Positions 1 to 64,000 of a stretch of DNA of 64,000 nucleotides are shown one piece after another. How positions within the stretch are numbered: position 1 is the first letter of the stretch; each line of letters opens with the position of its first letter. This stretch comes from Candidatus Woesearchaeota archaeon (lineage in GTDB: Archaea; Nanobdellota; Nanobdellia; Woesearchaeales; GW2011-AR9), in contig JABHDY010000002.1 of NCBI GenBank assembly GCA_018676855.1, forward strand, positions 1 through 64,000, given 5' to 3'. A program made the translations under genes and the position numbers. The notes beneath the pieces were generated by a model that was not told the DNA's origin, ran no database searches, and worked only from the letters and a program-made list of their open reading frames with translations.

Positions 1-1292
1 AGGGAAGCGGTGTGAAAGTGCCGTAAGTCACATGGGTACGACCTGAAACCGAGCGATCTATTCCTGGGCAAGGTGAAGCGATAGTAACATATCGTGGAGG
101 CCTGTAGAGGTTCTGTGTACAAGCGTTCTTGTGACCTGGGAATAGGGGTGAAAAGCCAATCGAGCTCGGCGATAGCAGGTTCCTGCCGAAATTGACCTTA
201 GTCAAGTCTCGGACGAGATAGTTATGGTTGTAGAGCTACGGATAGGAGATTTAGGCGGAGAAATCTGTCGGTTTCCTGTCCAACTCCGAATGCTGTAACG
301 TTGTAGACTCTGGGAAACAGGGAATCTTGGGGTAAACTTGATTTCCGTGAGGGGAACAACCCAGACCATGGTTAAGGCCCCTAAGTGTCAACTAAGTGAT
401 AAAGGGTAAACGGTGTTCGTGATCTTAGACAGCGAGGAGGTTGGCTTAGAAGCAGCCATCCTTTAAAAAGTGCGTAACAGCTTACTCGTTGAGATCGTGA
501 GCCCGGAAAATTGACGGGTCTAAGTTGACCGCCGATACCATGGGCCATGAATAATGGAGATAGGCAGGCGTTCTTGTAGGGCAGAAGCATTTCCGTGAGG
601 AGATGTGGACCTTCAAGAAATGAATATCCTGGTGATAGTAGGATCCTAGCGAGGTGAGAAACCTTGTCGTCGGAAGGGCAAGGGTTCCTTGGCAATGCTC
701 TTCAGCCAAGGGTTAGTCGGTCCTAACCGTACTCTTAACCGATGTACGGGAAAGGGAAAGTGGTTAATATTCCACTACTGTTTTAGTATGCGCGGCGACG
801 CAAGCTTTGTTTCTGACACATTGGAATAGATCAACATTTCTTGTCTGAAATGTTAATGTGGATAGGTCAAGGGAGTATCGTAATGATGAGAACTTGATGA
901 AACCGCAGATGAGCAGGCATATTGTCTGTTTGATTGATTTCTGGTGTCCTTGAAAAGGGAACATTGAAATATCTAAAATAACCGTACCCAGAACCGGCAC
1001 TGGTGCCCCTAGGTGAGTAGCCTAAGACGTGAGAGTGTAATCTAGCTTAGGGAATTCGGCAAATTAGTCCCGTATCTTCGGTATAAGGGATCCCTGTCTT
1101 CGTATCTGTATAGGTGCGATGTTAGGGTGCAATAACTAGGGCGGTCCGACTGTTTAACAAAAACTTAACTTTCTGCAACGCTGTAAAGCTTAGTATAGAA
1201 GGTGACATCTGCCCAGTGCCAGTACTTTAAGCCTCGTTCCAACGGGGTGAAGAGCTGGTAAACGGCGGGAGTAACTATAACTCTCTTAAGGT

Positions 1293-1622
1293 ATGCACAA
1301 AGTTGCCTTAAGTCCCAGTTGTTAAACATGAATACCATTCAGAAAACATGGGATAAAAATCTAACTAAATGCTGGAAAATCTCTGTATCTTGTTGTAGGA
1401 TATTGTTTTGGTAACGAAGCAACGACCCCTGAAAATCAACAAGTGGAGACAATCAGCAGGAAAGACTTCTCATTGAGAAGAATCCTCAGAGACTACATGT
1501 TAGACACCATTATTGGTGAAGATATAGTCCGACCTGCATAGCGATATGTAGAGATATACAGAAATGTGTATCCGCCATTTCTTTAAGTGGTTAGTACCCG
1601 AAAGGGGAAAGTAACAAATGTG
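1293..1622 (+). other. Group I self-splicing intron in 23S rRNA (insertion equivalent to E. coli L1931), no ORF inside
   Basis: Interrupts CTCTTAAGGT^AGCGAAATGCC. P1: 5' exon CUUAAGGU (to 1292) pairs with IGS GCCUUAAG (1305-1312) with terminal U.G; P3 AACATG (1325-1330)/CATGTT (1496-1501); P7 GACTA (1491-1495)/TAGTC (1525-1529) within 'cagagactaca'...'aagatatagtcc'; P8 CACCA/TGGTG (1505-1509/1514-1518); omega-G at 1622. Confidence 0.93.
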
Positions 1623-2162
1623 AGCGAAATGCCTTGCCGTTTGAATGACGGCCTGCATGAATGGTGTAACGAGATCGCCACTGTCCCAAGCTAGAAACTC
1701 CCGAAAATTCCATCCTGGTGCAAAGGCCAGGGACTTCCAATGGGAAGCGAAGACCCCGTGAAACTTTACTGTAGCCTGTCGCTGTGGTGTGACGTTTGGT
1801 ATATAGTGTAAGTGGGAGCCGTTTGAGGTCATGAGCGTCAGCGTATGACTTAGGCAACAATGTAACACCACTTATCAAAAATTATATCACTTACCTCTTG
1901 TAGGGACACCGATTGGTGGACAGTTTGGCTGGGGTGGCACGCTGTTGAAAAGATATCAATAGCGCCCAATGGTTGGCTCATCCGGTTTAGAAATCCGGAG
2001 TAGAGTGCAAGGGCATAAGCCAGCCTGATTGGACTTTAAACATAACGAATTCCAAACACGAAAGTGTGGCCTAGCGAACCTCTGTGCCTTCTTAATGAGG
2101 GCCAGAGCAGACTGAAAAGTTACTCCGGGGATAACTGAGTTGTCGCGCCCGAGAGTTCATAT

Positions 2163-2195
2163 TTAGTATTCATCATGGATACTAGAAGAATATAT
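2163..2195 (+). other. ~33-nt insertion at the tip of 23S helix 89 (expansion hairpin or mini-intron)
   Basis: Near-universal 'AGUUCAUAUCGACGGCG' is split: 'gagttcatat' + ttagtattcatcatggatactagaagaatatat + 'cgacggcg'; insert folds as TTAGTAT...ATACTAG, extended by ATATT/AATAT. Confidence 0.7.
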
Positions 2196-2633
2196 CGACG
2201 GCGCGGTTTGCTACTTCGATGTCGGCTCATCCTATCCTGGTGGTGCAGAAGCTACCAAGGGTGGGGGTGTTCACCCATTAAAAGGGTTCGTGAGCTGGGT
2301 TCAGAACGCTGTGAGGCAGTTTGTTTGATATCTATTGGAAGTGTTTGACGTCTGAAAGGAAGGACCACTTAGTACGAGAGGAACGGTGGTTCGGAGCCAC
2401 TGGTGGACCGGTTATCCGACAGGGTACGCCGGGCAGCTACGCTCCAAGTGATAAGTGCTGAAAGCATCTAAGCACGAAGTACACCTTGAAAAGAGACATC
2501 ATAGGGCATCACAAAAACAGTGGTTTGATAGAACCGGTGTGTAAGTACGAAGGCAACGACGTATTCAGCATGCGGTTACTAACGTCCATATCTTGTGTTA
2601 TTCTTACATATGGTTTTCATTTACATTTTACTT

Positions 2634-2663
2634 AGGTGAATCGACTTCACCTTTGTTTTTTTT
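2634..2663 (+). terminator. Hairpin plus oligo-T terminator-like element after 23S
   Basis: AGGTGAA-tcgac-TTCACCT followed by ttgtttttttttatttttt. Confidence 0.65.
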
Positions 2664-2736
2664 TATTTTTTAATTATAAATAGCGTTAGCTATGTAGTTC
2701 ATAAAAGTTATAAATAGGACTTTTCTTTTTCTTCTT

Positions 2737-3144
2737 ATGAATACATTCGAAGAACGTTATGGTGTTGAAGAAGGCGAAGCTGTAAAACATTATCATCGTA
2801 TACGGCGAATGTTTTGTATCAAAGACGATGTTTTGTACATTGCTAAACCTAACGTTGAATATTCTCATGCAGTATGGTTTGAAATGAATGGGTGGTCAGA
2901 TGATGTTATGAACACTGCTGTTCGAGGTGTTGTTGATCCACATGGAAATATTTATTATTATGTTGGGTATGATTTTCAGATTGATGACGATTCTGAAAAA
3001 GTATTCTTTACACACCTTGATGATTTAGTAGAACAGTTAAAGATAAAACCAACTGCATTAATCTTTGGCGGTAAAGTTAAAAGCGATTCTTCTTCAACAT
3101 GGCCTCCTAGGACAGAGTATGGGGTGGTGAAGGATTATATTTAA
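2737..3144 (+). CDS. Hypothetical protein
   Basis: 135-aa ORF in the gap between 23S and hef, no recognised domain. Confidence 0.55.
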   Translation: MNTFEERYGVEEGEAVKHYHRIRRMFCIKDDVLYIAKPNVEYSHAVWFEMNGWSDDVMNTAVRGVVDPHGNIYYYVGYDFQIDDDSEKVFFTHLDDLVEQLKIKPTALIFGGKVKSDSSSTWPPRTEYGVVKDYI

Positions 3145-3211
3145 TAACACCCACACCCCACTGGACAACCACGGGTAAGGTATATAAATCACCTATCTCT
3201 CAAATATATAT

Positions 3212-5407
3212 ATGATTAATAACTTTAGTCCACGTTTATATCAACAGACAATTCTGGGAACAGCTGCACATAATAATACGTTAGTAGTACTCCCAACGGG
3301 CCTAGGAAAAACTGCTGTAGCGTTTTTACTTGCAGCACAAAGGTTACATCAATATCCAAATTCAAAAATATTAATGTTGGCACCAACAAAACCGTTATGT
3401 GAACAACATATTGAAACCTTTACAAACCATTTAAACGTTCAAAAAGAAAAGATTGTTTTATTCACAGGAAGTATTAAACCAGAAAAGAGAGCAGAGTTAT
3501 GGAAAGATGCACAAATAATTGTATCTACACCGCAAGGGCTTGAGAATGATGTTATTAACAAACGTGTAAAATTGCAGGAAGTTTCCCTATTAATATTTGA
3601 CGAAGCACATCATGCAACAAAAGAGTATGCGTATGTATGGATTGCACAACAGTACGATAAAGTCTCTGCACGTTCACGAATTTTAGCGTTAACTGCATCT
3701 CCCGGGTCTGATATGGAAAAGATTCGTGAAGTGTGTACCAATTTACATATTGAAAAGGTTGAAGTAAGGACTGATAAAGATCCTGACGTGAAACCGTACG
3801 TTCAAAATGTTAATATTAACTGGATACCTATCAAATTTCCAGATGAACTTAAAGGAATACAGAAATATTTACAGGATGCAAAAAAGAGTAAACTTATAGA
3901 AGCACAGAGGTACGGCCATTGTAATTCTGCATCATTAATGAAAGGTCAAATGTTAATGTTACAAGGAGACTTACAACGACAAATTTCATCTGGTCATAAA
4001 GATTTTGAAATCTTACGATCAGTATCATTAATCGCTGAAGCGTTAAAGATTGAACATGCACTTGAATTGTTAGAATCACAGGGCATTGCACCATTACATA
4101 CATACTTTACAAAAATGCAAAAACAGTCGTTAACATCTAAAGTAAAAGCTCTTAAAAACCTCTTGATAGATGAAAACGTTAAGTCTGCAATGTATCATAC
4201 AGATGAACTTTTCAAAAAAGAGTATAAACATCCTAAACAAGTTATGTTACAAGAAATGATGTTTGATGTTATTAATAAAACTCCTGATGCAAAAGCCATT
4301 ATCTTTACACAATTTAGAGATTCTGCTGAACAGATTGTCTCTACACTTAATGAACTTAAGATTACAAATCACATTTTTGTCGGCCAGGCAAAGAAGAACG
4401 GTATTGGTTTTTCACAGAAAGAACAGAAAGCTATCTTAGACCAATTTAGAACTGGTGAGTTTAACGTTCTTGTGGCAACGTCCGTTGCTGAAGAGGGTCT
4501 TGACATTCCTAAAGTTGATAAGGTTATTTTTTATGAACCCGTTCCTAGTGCTATTAGGTCAATACAGAGACGTGGAAGGACGGGACGTTTAGAAGAGGGA
4601 GAAGTTAACGTTCTTGTATCAACAGGAACAAGAGATGAAGCCTATCGTTGGTCAGCACATCATAAAGAAAAACGTATGTACAGAAATCTTGAAACCCTTA
4701 AGAAAGATTTTACGTTAAATGGAACTAAAAAGACAACATTACACAAATTCATTAAAGAGGACGAAATAGTTTCTGTCCTTGCAGATCATCGTGAAAAGAA
4801 TAATCGTATTGTAAAAGAATTGATTGATATAGGTATATCTGTTAAGACTGGTCAGTTAGTTTCTGCAGATTATCTTGTTTCAGGTAGAGTAGGTGTTGAA
4901 TTAAAAAAAGTACCTGATTTTGTTGCATCTATCATTGACGGTCGTTTATTGGAACAAGTACGAGATTTACGACAAAACTTTGACAAAGCTGTCGTTATAA
5001 TTGAAGGAGAGGAAGACATTTATGCTATTCGAAAGGTTCATGCGAACGCTATTAGAGGAATGTTAGCTTCTATTGTTTTAGATTTTGGCGTTCCGGTTTT
5101 ATATACAAAGAATCCAAAAGATACTGCTGCATTGTTGGCAGTGATGGCAAAACGTGAACAGAATAAAGAACGAGACGTTTCAGTTCATGATAAGAAACCT
5201 CATACAACGAAAGAACAGCAAGAATTTTTAGTAAGCTCATTTCCATATATTGGGTTAAACACTGCACGTTTATTACTGAACAATTTCGGTTCTGTCAAGA
5301 ATGTTGTGAATGCATCTAAAGAGGATATGACGATGATAAAAGGTGTAGGCCCAAAGACAGCTGAAAGGTTAACGACGTTGTTTGATGAGACGTATGAGAA
5401 AGATTGA
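3212..5407 (+). CDS. hef: Hef-like XPF/FANCM family helicase-nuclease
   Basis: LPTGLGKT, DEAHH, helicase C-terminal QRRGRTGR; ERCC4 nuclease region ADYLVSGRVGVELKKVPDFVASIIDGRLLEQ; C-terminal HhH GVGPKTAERL. Confidence 0.93.
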   Translation: MINNFSPRLYQQTILGTAAHNNTLVVLPTGLGKTAVAFLLAAQRLHQYPNSKILMLAPTKPLCEQHIETFTNHLNVQKEKIVLFTGSIKPEKRAELWKDAQIIVSTPQGLENDVINKRVKLQEVSLLIFDEAHHATKEYAYVWIAQQYDKVSARSRILALTASPGSDMEKIREVCTNLHIEKVEVRTDKDPDVKPYVQNVNINWIPIKFPDELKGIQKYLQDAKKSKLIEAQRYGHCNSASLMKGQMLMLQGDLQRQISSGHKDFEILRSVSLIAEALKIEHALELLESQGIAPLHTYFTKMQKQSLTSKVKALKNLLIDENVKSAMYHTDELFKKEYKHPKQVMLQEMMFDVINKTPDAKAIIFTQFRDSAEQIVSTLNELKITNHIFVGQAKKNGIGFSQKEQKAILDQFRTGEFNVLVATSVAEEGLDIPKVDKVIFYEPVPSAIRSIQRRGRTGRLEEGEVNVLVSTGTRDEAYRWSAHHKEKRMYRNLETLKKDFTLNGTKKTTLHKFIKEDEIVSVLADHREKNNRIVKELIDIGISVKTGQLVSADYLVSGRVGVELKKVPDFVASIIDGRLLEQVRDLRQNFDKAVVIIEGEEDIYAIRKVHANAIRGMLASIVLDFGVPVLYTKNPKDTAALLAVMAKREQNKERDVSVHDKKPHTTKEQQEFLVSSFPYIGLNTARLLLNNFGSVKNVVNASKEDMTMIKGVGPKTAERLTTLFDETYEKD

Positions 5408-6136
5408 TTATACTATTTTTCCCGTCTGCCAATCTTTAAGAACTTTACGTGCAGCAGCATCCATGTTAGGTTTCCCACCAGATACAACTAATTTAAACTT
5501 AACAGCGATAGCTTCTAGAATTTCATCAGGATCATCTTCTGTAACATTATACTTCTTTTGTATCATGACTTTCTTTTCATTAATAAGTTCAAGAGCAACA
5601 ATTTCAGGATTCTTAATCTTTTCATAACTTTGCGCACCAATCATACCATGTTTGACCAAATCTTTTTCACGTTGTGGAAACACTCCAGGTGTATCCAAGA
5701 CCAATATTTTATTATCAACACGAACTTTTTGAACACCTTTTGTATATCCACTTTCGGATGACGTTCGAGCAGCTCCTTTACCAGCTAAAGCATTAATCAA
5801 TGATGATTTTCCAACATTGGGATATCCTAAAACACCTACGGTAACGGGTTTTCCTCGTGACAATTCTAAAATTTTCTTTTTAAGAATGGTTGTTCCTAAA
5901 TGATCTTTACTAGAAATGAACACGCTTGGTACTAATTTTCGTTTGAGCGGGTCAAGTTCTTTCTTGGAAACTAAATCACACTTATTAACAACGTACAAGA
6001 TCTTTTTGCCAAATTGTTCAATCTTTTTTTCAATTTCAAAATTTCTTGTATCGTCAATCATTCGAGCATCAAGTACTTCGATGATAATCTCTGCTTCCCT
6101 AAGTACTTTATTGACATGTTTCCAGAACGATGGCAT
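5408..6136 (-). CDS. Circularly permuted GTPase (HSR1/MMR1, RbgA/YlqF-like ribosome biogenesis)
   Basis: Motif order NKCD before GYPNVGKSSLIN and DTPG. Confidence 0.88.
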   Translation of the reverse strand: MPSFWKHVNKVLREAEIIIEVLDARMIDDTRNFEIEKKIEQFGKKILYVVNKCDLVSKKELDPLKRKLVPSVFISSKDHLGTTILKKKILELSRGKPVTVGVLGYPNVGKSSLINALAGKGAARTSSESGYTKGVQKVRVDNKILVLDTPGVFPQREKDLVKHGMIGAQSYEKIKNPEIVALELINEKKVMIQKKYNVTEDDPDEILEAIAVKFKLVVSGGKPNMDAAARKVLKDWQTGKIV

Positions 6137-6191
6137 AATACTGTTTAATGATACAAATTTATAAATATTCGCTTAATTTATATGATAGATC

Positions 6192-6491
6192 ATGGCATTT
6201 TCAAAAACATTTCCGCGAACAACCAAAGAGAGTTCATATCCAACATGGGAAGAAGTGTACCTTTCTGATGAAGAAGAGAAGGAAGTTGAGGAAAAGTGTA
6301 AGAGAGAACATTTTGCTATACTTGATGAATGTTTACGCGATGCACATGCAGTTGCGATAAAGAATGCTATCAACACTGAAGAAAATGTTACTAAACTAGC
6401 AATTACATTGTTTGAAAAACGTGCATCTCACGCAGTATTTTGGAAGGAAAATAAAGCAAAGGAAAAGTTTGATAGGACATTTAAACATTAA
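6192..6491 (+). CDS. Hypothetical protein
   Basis: 99-aa ORF in intergenic gap, TATA-like sequence upstream. Confidence 0.5.
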   Translation: MAFSKTFPRTTKESSYPTWEEVYLSDEEEKEVEEKCKREHFAILDECLRDAHAVAIKNAINTEENVTKLAITLFEKRASHAVFWKENKAKEKFDRTFKH

Positions 6492-6535
6492 ATAAACAGT
6501 TAATTTTAAAAAATCCTTTTATTTACATACACATT

Positions 6536-8713
6536 ATGAAAAAGATTGGTGTAATATGTGTAATGGTCATTTCGTTTCTATTTATTGTTAGTTGTACTGA
6601 AAAAATGTCTGATGAATCGTCAGATGACTTGTCAGAAGATATGTTATCTAGTGAATTAGGAAATTTATCTGAATCAGAATTGAGTTACGTTCTTTCAGAT
6701 GATCAAAGTTCGTTAACTGGCCAATCATACAAATTTAATTCAAAAAGGGTGCGGTATCTAAATAATCTTCAAAAAAGGGTTAAACCGTACAAAATCACAT
6801 GTACAGATTCTGATAAAGGTGCTGATTACCAGAATGTAGGATATGTCACTTTAAAAAATTATCCAAAAAGAGAAATACAAAAATCTGATTGGTGTTGGCG
6901 TGATGGTATTAAATTACAAGAGTACATTTGTGAAAAGGGAGAATATAAAGGTGATACAACGTTTGATTGTTCAAGTTTAGGAAGTGATTATGTTTGTGAG
7001 GACGGTGCATGTGTTACTTCCAATGTCCCTAAAGCAGATATATTATCAATACCTCTACCCGAAAATTCACATTGTTTCTGGGGACTGAATTCTGACAAAC
7101 CTGAATGTTTACAGTTCTATACTGAAACGTGTTCTCCTTACAGTGGCTGTTCAGTTTCATCTGCATGTCCAAAGTATTATAATCCTGTGTATGATACTCA
7201 GGGAACTTTTTATCCGTCAGCATGTTGGGCAGAACAGTTAGGCATAAAAAATTATGAATATGGATACTCATATAAAATACAAAAATTTTTTAGAGACATA
7301 TGGCGAATGAAAAAAGTTGGATCTCGAGCACAATATACTACCATAGAAACACCAAACATTGAATTTTCGTATAGTGGTTCAGGATTGTCTGGATGGAAAA
7401 GTGGCACATTTCTTCGATCAACCATGTGGGTTAATAATACTAATTATAATGTAATAGATTTTAATATTGATACTGAATCTTCAGGAAATAGAAAACAGTT
7501 TGAAATAGAAACAAGTTATTCTAAAACATGGTCTTCTGTTTACGGAGAAGAATTAGATATGTTACTTGTGTTTCTTACATTTGACGATGCATATCCAACT
7601 GAAGTGCTTCTAGAATGGACAGAAACATATGAACAATTAATGAACGATTATTTTGCATCGAAACAAAATCTTCCTAATCCCATTCACTATAATATTGTCC
7701 CTGTAGTCATTGAACCTCCTGAAGGTGTTCATCGAATTGTTCCTGGCAATAATCATTTTTCTTCAGCAGAAAGAGAATTAATATATGATACTGCAGTTGA
7801 AAATATAATCAATCCAGATTTTGACGTGTTGGTAGCAGCACCAATTATGATAAATGGGTTTGGTGGTTCGTATGGATTTTGGAATAATCTAGAATTTATT
7901 CATGCACCTTTATCACCAAAAGAGCCGTACTCTGAAAGTGATGTTGATCAGGGAATACATTCTTTAGTGGCATTTCATGATTTGTTTTTAACAATTAGTC
8001 ATGAAGTATTACATGCTGTCGGCTTACGTGGAGATCATGTTCCTATGGGGTATGGAACAACGTATCTTGCGTATGTTGGTCAAAATACTAATTCTATTAC
8101 AGGAAAAGAACAACATGTTCCATCTAAATGCGATTTTTATGGAAGTTCTTCTGACGTATTTGCTGTTGAATTACCTGAACAACTTACGATTCGTGTTGGA
8201 GAAGAACCACACATGTTTGGTGGGAATCCTTCCGCATTACGTATTGAAACAAGCCGGTCTGGCCGATGTTTATTTGGTTCACGTGGTGACGTCGTGTTAA
8301 AAGATTACGATCGTGATGGTACGTACGAAATAATGTATACTAATAATTTAATTGGACCAGAATTACAACGAACTCTTGGTTGGGTTGACGTTGACGGTGA
8401 TGGCATTACTGAACTTATTGATCCTACACCGTATGATGGTATCGAAATAACAACGTATGATATTCGAGATTACATTGTACCTGAACAAGATGAAGACGGC
8501 CCGTACGCTTTTGAAGTGATTAATGATGCCGTGTCAATTGAAGGATGTTCCTTTGCGCACGTGCGTCTTGAAACAGGTCAGGAGGGACATATTCCATTAC
8601 AATGTAATACATATAATGATTTAATAACAAATGTGTATACTGGTGTTAAGTATTATTGGTTTACTATAGACTCAGATAAGTATGGTACTGTACTAATCGC
8701 AAGTGTTATATAA
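6536..8713 (+). CDS. Secreted lipoprotein with HExxH metalloprotease-like motif
   Basis: Signal peptide MKKIGVICVMVISFLFIVSC (lipobox); HEVLHAVGLRGDH; Ca-binding-like DVDGDG and DYDRDG. Confidence 0.72.
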   Translation: MKKIGVICVMVISFLFIVSCTEKMSDESSDDLSEDMLSSELGNLSESELSYVLSDDQSSLTGQSYKFNSKRVRYLNNLQKRVKPYKITCTDSDKGADYQNVGYVTLKNYPKREIQKSDWCWRDGIKLQEYICEKGEYKGDTTFDCSSLGSDYVCEDGACVTSNVPKADILSIPLPENSHCFWGLNSDKPECLQFYTETCSPYSGCSVSSACPKYYNPVYDTQGTFYPSACWAEQLGIKNYEYGYSYKIQKFFRDIWRMKKVGSRAQYTTIETPNIEFSYSGSGLSGWKSGTFLRSTMWVNNTNYNVIDFNIDTESSGNRKQFEIETSYSKTWSSVYGEELDMLLVFLTFDDAYPTEVLLEWTETYEQLMNDYFASKQNLPNPIHYNIVPVVIEPPEGVHRIVPGNNHFSSAERELIYDTAVENIINPDFDVLVAAPIMINGFGGSYGFWNNLEFIHAPLSPKEPYSESDVDQGIHSLVAFHDLFLTISHEVLHAVGLRGDHVPMGYGTTYLAYVGQNTNSITGKEQHVPSKCDFYGSSSDVFAVELPEQLTIRVGEEPHMFGGNPSALRIETSRSGRCLFGSRGDVVLKDYDRDGTYEIMYTNNLIGPELQRTLGWVDVDGDGITELIDPTPYDGIEITTYDIRDYIVPEQDEDGPYAFEVINDAVSIEGCSFAHVRLETGQEGHIPLQCNTYNDLITNVYTGVKYYWFTIDSDKYGTVLIASVI

Positions 8714-8781
8714 TGAACAAATAAGATATTTAATAAAATAACATAAAACAACCAAATAAAAAAATTAAATAAAAAAGAAAC

Positions 8782-9231
8782 TTATCGTTTTCGTTTCTTC
8801 ATATTCTTTTGTAAGAACTTGTCAAAATCTTCTAACTCTTTTCTTGTGTTAAAGAATACAAGATGTTTCGCTTTTTTACTGATAACATATCCTCCAAGAA
8901 AAAATCTGTCCAGTTTATGAAACTTAACATCTTTTAATGGAACTTTTTCTTTCATTGTTTTGAACCGCGTTTTTCGTGTTACATGAAGATGTGTTGGGTT
9001 AATGTGATACTTTTCTTCCATAACGCGTACTTTCTGAATTATGTACGTAAGGAGGATGTATAATGCAATAAATGATACACTTAACAAAATCCCTGAAAGT
9101 ATGTTATCAGTTTGAACAACAGATATAAAAAATATACAAATTGCAATAACAGAAATTGTTACCGTTTCAATTTTCATTAAAGGAACATTTCTATTTGGAA
9201 ATTTCCATTCAACTTTTTTTGCAGTTGCCAT
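8782..9231 (-). CDS. PH-like (bPH) domain membrane protein
   Basis: Two N-terminal TM segments then YHINPTHLHVTRKTRFKTMKEKVPLKDV. Confidence 0.55.
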   Translation of the reverse strand: MATAKKVEWKFPNRNVPLMKIETVTISVIAICIFFISVVQTDNILSGILLSVSFIALYILLTYIIQKVRVMEEKYHINPTHLHVTRKTRFKTMKEKVPLKDVKFHKLDRFFLGGYVISKKAKHLVFFNTRKELEDFDKFLQKNMKKRKR

Positions 9232-9473
9232 TATTTTTCTTGACCTCGTATTGGTGCATGTGCCATACTAATAAGCGATGCGATAAACATTGCAGCGAAC
9301 ACAAGCATGAACGCTATTCCATAATTAACACTTTCTGGATAGACTAAATATGCACTGAAAAAGAATCCTATGATTGCAAGTACCATGAAACTTCCTTTTA
9401 ACGGAGCAGCATGCCATCTTTTTGATGTACGAGAAGACTGTTTCTGTTTTGATTTTTTTCTCATTACTATCAC
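9231..9473 (-). CDS. Small two-TM membrane protein
   Basis: 80-aa ORF, abuts the PH-like gene. Confidence 0.55.
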   Translation of the reverse strand: MIVMRKKSKQKQSSRTSKRWHAAPLKGSFMVLAIIGFFFSAYLVYPESVNYGIAFMLVFAAMFIASLISMAHAPIRGQEK

Positions 9474-9528
9474 CTCTTTGTACTAGAAAGGAATATTGGA
9501 ACGTTTTTAAAGGTTGTGGGAGAATTAG

Positions 9529-10014
9529 TTAAATAAAACTATGCAATGATAAGTTGATAACGTTTTCTTTTGCTTGTCGTTCTTTAAACTGTTTATTAAT
9601 TTGAAAGAAAATGTGATTGTTACAATATGATCTGTTAAGTGGAACGCCTTTTTGTATAAGTGACGAAACACATTCGGGAACAAGTGAAATAGACATGTTA
9701 GTTTTTTCTGCAATTTCTTGATATGATAATGGTTCTTCTTCAGTGTATAAAGCTAAGAACACTGTTCGTTCTTCAGACGTTAATGGTGAGACAGAAATTT
9801 CTTCCGGGTTTGTTGTAAGTTGTGTTTGGTCAACTCGTTGCGACAACTTATCAATTTTAACATCGAGCTCGTGGAGGTAATCAAAGAGTGCTTGAATTTC
9901 AGAAGTATTTTCATTTATCGACGACAAATGTTCTTCCAGTGCGGTTCTCACAACATCAAATCCTTTCTTCATTGCTACAGCTACCTCAATATTTTTGTTA
10001 AGGAGAATATTCAC
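9529..10014 (-). CDS. HTH regulator-like protein
   Basis: LTSEERTVFLALYTEEEPLSYQEIAEKTNMSISLVPECVSSLIQKGV winged-HTH pattern. Confidence 0.6.
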   Translation of the reverse strand: MNILLNKNIEVAVAMKKGFDVVRTALEEHLSSINENTSEIQALFDYLHELDVKIDKLSQRVDQTQLTTNPEEISVSPLTSEERTVFLALYTEEEPLSYQEIAEKTNMSISLVPECVSSLIQKGVPLNRSYCNNHIFFQINKQFKERQAKENVINLSLHSFI

Positions 10015-10165
10015 AAAACTCTATCTCCTTCCTTTTATTCTACCACCCTCACCCGTTAATATAGCAATTCTTAATGGTTTAAATACCTTTCGATTTTGCA
10101 ACGTAACTGTACAATAGTTAGAATGATACCAAATCTTATAAATATAATAACATATTTTTCTTTTT

Positions 10166-10789
10166 ATGTCAATTCGTACAAAACAAAATCTTGAAATGGA
10201 ACTAAGTAAACTGAAAGGTTTTGAAAAACCATCATTTATGTTGGAACAGTATGCAACTCCAGCACATATTGCTGCTGATTGGATATGGCAGATGGCAATG
10301 AGAGGAGAAGTTGCAGGAAAGATTATTCTTGATGCTGCATCTGGTCCAGGAATTTTGGGAATTGGATTATTATTGTTAGGAGCAAAGAAAGTATTCTTTG
10401 TTGATAAGGATAAAACAATAATGAAAACTTGTATGGATAATTATAATTTAATTAAAGAAGAGTTTGAACTTGGTGATGCAGAGTTTATCATTGAAGACAT
10501 TTCATTATTTGATGAACAGGTTGACATTGTTGTCCAAAATCCGCCATTTGGAACAAAAGAAAAGCATACGGACAAAATGTTTTTAGAGAAAGCATTTTCT
10601 GTTTCTCACATTGTATACAGTATGCATAAATATTCAACACAAAAATTTGTAGAATCTATTTCTAAAGATTACAAATTTACGATAACCGATATGTGGCGGT
10701 ACGAATTTCCAATTAAAGCTGCATTTAAATTTCATACAAAACCTACTAAAAACATAGATGTTGGATTGTGGAGAATGGAAAAATTATAA
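10166..10789 (+). CDS. METTL5-like SAM-dependent methyltransferase
   Basis: DAASGPGILGIG and NPPFGTKEKHTDKMFL. Confidence 0.85.
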   Translation: MSIRTKQNLEMELSKLKGFEKPSFMLEQYATPAHIAADWIWQMAMRGEVAGKIILDAASGPGILGIGLLLLGAKKVFFVDKDKTIMKTCMDNYNLIKEEFELGDAEFIIEDISLFDEQVDIVVQNPPFGTKEKHTDKMFLEKAFSVSHIVYSMHKYSTQKFVESISKDYKFTITDMWRYEFPIKAAFKFHTKPTKNIDVGLWRMEKL

Positions 10790-10808
10790 TTTTTTAAAAT
10801 ATAATCTC

Positions 10809-11966
10809 TCAGAAATCGTTACTATTTCTTGTACGGTACATTACAGGATCGGAATGATCAAAATCGATAAGATGTATTGAACGCATTCTCATTTTATTTA
10901 ATGCCTTTACTTCAATTCTTCGCACACCTTCTCGTGTTATCATTAATCGTTCCTCTATAGCACCCAGTGTCATTCCACCCTTTTCAGCTTCTTGTAATGC
11001 ACATGTATGGCGTAAATCTACCACATCAGTATTAGGAAAATTGAATTGTATGTGTCCATCATTATGTTTAACATCAAGATATAAATTATATTGGCATCCA
11101 ACAAAAACACATGGTCCTGGTTCATCTTGACATTCACCATACGTTCTTGGCCGTTTTTGTTCTAATTCCATATAATCTTCTTCTGTAAGATCATTTCCAT
11201 GAATTTCATTCTCTTCTTGTAATGCTCTTTTGTCCATTGTCATACGCCTTCTTCCATTTTTTCTTTTAGGAGGAATTTTCTTTGTCGTTGCTTTTGTATA
11301 CAAAACTTCAGTTTCAGCATTTCTAGATGAAACAACAATACCTTCAAATTCAGCAAAATCAATTTTGCTTATATGATAAATTCTGTCTGCAACAAGTTCT
11401 CTTTGAATTTCCATTCTATCTGCAAGGTCAGTTATATCATTGGGAGACATGGAATAAGGATAATGTCGGTTTTTAAACAATATTGATTGGTTATCTTCAA
11501 AATCGTGGTCAACATATCCATCAAAATCATTTGCGTATGTTGTTCTTCCATCAATTTGAAATAATTGTTCTTCTTCCTCTGTACGAATAAGATAAATTTG
11601 GGGACCATTATCACTCGCCCAACGCATGAGTAATCCGTTTTCGAAAGCTACTTGTTTTGTAGCTGAGATTGTACGTTTTGCTACATCAGCAAGATCTTCC
11701 AATTTAATTTCATAGGGAACAAAAGAAGGTACTGAAACAGTATCAATAACAGGTTTTTCTATGGACGAATGATATTCTTCTCCAGATACAAAATTAGTTT
11801 CATTGTCTATAGGCACTTCTAATGTATTAATTAAAGAATCTAATCCCTCATGAAATGTTTCCACTTCATCACTTTCATCAACATGTAGTTCTTCAACATC
11901 AGTTGGTTCAAATAAAGAACTATTAAACGTACGAGTTCTATCGAAAACACTGGAATCAAGCGACAT
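10809..11966 (-). CDS. Sigma-70 region-4-like HTH protein
   Basis: RTYGECQDEPGPCVFVGCQYNLYLDV and HTCALQEAEKGGMTLGAIEERLMITREGVRRIEVKALNKMR resembling bacterial sigma-70 region 4 proteins. Confidence 0.65.
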   Translation of the reverse strand: MSLDSSVFDRTRTFNSSLFEPTDVEELHVDESDEVETFHEGLDSLINTLEVPIDNETNFVSGEEYHSSIEKPVIDTVSVPSFVPYEIKLEDLADVAKRTISATKQVAFENGLLMRWASDNGPQIYLIRTEEEEQLFQIDGRTTYANDFDGYVDHDFEDNQSILFKNRHYPYSMSPNDITDLADRMEIQRELVADRIYHISKIDFAEFEGIVVSSRNAETEVLYTKATTKKIPPKRKNGRRRMTMDKRALQEENEIHGNDLTEEDYMELEQKRPRTYGECQDEPGPCVFVGCQYNLYLDVKHNDGHIQFNFPNTDVVDLRHTCALQEAEKGGMTLGAIEERLMITREGVRRIEVKALNKMRMRSIHLIDFDHSDPVMYRTRNSNDF

Positions 11967-12046
11967 TTTACTCCATGTTAATACTGTGTTTAAAAGTATT
12001 TCGTTATTTTACAATATTAAATACTCTAAATGAATTATGTCAAAAA

Positions 12047-13882
12047 TCAAACTTCCTTAATAAACACTAATTCACGTGGAGCAGTACCAATTGACATAAC
12101 ATTATGGCCAGCGGGGACTACAGAAAGATAGTGAGATAAATTTGGATCAAGTAGTTTTCCTATTGCTGTATCGTTTGTCCCATCAGCATAAATACTTGTC
12201 CACGATTTTAAAATCGAAATGTGTGGAATGCACGCATCAACAGTTTGGTGCTCCATTAATAATTCATCACCTGGTTTGATAACATGTCCAATTGGATATT
12301 TTTGTTGTGGGGCACCATATTGATCAACAACTTCGTATTCAGTAACTACTCCTATTTGACCAAGACCTATTCCTCTATCAGTGGCATTTCGCACTTGTAG
12401 ACTTTTTGGTTCAACACCATATACAACACCATCTTGAACCAAATCATCCATCCGACAAATTCGTGCACGTTTTGATGTGACGCCAATTTCTCCCCAATAT
12501 GCTGACGTTAATAACGCTTTTGATTCTGATAATGAAAAATCAAGATTTATACCTTTAATTCTTACAGTAGAATGATTAAGTGAATGTCCTTCACGTAATG
12601 CTGTATTATACGCTTGGTTAACATATTGAAATGCATTATCTATCTGATCTTTGTCTATAAAATGTTCCAATGTTGAAGTATACTCAAATGAAACTTCATT
12701 ACCTGAAGGTAGAGTAGTTGAGAGTGCATGAAGCGCATCTTGCCGCATTAGGCCTGCCATCGTACCAGCACTACCACCAACAGACGTATCACCAAATTTG
12801 AAAACTAAGATACGACCATATTCAACTTTTGATGGAGTTAGACCAACGGATCCAATTGAACCATGGGCGTGAGTGAATGCCCCTGTTCTATTTTTACTGA
12901 ACCGAACATCTCCAGCAAGTATGACTGATTGAACTGGTTCTATGATACCTGGCTCACCACGTTCAACATGTTCATTAACAGCTTTTTGTGTATCTCCAAT
13001 ATCAAACAAACCACTTTCAATAATTTCTACATGTTGAGAATGTAAATATTCTGCAGGATTTTCGTGAGAAAAGAATGTAACTTCTTCAGGTGAAAGTCTG
13101 GACTTAAGGGCTTTTAATCGACCGTTTTCTACATCTTCAGCATTAAGTGCAATACCAAACGTTTTCATATCAACAATTCCTAATTCTTTTAATCCTTCAT
13201 CACGTTTGATTCTATCATTTAATTCAGTAATTTGAAAATTAACACAGGACATGAAGTTATCTTTATCATAAAGTATATCTTCTATCATTGGCGCTTTTTT
13301 CATAGATGCATATGCAAAGGACATTGTTGCTCCTTGACATGTTGATCCCATCGCATTTGGTTTACCAACAATATCGTCTGCTCGGTTCATTGGTGTAACA
13401 AGGGTAGAATGCCTATCAATCATAAGATGGTAATCTTCTCCTAATGTTTTATATCCAGTCGCTTCTTGAACATCAAGAATTTCTTGTCGAGTAATAAATG
13501 GATTAACACGTGCCATATGTCCAACATAATTGTGAATTTCTGGATTGGCAACGGTTGGAGGAAGAAGGTGCAAACTAAATCCGTTTTCTTGTTTTCCTGC
13601 ATTATGAGTACAGTGATCTGTGATGCACCATTTAACGTCAGGGTTCATGAGAAGTATGTTTCGTGCAACTTTTCCCTTCGCTTCATCGCCACGCTGTGCA
13701 CCAGTAGTAATGTAAACTAATGTCCTACCTGTAGGAACTTGGAAATATAGTTCATTTGCTTCTTCTGGAGAAATTACTTCAAACTGTTTTCTTTTAAATG
13801 TAGGAAGAAAATTGTCACTTACTCGAAATTCTAAACTGCCTTCACGCATTGGTTGAAAATCAACAGAAACTAATTCGCTCAT
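12047..13882 (-). CDS. Divergent adenylosuccinate synthetase-like protein (611 aa)
   Basis: TTGAQRGDEAKGK (PurA GTQWGDEGKGK), HNAGK (HNAGH), LHLLPP (LHLIPS), RICRMDDL (KLDVLDGL), C-terminal MSIGTAPREL (ISTGPDRTET). Confidence 0.7.
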   Translation of the reverse strand: MSELVSVDFQPMREGSLEFRVSDNFLPTFKRKQFEVISPEEANELYFQVPTGRTLVYITTGAQRGDEAKGKVARNILLMNPDVKWCITDHCTHNAGKQENGFSLHLLPPTVANPEIHNYVGHMARVNPFITRQEILDVQEATGYKTLGEDYHLMIDRHSTLVTPMNRADDIVGKPNAMGSTCQGATMSFAYASMKKAPMIEDILYDKDNFMSCVNFQITELNDRIKRDEGLKELGIVDMKTFGIALNAEDVENGRLKALKSRLSPEEVTFFSHENPAEYLHSQHVEIIESGLFDIGDTQKAVNEHVERGEPGIIEPVQSVILAGDVRFSKNRTGAFTHAHGSIGSVGLTPSKVEYGRILVFKFGDTSVGGSAGTMAGLMRQDALHALSTTLPSGNEVSFEYTSTLEHFIDKDQIDNAFQYVNQAYNTALREGHSLNHSTVRIKGINLDFSLSESKALLTSAYWGEIGVTSKRARICRMDDLVQDGVVYGVEPKSLQVRNATDRGIGLGQIGVVTEYEVVDQYGAPQQKYPIGHVIKPGDELLMEHQTVDACIPHISILKSWTSIYADGTNDTAIGKLLDPNLSHYLSVVPAGHNVMSIGTAPRELVFIKEV

Positions 13883-14022
13883 AATGTATCAAATAAACAA
13901 TTTCTGAATGCTTTAAATACATTATCTATCCCTAAAATATATACTACAGAAATATTGAACGAAATATCAAAGAGCAAATATAACACAAAAGACATAAAAA
14001 GAGTATTAATACACAAAATGGT

Positions 14023-15156
14023 ATGCAAAGAAACAAATATCGTTCGTACAACAAAGGGTCACTACCGAAAGGATGTCAGTACTGTGTAAAAGGAGAAAAG
14101 CTAGTTATTTTCATTACCGGAAAATGTCCTAGAAGTTGTTATTTCTGTCCTGTATCTGATCAAAAGTATCAGAACGATGTTCAATTTGCAAATGAACGAC
14201 CTGTTAAAGATTTTAATGATATCATAGAAGAAGCACGTGAAATGGATGCACTGGGTGCAGGTATCACTGGTGGTGATCCTTTAGAGAAACTTGAAAGAAC
14301 ATGTGAATATATTACAAAATTAAAGAAAGAATTTGGTAAAGATTTTCATATTCATCTGTATACATCATTAAATCTTGTAACAAAGGAAACACTTCAGAAA
14401 TTGTTTTCTGCTGGACTTGATGAGATTCGGTTTCATGTAGATTTAGACAAAAAAACGTTATGGAATAGATTAGACATAGCAAAACAATTCTCGTGGGATG
14501 TTGGTGTTGAAGTTCCATTAATTCCAAGTAAAGGACAACAACTTAAAGAAATGATAGACTTTGTTCATGATAAAGTTGATTTTTGTAATCTGAATGAGTT
14601 AGAAGTTGCGGATAACGACCATTCTTCTTTACTAAAGATGGGTTTTACTGTTAAGGATCAATTAAGTTATGCTGTCACAGGATCTCAAGAAGTAGGATTA
14701 CAATTAATTGAATATGCAACTAAAAAAGAATATGATTTTCCAATTCACGTGTGTACAGCAACGTTAAAAGATGCAACACAACTTGCAAACAGAATCAAAA
14801 GGGAAGCTGAACATGTTAAACGTTCATTTGACATTGTTGATGCTGAGGGAATGTTAACTCGTGGCGCATTATATCTAAAATATCTCACTCCTGGTTTTGG
14901 ATATAGAGAAAAATTACACAAAGTTGATAAACAATTCTATATTCGAAGATTAGAACCATTACTTGTTAAGATTAAAGAGAAATTGAAATGTAAAGATGAC
15001 GACATTTTTCTTGATACAAAAAAGCCACGAATACTTCTTTCAAGAACTATTACTAAGAGAAATGTGAAATTCTTCAAGAAACTTAATTTAGTACCGGCAA
15101 TAGTAACTGAATATCCAACGGCTGATCAATTAGAAGTAGAAGTAACATTTTTGTAA
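14023..15156 (+). CDS. Radical SAM protein
   Basis: GKCPRSCYFCPVS (CxxxCxxC) and GAGITGGDPLEKLE. Confidence 0.85.
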   Translation: MQRNKYRSYNKGSLPKGCQYCVKGEKLVIFITGKCPRSCYFCPVSDQKYQNDVQFANERPVKDFNDIIEEAREMDALGAGITGGDPLEKLERTCEYITKLKKEFGKDFHIHLYTSLNLVTKETLQKLFSAGLDEIRFHVDLDKKTLWNRLDIAKQFSWDVGVEVPLIPSKGQQLKEMIDFVHDKVDFCNLNELEVADNDHSSLLKMGFTVKDQLSYAVTGSQEVGLQLIEYATKKEYDFPIHVCTATLKDATQLANRIKREAEHVKRSFDIVDAEGMLTRGALYLKYLTPGFGYREKLHKVDKQFYIRRLEPLLVKIKEKLKCKDDDIFLDTKKPRILLSRTITKRNVKFFKKLNLVPAIVTEYPTADQLEVEVTFL

Positions 15157-15218
15157 ATTCATAATGTAATCGTAAAAGTTATAAACTTCTGTTATTTCCT
15201 ATACGAAAAGGTGATAGG

Positions 15219-15503
15219 ATGAAAATTACAATTGATACAAAAGAAGATTCTCATGATGATATTAGAAAGGTTCTTCATATTCTCACACATACACTTGGAT
15301 CGAACGTTACAGTTGAACAACAGGAACATAAACCTACTGAAACTGTTGATACAACAAACATGATGAGCATGTTTGGTAATACAGAACCTGCAGAACCTAT
15401 AGAACCACAAAAAGAAGAAAAAGCGCCTGACTTCACATCATTTTTGAATATTGCAAGTAAGAATGATGATAATGATGATGTAGAAAAAGTTGAATATTTT
15501 TAA
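15219..15503 (+). CDS. Hypothetical protein
   Basis: 94-aa ORF; ggtgat SD-like sequence upstream. Confidence 0.5.
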   Translation: MKITIDTKEDSHDDIRKVLHILTHTLGSNVTVEQQEHKPTETVDTTNMMSMFGNTEPAEPIEPQKEEKAPDFTSFLNIASKNDDNDDVEKVEYF

Positions 15504-15506
15504 GTT

Positions 15507-16751
15507 TTAAATTAAAAACATCATTGTTACTCCGACAATAATAAGTGCAGCAAAAACGCCAACAACTATTCTTCCAAACTTTTGTGCTCCGAACCAGTAC
15601 GCAATTCCTCCTTTCACTGCAACGTTTGTTAATGCTGCGATAATAATGCCGTTTCGTGCAGTTTCCATTGCTAATGAGCCCTTTGCTAGCTGAGAGAGGG
15701 AAACAGTAATTGCATCAACATCCGCAAATCCTGAAATGAAACTTACTAAATACACCCCTCGTGAAGATAAATAGACGTCTGCAACCTTAACAAGTGCTAA
15801 TATAATTGCAAAGAAAACTCCAAACTTAAGCGCCGGTTTAATAGTAAAGGGTGACGATAATTCTACTTTTCCTTTAGTCTTTTTTGCATTTAACCAAAGG
15901 AAGTATGAAATAATGGCTGTCAAAAGTGCAAGTACAATAAATGGAATAAGAACTTCCATAAATAACTCTCTATTTAATACAAATACTTCAATTAAAATTC
16001 TGATAAACATAATACCATTCGCAAGGATAACTCCTAACACTAACGCTTTATACACTCCTAGTTCTTTCTTACTTCGCGCTGCAAAACTTGTAGTGACGGC
16101 AGTACTGCTTATCAAACCGCCCAGAATTCCAGCAAGAGTTATTCCCTTTTCACCGAACCATTTCATAAAAATATATCCTACAAAACTTATACCTGAAATG
16201 AAAACGACCATTAACCAAATAATGAATGGGTTGAATAATTCTAAAGGACCGTACCCCTGATTTGGAAGGAACGGAAGGATGATAAATGCAACAACAGCAA
16301 ACTTTAATGTGTCTGACAATTCTTGTCTTTTAATCTTTTTTGCAAATGTATGAAGGACAGATCTACCATACAAAATTATGGTCATAGTTATAGCAATAAC
16401 TGCTGCAAGTATTAGTTCGCCATGATAACAAAGAATTCCAACAAAGAATACTATCAATCCTGCAACTTCTGACGTTGCTCCCGTATGGTGCTTTTTTTTA
16501 TCTCGTGTGACAAAATATGCAGACACAATTAATGAACCCATAAGAATAATTGCAACAATAAGTACCCATACGATAATTATGTCACCAAGATATGCTGCCA
16601 ATGCACCAAATAACGCAATTAATGGAAATGTACGTATTCCAGCATAATCGTGGCCACGTTTTCGATACTGAGCATATTCTCGTTCTAAACCTACTAACGC
16701 ACCTAACACCAGAGCAATTGCAAAGTTCTTAATCAATTCAAGTTCTAACAT
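15507..16751 (-). CDS. MgtC/SapB - DUF4010-like membrane protein
   Basis: LGALVGLEREYAQ N-terminus and multiple TM segments. Confidence 0.8.
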   Translation of the reverse strand: MLELELIKNFAIALVLGALVGLEREYAQYRKRGHDYAGIRTFPLIALFGALAAYLGDIIIVWVLIVAIILMGSLIVSAYFVTRDKKKHHTGATSEVAGLIVFFVGILCYHGELILAAVIAITMTIILYGRSVLHTFAKKIKRQELSDTLKFAVVAFIILPFLPNQGYGPLELFNPFIIWLMVVFISGISFVGYIFMKWFGEKGITLAGILGGLISSTAVTTSFAARSKKELGVYKALVLGVILANGIMFIRILIEVFVLNRELFMEVLIPFIVLALLTAIISYFLWLNAKKTKGKVELSSPFTIKPALKFGVFFAIILALVKVADVYLSSRGVYLVSFISGFADVDAITVSLSQLAKGSLAMETARNGIIIAALTNVAVKGGIAYWFGAQKFGRIVVGVFAALIIVGVTMMFLI

Positions 16752-16832
16752 CTATCACACCAAGTGTAAAGGAATGTTTTTTAGTTTAATAAAGGTTTGT
16801 ATTGGTATCAAACTATAACATAAACAAAATCA

Positions 16833-19340
16833 CTACTCATTAAACCCTTCAAGACTCATTTGTTCTTTCAACTTTTTGGCTTTAATTTTTCGCATCATAT
16901 CGTCATCTTTTTCTAAGATTAATTGAATCTCTTTCGCTCTTTCAATAACTTCAAATGGTAAACCAGCAAGTCTCGCAACATGTACACCATAACTTTGATC
17001 TGTTCCACCCTCAACAAGTTTGTACAAAAATAATACTTCACCGCCAGACTCCTTTGCAGCCAAATTATAATTCTTAATCTTATCAAACTTGTCAGCCAAT
17101 TTATTCATAACATGGTAATGTGTACTGAACAACGTTTTTGCTTTGATAGAATTATAAATGTGTTCTGCGACACTCCATGCGATAGACACACCGTCAAACG
17201 TTGAAGTGCCCCTACCAATCTCATCCATAATGATTAAACTGTTTTCAGTTGCGTTATTTAGGATAGATGCAGTTTCGTTCATTTCAACCATAAACGTTGA
17301 CTGGCCAGAACTTAAATCGTCTTGAGCGCCAACTCTTGTGAAGATTCTATCTACAACACTTAATGAAGCTTCATCTGCAGGAACAAACGATCCAATCTGT
17401 GCCATGAGAACAAGTAACGCAATTTGTCTTTGTACTGTTGACTTTCCTGCCATGTTCGGTCCAGTAATAATTATCATCTCGCCTGGGTTAATAGTAATAT
17501 CATTTGCAATGAACCGCTGTTCAAGACGTTCAATAACGGGATGCCGACTTTTTATACATTGAATAATTCCATCATTACGTAATGTTGGTTTAACGTAACT
17601 ATTATGCGCTGCTACACTGGCAAATGAACAAAGAACATCTAATACTGCAATTTTTCGTGCGGTATGTTGAATCTCAACAGTTTTTTGTGTAATGCGTTCA
17701 AGAATATCTTTAAAGAGTGCATATTCCATTTCAACAATTTTTTCCTGTGCGCCTAGGATTTTTTCTTCTTCCTGTTTCAATTCTTCCGTTACATATCGTT
17801 CAGAATTTGCTGTTGTCTGTTTTCGTATATATGTGTCAGGAACAAGGTGTGTATTCTTCCGTGTTACTTCAATATAATACCCAAACACTCTGTTATATCC
17901 AATACGTAATGTACTAATACCAGTTTTCTGTCGTTCATTTTCTTCAATTTGTTGAAGATATTGTTTACTATTTCTTTTAATTGTATGAAGTTGTGCAAGT
18001 TCAAAGTTATACTCAGATTGTATTATTCCACCGTCACGAAGAGTTACGGGTGCATCGTCACGAATAGATTTTTGTATCAACTCAACAATATCTTTCATGT
18101 CAGGCATTGTATGAATAGCAGTAAAAAGTTCAGATTTACAAAATTCTAACTTTGTTTTAATAGAGGGGATGGTATGTAAAGAATGTTGTAACGCTAACAA
18201 ATCACGCGGCGTTGCTGTTCCATAATTGACTCTTCCAATAAGTCGTTCCAAATCATTGATATTTTTTAGTACATCATTCAGTTCCTCTCTCAGAATCATG
18301 TTTTGTGTTAACTCTTCTACTGCATCAAGCCGTTTTTGAATACGAGATTCTTGAATCAAAGGTGACTTGATCCATTTTTTTATCAAACGACTTCCCATTG
18401 ACGTAACAGTTTTGTCAAGCACAGATAATAATGTTCCCTGTGCTGTTCCATCTTTCATATTTTTTATAAGTTCAAGATTTCTAAATGTTGATGCGTCAAG
18501 AAGCATTGTGTTTTGATTATTTTTTAATGAAACTTTCTTAATATGTGATAATGCGTTCTTTTGTGTATCAATAAGGTATTGCATAAGTGCACCTGAGACA
18601 GATATGCTGAGACTCTTTTCTTGTATGCCAAATGAATCTAATGAAGAAATGGTAAAGTGGTTCATAAGTGTCTGTTGAGCTTTTTCTGGTACAAAGTAAT
18701 AATCTTCCATAGAATTTATGAAACTTCCCGTTGCAGTAATCTTGTCTATCAGTTCTTTATTCACACGAAGACTTTCTGGTACAAGACATTCTCGAGGTTG
18801 TACACGTGTAATTTCATCAATGATAGAATTAATGCCGTATAATGTTGTTGTTGTAAACTCTCCTGTTGATATGTCACATAATGCGATAGCAAATTCTGTA
18901 TCTTTACACGTTATTGCTAAAATATAATTATTTTCCTTCTCATTTAACATAGACGTTTCAATAACCGTCCCTGGCGTAACTATTCGTACAAGGCCTCTTT
19001 TTACAAGTCCCTTTGCCAGTTTTGGATTTTCTAATTGTTCAATGATGGCAACTTTATATCCTTTCTTGACAAGTCTACTAAGATACGTTTCAAGTGCATG
19101 GTACGGAACTCCTGCAAGCGGTGCACGTTTTTCTCCCTTTCCACGTGCTGTTAATGTAATGTCAAGTTCTTTTGAAACTGTAACTGCATCTTCATAAAAC
19201 ATTTCGTAGAAGTCTCCCATACGTAAGAAAATAACGCAGTCAGGGTTCTGCCGTTTTGCATCTTGGTACTGACGCATTCCTGGTGTAAGTTTATCTGTAG
19301 GAATAGTAAGAATACTTTCACAACCGTTTTGTTCTTCCAT
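16833..19340 (-). CDS. mutS: DNA mismatch repair protein MutS
   Basis: MRQYQDAKRQNPDCVIFLRMGDFYEMF mismatch-binding motif; TGPNMAGKST; MDEIGRGTST. Confidence 0.97.
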   Translation of the reverse strand: MEEQNGCESILTIPTDKLTPGMRQYQDAKRQNPDCVIFLRMGDFYEMFYEDAVTVSKELDITLTARGKGEKRAPLAGVPYHALETYLSRLVKKGYKVAIIEQLENPKLAKGLVKRGLVRIVTPGTVIETSMLNEKENNYILAITCKDTEFAIALCDISTGEFTTTTLYGINSIIDEITRVQPRECLVPESLRVNKELIDKITATGSFINSMEDYYFVPEKAQQTLMNHFTISSLDSFGIQEKSLSISVSGALMQYLIDTQKNALSHIKKVSLKNNQNTMLLDASTFRNLELIKNMKDGTAQGTLLSVLDKTVTSMGSRLIKKWIKSPLIQESRIQKRLDAVEELTQNMILREELNDVLKNINDLERLIGRVNYGTATPRDLLALQHSLHTIPSIKTKLEFCKSELFTAIHTMPDMKDIVELIQKSIRDDAPVTLRDGGIIQSEYNFELAQLHTIKRNSKQYLQQIEENERQKTGISTLRIGYNRVFGYYIEVTRKNTHLVPDTYIRKQTTANSERYVTEELKQEEEKILGAQEKIVEMEYALFKDILERITQKTVEIQHTARKIAVLDVLCSFASVAAHNSYVKPTLRNDGIIQCIKSRHPVIERLEQRFIANDITINPGEMIIITGPNMAGKSTVQRQIALLVLMAQIGSFVPADEASLSVVDRIFTRVGAQDDLSSGQSTFMVEMNETASILNNATENSLIIMDEIGRGTSTFDGVSIAWSVAEHIYNSIKAKTLFSTHYHVMNKLADKFDKIKNYNLAAKESGGEVLFLYKLVEGGTDQSYGVHVARLAGLPFEVIERAKEIQLILEKDDDMMRKIKAKKLKEQMSLEGFNE

Positions 19341-19407
19341 TTACTATTTCAGAGAAAGATGATTTTTAAATATTGTTGTGGTGGATTAGTGGTGCGAAGA
19401 ATTTTTC

Positions 19408-19884
19408 TTATTTATCTGGCTTTTTATCCGTAACACGATTGCCCCATATATTAACATGTAAATTGGTCATATAGTCTTTAATAAGTTCTGGAGTTGCATT
19501 AGTTCCAACATTTTCAAGACATTCCATTATATCATCAAATCTTAAACCAACTTGGATTCCACTAACAGGATATGCAACCCATTGAGCGTCATCATCTTTT
19601 ATTTGTAGTTTTCCATCACCATTTTTAGATACTGGATACTCTGATCCATCTCCTGCAAGAGCTGGCCATGTTTCTCTATGTAATAATATCTCTAACGACA
19701 TTCTCTCAAAATCATCATCAACAGCTTCTCTATCTGGAAGTTCAATTCTACTTACATTTTCTCCACCATAACTTCCCATCCACTTAGTTGAAGAATATCC
19801 TACTAATTCTGCAACTTTTGCTCTTAGGTCTGGTGTTATTTGATCTCCTTCTATATGCAAATAAAATAGTCTTGCTACATCCAT
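19408..19884 (-). CDS. Hypothetical protein
   Basis: 158-aa ORF. Confidence 0.5.
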   Translation of the reverse strand: MDVARLFYLHIEGDQITPDLRAKVAELVGYSSTKWMGSYGGENVSRIELPDREAVDDDFERMSLEILLHRETWPALAGDGSEYPVSKNGDGKLQIKDDDAQWVAYPVSGIQVGLRFDDIMECLENVGTNATPELIKDYMTNLHVNIWGNRVTDKKPDK

Positions 19885-19946
19885 TTTAATTATAATTATC
19901 TCTTACAATTTATAAACTTATATTTACTTCAATTATTATATTAGAA

Positions 19947-20888
19947 TTAGCCCAGATTATCTAGAATATCGTGTGCATTAGAAGAATGTAAATATTCAGC
20001 AATATCTTTGTTATCTTTGTTCAAAAGAAATTTCATTTTGAAAGATTTAGTTTCAGAATTACTGACACGTGCCATCCTATCTGCAAGAAGTAATCCATAT
20101 GGATATCCTAAAAAAAGTGCATCGGTACAATTGTTTAATAATGATGATAAAACGTTATTATCTCCTTCAAACCTGAATACATGCTTTGCATTGTCATGTA
20201 ACTTTACAAAAGACGTTTTTTCATGGACATGGTATGACCAACACCCTTGAGGACTAATCTTGTTTAACAAAATTACGGGACTATTCCCACTTGTTGTACA
20301 AAGCGATGATGTTTTTGCGAGAGCACATACATTTCCTGGCAACTTTGCAATATACTTTTCTTCGTTCTTAAATGTTGGTTCTAACGTTCCGTCAAGTATA
20401 ATACTGTCAGCATGTATCTGATTGGCGAGAGCAATTTCAGCGAACCGCCGTGCCATATTGGTTACTTTAGATATTGGTGCACGTTCTTTCCCAGTTTTTA
20501 TTGTTTGATCATTTGAAGATATCAATAAATCCTGTTCATCAATACATTTTTCTGTTACTGGAAATAGTGTACTTTGATACAATATATCACTATTTTCATA
20601 CATTACTTTAGTAAAAATGTAAAATTCGTTTGTAATAGAATCAACTTTAGTATTTCCTTTAAACACGATACCACATACACGAATAAAACTCAGACAGAAA
20701 TTTCCTGAAGATAATATCTCGGCTTGACCACCATCAATGAACGCAATAGTTTTTTCTTCATTGTTGTGTATAACTGAATTAAATCTATCTTGTTGGATAG
20801 GAATGATTGTATTATTAAATATGATTTTATCATCTGCTGAATATGTTACAAGAACGTTCTTTATATGGTGAGATATTTGAGTGAGCAT
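19947..20888 (-). CDS. NurA-like nuclease domain protein
   Basis: AFIDGG, IILDGTL, LAKTSS and C-terminal GYPYGLLLADRMARV ordered as in NurA. Confidence 0.55.
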   Translation of the reverse strand: MLTQISHHIKNVLVTYSADDKIIFNNTIIPIQQDRFNSVIHNNEEKTIAFIDGGQAEILSSGNFCLSFIRVCGIVFKGNTKVDSITNEFYIFTKVMYENSDILYQSTLFPVTEKCIDEQDLLISSNDQTIKTGKERAPISKVTNMARRFAEIALANQIHADSIILDGTLEPTFKNEEKYIAKLPGNVCALAKTSSLCTTSGNSPVILLNKISPQGCWSYHVHEKTSFVKLHDNAKHVFRFEGDNNVLSSLLNNCTDALFLGYPYGLLLADRMARVSNSETKSFKMKFLLNKDNKDIAEYLHSSNAHDILDNLG

Positions 20889-20919
20889 TTTAATTTAATG
20901 ATTAAACACTTCCATTTAA

Positions 20920-21894
20920 TTATTTTCCCCGACGCCATTTTTCAATTGCGTGAAGAACAGTTTGTAAATCTTCTTTCCCAATATTTGTTCCTGACATTGG
21001 CCATCTTGATTTCATTCTTCCAATTTTAAAGTTTCTAAACCCTTGTTTAAGAAGATTTCCTGTATCTCTCTGTAATGTAGTAGAATCAATCCCTAAACAA
21101 TAGTGCATTCGAAATTTGAAATTCTCTTGAAAGATTTCATAATCTCTTCTTCTTGTAGGAGATAAATCTGCACAAAGAAGTATATTTCTTACATTATCAT
21201 CAGCATAATGGTTATATGAATCACATTCTTTCCCACATCGCGAATTAACCAACACTGAAAAATCACTTTTATCTTTTAGTAAATCTTGTAATTCTAGATT
21301 ATGAGAATCTGATGGGATAAGAAAAACATGGTCATATTTTTTCGCAGCTTTTTGATAAATTCTAGCTCTTTCTTCTAAATCTATTAATTGGCGTCGAGAA
21401 TCAAAAAATGATACTTCTGGCATGTCTTTATTAAAAAAAGCAGTACAGGATAATGCAACATCTATTTCTCCCTCTCCCAGTTCTCTTACTCTCTTTTCAG
21501 TATTATGATTAGCAACAATAATACCATTACGCAAATCATTTGTTGGTTGTGTTCTTGCAAGAGTTTGAACAGATTTACTAAATTCTAAGTCTTCTAAGAA
21601 TTCAGGATCACAAAAATAATTTGTGTACGCCATATAAACAGCAATCCCCTGTTTGTTAAGAACAGGAATTGCTTCCAGAAAATCTTGTTGTATCGCTCGA
21701 CGAGAAGAAGGATCGTTTGCTCGAACATCACCAAATAACGCATTAGGTCGTCCTCCATTTAATGGTGAACCAGGAAAACCTGCGTAGAGAGTTAATTCTA
21801 TTCCATTAGGAACTACAATGTTATATTGTTCATCATGTTTCCCTCTAATGTCATAGAAAGGAGCTTCTATTCTAATCGTATCTGTTAATACCAT
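20920..21894 (-). CDS. Possible peptidase U32-like protein
   Basis: TIM-barrel-like with FSVLVNSRCGKECDSYNHY resembling the U32 'LVN..C...C' region. Confidence 0.4.
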   Translation of the reverse strand: MVLTDTIRIEAPFYDIRGKHDEQYNIVVPNGIELTLYAGFPGSPLNGGRPNALFGDVRANDPSSRRAIQQDFLEAIPVLNKQGIAVYMAYTNYFCDPEFLEDLEFSKSVQTLARTQPTNDLRNGIIVANHNTEKRVRELGEGEIDVALSCTAFFNKDMPEVSFFDSRRQLIDLEERARIYQKAAKKYDHVFLIPSDSHNLELQDLLKDKSDFSVLVNSRCGKECDSYNHYADDNVRNILLCADLSPTRRRDYEIFQENFKFRMHYCLGIDSTTLQRDTGNLLKQGFRNFKIGRMKSRWPMSGTNIGKEDLQTVLHAIEKWRRGK

Positions 21895-21973
21895 AGTGAT
21901 TTTTATCTAGAACACTCTTTTTTTTAAGGACAAAAAAAGCCCCTGCCGAGAATTGAACTCGGGACCTCGACAT

Positions 21974-22000
21974 CTTTGTCACTTGCGTTCCAAGCAAATA
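21974..22000 (-). other. Putative canonical (37/38) intron of tRNA-Thr
   Basis: 27 nt TATTTGCTTGGAACGCAAGTGACAAAG between A37 and A38, with internal hairpin TTTGC-ttggaac-GCAAG. Confidence 0.7.
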
Positions 22001-22016
22001 TACCAATGTCGCGCTA

Positions 22017-22051
22017 TTTTGCGCTACGCGCAAACTTTTGTTCGCGCAAAG
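22017..22051 (-). other. Putative D-loop intron of tRNA-Thr (boundaries approximate)
   Basis: ~35 extra nt CTTTGCGCGAACAAAAGTTTGCGCGTAGCGCAAAA between 'GGCTTAGCGGTA' and 'TAGCG'; self-complementary TTTGCGC/GCGCAAA. Confidence 0.65.
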
Positions 22052-22072
22052 TACCGCTAAGCCACAGGAGCA

Positions 22073-22161
22073 TGGTGCGGGGAAAGGGATTTGAACCCTC
22101 GAACCCACTAAGAGACAGGATCTTAAGTCCTGCGCATTTGACCAAACTTTGCTATCCCCGC
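22073..22161 (-). tRNA. tRNA-Leu(UAA), CCA apparently encoded
   Basis: Acceptor GCGGGGA/TCCCCGC; anticodon arm CAGGA-CTTAAGA-TCCTG; long variable arm; T-arm GAGGG-TTCAAAT-CCCTT; ends ACCA. Confidence 0.93.
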
Positions 22162-22247
22162 ATGTTTGGATATCGCAGGTGTCTCATTGTTTAGTAGAGT
22201 ATGAAACAAAAGAAGTAGATGGTTTATAAAATTAACTGCAAATTATT

Positions 22248-23234
22248 TTATCTTAAAGGGTTCTTAACTTCGATCAAACCAGAATCTGATTCTATTGGAT
22301 TTGATCGTAATCGCGGTTTAATTCTTCCATGTCTAGCATCAGTATTAGCCATTCCTAATTGATGCAATCGCACAGCGACATAATGGACCGTATCGTGATA
22401 CATTGCTTCGTATCCTTGTCTTCTCACTTCTGGCAAGGACGCCCACCGTATTCCTTCTGCTTCGCCACTTGCTTCAATTCCTTTCTCTACTGTCTCTGTG
22501 ATTAATTTTCGACTTCCATTAACCAGAACATGATAATTAAAAGAAACAAACCAACGTTTTGCTACCTCTTCACCTGTTGGATGAGCAACTCTATATCTAT
22601 CAAGGAATATTCCAATTCTTCTTGCACCTTGAATGAAAGCTCTTGTACCACTTAACTCGTGCCTATATTTTCTTGAAGGTTTTTGTAAGTCCATCTCTTC
22701 TTCTAATTCTCTATATCCTTCTCTTCGTATATCAGAATGAGTATCTCGATCAAACGGAAAGTCCATTTGTCCTGCCAAATCTTCTAATGGAACAACATAT
22801 CTATCAATTTCCTGAATTGCGTTTCTATCAACAATGTGTGTAAGTGGCGCGTTATAATCTCCATTCATGAAAACGTTATCTTCATACTTAACTCTATTAT
22901 TCTTCCAAAATAATGAAAATAAAAATGAACTGAAAGGCATTTTTGTTACATCTATCTTTCCACCTGGAAGTGCATATTTTCCAGTTTCTTTATGAGTTGG
23001 AAGTGTTAATACATAATTGTCTCGATTCATTCCACCACGAATTATTGCAGCTGAAAACCTAAAATCGAAATTATTTCTTAAATCATTAAATGTTAAACCC
23101 GTTATCTCTTCCATAATTGTGTCGAGTCGACGAATATCATCGTCCTGAGAAAGACTTTCAGAATCTAATAGAAATTTTCGTTCTGAGATCCATCTTTTTC
23201 GTATTTCTTTGATTTCTGAGTATAGATTTTCCAT
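22248..23234 (-). CDS. Nudix hydrolase-like protein with large insertion in the Nudix box
   Basis: YALPGGKID ... GYRELEEEMDL. Confidence 0.6.
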   Translation of the reverse strand: MENLYSEIKEIRKRWISERKFLLDSESLSQDDDIRRLDTIMEEITGLTFNDLRNNFDFRFSAAIIRGGMNRDNYVLTLPTHKETGKYALPGGKIDVTKMPFSSFLFSLFWKNNRVKYEDNVFMNGDYNAPLTHIVDRNAIQEIDRYVVPLEDLAGQMDFPFDRDTHSDIRREGYRELEEEMDLQKPSRKYRHELSGTRAFIQGARRIGIFLDRYRVAHPTGEEVAKRWFVSFNYHVLVNGSRKLITETVEKGIEASGEAEGIRWASLPEVRRQGYEAMYHDTVHYVAVRLHQLGMANTDARHGRIKPRLRSNPIESDSGLIEVKNPLR

Positions 23235-23337
23235 TTTATGACAAACATCTAAAAACCTCTACTACCTTAAACATACCTGTATGTGTGGCAAGCTATGGGT
23301 TAAATAAAACACGCTTTATAAAACTTTCCTATAATCA

Positions 23338-24306
23338 CTATTCTTCAATGGTTACACCAAGGGTGTATACAATACGACCCATGTTATGAATAAGGCTTGT
23401 CATACGCTGAAGTCTATTCATTACTTTATGCATTCCTACATTTTCACCATTCTTTGGCTTCAATGCTTCAATTCGTGAGTAAAAATCTCCTTTTTGGTCC
23501 GCGATGTTTAATGCCAGATTATGATCATTTGTGTGTGCTGATTTCATAGTATTAACATAATATTCATACACATCCATAAGGATTTTCTCTATGACCTTTC
23601 GTTGTTTTTCAGATGGCTTCAATTTACGAACATGTCGTGCAATTCGACGAGCCTCATCAGCAATACCCTCAATATAAAACGCAAGGTTATGAAGGCGCAT
23701 GGCTTGAATTGGTGAGAGTTTAAAATTCTTAACAGCTTTCATTGGATTTTCAACGTTGTACAATACTGATCTATAGAGAAGAAAATACAATCTGTTAACG
23801 TTTCTATCTCGTTCATTTAAACTTTCATAATTATCTTCTTCAAATATCTCACACGTTTCTTTAATCATTGTACGTGTTACAATGTCCATCTTTCGAATAA
23901 GTTCTTCTATTGAAACAGTATCCATATTAAGAAAAACTTTTGCAATAATTGTATTGGATGTCTGTTCCATAACTTCAAGTGCAATAAGGTTTTGCATAAT
24001 CTTCTGCATTTCTTTTACTTTTCCTTTAATCTCATTTCCTTTTAGCGTTATTTTATTACAATTTTTAATATACGCAGAACATACTTTTCGTTCAATCCAA
24101 TCACTATTTTTACCATCAATAATGATAGTTTCTTCACGATCTTCAGCGTCACCGTTAAACTCCTTTTTGCTTAACGCTAAATTAGGACCATTTTCTTCAA
24201 TATAAATTAAATCTCCCTTTACTAACTTGTGCTGCCGAACCCATGGTTTCGGTAATGATACAACAAAACTATTTTTTCCAAAGGATATAAGTTTTCTATA
24301 TTCCAT
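23338..24306 (-). CDS. AbrB-PhoU domain regulatory protein
   Basis: MEYRKLISFGKNSFVVSLPKPWVRQHKLVKGDLIYIEENG plus PhoU-like helices. Confidence 0.82.
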   Translation of the reverse strand: MEYRKLISFGKNSFVVSLPKPWVRQHKLVKGDLIYIEENGPNLALSKKEFNGDAEDREETIIIDGKNSDWIERKVCSAYIKNCNKITLKGNEIKGKVKEMQKIMQNLIALEVMEQTSNTIIAKVFLNMDTVSIEELIRKMDIVTRTMIKETCEIFEEDNYESLNERDRNVNRLYFLLYRSVLYNVENPMKAVKNFKLSPIQAMRLHNLAFYIEGIADEARRIARHVRKLKPSEKQRKVIEKILMDVYEYYVNTMKSAHTNDHNLALNIADQKGDFYSRIEALKPKNGENVGMHKVMNRLQRMTSLIHNMGRIVYTLGVTIEE

Positions 24307-24400
24307 TGTAAATCCCCCAAACTTCTACATAAGTATATATGTTACTATATGTTATTTAGTAAATGTATTTATATTTAAATGTTATGTATATAATATAGCC

Positions 24401-24634
24401 ATGGGGGTGGTCAGAATGCAACGTAAAATAATGAAGAGATTTTTGATAGGAGAAAATTCTCCTGAAGATGATAGTTTTTATTCAAGAAAAAAAAGAGCAC
24501 TTCTCGTTGAGGAAGGTGCACTTAATAACGAAGAAGACGGATTCATGCAGGGATATGAAGATGGTTTTCCTGAAGAAAATAATGAGGATGATAGTTGGTT
24601 TTTGGATAATGATATTCAGCCAGGAATAGTATAA
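24401..24634 (+). CDS. Small acidic hypothetical protein
   Basis: ATG at 24401 in the 24227 ORF frame; EDGFMQGYEDGF; the longer track ORF would run antisense into the PhoU gene. Confidence 0.6.
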   Translation: MGVVRMQRKIMKRFLIGENSPEDDSFYSRKKRALLVEEGALNNEEDGFMQGYEDGFPEENNEDDSWFLDNDIQPGIV

Positions 24635-24642
24635 ACAGTATT

Positions 24643-24840
24643 ATGACAATGAAAAAATTACTTGGGTTGGAATCATTTCCGTTTACGGAGGAAGAAATCG
24701 TTCGTCGGATACGGGACGCTCAGCGTAAGCATTTGAAAGAAGTAGTATTCTCAACTCCAAATAGAACGATAACAATTTCGATAGGAGATATCAATCCTGC
24801 TGGAATGATGAGAGGATATTGCGATTATTACGCGAAATAA
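24643..24840 (+). CDS. Hypothetical protein
   Basis: 65-aa ORF directly downstream of the acidic ORF. Confidence 0.5.
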   Translation: MTMKKLLGLESFPFTEEEIVRRIRDAQRKHLKEVVFSTPNRTITISIGDINPAGMMRGYCDYYAK

Positions 24841-24943
24841 AAAATACTTTTACCAAAATGAATTAGTATTTTTTAATGTGTCTGATACTCGTATCAGAAA
24901 CAAATAGAAAAGTCTTTAAACTTCATTTTAATTCTTATAGTCA

Positions 24944-25759
24944 ATGGTATATGGAATGGACACAGTGCGCCGCATTAAAAGTGCTATCGCGAATCATAAG
25001 ATTCTTTTTGTACTTTTAGTAGTGTTTCAAATCCTTGCACTTGTATCTTTAGTGTTTGTAACTGTTCATTATCAAGTAAAGATGATCTCTGATGCACAAG
25101 GAATTATTCAACAAGTTCAGGGAGCTAATTATGAACAAACAAGTCTTGAAGCTGGCCAACCTTTTTTACAGGATATGGCTTCTGTTACACAACTATACTC
25201 TTCGATACAACATAACGTACTTTTTTTAGGATTATGGTTTGTTATTATATTTATATCATTCCAGGCCATTGTATGGTTATTATCTCATGCTATACTCCGC
25301 ACAAAAACATCTTTACAAAAAATTGTTCAATGGTGGATAAAATATACTCTGTCTTCACTTATTTTCTTTATCTTTACTTTTTCAACACTTTATATTCTTT
25401 TTAGTAATTTTTTTTTCAAAGATCCTGAATCTATTTCTGGTTTTGTATCACTTGCAGGAATAATTACACTTGTGTTATATTATTTTTTGTTAGTGACGTT
25501 AACGTTTATTACAACACCAACATGGAAACAATTTATTCGTAATATTATAAACGTTGCAATTAAGAAGATTCATATGACTCTTCTTGTAGTACTTATAACG
25601 ATGGGGGTATTAGGTCTTATTGGATATGGTATTACGTTTCTGATGCAAACAGAAAAATACTTTTTTATTGCACTCCTTGCATTGTTCATATTCCTCATTG
25701 CTATTATTGTTGCTCGTCTTTTTATTATCCTGTCACTACAAAGGTTTGCTCAAAAATGA
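24944..25759 (+). CDS. Membrane protein
   Basis: Several TM segments; overlaps PIN gene by 4 nt. Confidence 0.7.
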   Translation: MVYGMDTVRRIKSAIANHKILFVLLVVFQILALVSLVFVTVHYQVKMISDAQGIIQQVQGANYEQTSLEAGQPFLQDMASVTQLYSSIQHNVLFLGLWFVIIFISFQAIVWLLSHAILRTKTSLQKIVQWWIKYTLSSLIFFIFTFSTLYILFSNFFFKDPESISGFVSLAGIITLVLYYFLLVTLTFITTPTWKQFIRNIINVAIKKIHMTLLVVLITMGVLGLIGYGITFLMQTEKYFFIALLALFIFLIAIIVARLFIILSLQRFAQK

Positions 25760-26127
25760 AAACAATACTTATTGATACCAACGCATTGATGGCATTAGTT
25801 GCATTTAAAATCGACATATTTTCTGCTCTTGAACGAGATTGCGATTTTCCGTTTCGCGTTGCAGTATTACAGGGAACGTTAGACGAACTTGAAAAGATTC
25901 AGAATGAACAGCGGGGAAAATATGCCCGTGCAGCAAAACTTGCATTTGAAATAGCGAAAGCGAAGAAAATTCCTATCATTAAAAGTTCAGGAGACGTTGA
26001 CGATCTCCTTGTTGAGTATTCCAAAAAAGAATATCTGGTTCTGACACAGGATGTTGAATTAAAGAAACGGTTACAGAAACCATATTTAACGATTCGACAG
26101 AAAAGAATGATTGTTATTGTGAATTAG
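25756..26127 (+). CDS. PIN-domain (FCF1/VapC9-like) RNase
   Basis: MKTILIDTNALMAL, TLDELEKI, LVLTQDVELKKRL. Confidence 0.8.
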   Translation: MKTILIDTNALMALVAFKIDIFSALERDCDFPFRVAVLQGTLDELEKIQNEQRGKYARAAKLAFEIAKAKKIPIIKSSGDVDDLLVEYSKKEYLVLTQDVELKKRLQKPYLTIRQKRMIVIVN

Positions 26128-26190
26128 ATTTTTTATTTTTGATTTAAGATTAATAAATCTTATATACTGTTTGTTTTGATATGATCTTTT

Positions 26191-27036
26191 ATGTTAAAAG
26201 TACATATACCTCGGTTTTCACTTCCTGGTTTCAGAGAAGTACCAAGGAGAGGGAGTAGTAAAGCCCGTAAAGACTGGGAGAGAGAAGCTCTCATTGCGTT
26301 ACATACTGTATTGACATCAAAACTGGGTAGATATTTTGATGGTGGCACTACAATTAGTGAAAAGGTTGGTATGTTTGTTGCTCAGTATCATACTCTTGAT
26401 GTTGCAACAGAATCATACACACATTTCTATCCACTAGGCCAGGTCGTAGAACCAAGTAATATGGACTTAGAAAGTAAGAAAGTACCATCAATTGATGTTC
26501 ACGAACTTCTTAAAGATCCAGAACTTCAAGATCAAGAATATCGTGTAGAAACTTTAACAAAATTCACTTCAGAAGATGAAATCAAATTCTTAGTTCCTGG
26601 TCGAAAAAAAAATCTTGGATATAATGCAGTTGTGGTTGGATTAATGGAATCATTATTAGGTAAACAAACAGAAGGTGGACCTGAAGGAAAAGATTTCTTC
26701 CAATTTCCTTCCACAGGAATACCTAAAATACAATTTGATGTTCGGAATAAACCATGGGATCAAATATACCTTATTGCAAGAGCATACGCTGAATTTGTTC
26801 GCTGGGCTAATGGAAATAGTGCAATACAAAAAGTTGTTTTGGATTATGATATGGTAAACGTAAACGAAAGAGATCTTCATTTTTATCGCTCAAGTAATCC
26901 AAAATATCCTGGTTTACAAGAACAACAATCACGTATTGATGAAACAAAAGCGACAATAGATGCGGTTGTAAAAGACGAACTTCGTAAAGAACCTGTTGTC
27001 CGTAGATTCTACGAAGCATTACAAAAAAATCCCTAA
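26191..27036 (+). CDS. Hypothetical protein
   Basis: 281-aa ORF, no domain recognised. Confidence 0.55.
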
Positions 27037-27124
27037 ATTATTCAAGTATAGTTTCTTCAACACAATAAAATATATAAATGGTTTCTCTTCCCAAGTAGTT
27101 ACTATATGTTCGGGGTGGATTTAT

Positions 27125-29125
27125 ATGATAAGTATACTTGCAATTGTGGTTAGTTTAGTGGCGTTAGCATACGCGGGCTACCTTTCTTTACAGATATTAA
27201 AAGTTGAACCAGGAAATGAAAAAATGCAGCAAATAGCGAATGCTATTAAAGAGGGTGCGATGACGTATATGGCACGTCAGTATAAAACAATTTCAATATT
27301 TGCAGTTGCAATTACTGCACTTCTATGGATATTGTTCAGTTTTCCAATAGCAGCAGGTTTCTTGTTCGGTGCAATTCTTTCAGGAATCTCTGGATATATT
27401 GGAATGAGCATTTCTGTTCAAGCAAACGTACGAACTGCACAAGCAGCAAAGAAAGGCATTAAAGAAGCCCTTAGTGTAGCGTTTAAAGGCGGTTCCGTAA
27501 CAGGTATGGCGGTTGTCGGTCTTGCCCTTCTTGCAGTAAGTGTTTTTTATACGTTCTATAGTGATCCAGCAATGCTTGTTGGATTAGGATTTGGTGCATC
27601 ACTTATTTCATTATTTGCACGTGTTGGTGGTGGTATATATACAAAAGCTGCTGACGTTGGTGCTGATTTGGTTGGTAAGGTTGAAAAGGGAATTCCTGAA
27701 GATGATCCACGGAATCCTGCTACCATTGCCGATAATGTGGGCGATAATGTTGGAGATTGTGCAGGTATGGGTGCAGATTTGTACGAAACGTATGTTGTAA
27801 CACTTCTTGCAGCAATGTTACTTGCAATGATACCATCAGTATCAAACATGTACAATATGACAATTGAATATCCACTTATGTTAGGAATTGTCGCCATCAT
27901 TGGCTCAATTATTGGAATACAATTTGTTCGTTTAGGTAAGTCTGAAAATATTATGGGTGCAATGTACAAAGGTTTAGCGGCATCAGGTATCATTTCTGCT
28001 ATTGGTTTTTACCTTGTAACATATTACACAAACAATCCATTAAACTTATTCCTTGCAACAGTTGTTGGTCTTGTTATCACAATTTTGATTAATATCATTA
28101 CTGAATATTATACAAGTACAAAATACAGGCCTGTTCAAAAGATTGCAGAAGCGTCTTTAACGGGTGCGGGAACAAACCTGATAAGTGGTTTAGCAATCGG
28201 CTTACAATCAACACTTGTTCCTGTTATTGTTATTTGTGCAGGAATTCTTGCAGCATACTTTTTAGCTGGAGTGTACGGTATTGCAATTGCTGCAGTGGCT
28301 ATGTTATCCTTAACGGGCGTTATTATTGCACTTGACAGTTATGGTCCAATAACAGATAATGCTGGTGGTATTGCTGAAATGGCGGAGTTGAACAAAAAAG
28401 TTCGTAAAGTTACTGATGCACTTGACGCTGTTGGAAATACAACAAAAGCAGTGACGAAAGGGTACGCAATCGGTTCTGCTGCTCTTGGAGCATTAGCACT
28501 GTTTGCAGCATTTACGCAGGAAATTGGCCATTTTATGACAAAGCCGTTACAATTCCTTTTAACAGATCCAGTCGTTATTGTTGGATTATTTGTTGGTGCG
28601 TTACTTCCATTCTTATTTTCTTCAGTGTTAATGAGTGCTGTAGGGACGACTGCACATAAGGTTGTTGTTGAAGTACGACGACAATTTAAAGAAATTAAAG
28701 GTATCATGGAAGGAAAAGCACAACCTGAATATGGTAAGTGTGTTGACATTGTCACGAAAGCTGCATTACGAAACATGATTCTTCCTGCAGTTATTGCTAT
28801 CTCTGCACCGTTATTGATTGGCTTACTATTAGGAGTAAAAGCACTTGGTGGTTTACTCATTGGTGTAATCTTAAGTGGTCTTTTACTTGCTTTGTTTATG
28901 AGCAATGCAGGAGCAGCATGGGACAATGCAAAGAAGTACATTGAAGATGGTAATCATGGTGGAAAAGGGAAGGATGCACATAAAGCTGCAGTTGTCGGTG
29001 ATACTGTAGGAGATCCTTTCAAAGATACTGCCGGGCCTGCACTCAATGCATTGATTAAAGTTATCAATACATTTGCGATAGTCTTTGCACCGTTGTTCGT
29101 TGCGTACGGATTAAAGTTGTTTTAA
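27125..29125 (+). CDS. hppA: Membrane-bound proton-translocating pyrophosphatase, K+-independent type
   Basis: [80 protein letters not shown]; start chosen at [10 protein letters not shown]. Confidence 0.96.
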
Positions 29126-29126
29126 A

Positions 29127-29480
29127 GTGACGTACGAAATATTAAGAAATGCTTGGGAAGATGGGAAAGTTACTGTTAGAAACAAACTTGGAAACATTGT
29201 TGATTTTGAAGGATTGGAAGCAATGACTGTTACTGACTTACCAAATTGTAGAATTTATATTGGTGAAAGTGCACTTCTTGTTAGTATCCATGATAGAAAG
29301 CTTAAAAAGGAAGTAGGAAGTATATCATCAGTCTCATCAGATGAATATGCTACATGGTATTGTTCTGGAGTTACTGGAGATAGTATTGATGATCATGAAC
29401 AAAGAGAACCTGATAAAATTCCTGCAATTCCTCTTTTACAAAAAGCATATCGTAGGTTTAGTGACTTCTTTTGGATTTAA
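29127..29480 (+). CDS. Hypothetical protein (GTG start)
   Basis: 117-aa ORF directly after hppA. Confidence 0.5.
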   Translation: MTYEILRNAWEDGKVTVRNKLGNIVDFEGLEAMTVTDLPNCRIYIGESALLVSIHDRKLKKEVGSISSVSSDEYATWYCSGVTGDSIDDHEQREPDKIPAIPLLQKAYRRFSDFFWI

Positions 29481-29482
29481 AT

Positions 29483-29935
29483 TTATTTTATTGTTTTTCT
29501 TTTCAATTCAAGAATGTGTCGTGTAATTTTGTCCATGTCTTTTTGAATTATTCTAATTTCTCTTTCTGCCTTTCTATTTACAGCATGATCATACTTTGCA
29601 TCTATTCTATCACGTTCTGCTTGTCTATTTTGTGTCATTAAAATAACTGGAGCTTGAATTGCTGCTAAACAAGATAATGTTAAGTTTAAAAGAATGAAAG
29701 GAAATGGGTCAAACGGACTTTTTGTAAGAAGCCATGCATTCATTCCCATCCATATGATTAAATATAATGCAAAAAGGCCAATAAACTTCCAACTTCCACC
29801 AAACTTTGCAACTCCGTCTGCTGCTTTTTGACCAAGTGTAAGTCTTTGCCTAAAAACTGGATGATTGTGATGTTTTGTAGGATGATGATAATGATTATCG
29901 TTAGAACCGTTCTTCGTACTCTTCTTTTTTGCCAT
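29483..29935 (-). CDS. DUF1003-family membrane protein
   Basis: GGSWKFIGLFALYLIIWMGMNAW...FDPFPFILLNLTLSCLAAIQAPVILMTQNRQAERDR. Confidence 0.88.
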   Translation of the reverse strand: MAKKKSTKNGSNDNHYHHPTKHHNHPVFRQRLTLGQKAADGVAKFGGSWKFIGLFALYLIIWMGMNAWLLTKSPFDPFPFILLNLTLSCLAAIQAPVILMTQNRQAERDRIDAKYDHAVNRKAEREIRIIQKDMDKITRHILELKRKTIK

Positions 29936-30012
29936 ATCAAAATGAATATATTTTGGTTTATATATGTTTTGATAATAATTATTATAAATATGGTCCCTTT
30001 TGAGTACTAAAA

Positions 30013-30411
30013 ATGGATACAGAAATTGTTCAACGCGACGGTATTATATCAAGACTAAAAGATTATACAGATGGCGTTATAGATTTAATTCCATTTTGGT
30101 CTGTTTTAAAAGTTGCAGGATTAGTTATTGGTTTAGGAGTGGCAAAAGCAACATTAGAATATACAAGTATTGATGAAAGTGTTGTTGATTTGTTTTTTAG
30201 GCAAGCACCTGCAATTACACAAGGGGCAATTGGTGGTATTAGTGGTATTGTAGCATCTCATATGGCATTCTCTGAAGACACAACAAAAAGAGAAAGACAA
30301 GTATTATTTCCTATAACTGTTGGGACAGGTCTTGCTGGAGGATATTATTTAAGTCTTTTAGAAACAACAATTGGGTATGAAGCCGTTCACGGAATAGTTA
30401 ACCTATTTTAA
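30013..30411 (+). CDS. Hypothetical membrane protein
   Basis: 132-aa ORF with hydrophobic segments; TATA-like upstream. Confidence 0.5.
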   Translation: MDTEIVQRDGIISRLKDYTDGVIDLIPFWSVLKVAGLVIGLGVAKATLEYTSIDESVVDLFFRQAPAITQGAIGGISGIVASHMAFSEDTTKRERQVLFPITVGTGLAGGYYLSLLETTIGYEAVHGIVNLF

Positions 30412-31044
30412 CCCTAACTTCTTAATTTTTCTATGAAGAGTTTCAACTCGAATATCAACCTTAACAGCTGCTTTAGAAATATTTCCATTAGAATCTTTCA
30501 ACGCTTTTTCTAAAAATTGTTTTTCAAACTCCTTCTCAGCCTCTTTCCATGTAAAATCTTGATGTGGTAAAAACTTTGCAATGTTACGAGATAGAATTGG
30601 AACGTCTTCATACATTCGTTCCAATTTCTGTGGATGAATTATTTCTTTATATTCTGCAAGTGTTGACCGAATAGTTTTATCAATAATATGTTCCTCATTA
30701 TGTTTCATATGAACGCGCACTTTTTCAATATCAATCTTAAGATTTTTAATAGCACGATGAATACTACGTCTGTCAAGGTCTAATACTTTTGCCAATTCTG
30801 AAATATTACCAAGATGTGCACGTAATTCTTGTTTAATAAATTCTTTCTTAAATTCTTTTTTAGCATCTTTAAAATGAAGATGAAATGGAATGTAGACGTC
30901 AAGATGGGGATGTTTTAATTTATCTGTGATATCGTCTTCAATTTTTGGAATGGTAATTCCAAGATTTTTTTCCATAGTTTCTTCTAAAAGAGGCATAACC
31001 TTTCCTTTAATCGTTTCTTCCAAATTCTTTTTTTCTTTTTTCAT
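30403..31044 (-). CDS. Protein with two Fis-type HTH motifs
   Basis: FIKQELRAHLGNISELAKVLDLDRRSIHRAIKNLKI and FLEKALKDSNGNISKAAVKVDIRVETLHRKIKKLGLK. Confidence 0.7.
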   Translation of the reverse strand: MKKEKKNLEETIKGKVMPLLEETMEKNLGITIPKIEDDITDKLKHPHLDVYIPFHLHFKDAKKEFKKEFIKQELRAHLGNISELAKVLDLDRRSIHRAIKNLKIDIEKVRVHMKHNEEHIIDKTIRSTLAEYKEIIHPQKLERMYEDVPILSRNIAKFLPHQDFTWKEAEKEFEKQFLEKALKDSNGNISKAAVKVDIRVETLHRKIKKLGLK

Positions 31045-31430
31045 TGTATTTTTATTAATGTACCAAAAGGAAATCCATATAAGAATATAAGTGTAATAAG
31101 TAGTAATTGAAATGTTCGGTCCGCGTTAATGAAATATGGTACAGCAAATATGATATATGAACCAACTTCTGTGTATTTATTTTTTAGTTTCATTTTAAGT
31201 ATGAAAAAAGTAATTGCAACAAGTATCCATACAATACACGCAATTGAACTAATCTGAAATATATAATATCCACTAAGAATAACAATTAATGTATACAAAA
31301 CATGTTGTCCTATAACAAAATACTTCTTCCCGACATCTAATTCTTCAGGTGCAATACATGCAAGAATGTATCCAAACACGATTCCGGTTAATGAGAATAG
31401 TAGTTCTATCATACAATACCTCTTAATCAC
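31041..31430 (-). CDS. Membrane protein
   Basis: Multiple TM segments; overlaps neighbours by 4 nt. Confidence 0.6.
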   Translation of the reverse strand: MIKRYCMIELLFSLTGIVFGYILACIAPEELDVGKKYFVIGQHVLYTLIVILSGYYIFQISSIACIVWILVAITFFILKMKLKNKYTEVGSYIIFAVPYFINADRTFQLLLITLIFLYGFPFGTLIKIQ

Positions 31431-32455
31431 GATAATTCTTTCTTAAATTGTTCTAGGAACCGTTTCCAGTCCTCTTCTTTTATGACTGCACCACACGCAT
31501 TTTCATGACCGCCACCATATCCTTCAATACCCACTAATGCTCTTTCTAACGCTTTCGATATTGGAAATTGTGCACGCAAACTGCATTTCATTTCTCCTGA
31601 TTTATTTCGTGAAATTATAACTGCTTTTTTTGGATACATGACAGTAAGTTCATTTGCAAGATTGGCAGTAAAGGACCATTGGTTCTCAGTATAATTAAAC
31701 AACAGTATTTTGCTACGTGTTGCACACTTCTTTGCTTGTTTTAATAATTCCATATATTTTTCGTTAAGTTTTTCAAAACGTTTGAACAAATATCGTCCTT
31801 TGGATGTTTGTTGTTGAAGAATCTCATCAGGCGATTTAATTTTTGTAATTATACTCACGGACTTTCTCACGTCAGACGTTGGTCCTTTTAGGAAAAAGAA
31901 AAACATTTTGATTAAAACGCTGATAGGTTGCTTGAATATTGTCTTGGGTAGTGTAGTTTTTTTCTGGACAAGTTGTGGATACGCTTTTCTATACTTATCC
32001 ATAAAGTCTGGCATTGAATAATCTCCTAATACACCAATTCCAGCAATCCAAAAATCTTCTTCTCTCTGTGATATTTGCCAAGCCATACGTGTTGTTGGGA
32101 TGTATGCATCAGGATTATCTATCCGTGGATTAAAATAATGAACATTTTCTCTTTGTAGCGGTTGATGGTGATCTATCCAAAATATTGGCCGTTTAACAGC
32201 ATCAATAAATTCTTGGTCAATAATGGGGACGTCAAGCACAAAAATCTTATCTGGGTTAAGTTCTTCAACTTTTCTGAATAACCGCATGTCTAGTTTTGGT
32301 GACGTTTTAAGAATAACTCCTTTACCCTCTCTATGTATCCTGTACAATAAAAGGAACGCTGATAGGCCATCTGCATCATCATCATAGAAAAATAATGGAT
32401 TTTTTGCTGTTGCAAGCTCTTCCCTGATGAAATTGACTTGTTTTTCAGTTAACAT
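31427..32455 (-). CDS. DHH-family phosphoesterase (RecJ-like)
   Basis: FYDDDADGLSAFLL, DHHQP, YGGGHENACGAV. Confidence 0.88.
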   Translation of the reverse strand: MLTEKQVNFIREELATAKNPLFFYDDDADGLSAFLLLYRIHREGKGVILKTSPKLDMRLFRKVEELNPDKIFVLDVPIIDQEFIDAVKRPIFWIDHHQPLQRENVHYFNPRIDNPDAYIPTTRMAWQISQREEDFWIAGIGVLGDYSMPDFMDKYRKAYPQLVQKKTTLPKTIFKQPISVLIKMFFFFLKGPTSDVRKSVSIITKIKSPDEILQQQTSKGRYLFKRFEKLNEKYMELLKQAKKCATRSKILLFNYTENQWSFTANLANELTVMYPKKAVIISRNKSGEMKCSLRAQFPISKALERALVGIEGYGGGHENACGAVIKEEDWKRFLEQFKKELS

Positions 32456-32537
32456 TGATAGTAAAGGAATTTTTGTGGTTTTTTAAAGGTTCGTGTTTGT
32501 TTTGTGATTGTTCATAGACAACGAAGATTTCCGAAAT

Positions 32538-32550
32538 CTTTATAAATAAA
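32538..32550 (+). promoter_or_regulatory. TATA box of tuf; GGAGG Shine-Dalgarno follows at ~32589
   Basis: ctttataaataaa ~60 nt before ATG; acggaggaaaaaaatg. Confidence 0.7.
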
Positions 32551-32599
32551 ACATATCCCTGACCATCTATTACAATTTAAGTAAAAACGGAGGAAAAAA

Positions 32600-33892
32600 A
32601 TGGCAAAAGAAAAAGAACATATTAACTTAGTATTTATCGGTCACGTAGATCACGGTAAATCAACGAGCGTAGGTAGATTACTTTTCGATAGCGGAAATAT
32701 TGATGAACAGGCTATGAGAAAACTGAAAGAAAAAGCGGAACAGCTAGGAAAATCTGGTTTTGAATTCGCGTTTGTTATGGACAACCTTAAAGAAGAACAG
32801 GAACGGGGAGTTACAATCGATCTTGCTCATAAGCGGTTTGATACAGACAAATATTACTTTACAATAATTGACGCACCTGGTCACAGAGACTTTATCAAGA
32901 ACATGATTACGGGCGCATCACAAGCAGATTGTGCTGTATTAGTAGTTGCTGCAAACGACGGTGTTAATGCACAAACAATTGAACATTTGAAACTGTCAAA
33001 GATTTTTGGTGTTGGTCAACTAATCGTTGCTGTTAACAAAATGGACATTTCTGGTGTTGACTTTGCTGAAAAACGGTACAATGAAGTTGTTGAAGAAGTT
33101 AAGAAACATGCAACACAAGCTGGCTGGAAAGTTGACGATGTACGGTTTTTACCAATGGCAGCTCTTAAAGGCGATAACATTGCAAAGAAATCTGAAAATA
33201 TGGCGTGGTGGACAGGCGATACATTACTTCAAGCATTAGATAAGTTCGAAGTTCCTCAAAAACCTACAGACTTACCATTACGATTACCTATCCAGGACGT
33301 ATATAACATAACTGGTATTGGTGTTGTTCCTGTTGGTAGAATAGAAACTGGTGTCATGAAAATCGGTGACAAAGTAACTGTTGTTCCAGGACGTGAAGGT
33401 AAGGGTGTCAGTGGTGAAGTTAAAACTATTGAAATGCATCATGAACAAGTACAGAAAGCCGGACCTGGTGACAATATTGGGTTTAACGTGCGTGGTATCG
33501 GAAAGAAAGATATTGCACGTGGCGACGTTTTAGGTACATCTGATAACGTTCCTACTGTTGTAACAGAATTTACTGCACAGATTGTTATCATGAGCCATCC
33601 AAGCGTTGTAACGGTTGGATACACACCTGTTTTCCACATTCATACTGCACAAGTTGCATGTCAGTTTGTTGAGATTGTTAAGAAACTTGATCCAGCAACA
33701 GGTAATGAAGTAACGGAAAACAAAGATATCTTACGAAACGGCGATGCAGCTATCGTACGATTAAAACCAGTTCAAGCACTCGTTATCGAGAAGAATGGTG
33801 AGATTCCACAGATGTCACGGTTTGCTATCCGAGATTCTGGAGTTACTGTTGCAGCTGGTATGTGTATGGATCTTGTGAAAAAGGAATTATAA
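32600..33892 (+). CDS. tuf: Translation elongation factor aEF-1A
   Basis: [21 protein letters not shown]. Confidence 0.97.
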
Positions 33893-33978
33893 ATTCCTAC
33901 TTTTTTTCTTCTTCTTCTTTTATTTTTTCTTGCTTTTTTAGACGTTTACAAAACTAATACACTAATCAGAACAATAAA

Positions 33979-33990
33979 CTTTATAAATAA
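33979..33990 (+). promoter_or_regulatory. TATA box upstream of rps10
   Basis: ctttataaataa. Confidence 0.6.
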
Positions 33991-34032
33991 ACATAGTTCC
34001 AAGACAATAAACCATAGTGAACGTAGTTTATT

Positions 34033-34362
34033 ATGGTAATTTATGAAATGGTACAACGAGCAAGAATAAAATTAGCAAGTACAGAAATTGACAGACTGAA
34101 TAAGATCTGCAGTGACATTAAAGAGATTGCAGACAAAACAGGTGTTCAATTACGTGGACCTATTCCTCTTCCTACAAAGAAATTAAAAGTAACAACACGA
34201 AAGTCTCCAGACGGTGAAGGTAAAGCGTCCTGGGAACGGTATGAAATGCGTATTCATAAACGTCTTATTGATGTTGGTGCTGATGAACGGACATTACGTC
34301 TTGTTATGAGAGTTCCTATTCCTGAAGGTCTTAATATTGAGATCGAAATGGTTGATGTTTAG
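34033..34362 (+). CDS. rps10: Ribosomal protein S10
   Basis: [43 protein letters not shown]. Confidence 0.96.
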
Positions 34363-34382
34363 AAGTTTTCTTTAAGTAAGAA

Positions 34383-35351
34383 TTATAATGTTTCTATTCT
34401 ATACTTCATTTTACCATTACTAATATCTTTCATAATATGATTTATAGTTTCGTATGGAATCTGTCCAGTAATTGTAATTTCTTTTTGTCTTGGTTTTAAT
34501 TGGACTTGGTTTACTTGTTCTCTTTTACTAAACCAACCAGATAAAGCATTTTTGGCAGAATATGTTAGTCCTTGGTATTTTGTTTGCATTGATATTCTGT
34601 ATCTTGGAAGTGATTTTAAATTATTTCTTGAACAAAGGAGACTTGTTAAGACTTTATTAGCAAAATGATCATTAAAAGCTACTTGACGATAATCTGGTTT
34701 TGTGTAAGGCGTTAGTGGTTCTCCATTTGCTCCACCTTCTTGAAAACCAGTAAGAGCATTTCCTAAAAGTGATATATATACACTTCTTTCTTCTGGTCTA
34801 ACAAATACTGTCGGAAATCCTTCTTGATTTAGTGTAAGATTCATAATAATATTCCCAGTACGTTTATTTCCATTATCAAATGGTTGAATTCTAACAATCT
34901 GTGAATAAAGATATATCGCTTCTTCAACTGGGTATAATGTCATTGTTTTCATCGCTTCCAGTGTACGTTCAAGATGTGTATGAATTCTATTTCTGTCAAT
35001 TGGCGCTACATATCCTAATTCATTAAGAGTTGCTGAAGAACTTCTATACCGAACATGTCTCTCTCCTGGATGACATAGATTGGGTTCAACTTTACCTGCA
35101 ATATCTGAAAGCAAAACTAGGTTAAAATCCCCCTTATAATTTATTTTTCCATATTCCCATGCATTACGAAATGTTTCTATAACCTCATCGCGCCTTCTTG
35201 CATTATCTCCATCTTGTGTAGAAGTAAATTTAATTACTTGTCTTTGCATGTTACGAAACAAGTCATCTACAAAAGTATCAAGTTTTTCTTCATCTAATTT
35301 TTGTTTAGCAGAATCAATCTTAATTAATAGTTCTGGATTTATAATTGGCAT
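34383..35351 (-). CDS. Fic/Doc-family protein with substituted catalytic motif
   Basis: IVRIQPFDNGNKRTGNIIMNL vs Fic HxFx(D/E)GNGRxxR / Doc HxFxxxNKR. Confidence 0.75.
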   Translation of the reverse strand: MPIINPELLIKIDSAKQKLDEEKLDTFVDDLFRNMQRQVIKFTSTQDGDNARRRDEVIETFRNAWEYGKINYKGDFNLVLLSDIAGKVEPNLCHPGERHVRYRSSSATLNELGYVAPIDRNRIHTHLERTLEAMKTMTLYPVEEAIYLYSQIVRIQPFDNGNKRTGNIIMNLTLNQEGFPTVFVRPEERSVYISLLGNALTGFQEGGANGEPLTPYTKPDYRQVAFNDHFANKVLTSLLCSRNNLKSLPRYRISMQTKYQGLTYSAKNALSGWFSKREQVNQVQLKPRQKEITITGQIPYETINHIMKDISNGKMKYRIETL

Positions 35352-35473
35352 ATAAGATATTAGTGTTTTGGGTTTATAAATGTTTCTATAATAACCACTA
35401 CCGAATGACTACATAGATTTCCACACATATTAAATACTTCAATATCTTTCTTAATAGAAAGAGGTGATTCAAT

Positions 35474-35722
35474 ATGGCAGAAAAACCTAGAGGTAAAGTG
35501 ACCCATTATTATGATAAGATAGGGGTTGCAGTAGTTCTTGTTGATAAAATTATGAGAAAGGGCGATAAAGTTCAAATTGGTAAAAGAAGTTTCTTTAAAC
35601 AGAAAATAACGTCAATGCAAATTAATAAAGAACGTGTTGATATTGCTCGAAAGGGTAAAGAAATTGGTCTTAAAGTTAAAGATAGGGTCCGTGTAGGAGA
35701 TAGAATATTTAAAATCGAATAA
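35474..35722 (+). CDS. Small translation-factor-like beta-barrel protein (EF-Tu domain 2 / IF2-like)
   Basis: GKVTHYYDKIGVAVVLVDKIMRKGDKVQIG...VKDRVRVGDRIFKI. Confidence 0.7.
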   Translation: MAEKPRGKVTHYYDKIGVAVVLVDKIMRKGDKVQIGKRSFFKQKITSMQINKERVDIARKGKEIGLKVKDRVRVGDRIFKIE

Positions 35723-35739
35723 AAAAAATAAAAAAAAAA

Positions 35740-36000
35740 TTATCTTTTTCTTTTTCTTTTTCGAGCTGGCGTTTTTTTCATTTCTGGTACTGCACAACTT
35801 GATCCACTGCAACATGGATGAAACATCTTTCCAAGACCTAGAATCACTAACAATACAGCAAAGAACGCTACCCAACCATCAATTCCTATCCACATTGGCC
35901 ACACGAATGCGTTCAATAGAATAAGAATACCTATTATGACCTTTGTCATTCCAACACATTTTGGTGTATGACCACAACAACCTTTTTCCATTACAATCAC
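35740..36000 (-). CDS. Small Cys-containing two-TM membrane protein
   Basis: MIVMEKGCCGHTPKCVG; HPCCSGSSCAVPE. Confidence 0.6.
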   Translation of the reverse strand: MIVMEKGCCGHTPKCVGMTKVIIGILILLNAFVWPMWIGIDGWVAFFAVLLVILGLGKMFHPCCSGSSCAVPEMKKTPARKRKRKR

Positions 36001-36046
36001 CTCTTTTAGAATAGAATAAAAATATTAGAATATAAAAAAGTATCGC

Positions 36047-36508
36047 TTACTCATCATCATCGCTTTCCCGTCTAATAACCTTAACAGCATCCATTTTAAC
36101 GGTTATTGGGATAGGAACAGCAGATTCTAACAGTTCAACAACAATTTCTTCTTTCTGCTTGTTAATACGCATAACTTTTGCATTTTCACGTTTGAACGGA
36201 CCAGAAATGATTTCTACAATGTCACTTTTCTTAATGTTCATCTCAACTTTTACTTGTTCAAGCATGTGTTCAATTTCTGGATAGGGAATCTCTCTCGGGA
36301 GTAATCCTCGTGCGTACGGAACTCCACGTAGTGCAGATTCTGCATCAATTTTTGATAATGTTTCTATAAAAATGTATCCCCTCATGCCATGTGGTCGTAT
36401 AACAGCAAGAATTCCTTCAGTATTTTTTTGGAGTTTTGAGACTAAATAATCAACAACTTGATCTTCCCTATTTGCTGCCGTCCGCAGTCCAAAGATTTGG
36501 CTTTCCAT
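36047..36508 (-). CDS. spt5: Transcription elongation factor Spt5/NusG
   Basis: FGLRTAANREDQVVDYL and KOW region VEIISGPFKRENAKVMRI. Confidence 0.93.
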   Translation of the reverse strand: MESQIFGLRTAANREDQVVDYLVSKLQKNTEGILAVIRPHGMRGYIFIETLSKIDAESALRGVPYARGLLPREIPYPEIEHMLEQVKVEMNIKKSDIVEIISGPFKRENAKVMRINKQKEEIVVELLESAVPIPITVKMDAVKVIRRESDDDE

Positions 36509-36512
36509 TTTA

Positions 36513-36701
36513 TTAAAAAAATAATTGTTTTACAAGGAATAAGATAAAACCAAGAGCACCAATGATAAGGATGCCTAAACCTGTTACTTTAACAAGGCTC
36601 ATAAACTCTGTTCTATCAGGTTTCTTTGTAATACGTAACACTCTGCGTGTTTCTTTTATAAACCTTTTCACTTTACTTACTTTTTGTACTTGTGGGTCCA
36701 T
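36513..36701 (-). CDS. secE: Preprotein translocase SecE
   Basis: VKRFIKETRRVLRITKKPDRTEF + single TM; adjacent to spt5. Confidence 0.88.
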   Translation of the reverse strand: MDPQVQKVSKVKRFIKETRRVLRITKKPDRTEFMSLVKVTGLGILIIGALGFILFLVKQLFF

Positions 36702-36806
36702 TATGACTAGAAACTAGTAATCTGCTTTATAAAGATTACTGTTAGAAATGGATGATTATGATGAAGTATAATAGTATTTTTAAAGAAAGATGAATAATTA
36801 TTGATT

Positions 36807-37373
36807 ATGGTCGACGAAGGAAGACGAAAATTTGGAAAAGTTCTTAGTTTAGGTTTAGCTGGTTTAGCAGTAGGTTGTCGGCCTTCATTAAGAGAACATG
36901 CACCTCGACCACGCGGTCGAGATCCAGTGGTTGCTGAATTTACAAAACGTCTTCGTGAAGAAATAGATATAACGTCATGGAATACTGTGTATGATAGGCC
37001 AAAATCACGGTTACATGAAATACTTGAAGATCCTACTTATTCAACAACGTATCATACACAGCTCGGTAATGCATCTGTTGATGAAACTGTTTATGAAGTA
37101 GAAGTAGTTATACGTTCAGACGAAACTATTGCCAGGTATACCATAACAGAATTTTTGTGTGATGATACAGAGGACACATCAACAGGAAAGTCACTTTGTA
37201 TTACACGATCAGTTACGGATGAAGATGCAAATGGGTTCAATTGTAGTGTTCATGGATGTGAAGAAGATGGATATGAAACAAATGTGAAAGAAAAACTGCC
37301 TATGTTTGAAGGGAACATGCGGGCAGAATTATATCGTTTGATTGACAAAGTCTCAGATCGCTTGTTTGAATAA
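36807..37373 (+). CDS. Putative Tat-exported lipoprotein, function unknown
   Basis: GRRKFGKVLSLGLAGLAVGC combines twin-arginine and lipobox; ATG at 36807. Confidence 0.6.
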   Translation: MVDEGRRKFGKVLSLGLAGLAVGCRPSLREHAPRPRGRDPVVAEFTKRLREEIDITSWNTVYDRPKSRLHEILEDPTYSTTYHTQLGNASVDETVYEVEVVIRSDETIARYTITEFLCDDTEDTSTGKSLCITRSVTDEDANGFNCSVHGCEEDGYETNVKEKLPMFEGNMRAELYRLIDKVSDRLFE

Positions 37374-37434
37374 TACTTTCCTTATTATTTTTACAATCAA
37401 AACCATTAAATAATTCTACAAATTCTTAACATAA

Positions 37435-38001
37435 ATGCCTTTCAACACATTAAAACAAGAATATTCTACATGTACACAATGTGAAAAACTTTGTGAATCA
37501 AGAACACAAGTAGTATTTGGTTCAGGAAATGCAAATGCAGACATTCTGTTCATTGGAGAAGCGCCGGGAGCGAATGAAGATAAACATGGAATTCCGTTCT
37601 GTGGCATGTCAGGAAAAATATTAAATGAGTTATTAGAATCAATCAATCTTTCAAGAGATGACATTTTTATTACAAACACTATTCTCTGTAGGCCACCAAA
37701 AAATCGTAACCCTGCAAAAGATGAAGTTGAAAATTGTAGAGTAAGGTTAGATAAATTAATTGACGTAATGAAACCTAAGGTTATCGTTACCATCGGTAAT
37801 TTTGCAACGGAACGTATTCTTCAAAAGAAGGGTATTACGACTCTGAGAGGAAACGTCTTTACAACAACAATTAATAATCAAGAAATGAGTGTTGTTCCAG
37901 TAATACATCCAGCATCATTATTATATTCTGGAAGGAACCCAGAATTGCTGAATACTATGAAACAAGATTTTAATACAATTTTAAAACATATTACGATATA
38001 G
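37435..38001 (+). CDS. Type-4 uracil-DNA glycosylase
   Basis: Fe-S Cys pair [33 protein letters not shown]. Confidence 0.92.
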
Positions 38002-38015
38002 AACACAAAAGAACT

Positions 38016-41000
38016 TTAATGATTATTGATGAATGCTCTATCTCTTTTCTTTTTCTTAACATATATTGTTGTTCCAAAAATGGAAAATATTGATGCTCCG
38101 AAAAGAACTAATGTCAATGGTTTAAATGCAACACTTCGTACGGTTTGAAATACTGCCGCTCCCGTTAATGCGTTTGATGATTCTGTTTCTTGTTCAATTT
38201 CTTCATCAACAACTACTTCTTCAATATTATCTTGTTGCATCTGAAGATTTACATTTACTTCATCATCATCAACATTATTATCCACAATGTTTTCGTCAAC
38301 TTCATCAACTTCAATAATCTCTTCAATTGTTGTTGCGGTATTACTTGAACTACTACTTCCGCCACCACCTCCACCTGATGAACCACCACTTGAAGAACCA
38401 CTATCGCTTGAACTTGATTCAGGACATGCAGAACATGAACCACCACAATCGACACCCTCCTCATTACCGTTCTGAGTTTCATCAGAACATGAGATAACTA
38501 AAAATGTGTAGGTTGATGTGTTAGCGTATAATGATGAAGAATTATCAGTTGCATTTACAACAAAACTATAATCTCCTACTGTTAAATCATTAAGATTCCA
38601 TGAACATGTCCAATACGTACTATTTTGATCAGAACATGATCTATTCTGTGAAACATCAGTAAAGTACAAAGATGTATTTGAAATTCCAGAATAATCAGAC
38701 ACTGTTACGTCAATATTCTGAATACTTCCATCTTCTTCAAGATGAAGTTCTGTATCATATGTAATGGATGTTATTAATGGACTTTCTGTGTCTGAAACAG
38801 TGATAGTAACGTCTGATGTTAAAGAACTGTATAAATCAGATACATTAACTAAAACACTATACGTTCCCGTTTCATTAAATTGCTTTACTGGATTTTGTTC
38901 TGTTGACATTGTTCCATCTCCAAAATTCCATGAATATGTCATGACATCATTATCAGGGTCTGTTGCTGTACTATTAAATTGTACAAAGGTACCAACTTCA
39001 ACAATTGTTCCATTATCTGGAACTGATATATTAACGAATGAAACGTCTCTGTTCTCAACAATAAAACTAAATGTTTCAGACGTTTTGGTATTACCTGCGT
39101 TATCAGTTGCATGGAACGTATATGATACATTTTGTTGATTAGTAAAATTACCTGCGCTAACTAATGTGAAATTGTACATGTCACCAGTTTCTACATTTAA
39201 CATATAATTAACCATTTCTCCTGAAACGTTTGATTCTAAAAATAATGTTGATTTGTTAAGATTCTCATCTGTTATTACAACAGTAAAGAAAACATCATTG
39301 TCATTATAAATTGTATCTGGTGTTACATGTAAACTTTCAATTTCAGGATTAATAGTATCGATAATGAAAATAATTGTCTCAGTTGTTGAATAGTTTTCAG
39401 AATTTGTACCAGCAACATTTAATGTATATTCTCCATCAATAACATCAACAAAATCTGTCCATAAAAATGGTGTTGTGTTAATGTCAGTAGAATTCATTTG
39501 AACTATATCCTCAGAACTGTTTGTAATTGAATAATTGGAAAAGGAAAGATTTGAATCACGTACAGATATGTTCAAATTAAAACTAGTATTAAAATACGAA
39601 TTATTCAGGGGTATTATGGTAATAATCTCTGGCCCAATACTTGTTTCCTCTTCAGTTTCTTCTGTAACATTAACCGTGATAATTCTTTCCTCAGTTACAT
39701 CAGAATGGTTTGCAAAATCGTATCCATGGACTGAAAATGTATATGTTCCAGATGTTAAATTAGTTTTATGAGAATAAAATGTTGTTCCACTTCCATTCAT
39801 AGTTTCATTTATTCCGTTCCATTCAAGAATCACGTTCTGTAACGTTTCATCAGAAGTAATGTTAATGAACATACTTGAATCAGTTACGTCACTTCCAGTA
39901 TCTGGAGTTGGACTAACAAAATTTATTGAAGGTGAAATAGTATCTAACGAAATGATCGCTGCAAATGGATCAATTCGTGAAAAGTATAAACTGTTTCGAG
40001 AATCGTAAATACGTTTTCCTGTCAAGTTTAATATGTCCATTATTTCTAATGGTGATAATAGTGTATTATGGACCACCATGTTAAATTGTTGTATCAGTGC
40101 TGCAGCGCCTGCAACATGTGGAGCAGACATTGACGTTCCGCCCTTTGTTCCAAAGTTACCACCAAGAACAGTTGATGTAATGGAACTTCCTGGTGCGATA
40201 ACACGTAAGATTGGTGCTGTATTAAATCCTGATATCTCATCACTTTCAGAAACTGATCCAACGGACGTAACATTAATTCCGCATGCAGGAGATGTAATCC
40301 CTGATGAACCTAAAGTATTTCCAGAAGAAACATCAACAAAAAGACCCTGTGATACTGCCCAGCTTGCTTTTGCAGCAAGAATGTCATCATTATCACAATA
40401 ATCAAGATGAGGTACTTCATTCCCATCATTATCAACAACACCAATACTCATTGTAATAACTGAAATGTTATATTCGTCTGCATTTGTGACACACCAATCA
40501 ATAGCAGAAATTGCATCTGCGGTACTTCCAGACCCTGCATCTGAAAATACTTTTACTGCTGCAATAGATGCGCCTGGTGCTACTCCACGATACGTTCCAT
40601 CTTTAGATGCAACTGTTCCTGCAACATGAGTTCCATGGCTGTGAACGTCCACTGGATCATTATCATCATCACCAAAGTCGTATCCTGCAATCACTTTAGT
40701 ACAAGTTCCTGCAACAAAATCTTCCAAAGTACAACCACCGAGTGCGGGATGGGTATAATCAACACCCGTATCAATAACACAGACAGTTTGGCCCGTACCA
40801 TCTATTAATGTTCCATTAAAAGACAAGTTCCACACATCATTTGCATTAATAAGTGGGGCACTGCCATCTAATAATGGTTTAATCGGATAATTATATTCTA
40901 TACTTTCAACATTAGGGTTGTCATACAATTTTTCTAAACCCTCTACTGTAATAACTCCAGATAGTGCGTTAATTGTTGTATATCGGTGTTCTAATTCAAA

Positions 41001-41273
41001 TCCTGGTTCATTATTGAACATTCCTAAGAAGCCTTTCTTTTCATCAAGGTCTAGTTCTTTTAAAACATTTTCTTGTTTTGTTTCAACAGCATTCTGAACC
41101 TCTTCTAAATCTTCAGATAATGTTTCTGCCGTATCTTCTAAAATAATTATAACGGGAACTTCATTATTATCTTCAAAAGAATCTATAACTGCAGAATCAA
41201 CATCAGTTGCGAAAACAAAACTACTACAAAGAACACCTATAAGTACAATGACTACCCAACTATTCACCCTCAT
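38016..41273 (-). CDS. Secreted subtilisin-like (S8) protease, PKD domain, C-terminal anchor
   Basis: VCVIDTGVDYTHPALGG, HSHGTHVAGTVAS, GGTSMSAPHVAGAAAL; PKD YSWNFGDGTMSTEQNP; Gly/Ser linker; C-terminal TM + KKKKRDR. Confidence 0.95.
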   Translation of the reverse strand: MRVNSWVVIVLIGVLCSSFVFATDVDSAVIDSFEDNNEVPVIIILEDTAETLSEDLEEVQNAVETKQENVLKELDLDEKKGFLGMFNNEPGFELEHRYTTINALSGVITVEGLEKLYDNPNVESIEYNYPIKPLLDGSAPLINANDVWNLSFNGTLIDGTGQTVCVIDTGVDYTHPALGGCTLEDFVAGTCTKVIAGYDFGDDDNDPVDVHSHGTHVAGTVASKDGTYRGVAPGASIAAVKVFSDAGSGSTADAISAIDWCVTNADEYNISVITMSIGVVDNDGNEVPHLDYCDNDDILAAKASWAVSQGLFVDVSSGNTLGSSGITSPACGINVTSVGSVSESDEISGFNTAPILRVIAPGSSITSTVLGGNFGTKGGTSMSAPHVAGAAALIQQFNMVVHNTLLSPLEIMDILNLTGKRIYDSRNSLYFSRIDPFAAIISLDTISPSINFVSPTPDTGSDVTDSSMFINITSDETLQNVILEWNGINETMNGSGTTFYSHKTNLTSGTYTFSVHGYDFANHSDVTEERIITVNVTEETEEETSIGPEIITIIPLNNSYFNTSFNLNISVRDSNLSFSNYSITNSSEDIVQMNSTDINTTPFLWTDFVDVIDGEYTLNVAGTNSENYSTTETIIFIIDTINPEIESLHVTPDTIYNDNDVFFTVVITDENLNKSTLFLESNVSGEMVNYMLNVETGDMYNFTLVSAGNFTNQQNVSYTFHATDNAGNTKTSETFSFIVENRDVSFVNISVPDNGTIVEVGTFVQFNSTATDPDNDVMTYSWNFGDGTMSTEQNPVKQFNETGTYSVLVNVSDLYSSLTSDVTITVSDTESPLITSITYDTELHLEEDGSIQNIDVTVSDYSGISNTSLYFTDVSQNRSCSDQNSTYWTCSWNLNDLTVGDYSFVVNATDNSSSLYANTSTYTFLVISCSDETQNGNEEGVDCGGSCSACPESSSSDSGSSSGGSSGGGGGGSSSSSNTATTIEEIIEVDEVDENIVDNNVDDDEVNVNLQMQQDNIEEVVVDEEIEQETESSNALTGAAVFQTVRSVAFKPLTLVLFGASIFSIFGTTIYVKKKKRDRAFINNH

Positions 41274-41275
41274 TT

Positions 41276-42199
41276 TTATAATAACATAACACTTTGTTGT
41301 TGTTCTACCATTAATGAATTAAAACCCCTTCCAACATGAAACGAAAATTGTGAAAACACACTTGTTAATATATCTAAAATGCCAACGTCTTGTTGGTATG
41401 TAACATAATCAACATTTTCAATATCATACCTCTCTTTCATGTATGTTTCTGCTGTATGTTTGTCACCTAACTGGTCAACAAGTCCCATTGAAAGTGCTTC
41501 CACGCCAAGATAAAATTCTCCCGTTGCTAATTCTATTACGTGATCTCGTGCAAGATTTCTATTCTGTGATATCTCATCAATAAAAAAGTCATGAAGTGCA
41601 TCAATTTTACGTTGTATAATTTTTCTTTCTTCGTCTTGAAGTTTCTTGAATGGTGTTCCCATATCTTTAAATTGGCCTGCAGTAAGTTGTTCATACCCTA
41701 CACCATACTCTTCCATTAATCCGCTAAATTCTAGATAGGAAGAGATAACACCTATCGACCCTGTAATGGACATTCTGTTTGCAATTATATGGTCAGTTGC
41801 AGATGCGATCCAATATCCTCCAGATGCACCCACTTCTCTGATAAGTGCAATAACTGGCTTTTCAGTTCGTTTGATTGCAACTGCAATTTCGTCAGATGCG
41901 ACGGGACTTCCACCAGGCGAGTTAATTTCAAGTACAATAATTTTTATCTGTGACTTTGCATCGGCATCTTCAATAAAAGAAACTATATCTTGTGATGATA
42001 TGGTATTTCCACCAAGGTATGATGCACCATTAGCGGTGATAATTCCTTCAATTGGAATTATTGCAACATTACCCATTTTATCTCCATCAAATAACGCAAA
42101 AGTTACTGGAAGAAGAACAAAAATGACAAAAATAACAGCAGCAATTGTCAATAGAATAGGAATTGCTCTACTTTGTTTCTTCACCACCTTTTTCATGAC
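41276..42199 (-). CDS. sppA: Signal peptide peptidase SppA; start likely at MKKVVKKQ
   Basis: INSPGGSPVASDEIA, GASGGYWIASA, ITGSIGVI. Confidence 0.9.
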   Translation of the reverse strand, partial: VMKKVVKKQSRAIPILLTIAAVIFVIFVLLPVTFALFDGDKMGNVAIIPIEGIITANGASYLGGNTISSQDIVSFIEDADAKSQIKIIVLEINSPGGSPVASDEIAVAIKRTEKPVIALIREVGASGGYWIASATDHIIANRMSITGSIGVISSYLEFSGLMEEYGVGYEQLTAGQFKDMGTPFKKLQDEERKIIQRKIDALHDFFIDEISQNRNLARDHVIELATGEFYLGVEALSMGLVDQLGDKHTAETYMKERYDIENVDYVTYQQDVGILDILTSVFSQFSFHVGRGFNSLMVEQQQSVMLL

Positions 42200-42296
42200 T
42201 ATAATGAAATAGAAGATGTTTATAAATGTTTTTCTTGAAGAAGAAATCTGTTTGTATACCAAATCTTTTTAAAGAGGACAACGTTTTACGTGTTAT

Positions 42297-42371
42297 AGCG
42301 GAGTAGGGCAGTTCGGAGTGCCCGCAGGGCTCATAACCCTGAGGTCGGAGGTTCAAATCCTTCCTCCGCTA
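42297..42371 (+). tRNA. Initiator tRNA-Met(CAU)
   Basis: Acceptor AGCGGAG/CTCCGCT (A1-U72), anticodon arm CAGGG-CTCATAA-CCCTG with 3 G-C pairs, T-arm GGAGG-TTCAAAT-CCTTC; no encoded CCA. Confidence 0.94.
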
Positions 42372-42467
42372 CTTTTTTTAAATGACATTTATGTCCCACT
42401 TTCTTAGGAAACACATTTAAATGTAGAAAATATCTAAGTAAAGACTTACAATAATGTCTCACTTTAA

Positions 42468-42797
42468 ATGACAATCGCAACAGAATCAGCAAGAATGCTT
42501 GGAAATGCAACAGGACCTTCACTAGAATCGAATTTAGGATATAATATGGTCGCTGCACAACCTTATGAACTGATGCAAAAAGGTAAAGACGTTAAAGTTG
42601 GAGGTTCTGACTATCTCTCTAATGTCGCACTTCTAGAAACACTCAAAGCAGGACACAAACCATTATATGATAAAGTCGGTGGAGATCAACCAATTTTAGA
42701 GAATATTGGTATAAATTCTGGAAATATTAAAGTAGATACAAGAGTATATGGTATAAGTCTTGATGGTAAGTTAGCCGATCCTTACATCTCACAGTAA
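42468..42797 (+). CDS. Hypothetical protein
   Basis: 109-aa ORF, no recognised domain. Confidence 0.5.
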   Translation: MTIATESARMLGNATGPSLESNLGYNMVAAQPYELMQKGKDVKVGGSDYLSNVALLETLKAGHKPLYDKVGGDQPILENIGINSGNIKVDTRVYGISLDGKLADPYISQ

Positions 42798-42804
42798 AGA
42801 ATTC

Positions 42805-42957
42805 TTATCCTGGACAACCTTGACATCTATGTCCATGCTGCCAACTTCCACAACATGTAGAATGTGATGCTTTCGCTACAGAATATCCTGAAGGTCCTGA
42901 AGAAGTATTATATCCAACAACACTGTATCCTGAAGTTCCTGTATTATATTGTACCAT
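42805..42957 (-). CDS. 50-aa Gly/Tyr/Ser-repeat, Cys/His-rich peptide (not in ORF track)
   Basis: My translation: MVQYNTGTSGYSVVGYNTSSGPSGYSVAKASHSTCCGSWQHGHRCQGCPG*; TATA box 27 nt upstream. Confidence 0.6.
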   Translation of the reverse strand: MVQYNTGTSGYSVVGYNTSSGPSGYSVAKASHSTCCGSWQHGHRCQGCPG

Positions 42958-42978
42958 TATACAATTAACTATAGTTTA

Positions 42979-42988
42979 TTTTTATAAA
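42979..42988 (-). promoter_or_regulatory. TATA box for the 50-aa peptide gene (leaderless spacing)
   Basis: minus strand TTTATAAAAA centred ~27 nt upstream of ATG at 42957. Confidence 0.55.
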
Positions 42989-43494
42989 TGTTTCTGTAAT
43001 TTTGTAAAATCAGCTTTTAATTTAATACTAGAAAGAGGATGTAGTATGAAAAATTTCTGTTTGTTTTTTGTTACTATTTTCCCATATAACTCTTGTATAT
43101 TTGTTTTGTTTAACAACAATTTCAATGCAACACTATCAAGAATAACAATGATCTTTGGTTTAATAACGTCAATTTGTTTTTCTAACCATAACTCTTTACA
43201 CGTTTTCAATTCTTTCATTGATGGTTTTCTATTATTAGGTGGATGGCACTTCACACAATGAGTAATAAATGCATCTTTCTTTTTCAATCCTGAAAACTTT
43301 CCACTTTTATCAACAAAAGGTAATCCAATTCTATCATCTTCAACAGAAGGGGCTTTTCCAACAAACATAACTTTTGCATTTTTTGTTCCTTCACCAGGAA
43401 CTGCAAGTGTTCTTTTTTTCCACAATGGACATGCAGTACATTTACGTATCTCTTCTGCAAGATGAAATAAATCAGCCATATGTAATTGCACCAA
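42982..43494 (-). CDS. Second type-4-like UDG-superfamily protein, degenerate active site
   Basis: CTACPLW, VGKAPSVEDDRIGLPFVDKSG, ILHPLSS. Confidence 0.8.
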   Translation of the reverse strand: MVQLHMADLFHLAEEIRKCTACPLWKKRTLAVPGEGTKNAKVMFVGKAPSVEDDRIGLPFVDKSGKFSGLKKKDAFITHCVKCHPPNNRKPSMKELKTCKELWLEKQIDVIKPKIIVILDSVALKLLLNKTNIQELYGKIVTKNKQKFFILHPLSSIKLKADFTKLQKHL

Positions 43495-43810
43495 TAACTA
43501 CAACAATATTACTTATGATCCATAAAAAACTTGAAATGATTATTGGTTTATCTTTATGAACAAAACCATACGCTATCCATGGAATATTCAAAACAGCTAA
43601 TAATGCAAAAGACATTATAGATATACCAGCTGCTGATTGATAATAATATATTTTATACACTTGTGGTAAACTCATTACAGGACCAATTACAGCTACTATT
43701 AATAATAATCTATCAAGAAACCGTATCCATTTATTTGGGTGTGGAAATTTCTTTAATTTTTGATGTACTCTTTTTCTTTTATGTAAATGATGATGATTTC
43801 CAAGGTTCAT
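43472..43810 (-). CDS. SemiSWEET/PQ-loop transporter
   Basis: Three TM segments; VMSLPQVYKIYYYQSAAGISIMSFALLAVLNIPWIAYGF. Confidence 0.78.
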   Translation of the reverse strand: MNLGNHHHLHKRKRVHQKLKKFPHPNKWIRFLDRLLLIVAVIGPVMSLPQVYKIYYYQSAAGISIMSFALLAVLNIPWIAYGFVHKDKPIIISSFLWIISNIVVVIGAITYG

Positions 43811-43845
43811 ACTAAGAAGAAAGAATTTAGTATTTATATATTATT

Positions 43846-44274
43846 CTAAATATCAATTAATACGTGTGCTTCCCATCCACCATCAATTTTTTTCACTTCA
43901 AACATATGCATTGTGATAGCTTTCACGTCAACTTTTTGTTCATGCTTTGCAGGATTAAGAGTTTCGCCATGTGCAATACATTTCAAACGGTATTTACCGT
44001 TATCTTCAGTAATATCAATTTCAAACTTGCAAAAAATGAGCTGTTCAGCGTCTTTATAATATACCAAATCGTCTAAGAAATCAAACAATAAATAATCAAC
44101 ATTATCATTCTCACCAACAATTTCTTTTGTTTCTTTTGGTTCTACTGCATCTAGTTCAATTTGCGATTCTTCAACTGCAAGTCCACATTGTTCAAAAAGT
44201 TCTGCAAGTGTTTCCGCTTCTGCTTTAAAGAAAATGTCAGCAGTATGTTCAATATATGTCCGAGATGCTTTCAT
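43846..44274 (-). CDS. Archease
   Basis: TYIEHTADIFFKAEAETLAELFEQCGLA; likely start MKASRTY. Confidence 0.9.
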   Translation of the reverse strand: MKASRTYIEHTADIFFKAEAETLAELFEQCGLAVEESQIELDAVEPKETKEIVGENDNVDYLLFDFLDDLVYYKDAEQLIFCKFEIDITEDNGKYRLKCIAHGETLNPAKHEQKVDVKAITMHMFEVKKIDGGWEAHVLIDI

Positions 44275-44314
44275 TTTTGTATAAATACAATTTATGTATA
44301 TGAATGTTTTGGTT

Positions 44315-45247
44315 TTAATTTTGTAATCGTAATTGCAATTTTGCATCTTTTTTTGTGATATGTATTAACCCATCCCTTTCCAAATTCTGTACTAACATCA
44401 TAACCCATAATCTTTCTTTCACTGAATAATCTTTCTTGATTACCTTACCTAATGTAGTTATAGTAAAAGCTTTTCCATCATTATTCCTTACAAACTCAAC
44501 AATTCTTCCCCGAAATATTCTATTTGGAACATGTTTTCCATTTTCAATAACTCCCTTCTCCTGTTTCTTTTTTACAATATGTAATACATTATCTTTCTTC
44601 TTATCATACAATGGATAAAATGTACATGACTTTGTAAGAGGACATTGAGGACATAATGGTTTTTTTCTTCTACACAATAAAGAACCAAAATCCATTAATG
44701 CGTTATGAAAGTCACAACTTTTTTGGTTCGGAATAGTTTTCTTAACTAAATCATACAATTCTTTCTCTTGTTTCTTTCCCATGGGCGCACCCTGATCTCT
44801 TCCGTGAAAGTATCTCATATAAATGCGTCGAACATTAACATCAATCGCCGGTTCAGATTTATTAAATGCAAAACTTGCAATGGATCCCGCAGTGTACGGG
44901 CCTATACCTGATAGGGCTATAAGTTCTTTTGATAATTGAGGAATAATTCCATCATACTTTTCACACACTTCCTGTGCAAATTTGTGTAATAACAATGCTC
45001 TTCTATTATATCCAAGGCCGCTCCATGCTCTGATAATGTCTGACTTTGATGCATGTGCAAGATCGGTGATGGTCGGAAACAATCTCATAAACTCATGAAA
45101 CTTTTCAATAACGCGCGGTACTTGCGTTTGTTGTAACATAAACTCAGAAATGACAACACCGTACGGGTTAATTGGTTTTGTTCTCCATGGTAAATCGCGT
45201 TTATATTTTGTATACCATTGAAGAATCATGTTTCCAAATTGTATCAT
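44315..45247 (-). CDS. mutY: A/G-specific adenine glycosylase
   Basis: RDLPWRTKPINPYGVVISEFMLQQTQV; GIGPYTAGSIASFAF; CPQCPLTKSC. Confidence 0.93.
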   Translation of the reverse strand: MIQFGNMILQWYTKYKRDLPWRTKPINPYGVVISEFMLQQTQVPRVIEKFHEFMRLFPTITDLAHASKSDIIRAWSGLGYNRRALLLHKFAQEVCEKYDGIIPQLSKELIALSGIGPYTAGSIASFAFNKSEPAIDVNVRRIYMRYFHGRDQGAPMGKKQEKELYDLVKKTIPNQKSCDFHNALMDFGSLLCRRKKPLCPQCPLTKSCTFYPLYDKKKDNVLHIVKKKQEKGVIENGKHVPNRIFRGRIVEFVRNNDGKAFTITTLGKVIKKDYSVKERLWVMMLVQNLERDGLIHITKKDAKLQLRLQN

Positions 45248-45249
45248 TT

Positions 45250-46332
45250 TTATTCAAGAATTTCTGTAACTTTCTTTTCTACCAATTCTTTCTGCCACTT
45301 TCTTAAACTGTTAAATGATTTAGTAACAACAACGTCAATAATTTGATCATTGTTTAGTATTAAATGTCCCTTGATTCCTTTCTTCTTTGCAATAGTATTT
45401 CTCAGTTCAGTAATTGCTTTACTATTGACATATTGTTCAGTTGTTAGTCTTTTATGGTTAACTTCTGGCATCTCTTCCTCTTTTGTTGATGCTACCTTAA
45501 CAACACTTGCAAAATGGCTCGCTTGTTCTCGTACGATTGGATGCACTCCTTTTAGTTTTTTCCATGACTTAGCATCATAGGGTGGATTTTTGACAAATGC
45601 AAGCATTTGTTTATTTGTAAAGATCATAAATACTGGCTTGTCAACAAGTTTTGCAATATTGTTTCGCTCATCAAACAATGCGTGGAACAACGCTCGTTCT
45701 TTCGGTGTCATACTTTTAACTCCTGAAACGTCTCTGTATGTCTGTTCCTTATACGAAAAATCCATATCTTCAAAATGTGTACATTCTTGCCGTAACCACA
45801 ATAAACGATTTTTATCTTTCAATTCATGTTCTAACTTACCTTTTAATTGAAACAAGTATGCAGTATCCTTCACAGCGTATGCAAGCATGTCATCTGTTAA
45901 TGGCCGTCTTGTCCAATCAACACGTTGATACTTTCGTTCTTTTTGAATGTCAAAATATTCTTCAAGTAATGAACCCAAACCGACAAGTTCTTTTCCTAAC
46001 AATAATGCCGCCATTTGTGTATCGTACACATTGTGTAGTTTACATTTGAATTGATGTTGAAGGATACGTAAATCAAAACTTACATCGTGAAATATTTTTA
46101 ATATATTTTTGTTTTCAAGAATTTTTATAAACTTGTCAATTTCTTTACATTTAATAACATCAATGATCCAATGTTTTTCATGCGTAGAAACTTGTATGAT
46201 TGAAATGTATGCACCATAATGATGCAAATTATTTTCACATTCAATATCTATAGCTAATTCGGTTTCAGAATTCCATTCTTGTACTGCGTCTTGTAATTGT
46301 TTTTCATCTTGAATGTACGTAAAGTCAAACAT
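45250..46332 (-). CDS. rnd: Ribonuclease D-like 3'-5' exonuclease with HRDC domain
   Basis: LAIDIECENNLHHYGAYISIIQVST; DVSFDLRILQ; YAVKDTAYLFQL. Confidence 0.9.
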   Translation of the reverse strand: MFDFTYIQDEKQLQDAVQEWNSETELAIDIECENNLHHYGAYISIIQVSTHEKHWIIDVIKCKEIDKFIKILENKNILKIFHDVSFDLRILQHQFKCKLHNVYDTQMAALLLGKELVGLGSLLEEYFDIQKERKYQRVDWTRRPLTDDMLAYAVKDTAYLFQLKGKLEHELKDKNRLLWLRQECTHFEDMDFSYKEQTYRDVSGVKSMTPKERALFHALFDERNNIAKLVDKPVFMIFTNKQMLAFVKNPPYDAKSWKKLKGVHPIVREQASHFASVVKVASTKEEEMPEVNHKRLTTEQYVNSKAITELRNTIAKKKGIKGHLILNNDQIIDVVVTKSFNSLRKWQKELVEKKVTEILE

Positions 46333-46385
46333 ATATTCTAAAAGAAGTTTAAGTATTTATAAAATGTTTTGGTTGAAAACACTAT

Positions 46386-47246
46386 TTATTTCTCTATAAC
46401 ATAAAAGATCTCATTAGGAAATTCAATAATTGTATATTTGTACTGTAACCGTGTACACATCCATTCCATCCATTTTCGTCGTGGAGCAGTCATTTTCTTC
46501 CCGCTCATTGTACGTGTTGCAAAACTTATAACAACAAATTTCGAAGGAATACGTTTAACTATTTCTTCCGTTGTTGTATGTCCTTTTCCTTTATCCAAAA
46601 CATCAGTCATCTTAAATAAGAAACATATGTCTGCTTTTGGTAGTGTAGAAAAATGTAATAAATCCAACATTTCCGCTTTTCCTTTAAACTGTGAATTTTT
46701 TGTATGAAGAAATGTAAAGAACGTGTTTAACGAATCCATTTCTTCTTGGCTAATATCGTACGCATAATACTTTAATTCTTTTAATTTCATTAACGGAACA
46801 GAAAATGGATTTATTCCACTACCTAAATCTATTATTGTTTTAGGCTTTTTAGTTATTGTAAAGATTTTTGTATATAATTTATCATATATTGTTAATCGTT
46901 CTTTTGTTGACGAATGAGTTTCAAGAATTTGTGTGATTATTGTTTTTTGAGAAGATACACTGTTTAAAGAATCAACTAATTCTTTTCTTTTCTTCGTTTC
47001 TTCACCAGAACGAAACAATCCATAGACTCTTCGTAGAATTGATCTAATTTCTTTAACGATTAATTTATACTCTTTCGATTTAGGTTTTGTAAGATATGGT
47101 ACGGCTTTAGTATTTTTTATTAAATATTCATACAATTGATTCTGAACAAACTCATCACTGATAGAATTTAACTCTTTTTTCTGTTTAATTGATGATATGA
47201 TCTCTAGTATTATTTCTCTTTTAATTGTTTTATCTTTAATGAGCAT
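46386..47246 (-). CDS. ArmA/FmrO-like 16S rRNA methyltransferase
   Basis: TIIDLGSGINPFSVPLM, YYAYDISQEEMDSLN, FLFKMTDVLDKGKG, VISFATRTMSGKKM resemble ArmA/Rmt. Confidence 0.75.
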   Translation of the reverse strand: MLIKDKTIKREIILEIISSIKQKKELNSISDEFVQNQLYEYLIKNTKAVPYLTKPKSKEYKLIVKEIRSILRRVYGLFRSGEETKKRKELVDSLNSVSSQKTIITQILETHSSTKERLTIYDKLYTKIFTITKKPKTIIDLGSGINPFSVPLMKLKELKYYAYDISQEEMDSLNTFFTFLHTKNSQFKGKAEMLDLLHFSTLPKADICFLFKMTDVLDKGKGHTTTEEIVKRIPSKFVVISFATRTMSGKKMTAPRRKWMEWMCTRLQYKYTIIEFPNEIFYVIEK

Positions 47247-47309
47247 AGTGGTAAGTATATAAGAAGTGTATAAAAACTTTTTTAAACCCTCATTGAATTC
47301 ATAGGTATA

Positions 47310-47960
47310 ATGAGCAAACTAATACAATACTGGAAGAAGTTATGGAAATTCTTTTGGAAAGATGATTCTATATGGAGTTGGCTTGTCAACATAATAATAG
47401 CATTTCTTGTTATACGGTACGTTGTCTATCCAGTTTTAGGGATTGTGTTAGGTACAGGTTTCCCAATAGTTGCTGTTGTGAGCGAAAGTATGGAACATGG
47501 TACGCATAACGACGTTTTATGTGGTCAACAGTTTGACACGTTTCATGAATCATTTAATGCGTATTGGACAGTATGTGGCGACTGGTATGAACAAAATGGA
47601 ATTTCTAAAGCTGATTTCTTACAATTTCCATTCAATAACGGGTTTGATAAAGGCGACGTAATAATCCTATGGCGTGCAAACAGAGATAATACAGAAGTTG
47701 GAGATGTACTTGTATTTCAGGGAACGAAACCACAACCTATCATTCATAGAGTTGTTCGTGTATGGGAAGAAGATGGTGAACAGTTCTATCAAACTAAAGG
47801 TGATCATAACAGCGGCAGTATTCAGGGCGGTTTCGGCGAAACTAAAATCGCCCAGGAACGAGTTTTTGGTCAGGGAATACTTCGTGTACCATATTTAGGA
47901 TGGATGAAAATATTGTTTGTTGATGCAGTGAAACCGCTCGGAATTACGATTGAACGCTAA
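47310..47960 (+). CDS. Signal peptidase I, archaeal Ser/His type
   Basis: VSESMEHG and PQPIIHRVVRV. Confidence 0.88.
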   Translation: MSKLIQYWKKLWKFFWKDDSIWSWLVNIIIAFLVIRYVVYPVLGIVLGTGFPIVAVVSESMEHGTHNDVLCGQQFDTFHESFNAYWTVCGDWYEQNGISKADFLQFPFNNGFDKGDVIILWRANRDNTEVGDVLVFQGTKPQPIIHRVVRVWEEDGEQFYQTKGDHNSGSIQGGFGETKIAQERVFGQGILRVPYLGWMKILFVDAVKPLGITIER

Positions 47961-48017
47961 TTTTAAGAACTACAATAGAAAAATTATATAAAGAAACCCG
48001 AAATTGTAGCTAAAACA

Positions 48018-48332
48018 ATGTTTTGTCCCGAATGTGGTTCAATCCTTCGTCCTAAGGACAAAGGCGGAAAGAGAATACTATTTTGTTCATGTGGTTATAC
48101 GAAAGTTCCTGATGAAGAAATGTCTGCTGAACTTAAAGAAACTGTTATTCCTCAGAAGAAAATTGAAGTTATTGAAAAGGTTGAAATTCATCCAAAAATC
48201 AAGATTGAATGTTCTAAATGTAAAAATAAAGTTGCATATTATTGGACACAACAAACGAGAGGGGCAGACGAACCAGAAACACGATTTTTTAAGTGCACAA
48301 AGTGTAATTATACATGGAGAGAATATTCATAA
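48018..48332 (+). CDS. tfs: Transcription factor S (TFIIS/Rpo9-like)
   Basis: MFCPECGSILRP...C.C and CxxC..TQQTRGADEPETRFFKCTKCNYTWREY. Confidence 0.95.
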   Translation: MFCPECGSILRPKDKGGKRILFCSCGYTKVPDEEMSAELKETVIPQKKIEVIEKVEIHPKIKIECSKCKNKVAYYWTQQTRGADEPETRFFKCTKCNYTWREYS

Positions 48333-48835
48333 TGAACCCTCCTAAAGACGTTATAACTTCCCTTACACACGATTCTTTGTTTTCCGATTGGAAAAAACAG
48401 CATGAAAATACGTTCATGACACATTTCTTTTGTTCATTATCTCCTGACTTTGTTCCCAAAACCACGTGGGAGATAGGATTTTATAATAAAGATTCGAAGA
48501 AGATTGTTGTCTTTGTTGAACTAGAGAAAGGGTTTGAGATTAAACCTGAAGATGACGTTTTTTCAAAAGAAACTGATACAATTGAAGAATTATCTATGGA
48601 TACTGTCAAATTACACTTTTCTGATGCTGTTTCTCTTGCAAAGAAAAAAATCCCTGAAACCTTTCCACATGAACAGTTAGGTGACGGTTTTGTTGTGTTA
48701 CAAAAGCTTGAGGGCAAAGATGTATGGAACTTTACATTTGTTACCAAAAGTGTTAAGTTTGCGAATATTAGGTTAGACGCAGTTTCTGGCGATCTTGTGT
48801 CTTCCCAGATTGTTGAATTGGTTCAGAAGGATTGA
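48314..48835 (+). CDS. Hypothetical protein
   Basis: 173-aa ORF overlapping tfs end. Confidence 0.55.
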   Translation: MERIFIMNPPKDVITSLTHDSLFSDWKKQHENTFMTHFFCSLSPDFVPKTTWEIGFYNKDSKKIVVFVELEKGFEIKPEDDVFSKETDTIEELSMDTVKLHFSDAVSLAKKKIPETFPHEQLGDGFVVLQKLEGKDVWNFTFVTKSVKFANIRLDAVSGDLVSSQIVELVQKD

Positions 48836-48881
48836 CTTCATTTCCAATATATTTTTATATTAAAACTATTCTGAATAGTAT

Positions 48882-49967
48882 ATGACCTCAGCACGTTTCT
48901 ATATTACGGAAGGTACACGTATATTCTATACAAGTTGGAAAAATAGGATAAAGAAAAAGAAATATGTTGCTGGTGATGCAAAAGCAATATGTAAAAAGAT
49001 TGTTGACGAATGTTGGAACGGAAGGTTCTTTCAAACATCTACCACCAATTTCCCACAATTCTGGACACGAGATTTTGGATTGTGTACACGATCATTGATG
49101 ACAATGCGTCAGCAAGATAAAATTCATCATACGATACGGTACGCACTTAACAGGTTTAAAAAATATAATCAAATTACAACAACAATAACGCCGAAAGGAA
49201 GACCGTACAACTTTCCAACGGAAGCTGTTGATTCACTCCCATGGTTAATTCATAGTATGCTTGTGTCCAAATTTCCGTATTATGAACATAAATCATTCTT
49301 GAACAAGATGATCAAACGGTTCTTTGAAACGTGTATTGATGATCATACAGGATTAGTAAAGCCAAATGAACATTTTTCTGCTATGAAAGATTTTTCTGTA
49401 CGAAAAAGTTCTTGCTATGATAATTCAATGGTTGCACTCCTTGCAAAAGAGTGTAAAACAATGAAATTATATAATCCATTTGAAAAGTATGATTATCCAT
49501 CACTTATCAAACGACATTTCTGGAGTGGAGAATATTTTTATGATGATTTACAGAAAAAGAAGTATGTTGCAGGCGATGCTAACCTATTTCCGTTTGCATT
49601 AGGAATAATTAGTGACAGGGATATGATGAAATCTGCTATTCATGCAATTGAAGATTCAGGGTTAGCGGAACCATTTCCACTTAAATATACAAATTCTCGT
49701 GATAATGTAACATTTATCCCACAAGAAATTTTTCTTCGAAATTATGAAAGTGATGCAATTTGGATGCATATGGGTCCTTTATTTGTTAAGTTGGTACAGC
49801 AAGTTAATGTGGAGAAAGCAAATGTGTATAAACAGAAATATACTGACCTTATTGAAAAACATAAAAATTTCTTGGAAGTCTTTACTGCCACAGAAAAGCC
49901 TTATTCTAATCCATTTTATTACTCTGCGTCAGGAATGTTATGGGCAGCTAATTATACATCCCTTTAA
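48882..49967 (+). CDS. Six-hairpin glycosidase-like protein
   Basis: FPQFWTRDFGLCTRSL; helical repeats; internal repeat KKKYVAGDA. Confidence 0.55.
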   Translation: MTSARFYITEGTRIFYTSWKNRIKKKKYVAGDAKAICKKIVDECWNGRFFQTSTTNFPQFWTRDFGLCTRSLMTMRQQDKIHHTIRYALNRFKKYNQITTTITPKGRPYNFPTEAVDSLPWLIHSMLVSKFPYYEHKSFLNKMIKRFFETCIDDHTGLVKPNEHFSAMKDFSVRKSSCYDNSMVALLAKECKTMKLYNPFEKYDYPSLIKRHFWSGEYFYDDLQKKKYVAGDANLFPFALGIISDRDMMKSAIHAIEDSGLAEPFPLKYTNSRDNVTFIPQEIFLRNYESDAIWMHMGPLFVKLVQQVNVEKANVYKQKYTDLIEKHKNFLEVFTATEKPYSNPFYYSASGMLWAANYTSL

Positions 49968-50034
49968 ATTCTGTTCTTAACCTATATCTTCCAAAACACA
50001 AATCATTTAAAATGAAACATATTCCTACATTGTG

Positions 50035-50727
50035 ATGCCACCAACATTTTCTGTCATTATCCCTGCACATAATGAAGAGAACTATATCAGGCAAACATTT
50101 CATTCTTTAAAGAACCAAACATTTCAGGACTTTGAAACTATTGTCGTTACCAACGGTTGTACAGATAACACTGAAGATGTGGTTAAGAAACGTGTCAATA
50201 CAAAGTTACAACATTTTAATACAACCCTTGCTAATGTAAGTAGGGCACGAAATTATGGTGCCGGGAAGGCGTCTGGCGATTTACTTGTTTTTTGTGATGC
50301 GGATACTGTTCTTGAGAACGATTCATTACAGAAAATTAAAGATGCGTTTACACCTGAAACTGCCATTGCAACAACTCTTGTCCAACCAGATTCAAAAGAA
50401 GCAAAGTTTCGTTTTATCATGGCTCTTAAGAACGGATACAATAAATCTGGCTTGTATAAAGGATGTAGTGGTGTGCTTATATGCAGACGAAAAGATTTTG
50501 ATACTGTAAACGGTTATGATCCAGAGATTGTTGTTAAAGAACATAGTAAACTTACACATAAGTTGTTAACGTTAGGAAAATATACATGTGTTACTACGAC
50601 AGCAACAACGTCCATGCGACGATTGAAACAGTGGGGCATAGGAAAAGCGTTATTCTTTTGGACAAAACAATGGGGAAAACGTTTCTCAGGTAATTTACAA
50701 AGTAGCGAGTATGAAAAAATACGGTGA
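50035..50727 (+). CDS. Glycosyltransferase family 2
   Basis: FSVIIPAHNEENYIRQTFHSLKNQTFQDFETIVVTNGCTDNT; FCDADT. Confidence 0.92.
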   Translation: MPPTFSVIIPAHNEENYIRQTFHSLKNQTFQDFETIVVTNGCTDNTEDVVKKRVNTKLQHFNTTLANVSRARNYGAGKASGDLLVFCDADTVLENDSLQKIKDAFTPETAIATTLVQPDSKEAKFRFIMALKNGYNKSGLYKGCSGVLICRRKDFDTVNGYDPEIVVKEHSKLTHKLLTLGKYTCVTTTATTSMRRLKQWGIGKALFFWTKQWGKRFSGNLQSSEYEKIR

Positions 50728-50737
50728 TATAACAATG

Positions 50738-51286
50738 ATAATAACAATTTCAGGAACGCCTGGAAGTGGCAAAAGTACAGTAGCAAAAATGATTGCTACA
50801 AAATTAGGATTTAAACATTATTCTACCGGAGATTTTATGCGTCAAATGGCGAAAGAAAGAGGAATTTCATTAGAAGAATTGGGAGAACTTGCAAAGATAG
50901 ATACGTTAATTGATAAAACGCTTGATGATAGACAAATACAGTTAGGAAAAGACGAAGACAATTTTGTTATTGATGCTCGGTTAGGTTTTCATTTCATTCC
51001 TGATTCAATAAAAATATATGTTAATGTTAAAACTGAAGTTGGTGCACAACGTATCTTGGGAGATATTAAAGCCAATCTTAGACATGAAGAACAGGCAAAG
51101 GACATACAAGACATGGTTGATAAAATAGAATCACGAAAAAAGTCTGAAATTGATCGATATACAAAATATTATAATGTTAATATTCACGATCTACAAAATT
51201 ATGATTTGGTTGTTGATTCATCTGATTTTACTGCAGAACAGATTGCTGATAAGGTTATTGGGTTTGTTTCTTCAAAAAGCTTATAA
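50738..51286 (+). CDS. cmk: Cytidylate kinase, archaeal type
   Basis: ITISGTPGSGKSTVAKMIATKLGFKHYSTGDFMRQMA; IDARLGF. Confidence 0.93.
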   Translation: MITISGTPGSGKSTVAKMIATKLGFKHYSTGDFMRQMAKERGISLEELGELAKIDTLIDKTLDDRQIQLGKDEDNFVIDARLGFHFIPDSIKIYVNVKTEVGAQRILGDIKANLRHEEQAKDIQDMVDKIESRKKSEIDRYTKYYNVNIHDLQNYDLVVDSSDFTAEQIADKVIGFVSSKSL

Positions 51287-51309
51287 ATACTATAAAATAA
51301 ATATATATA

Positions 51310-51978
51310 ATGTCAGAAAATATTAAAGAACACGATTTTATTGAACTTGACTATACTGGTAGGTTAGATGATGGGTCAGTTTTTGATACTACAATGAAAA
51401 AAATTGCTGAAGAGAACGCCCTTCCAACAGAAAAAGTGATGTTCAAACCTACAATTATTTGTGTTGGGGAAAAACAAATTTTACCTGGTCTAGATAAAAA
51501 TCTTATTGGAAAAGAAATTGGAAAAGAATATACAATTACAATTCCACCAGAAGATGCGTTTGGAAAAAGAGACATTAAAAAAGTAAAGATTGTTCCTCTG
51601 GGGACGTTTAAGGAACATAATGTTCAACCACAACCAGGATTACAGATAGATGTTGATGGTGAAACCGGCGTAGTGAAAAGTATTTCTGGCGGTAGAGTAA
51701 TAGTTAATTTTAATCATGTTCTTGCGGGAAGAAACGTCACATACAAAATTAATGTTAATAGGAAGATTATAGATGTTGCGGAAAAAGTAGCATCATTTTT
51801 GACAACAATGTTACGTCTTCCAAAAGATAAGATGGATATTGTCATTACTGAAAAAAAAGCAGTTGTCACCATTCCTATGGCACTCCCACAAACGTTTACT
51901 GATGCATTAGCGGAACGTCTTGTTTCTGTAACTGAGCTAGACGCTATTGAATTTAAAGTACAAGAGCAAAAGAAATAG
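51310..51978 (+). CDS. FKBP-type peptidyl-prolyl isomerase (SlyD-like)
   Basis: FIELDYTGRLDDGSVFDTT; PPEDAFGKRD; VDFNHVLAG-like VNFNHVLAG. Confidence 0.94.
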   Translation: MSENIKEHDFIELDYTGRLDDGSVFDTTMKKIAEENALPTEKVMFKPTIICVGEKQILPGLDKNLIGKEIGKEYTITIPPEDAFGKRDIKKVKIVPLGTFKEHNVQPQPGLQIDVDGETGVVKSISGGRVIVNFNHVLAGRNVTYKINVNRKIIDVAEKVASFLTTMLRLPKDKMDIVITEKKAVVTIPMALPQTFTDALAERLVSVTELDAIEFKVQEQKK

Positions 51979-52059
51979 GCGTTTCTATTTACACTTTTTC
52001 AGCATAATAATCTTTATATACCCATGCCATTTCTAGATTTTAGAAAAAAAGGGTAGAGG

Positions 52060-53235
52060 GTGATTTTTGTGGATCCATACATGAACGAAGAGAGGGATAG
52101 TCCGCCACAGCAGGCATTCTCACAGCAGAACCAGCAACAACCGCAGGGTGTGCCAAAAGCTGAACAGATATCTCATAGTCAGGCGAATGCTGATGTTGAC
52201 GCTGAGTTAGAACGATTAATTGCATCACAGACAACACGAATAAAAGTTATTGGCTGTGGTGGTGCAGGAAATAATACTATTAACCGTATTTCTGAAGTTG
52301 GTATAAAAGGAATTGAAACGATTGCTATCAATACTGATGCTCAAGATTTATTATATACGTCTTCAACAAAGAAACTTCTTATAGGAAAAGAATTAACGCA
52401 AGGTCTTGGCGCAGGTTCAAACCCACGAATTGGAGAAGAAGCGGCAAAGGAAAATGAACATGATCTTAAAAAGTTAATGACCGGCGCAGACATGGTATTC
52501 ATCACGTGTGGGTTAGGTGGCGGTACTGGCTCAGGAAGTGCGCCTTACATTGCTCAGTTGGCAAAGAAGATGGGTATTCTAAGTATAGCTATCGTTACCG
52601 TACCCTTCACTATGGAAGGTTCACATCGGTTTGAGAATGCTATGACTGGCCTTGAAAAACTTGAACATCATGTCAATACACTTATTGTTATTCCAAACGA
52701 AAAATTGTTAGAGTTAGCACCACATTTACCGTTACAAACTGCATTTAAGGTTGCTGACGAAATCTTAACAAATTCTGTTAAGGGAATTGCTGAACTTGTT
52801 ACGAAGACAGGCCTGGTAAATCTTGATTTTGCGGATGTAAAAGCTATTATGAGTGAGGGAGGAGTAGCAATGATTGGCATGGGCGAATCAGATTCTGAGA
52901 ACCGTGCAGAAGAGTCTGTTGAAAAGGCACTTGCAAATCCACTTATTGACGTTGACATTTCAACTGCGTCAGGTGCACTGATTAACATTTCTGGTGGTGA
53001 CAGCTTAACGTTAGACGAATCTCGAAAGATTGTTGAACGAGTTGGAGAATCTCTTGATAATGATGCAAAAATTATTTGGGGAGCACAGATCTATAAAGAT
53101 CTTGAGAAGACCATAAGAACAATGATTATTGTAACTGGTGTTCATTCTGAACAAATCTTTGGTGAAAGTAATACGTATTTTGAAAGAAAGAAAGATTCAA
53201 TGGGTTCAGAACTGGGAATAGATTTTATGGAATAG
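52060..53235 (+). CDS. ftsZ: Cell division protein FtsZ
   Basis: GCGGAGNNTINRI; TCGLGGGTGSGSAP; NTDAQDL. Confidence 0.97.
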   Translation: MIFVDPYMNEERDSPPQQAFSQQNQQQPQGVPKAEQISHSQANADVDAELERLIASQTTRIKVIGCGGAGNNTINRISEVGIKGIETIAINTDAQDLLYTSSTKKLLIGKELTQGLGAGSNPRIGEEAAKENEHDLKKLMTGADMVFITCGLGGGTGSGSAPYIAQLAKKMGILSIAIVTVPFTMEGSHRFENAMTGLEKLEHHVNTLIVIPNEKLLELAPHLPLQTAFKVADEILTNSVKGIAELVTKTGLVNLDFADVKAIMSEGGVAMIGMGESDSENRAEESVEKALANPLIDVDISTASGALINISGGDSLTLDESRKIVERVGESLDNDAKIIWGAQIYKDLEKTIRTMIIVTGVHSEQIFGESNTYFERKKDSMGSELGIDFME

Positions 53236-53267
53236 ATTTTGTATTTTCTTACTTTTTTATTTATCAT

Positions 53268-53771
53268 TTATCGACTTCTCATACCTTTACACAATATATT
53301 TTGTACTATTTGAACTAAATATTCTCTTTCAGTTCTCACTGGATCTTCGTCCCATCTATCTAAATAATCTACTAAATGTGCAACATGGTCATCAAAACTT
53401 GGTGTATTGAGGTGAGCATATTGAACTCCAAAAAATCCAGGTTTTTGTTTAAGTGCTCTATCCATTAATTCTTGAGGATATATTTGCCAATTAACTTTTT
53501 GCATTGGCCGTATTCCTACTAATTTAATATCTCCACGTGTTAAATTGTACAGTTGTGGAAGTTCATCTATCCAATATTTTCGTAAGAACTTTCCAAATTC
53601 TGTAACTCGAGAATCAACTATTGGTTTTCCAAAACTGTCACAAATTTCTTGTAGAACATCTTCCAGATGACCGTTAGCATCTAAATCCATCGTTCTTAAT
53701 TTATAAATTTGAATTGGTTTTCTATCTTTACCTAAACATTCATTGACATAAATAAGTTTGTGTAAAATCAT
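53268..53771 (-). CDS. Bacterial-type sugar transferase (WbaP catalytic domain only)
   Basis: YKLRTMD, LRKYWIDELPQLYNLTRGDIKLVGIRPM, KPGFFG. Confidence 0.85.
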   Translation of the reverse strand: MILHKLIYVNECLGKDRKPIQIYKLRTMDLDANGHLEDVLQEICDSFGKPIVDSRVTEFGKFLRKYWIDELPQLYNLTRGDIKLVGIRPMQKVNWQIYPQELMDRALKQKPGFFGVQYAHLNTPSFDDHVAHLVDYLDRWDEDPVRTEREYLVQIVQNILCKGMRSR

Positions 53772-53837
53772 GGTAATGATGGAGTGTTTGAATTGTCAAA
53801 TATAACGTCTACTCACCAACAACTTAAAAAAAATAGT

Positions 53838-54071
53838 TTATTCTTCTTTTGGTTCTTCTTTCTTCGCACTCATTTCAACGTATGCACACTTACCACAAAC
53901 AAGACGATTTTTATGTTTACCGAGAAACATTCCTGGTCCGCATTTAGGACACGTTCTGTTTTTTCGTTCTATCTTATTGTCAGAGATTGAATAATTAGTA
54001 TGAAGTTTTCGAGATTTCTTAGGTTTACTCTCAACTTTGCCCTTTGGTCCTGCTTTCTTTTTATCTGCCAT
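53838..54071 (-). CDS. rps27ae: Ribosomal protein S27ae
   Basis: RTCPKCGPGMFLGKHKNRLVCGKCAYVEM. Confidence 0.93.
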   Translation of the reverse strand: MADKKKAGPKGKVESKPKKSRKLHTNYSISDNKIERKNRTCPKCGPGMFLGKHKNRLVCGKCAYVEMSAKKEEPKEE

Positions 54072-54640
54072 TATTTGTCATCCTCTTTCTTATCTTCTGA
54101 TGGTTTCACTTCATCTTTGGGTTCCTCAGCAGGAGCAGGTTCAGGAGTTGCTTCTTCCTTTGGCTCCTCTTTTACTTCTTCTTGAGGAGCTTCTTTTACT
54201 TCCTCAACAGGTTCCACAACAGGCTTCTCAACTACAGGTTCTTCGGCTGGTTTCTCTTCCACAACTGGTGCAGGTGCTTCTTCAGCAGGCTTTTCCTCAA
54301 CCTTAGGTTCTTCTTTTTTCTCAGCAGCAGCTTTTACAGCTTCATCAGCTTTCTTTTTATCCTCTTCTGCTTTCTTCTTAAGATGTTTGGTATTCATTTC
54401 AGCTTTTTGTTTCGCTTCGTCCGTTTTGTACGCAAATGCGTCAAAATCTACTATTTGATGACCAAACCGTGTATGAATATGTTTTACAACGACAAGTTCT
54501 ACCTTTGTACCAAGTTTAGTTGCTAATTGTTGTGTTACGTCAACATTTTTTGGTGTGTTTCCTTCAAACGTAATTTCTCCTACAACTTCTATTCTGTCAA
54601 GGAGTTTATTCTCTTCTTGTTTCGTAATTTTTAGTTCCAT
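54071..54640 (-). CDS. rps24e: Ribosomal protein S24e with long E/P/K-rich tail
   Basis: S24e core MELKITKQEENKLLDRIEVVGEITFEGNTPKN...THFG-like HTRFGHQIVDFDAFAY then low-complexity tail. Confidence 0.9.
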   Translation of the reverse strand: MELKITKQEENKLLDRIEVVGEITFEGNTPKNVDVTQQLATKLGTKVELVVVKHIHTRFGHQIVDFDAFAYKTDEAKQKAEMNTKHLKKKAEEDKKKADEAVKAAAEKKEEPKVEEKPAEEAPAPVVEEKPAEEPVVEKPVVEPVEEVKEAPQEEVKEEPKEEATPEPAPAEEPKDEVKPSEDKKEDDK

Positions 54641-54642
54641 TA

Positions 54643-54831
54643 TTATCGTACCTTAATTGCGTATTCTCCCTTTGCTTTAATACCAATATTTTGTGCTATC
54701 ATTGATCGTTCTGCATCGGTAATGTATAATCGTCCTTGCCACGTTGTTGTCATTGAATTAGATTTACAAATTGGACATATATCTCCCTCGACGAACAATT
54801 TACATTTTTTACACGCTTTCTTTTTTGCCAT
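54643..54831 (-). CDS. spt4: Spt4 / RNA polymerase subunit E''
   Basis: KACKKCKLFVEGDICPICKSNSMTTTWQG. Confidence 0.93.
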   Translation of the reverse strand: MAKKKACKKCKLFVEGDICPICKSNSMTTTWQGRLYITDAERSMIAQNIGIKAKGEYAIKVR

Positions 54832-55367
54832 TATTGATTATCCTCTTCTACCCATTCAAGCTTTCCTAATCCTTCTTGTCTCATTGTTAATCCAATTTTG
54901 GGATTGTTAAGATCTTTATAACTTACTGCAATGATTCGTGCTTTACACTTATCACCAACTTTAACACTTCTTCCAGTTTTCTTACCCTGTAATACTTTTT
55001 CTTTACTAAAAGAAACAAAATCGTCCATACTTTGTGATATGTGGACCATTCCTTCAACACCACCAATGTCCATAAATGCACCAAAATCAGTAATGTCTCT
55101 TATCTTACCATAGACAAGTTCGTTCATCTCTGGCTTAAATGTTAATAATTCAAATTCAGTTTCGTAAAATCCTGCACCATCTCCAGGAACAATAACACCC
55201 TCTTTAACGTCTTCCACACGAATAACGTTAATAACAAAACCGAGCTCTTTTGAGGTATAATTTTCGTAGGTTGATTTTACGTTTGCGAGAACCGCTTCTT
55301 TCTTCGTAACATTGAACATATGGGGCGGTACGCGAATATAATCCTTAACTTTTATTTTGTAGAACAT
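54831..55367 (-). CDS. rpo7: RNA polymerase subunit Rpo7 (E')
   Basis: MFYKIKVKDYIRVPPHMF; S1 domain YGKIRDITDFGAFMDIGGVEGMVHISQ. Confidence 0.95.
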   Translation of the reverse strand: MFYKIKVKDYIRVPPHMFNVTKKEAVLANVKSTYENYTSKELGFVINVIRVEDVKEGVIVPGDGAGFYETEFELLTFKPEMNELVYGKIRDITDFGAFMDIGGVEGMVHISQSMDDFVSFSKEKVLQGKKTGRSVKVGDKCKARIIAVSYKDLNNPKIGLTMRQEGLGKLEWVEEDNQ

Positions 55368-55479
55368 TCTATTGGATTATTTTCCATGTTTGTTTATAAA
55401 GGTTTCTATAGTGTTTAGCCTCTCAGTAGAAAGGATACCAATCACAATCTTTATAAATAATACGGGAGTTAAAAGAATC

Positions 55480-56067
55480 ATGGATTTACGTTCATTAAAA
55501 AAAGAGGTACATAGTCTTGATAGTGTTCATGAAACTGTCCAACAATTTCATAATAATTGGATAAAACCTATTCGTTCAAATACCAATTCTCATTTACCAT
55601 TCATACAAAATTTTTCTCCTGAAACTAAAAAAGAGCTAAATAAAAAGTTGGTAGCATTTCATGATCTTTTATGTAAGATAAAGAAAGGTCAAGATGTGAC
55701 AAATAAGCTCCAACATTATACGAGATACCTTATAGATTTAAAATTAACAGAAATGCAGGGAGATCATACAAAATCAATGCTTATAACAAATAACATCCTC
55801 CATGACGAATTTTTTAACATTCAAAATACAATATCTGAAGTTAAGGCGTTCGATCTACATACACAGAAATTGTCTGTACATTATAATGAAATTAATATGT
55901 TAATTCATAAGGAACTGTCATTAGATGAAGCGATATTCTTTATGGACCTTCCCCATAAAAAATATTTGTATAATTTACTTCAAATTGCAAAGAAACATAA
56001 AAATATTGTGCGACAGGTTGGATCACACTTTGTGTCTTTAACACGAAAAAACCATCTAGGAAAATGA
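55480..56067 (+). CDS. Hypothetical protein
   Basis: ATG at 55480 after TATA ctttataaataa; the longer track ORF overlaps the promoter. Confidence 0.6.
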   Translation: MDLRSLKKEVHSLDSVHETVQQFHNNWIKPIRSNTNSHLPFIQNFSPETKKELNKKLVAFHDLLCKIKKGQDVTNKLQHYTRYLIDLKLTEMQGDHTKSMLITNNILHDEFFNIQNTISEVKAFDLHTQKLSVHYNEINMLIHKELSLDEAIFFMDLPHKKYLYNLLQIAKKHKNIVRQVGSHFVSLTRKNHLGK

Positions 56068-56309
56068 ATTTAATAATTGGAATTATAGGCATGGTGTTTA
56101 TTCTAGTAGCTTTTATTCTTGACGAATTTTATAAGAAATGGAACCAAGATACTATTCAATATAACGTCTTTAATATTATTGGTTCAGGACTGTTGATTTG
56201 GTACGCATACGTGTTTGCTGTTTGGGCGTTTGTTGCACTTAACGTTGTATGGTTCTGTGTTGCGTGGTTCAAGTTAGTAAGGATTATAAAAAGTAAGAAA
56301 GATTTATAA
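56064..56309 (+). CDS. Small membrane protein
   Basis: 81 aa, TM segments, overlaps upstream stop. Confidence 0.6.
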   Translation: MNLIIGIIGMVFILVAFILDEFYKKWNQDTIQYNVFNIIGSGLLIWYAYVFAVWAFVALNVVWFCVAWFKLVRIIKSKKDL

Positions 56310-56332
56310 TAAAAATATGTTCTGCTTCATAT

Positions 56333-56764
56333 ATGACAGACGTATATTTAATTGGAAGGCAATTTAGAGAGAGGGAAGTTTCTATCGATGAACTCATTCC
56401 TACAGCATTTCTTCTCTCAGAAGATATGGTGGCGAAAGCTGGAAAAGAGTTTGATGGTAGAGTTAGTTCATTAGAACCACTCTTGGTATATGCATCAGAA
56501 GATATATATCTTATTCAAAAGGGAAACGAAACAGCAGTTTTTGCGTATCAGAAAAGTCTTAGAAAAGTTATTGTTCATGTTGAACTTGATGATCCTGAAG
56601 AAGTATCAAGATTACAACTCTTAGCATATAGAGCAAAAGATGTGTCGGATGTAAGTTCAATAGCTGACCTTTCATTAAAAGTAGTACCTCAAGACGAATA
56701 TGATCTAATTATGGGAATTTTTGATGACGAATCTGATATTCTTAGACAACTATGTGAAGAATAA
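56333..56764 (+). CDS. Hypothetical protein
   Basis: 143-aa ORF. Confidence 0.55.
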   Translation: MTDVYLIGRQFREREVSIDELIPTAFLLSEDMVAKAGKEFDGRVSSLEPLLVYASEDIYLIQKGNETAVFAYQKSLRKVIVHVELDDPEEVSRLQLLAYRAKDVSDVSSIADLSLKVVPQDEYDLIMGIFDDESDILRQLCEE

Positions 56765-56766
56765 TA

Positions 56767-57411
56767 TTACTTTTTTCTTTTTCCAAAATCACAAAATTCT
56801 ACAATGGAACAACCATTACAATTAGGATTAATGGGAAAGCAAACTCTTTGACCGTGATCAACAAATAAATTATTTACTAACCCCCACGATTTTTTAGGAA
56901 TGAGTTTCATGAGTGCATTTTCACTTTCTTCTGGGGTTGTTGTATGTATCCAACCAAGCCTGTTTGATATTCTGTGAACGTGCACGTCAACGGCAATGGC
57001 AGGTTTGTTAAATGCATACGATAACATACAATTGGCAGTTTTTCGTCCTACGCCAGGAAGAGACGTTAGTTCTTCAATTGTATCAGGGACAACATTATGA
57101 AACTTGTCAATAAGTATCTGACTTGATTTTTGAATGTTACGCGCTTTCGTTTTATAGAAACCGATACCATACAATGCTTTTTCTAAGTCTTCAATTTTCA
57201 TATTAATAAAGTCTTGTGGCGTAACATGATCTTTAAACAATTTCTTCACGATAGGAATGGTAGTCGTATCTTTTGTTCTTGCACTTAACATTGTTGCAAT
57301 AAGAAGTTGATAATGAGTATATTCATGTAACTGTTCTAACATAGTTGGTTTGTTATATTTTTCCAATTCTGTGAATACTTTGTGAATAGTATTATTTATA
57401 GTATTGATCAT
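56767..57411 (-). CDS. nth: Endonuclease III
   Basis: LPGVGRKTANCML; DVHVHRISNRLGW; Fe-S CFPINPNCNGCSIVEFC. Confidence 0.95.
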   Translation of the reverse strand: MINTINNTIHKVFTELEKYNKPTMLEQLHEYTHYQLLIATMLSARTKDTTTIPIVKKLFKDHVTPQDFINMKIEDLEKALYGIGFYKTKARNIQKSSQILIDKFHNVVPDTIEELTSLPGVGRKTANCMLSYAFNKPAIAVDVHVHRISNRLGWIHTTTPEESENALMKLIPKKSWGLVNNLFVDHGQRVCFPINPNCNGCSIVEFCDFGKRKK

Positions 57412-57446
57412 AATGTATCAAAGAGAGTTTCCTATTTATATTTTAC

Positions 57447-58574
57447 TTAGATGAATAAGAGAATCAGTCCAAGAAGAAGAATAACACCATGAACACCGAA
57501 TCGTAATACGTTTTTGTAATGTTCATGCCACTTGTCACGTTTATGTTCTGCAACATTTTTCTTCGTAACTTTTTTACGAACTTCGTAATGGCCATATCGG
57601 TATAATAAAAGTACAATGATAAATGGTAACATAACAATAATGATGTAATATATAATTAACGGAAATGTAAGAATTTTATAGCCTGAACGAGAAAATACTG
57701 TACTGAGAAGGTTAAACACTTCTTCAGTTTTGCTAATGGTAAAGAAAGATCCTATTATTCCTGCAATAATAAATCCGTACGTTGATAATACCGCTTTTTT
57801 TATTGCAACTCCTTTCTTTCGAAGTTTAGGAGAAATCTTTTTGAGAATATGTTCCCATGTGTGAAGAAAACTTTTCATATGAACAAGGCCGAACACTATA
57901 GCGCACAATGCAATAAACTTAGAAAATAAGAATGGTATTATTCCACTAAATCCTGGCATGACATTCATTCCTGACAAAAGAAACATGAATGCAACTGTTG
58001 CAATGAACGCGATACCTTTATGCACAAGAGTTTTTTCATTATGTGTTAAAGATAATAATGCTAGAAGGATAATAATTAACGCAATCATTTCAACATGAAA
58101 ACTGTCAACAAATGCTGATAATGAGATTTTACCAAAACTTAACGTGTTAAACACACTACCGGGAGATGTTCCCGTTCCTAAAACACCTAAAACTTCTTCT
58201 TTGTCCAATGATGGACATTCAGAATTACTATTTTCACGTATTCTTCCATCAAGAAGGCTTAATATAGACGTGTTTCCAACTAAATACGTCCCGGACATAA
58301 ACGCGACAGGAATTTTCTGTGATGATTCAGGAACAGCATATGCTTCAAAATATTTTTCAAGGAGGAGCGCATGCTCTTCATTATAATACACTTCAAACGT
58401 ATCAATTTGTGCTTCAGGATATGTTGATGAAAGATCATGTATGTAAGTATCAGTTTCTGAACAGGTTTCACAATCTGTACTTGTAAAGTAATAGACACAA
58501 TCATTTTCTTGCGCTGCAACGAATGGAATAATAAGAAGTACGCACAGTATCATCCATATTTTTATTTTTGCCAT
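57447..58574 (-). CDS. Exported thioredoxin-like + multi-TM membrane protein
   Basis: Signal peptide, FTSTDCETCSETDTYI, multiple TM. Confidence 0.65.
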   Translation of the reverse strand: MAKIKIWMILCVLLIIPFVAAQENDCVYYFTSTDCETCSETDTYIHDLSSTYPEAQIDTFEVYYNEEHALLLEKYFEAYAVPESSQKIPVAFMSGTYLVGNTSILSLLDGRIRENSNSECPSLDKEEVLGVLGTGTSPGSVFNTLSFGKISLSAFVDSFHVEMIALIIILLALLSLTHNEKTLVHKGIAFIATVAFMFLLSGMNVMPGFSGIIPFLFSKFIALCAIVFGLVHMKSFLHTWEHILKKISPKLRKKGVAIKKAVLSTYGFIIAGIIGSFFTISKTEEVFNLLSTVFSRSGYKILTFPLIIYYIIIVMLPFIIVLLLYRYGHYEVRKKVTKKNVAEHKRDKWHEHYKNVLRFGVHGVILLLGLILLFI

Positions 58575-58577
58575 CTA

Positions 58578-58925
58578 TCACCAGCGTTGAATTTCTTTTC
58601 CAACAGTTTCTTTGAATGATTCAAAGATTTTATAAATTTTTTCTTTCAGTTCCTTCTTTGGAGCGGATTTATACACAAAAATGTATCCACCTTTATTTAA
58701 ATTAATTTGTCTTCGATGAATTAGTTCTTCCCTAAAAAGATTTTTGACTGCACGTTGTACAGTAGTTCTATCTTTTTTCATCACTTTTTTAATTTCTTCA
58801 ATCGTTTTCTCTTCTTTTTCATCAATAAGATATTTTAATATTCGCAATCCCGTTTTGTTAAGATTAAATGAACATCGTAACAATTGTTCAACGGTAAAAC
58901 CTTGACATATAAAATGCAATTGCAT
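58578..58925 (-). CDS. Winged-HTH transcriptional regulator
   Basis: FNLNKTGLRILKYLIDEKEEKTIEEIKKVMKKDRTTVQRAVKNLFREELIHRR. Confidence 0.82.
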   Translation of the reverse strand: MQLHFICQGFTVEQLLRCSFNLNKTGLRILKYLIDEKEEKTIEEIKKVMKKDRTTVQRAVKNLFREELIHRRQINLNKGGYIFVYKSAPKKELKEKIYKIFESFKETVGKEIQRW

Positions 58926-59052
58926 ACAATGAGTAATATTTCTATCTATTTAAGCGTTTGGTCTGCACTTGTGCATTTTTTGTGAACAAACGGGCCCAAA
59001 TCCAATGAATTTAAAAAGGAATCTTGGTCATTGTTCAGTGGAGGTAATAACA

Positions 59053-59376
59053 ATGATTAAAGAATTAAATACTGAAAATCTTAAAGAAGCAATTATGTCA
59101 AGTACACCCGTGATAGTTGATTTCTGGGCATCATGGTGCGGTCCATGTAAAATGTTAGCACCTGTCTTTGAAGAATTAAGTGAAGAATATGATGGAACAT
59201 TAACATTTACAAAAATCTCAACTGAAGATAATCCTGATGCAGGTTCTATGTATAATGTTGCAGGAATTCCTTGCTTGATCGTTTTTAAAGACGGTAAAGA
59301 AATTGATAGAATTGTAGGTTTTGCACCAAAACCATTGTTGAAACAGAAGATTGATGCTGTTCTAGAAAAAGTATAA
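59053..59376 (+). CDS. trxA: Thioredoxin
   Basis: VDFWASWCGPCKMLAPVFEELS; GGAGGT SD before ATG at 59053. Confidence 0.95.
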   Translation: MIKELNTENLKEAIMSSTPVIVDFWASWCGPCKMLAPVFEELSEEYDGTLTFTKISTEDNPDAGSMYNVAGIPCLIVFKDGKEIDRIVGFAPKPLLKQKIDAVLEKV

Positions 59377-59450
59377 TTTTTTATATTCTTTTTACTTTCT
59401 TTAATTTTAGATTGGGTATTGAAACAGATTCTACTGAAGATACAAGAACA

Positions 59451-59867
59451 ATGGAACAACTACTTAGTGATTTTCATCCAACTATGGGTTGTCTAGTAGA
59501 ACCACCCGGATATATTAAAAAGGACTATCAATACAAACAGATAAATGGAGAGGTACCTATTGGTATGATTGTTCGTGCAAGTGCAGAAGACGTTTTTTTT
59601 GTATATTTTTCATTAGATAGAATCTTACAACAGGTTGAATCACTTTCAAGAAGAGAAGAAAAAGTACTTCAGATATATTATGGTGTTTCTTTTAATTCTT
59701 TTATACAAGCAGAAAAACTTTATAGAAAAAATGGTAGTTTAGAAGAAGTTAACACATTTTTAACAATTCCTAACCAAGAAAAAGAAAAACTTAAAATAGA
59801 AGGAAGATTACTAGGACAATATGATAAAATTATCGCAGGGAGCGGAAGCAATTTTGTACAAAGATAA
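59451..59867 (+). CDS. Hypothetical protein
   Basis: ATG-start version of the 59412 ORF; overlaps bud32 start. Confidence 0.5.
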   Translation: MEQLLSDFHPTMGCLVEPPGYIKKDYQYKQINGEVPIGMIVRASAEDVFFVYFSLDRILQQVESLSRREEKVLQIYYGVSFNSFIQAEKLYRKNGSLEEVNTFLTIPNQEKEKLKIEGRLLGQYDKIIAGSGSNFVQR

Positions 59868-60435
59868 TGCAGCTGTAATTAAAGAACGGTTCAGTAAAGC
59901 GTACCGTTTACAGCATTTAGATGATTCTTTACGAAAATTTAGAACGAGACGAGAAGCAAAAGTTCTCACAAAATTAGGAGAAATGGACTTTCCTGCACCA
60001 AAAATGCAATCATTTTCTGATAAACGAATGTCAATTGTCATGGACTTTGTTCCAGGGGAAACGTTGAAACATGTTCTTAAACATGGTGATGAATTCCATA
60101 CGTTCGCAAAAGAAATTGGGCAGAAAGTTGGCATTCTTCATAAAGAAAATATTGTACACGGAGATTTAACAACATCTAACATGATTGTTAACAAAAAAAA
60201 TCATCAATTAACATTTATTGATTTTGGTTTATCATCTTTTTCTGAAAAGATTGAAGATAAAGCTGTTGATTTATTTTTATTAGATAGGGCGTTAGAGGGC
60301 ACACATTTTGAATTCTATCCAGAAATATTTGAAGATGCTCTCAAAGGTTACGAGGAAACTAACCCTGAATCAAAAGATATTATTAATCGTCTTGAAGAAG
60401 TTAAAAAACGTGGACGTAATAAGAAACGGGATTAA
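59821..60435 (+). CDS. bud32: KEOPS kinase Bud32 (standalone)
   Basis: LSQGAEAILYKDNAAVIKERFSKAYRLQHLD; VHGDLTTSNMIV; IDFGLS. Confidence 0.94.
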   Translation: MIKLSQGAEAILYKDNAAVIKERFSKAYRLQHLDDSLRKFRTRREAKVLTKLGEMDFPAPKMQSFSDKRMSIVMDFVPGETLKHVLKHGDEFHTFAKEIGQKVGILHKENIVHGDLTTSNMIVNKKNHQLTFIDFGLSSFSEKIEDKAVDLFLLDRALEGTHFEFYPEIFEDALKGYEETNPESKDIINRLEEVKKRGRNKKRD

Positions 60436-61091
60436 ATCCATTTAGTTGCTATGGTCCCAGGACCTCTTCTACCAACGATTGGACCATCATCATAAAACAG
60501 GCCAGCTTTACTCATGTTATCTCGTGCAATTCTTGCACATGAATATGTTGCCATGATGCCTGATTCTTTCATTACACGATGTACATCTTTAAAGAAAAGT
60601 GTTTCCCACATGTGAGGTGCAGTTTTTGGTGAGAATGGATCAAAAAATACTGCATCAAAATGGTTCTCTTGTAATTCAGTAATAGTTTTACGTGCATCTC
60701 CAATAATAAAAGTAACGGTAACATTTCCTTCTTTTAATTCGGTTATTTCTGGCGTTAATTTCTTATAATGAGTAAAAAATGTAATGGGAGGATTGACATC
60801 TTGTATTTTAGCAATTATCTCTGTATCGTATTCTAATCCAACAACTTCTATAACACAATCAGGATTTGTTTTTAGTGCTACGTCAATGGCCATGGCACTA
60901 TTGTATCCTAATCCTGAACAAATATCTAAGATACGTATGTGGCCAGACTTAGCTTTCTCAGCTATTTTACATGGAACTGCATATTTCTTAAGCGCTTCTT
61001 CAACAGCTCCCGTTTGTGAATGATATGTTTCTCCTACCGATTCGTTAAGGAACGTTTCTGTTGCATCCGCAGTAGTTACTTTTTTGAGCAT
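60432..61091 (-). CDS. MnmC-like (MnmD) methyltransferase
   Basis: GETYHSQTGAVEEALKKYA; RILDICSGLGYNSAMAID; DAVFFDPFSPKTAPHMW. Confidence 0.85.
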   Translation of the reverse strand: MLKKVTTADATETFLNESVGETYHSQTGAVEEALKKYAVPCKIAEKAKSGHIRILDICSGLGYNSAMAIDVALKTNPDCVIEVVGLEYDTEIIAKIQDVNPPITFFTHYKKLTPEITELKEGNVTVTFIIGDARKTITELQENHFDAVFFDPFSPKTAPHMWETLFFKDVHRVMKESGIMATYSCARIARDNMSKAGLFYDDGPIVGRRGPGTIATKWI

Positions 61092-61114
61092 TTACTCTTA
61101 AGAACACACTTTTT

Positions 61115-61930
61115 TTATATAATTACTGCTCGACCTTTCCGTACAAGCAACTTAGCAACTTCTGAAAATATTTTAAACTCTTCATCAATATCAAACGGTC
61201 CGTACGTTTTCATATCTTTCCATACAAAACTTGGCATTGGTTTAATGAACTTAACTTTTGTCATTTCTTTCTCCTCTTCTTCTTTTTCATTTTGACTGTC
61301 TTCTTTATTTACATCTACACTTTCATCTTCAGAATTTGTCTTATCAATTATTCCTGTATCTTCTTCTGATTGTTCTTCTTCATCATCTGTATCTTCTTGA
61401 TTATCTTGATTTTCTGCAACATCTGTAGAAATATCTGGTTCTTCCGTGTCAGGACTTTCAAATTGTGTAAACGCACTTTTTGATGATTGAATAGGAACTT
61501 CTCTTCCTCCTACAATTGGCATTTCTCCCTTAAACAATTGACCAAGGATGCCCCTCCTATACATATCTAATGTAATGATAATATTTTCAAAAAAATTCTT
61601 TTCTTTCTGTAACATACACCCCGTATCAATCAAATCTGATCCCGTTTTACTTTTATTAAGTGCAACGTCAATTATCTTTTTCTCTCTTCGTTCATAAATC
61701 TCTTTTAAAATACGTTTAATGCTACGTAGTTCATACTCTAACTTATCCTTTTCACCAGACGCAAACATATCGTCAGAGGACTGTTTGCTATCTAAAAGGA
61801 CTTTCTTTTCTTTCATATAACTTACAACATCAATAAAGAAAGTTTCCTCTAACTTTTGAAGATCTTCCCTCTTCTTTTCATTTCTAAGGATGTCGTACAA
61901 TGTTTCAAGTGTAATACGTATTTCGTCCAT
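61115..61930 (-). CDS. GINS complex subunit (Gins51-like) with acidic linker
   Basis: MDEIRITLETLYDILRNEKKREDLQKL; C-terminal MPSFVWKDMKTYGPFDIDEEFKIFSEVAKLLVRKGRAV. Confidence 0.82.
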   Translation of the reverse strand: MDEIRITLETLYDILRNEKKREDLQKLEETFFIDVVSYMKEKKVLLDSKQSSDDMFASGEKDKLEYELRSIKRILKEIYERREKKIIDVALNKSKTGSDLIDTGCMLQKEKNFFENIIITLDMYRRGILGQLFKGEMPIVGGREVPIQSSKSAFTQFESPDTEEPDISTDVAENQDNQEDTDDEEEQSEEDTGIIDKTNSEDESVDVNKEDSQNEKEEEEKEMTKVKFIKPMPSFVWKDMKTYGPFDIDEEFKIFSEVAKLLVRKGRAVII

Positions 61931-62021
61931 TTTCCCCCAAATTCTGGAAGCTCTCACTCTTTTAAAATATATTGTTGCTTGAGAAGATATGTTCCACATG
62001 AAGTAAGGTTTTTATAGGGTA

Positions 62022-62276
62022 ATGGGTTACTCCTTTCCGATGGAAATTGATAAATATATTCATAATGGAACGCTTACAATTCGTGTAGTACCAAATGCAT
62101 CTAAAAATGATGTTGTTGAGGAACATAACCAACTGAAAGTATATATTAAAGCAGTTCCTGATAAGAACAAAGCTAATGTTGAATTGATTAAATTTTTTAA
62201 AAAGAAGTTTGGGTTACGTGTTATGATAAAGTCAGGAATGAAAGGAAGAGATAAAGTCTTGAAGGTTATAAAATAA
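62022..62276 (+). CDS. DUF167/YggU-family protein
   Basis: LTIRVVPNASKNDVVEEHNQLKVYIKAVPDKNKANVELIKFFKKKFGL. Confidence 0.88.
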   Translation: MGYSFPMEIDKYIHNGTLTIRVVPNASKNDVVEEHNQLKVYIKAVPDKNKANVELIKFFKKKFGLRVMIKSGMKGRDKVLKVIK

Positions 62277-62280
62277 ATTT

Positions 62281-63288
62281 TTATTTTAGAACACGTAATT
62301 TGACATCGGCACCCTGTAACAATTGTTTTCCATCATCGTCTGGATATATGACTTTTGAAACAACTTCTTTAATTCCAGCATTAATAATCATTTTAGAACA
62401 TGTTACACATGGTGTAAATGTGGTATAAATTGTTGCTCCTTTCGTTGACGTCCCATTATGTGCCGCTTGAACTATAGCATTTTCTTCAGAATGTGCACAA
62501 ATACACGGTTCTGAATAAACACCAGATTTTATAAGGCCAAGATGTCGTGACGTACATCTTTTACATCCTCCAGCATTACAATGTTCTATTCCTTTAGGAG
62601 TTCCATTATATCCTGTAGATATTATTTGTTTTTCTTTAACGATAACTGCACCTTTTTTTGCTGACATGCATGTGCATCTCATCTTGACTGCTTCAGCAAT
62701 GTTCATAAAATATGTGTCCCAGTTTGGCCGTGAATCTTGTAATTTGTATAATTGGTCCCTGACAAGTTTGTGTACTTTTTCTGTCAACTTTTCAAGTGTA
62801 GAATCGTTAACTATGGTGATTTTTGCCATATCTATAACACGTTGTAACTGTTGCGAGTTAGAATCATTACTATTTTCAATAGACTCTTTTTCACGCAATT
62901 CTTTCAATGTTTTTGGATCTTCTTCCCGGTTACGTTGAATAATCCTCTTTAATCGTACAGATTCAGGAGCAGTTACATTGACTAAAATGAAATCTTCTCG
63001 TTGTGTAAGATGTTCAACTTCAGATGGGTTTCGTATAGATGTAAATACATGATTCTCACCATCTTTAATCTCTTGTAACGCTAATTTAGATAGAACACTT
63101 GCCCCCTGTTTAGTTCTAAGATGATTTCCTAATTCAATGAGCTTATCACGTGTAATTTTTTGTTTACGAGTAGTAAGTTCATTTCGTAACAAATCAGAAA
63201 ATGAAACGTGATAAAAGTTTTTTCCTTGTAATATTGCAGCAACTGCGTCCTTACCAGAACAATAATTACCAGTAACACCTATTATCAT
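62281..63288 (-). CDS. P-loop kinase-like + dCMP deaminase fusion
   Basis: N-terminal GVTGNYCSGKDAVA; C-terminal CAHSEENAIVQAA...TTFTPCVTCSKMIINAGI. Confidence 0.88.
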   Translation of the reverse strand: MIIGVTGNYCSGKDAVAAILQGKNFYHVSFSDLLRNELTTRKQKITRDKLIELGNHLRTKQGASVLSKLALQEIKDGENHVFTSIRNPSEVEHLTQREDFILVNVTAPESVRLKRIIQRNREEDPKTLKELREKESIENSNDSNSQQLQRVIDMAKITIVNDSTLEKLTEKVHKLVRDQLYKLQDSRPNWDTYFMNIAEAVKMRCTCMSAKKGAVIVKEKQIISTGYNGTPKGIEHCNAGGCKRCTSRHLGLIKSGVYSEPCICAHSEENAIVQAAHNGTSTKGATIYTTFTPCVTCSKMIINAGIKEVVSKVIYPDDDGKQLLQGADVKLRVLK

Positions 63289-63403
63289 AGTATTTTGATA
63301 TGGTCTTTCTTTAAATTGATTATTATAATACAAAAGAGAGACTCTAATTACTATGTAGCAGGGGATAAAGACATTTAAATAGGATTAGTTATCTTTATAC
63401 TAT

Positions 63404-64000
63404 ATGAAAAGGGGCATGTTTATTGTTATAGATGGATTGGATGGTTCTGGGAAAGGTGTTCAAACAACAAAACTTGTTGAAAGACTACAACAAGAACAAT
63501 ATCCTGTTGAAATGGCAGATTTTCCACAGTACGATAATTGGTCAGCAGTGTTTGTTCAACAATACTTAAATGGTGCATTTGGATCAGCAAGTGAAGTTAG
63601 TGCAAAGAAAGCATCATTATTTTATGCATTAGATAGATTTGCAGCAGGTTCAAAAATTCAACAATGGTTAGACGAAGGAAAGGTAGTTATTTCTAATCGG
63701 TATGTATCTGCAAACAAAGGACATCAATTAGGAAAAATTACTGATGAAACTGAAATGGGCGAATTTCTTTCTTGGTTAAACGAAATTGAATATTCTACTC
63801 TTGAAATTCCAATTCCAGATATGACATTATTTCTTCATATGAGTCCAGAGATTGGTCAACGACTTGTTGACAAAAAGGGAGAACGTAGTTATACTGACAG
63901 AAAACGTGACATTCATGAAGAAGATCTTGACCATCTCCAAAATGCAGAACGGGCATACCTTTTCTGTTTAGACAATGATCCAGTTGAGAATTGGCAACGA
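63404..64000 (+). CDS. tmk: Thymidylate kinase, 3' truncated by window end
   Basis: My translation MKRGMFIVIDGLDGSGKGVQTTKLVERL...SNRYVSANKGHQ; open to the window edge. Confidence 0.92.
   Translation, partial: MKRGMFIVIDGLDGSGKGVQTTKLVERLQQEQYPVEMADFPQYDNWSAVFVQQYLNGAFGSASEVSAKKASLFYALDRFAAGSKIQQWLDEGKVVISNRYVSANKGHQLGKITDETEMGEFLSWLNEIEYSTLEIPIPDMTLFLHMSPEIGQRLVDKKGERSYTDRKRDIHEEDLDHLQNAERAYLFCLDNDPVENWQR

Follow-up and report, generated by a model that had tools for sequence, protein, structure and literature searches.

The question raised by this locus is what splits a 23S rRNA gene near the start of the window, i.e. the whole 64,000-nucleotide stretch analyzed, and whether the interruption is removed from the transcript. 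There is little room for doubt that it is an endonuclease-free, self-splicing group I intron at LSU 1931, lodged in the sole 23S copy found in a Woesearchaeota-like archaeon. The intron, 330 nt long and on the + strand at window positions 1293-1622, interrupts a gene of archaeal type. Rfam's group I model (Intron_gpI, RF00028) matches the window at 1313-1551 over its full length (1-253 of 253) with 74.2 bits, above the gathering cut-off of 50 bits (E 4e-19 to 6e-17 by search space), and the covariance-model check proposed along with the sequence-only reading, which had delimited the same intron, thus came out in its favor. The flanks are archaeal LSU rRNA (RF02540, 1952 bits, window 1-2601, model positions 749-2987), with the gene's 5' end cut off, as window base 1 is contig base 1 and lies inside the gene. 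Our inventory of introns in this 23S covers the same model positions, and further introns upstream are possible.

1..1292, + strand: 23S rRNA 5' exon, truncated at the contig start (RF02540)
1293..1622, + strand: group I intron, after the E. coli U1931 equivalent (RF00028; junction CTCTTAAGGT^...G^AGCGAAATG)
1623..2601, + strand: 23S rRNA 3' exon (RF02540)
1622, + strand: terminal guanosine (omega G); the last intron base is G in 55 of 56 L1931 introns

The 5' exon ends in ...CTCTTAAGGT at 1292, the 3' exon restarts with AGCGAAATG at 1623 and the insert ends in G; by counting from U1911, we take the insertion point to lie directly after the equivalent of E. coli U1931. Applied to MNWW01000056.1, the same junction-parsing rule returns 681 nt, the published length of intron IB4.27 at LSU/1931. 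This agreement serves as a control on the site as well as on the boundaries and bears out the L1931-equivalent position claimed from the letters alone. A closely related L1931 intron was found in a second, independently assembled genome (L004), which counts against an assembly artefact. Adjoining the 23S gene, window 3212-5407 holds a 731-aa helicase-nuclease ORF with, by eye, an archaeal Hef/ERCC4-type look.

The structure from P1 to P9.3, including the P3/P7 pseudoknot, was drawn by hand on the window intron, and all its pairs are standard.

1285..1312, + strand: P1, 8 bp between exon CUUAAGGU (1285-1292) and internal guide GCCUUAAG (1305-1312), with U1292.G1305 at the 5' splice site
1302..1304, + strand: P10 strand GUU, whose partner is the 3' exon AGC at 1623-1625 (pairing survey)
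1314..1352, + strand: P2 hairpin CCCA/UGGG (1314-1317/1349-1352) with the conserved GUUAAACA motif, absent from most L1931 introns
1360-1365/1499-1504, + strand: P3 (drawn fold, covariation)
1370-1375/1453-1458, + strand: P4 (drawn fold, covariation)
1380-1449, + strand: P5/P5a/P5b with a GUAA loop (drawn fold, covariation)
1459-1485, + strand: P6/P6a, closed by a 3-nt loop (drawn fold, covariation)
1491-1495/1525-1529, + strand: P7, forming the pseudoknot with P3 (100% paired in 29 introns)
1505-1518, + strand: P8 (drawn fold, covariation)
1519-1524, + strand: J8/7, AAGAUA (drawn fold)
1534-1551, + strand: P9 with a GCGA loop (drawn fold, covariation)
1553-1572, + strand: P9.1 with a GAAA loop (drawn fold, covariation)
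1575-1590, + strand: P9.2 (drawn fold, covariation)
1597-1606, + strand: P9.3 (drawn fold, covariation)

The drawing contains the features by which a group I intron is recognized, namely a P3-P9 catalytic core with the P3/P7 pseudoknot and a P1 with U.G at the 5' splice site together with the terminal G1622. All elements picked out in the sequence-only reading (the 8-bp P1 ending in U.G, P3, P7, P8 and the terminal G) are present, and the segment that it quoted, aagatatagtcc, comprises J8/7 and the 3' strand of P7. To assess the fold across relatives, we aligned 29 L1931 introns (alignment A1: the window's and 28 others) and compared them with 500 shuffles and with a slid-structure control. 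Standard pairs occupy 94.3% of pair cells in A1, against 74.1 +/- 0.6% after shuffling and 35-43% after sliding; two-sided changes occur at 61 of 85 pairs, and the covariation score is 0.508 versus 0.162 in the control. None of the 500 shuffles matches the real alignment on any measure. Drawing the fold on the window intron biases control (b) in its favor, and the covariation in A1 far exceeds what this bias would yield. The splice sites are conserved, the U.G of P1 is kept in 29 of 29 introns and P7 shows an A-U to G-C change in 11 of them, while among the P2-bearing introns two-sided changes affect all four P2 pairs. P10 can form with 3 of 3 pairs in 40 of 55 L1931 introns and with at least 2 pairs in all 55. 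The folding energy of the window intron is -96 kcal/mol versus -72 +/- 5 kcal/mol for shuffles (z = -4.7).

Since bulge-helix-bulge introns are the usual type in archaeal rRNA (PMC6125680), the insertion could in principle be one of these, removed by the tRNA splicing endonuclease. The characteristic arrangement of a 3-nt bulge, 4 bp and a 3-nt bulge with two outer helices was found within 6 nt of neither junction, and a full group I core with covariation is present instead; we thus rejected this reading, whose probability we consider negligible.

A further question is whether the group I intron is still active. The genome that carries it has one detected 23S, partial and holding the intron, and one partial 16S located at a contig end. 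Since the only 23S copy detected is interrupted, the intron would almost certainly have to be spliced, and we infer from family membership that this is a guanosine-initiated self-splicing reaction. The internal guide would pair with the eight exon bases that precede the intron to form P1, and an exogenous guanosine, held in P7, would attack after U1292; the freed U1292 would then attack after G1622, joining ...CUUAAGGU to AGCGAAAUG, so that the expected spliced 23S junction (1292/1623) reads CUUAAGGUAGCG. Alternatively, the insertion might be a decayed or non-splicing remnant, unspliced or fragmenting in the ribosome, a reading with which the missing endonuclease is compatible. It is nevertheless very improbable, because all helices are intact, the insertion interrupts a highly conserved part of the 23S at the subunit interface and the genome yielded no other 23S copy. 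Comparison with the nearest relative, the intron of L004 (88.5% identity over 286 nt, the same figure as for L038; many other L1931 introns stand at about 70-82% over 150-330 nt), argues in the same direction: 15 of 84 comparable pairs have changed, 7 on both sides and 8 on one side, and none is broken.

The next issue is mobility. No homing endonuclease gene was found in it, the longest stop-to-stop frame being 58 codons, and it is thus compact and ORF-less as had been read from the sequence. Its P6a loop counts 3 nt at the place where relatives hold their endonuclease gene. Some 20 L1931 relatives have a longer ORF that overlaps the core, placed between strands P4' and P6' (its ...ADNQQERLD... 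segment is encoded by P4'/P6), and both partial copies examined are LAGLIDADG_1. The sequence-only reading had placed the intron in a region targeted by nucleases. To be precise, the I-CeuI and I-PpoI sites that it invoked are L1923 and L1925, a few bases upstream of L1931. At the exact site, the endonuclease that relatives carry is a single-motif LAGLIDADG_1 (PMC11270868).

We infer that the endonuclease was lost from a mobile ancestor and that the intron is presently immobile; in the absence of such a gene, it is probably now passively inherited. The main competing view is that it still moves with an endonuclease supplied in trans, either by another intron or by a freestanding 233-aa LAGLIDADG_3 / Hom_end protein encoded in the same genome (G000:C1:698513-698737; L123 1396-2097, minus strand), whose gene is flanked by other ORFs and located away from rRNA. 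The patchy distribution of L1931 introns and the disagreement, in places and with weak support, between intron and 23S trees could be read in this sense. We nevertheless consider it unlikely, as the L1931 endonucleases tested are LAGLIDADG_1, which was not found in the genome carrying the window intron, and as an AU test does not reject a single clade for the four same-family introns (p 0.38). Horizontal transfer among close relatives was also considered and set aside, since the tree conflicts are weakly supported and AU tests do not reject host-like grouping.

The window clusters with members of its family on the 23S tree and is placed among named Woesearchaeota records. In this family, L1931 carries an insert in 5 genomes and is intact in 13, the remaining genomes having no readable 23S site or one deviating from the search pattern. 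An intron-free close relative, G024 (L122), with about 88% 23S identity in the 5' exon, is sister to the intron-bearing L004 (SH-aLRT 92), a pairing that calls for one loss or more, or else a second gain. L004 itself was considered as a possible chimera, its identity to the window being 89% in the 5' exon and 77% in the 3' exon, and this was discarded as the 3' exon is no nearer to other sampled lineages. In L008 (G026, 1430-1860), one of the five family genomes with an insert, a group I core at L1931 has an odd 5' junction: the exon reads CTCTTAAG then TAAATAATTATAC, with neither GGT nor the GCCTTA guide present, which reflects either a misassembly or an altered 5' end.

Beyond the family, a pattern scan of named genomes returned 82 stretches, with introns in over 50; its haloarchaeal matches were mostly false, i.e. 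intact sites. L1931 is occupied patchily in Woesearchaeota, Pacearchaeota, Thermoplasmata, an Altiarchaeota bin, an Asgard bin and haloarchaea (about 50 further introns), the endonuclease being kept in some of these lineages and absent in others. The junction-pattern scan of viruses gave no match and plasmids no match to the window intron, while phage matches to it are limited to a short stretch around P7/P8. Group I introns at L1931 junctions of archaeal type also occur in three contigs labelled Limnochordia, Patescibacteria and Aminicenantes (L036, L043 and L051); as L036 falls among Woesearchaeota on the 23S tree and the start of L051 resembles the L003 intron, they are probably mis-binned.

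Occupancy of this site in archaea is well documented. Nawrocki, Jones and Eddy (2018; PMC6125680) described group I introns at 39 archaeal loci in all, with LSU/1931 as the commonest site and hosts including Woesearchaeota, Pacearchaeota, Thaumarchaeota, Micrarchaeota, Nanohaloarchaeota and Euryarchaeota among others. Endonuclease matches were present in 21 of the 39 and absent from 18, and several introns, only 248-403 nt long, leave no room for a complete endonuclease gene; endonuclease-free LSU/1931 introns of Woesearchaeota were already among them. Short published introns of Woesearchaeota include KP308713, KP308715, KP308717 and KP308748. The novelty implied by the sequence-only reading was thus overstated. 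The window intron, which shares site, domain and Woesearchaeota hosts with IB4.1-IB4.6, IB4.22, IB4.24 and others and differs from them in species and sequence (PMC6125680), occupies the archaeal LSU 1931 site with a homologous core and is, as assigned by site and homology, a further member of this known L1931 family, named IB4 in the literature. Group I introns of Thermotoga, Simkania and Synechococcus occupy the identical site and, like the archaeal relatives, have a LAGLIDADG gene of the single-motif type that extends into the core (PMC1995217). These bacterial introns carry the endonuclease and measure 654-700 nt, whereas the window intron lacks it. Bacterial L1931 introns were described in that 2007 study as IC1-like and without P2 (PMC1995217); P2 is absent in Synechococcus and present in the window intron. 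CPR bacteria also have group I introns at this site, LAGLIDADG_1 being common, in bacterial hosts (PMC11270868). The window intron is a well-supported addition to archaeal group I introns, and as a single genome it leaves current knowledge unchanged.

In a typical L1931 intron, P1 is directly followed by P3. Fourteen introns, including the window's, combine an extra P2 hairpin with an 8-bp P1, and 13 of these 14 are endonuclease-free; the P2 insert follows the pattern AAG[N]C[C/U]...GUUAAACA...GGGAUAA, the motif varying slightly in a few. The association of P2 with endonuclease absence gives a Fisher p of 0.007 for all introns and 0.057 for the pattern-scan set alone, and it is not significant in a tree-aware test. 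A single origin is not rejected by AU tests, either for all P2-bearing introns (p 0.13) or for the 14 introns with the GUUAAACA motif (p 0.19), which nearly coincide with the 14 that have P2 and an 8-bp P1. The P2 hairpin with the 8-bp P1 is a minor feature that may be undescribed. That P2, GUUAAACA and the 8-bp P1, almost always endonuclease-free, mark an undescribed Woesearchaeota-like L1931 subgroup persisting without homing is a tentative proposal, which we hold to be rather less likely than its opposite.

Other insertions were met during the survey. Group I intron matches without Rfam rRNA in the fetched stretches came from G221 (six, in L011, L029 and L031-L034), G201 (L013, with two in tandem, and L030) and G022 (L002). 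In archaeon GW2011_AR19 (L100, JWKY01000014.1, 1224-2526, minus strand), a 1303-nt L1931 insertion has, in place of a homing endonuclease, an ORF of 170 codons with an NYN domain (Pfam NYN, E 1e-14); for this contig, only an L2593 intron is given in PMC6125680. The oddest item, which lies outside the window, is a 1308-nt L1931 insertion in a Pacearchaeota contig (L067, JAGVXG010000008.1, 2261-3568, minus strand) that has a group I core and no LAGLIDADG gene. Two small ORFs, one DUF4258-like (E 8e-4, short of the Pfam threshold) and one DUF2283 (E 2e-13), lie between the P7 5' strand and the J8/7-P7' strand, apparently in the P8 loop, and an additional 102-codon ORF of unknown family is found in the P6 region. 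The DUF4258/DUF2283 pair is reminiscent of toxin-antitoxin modules, and it would be unusual for a group I intron in rRNA to carry such cargo.
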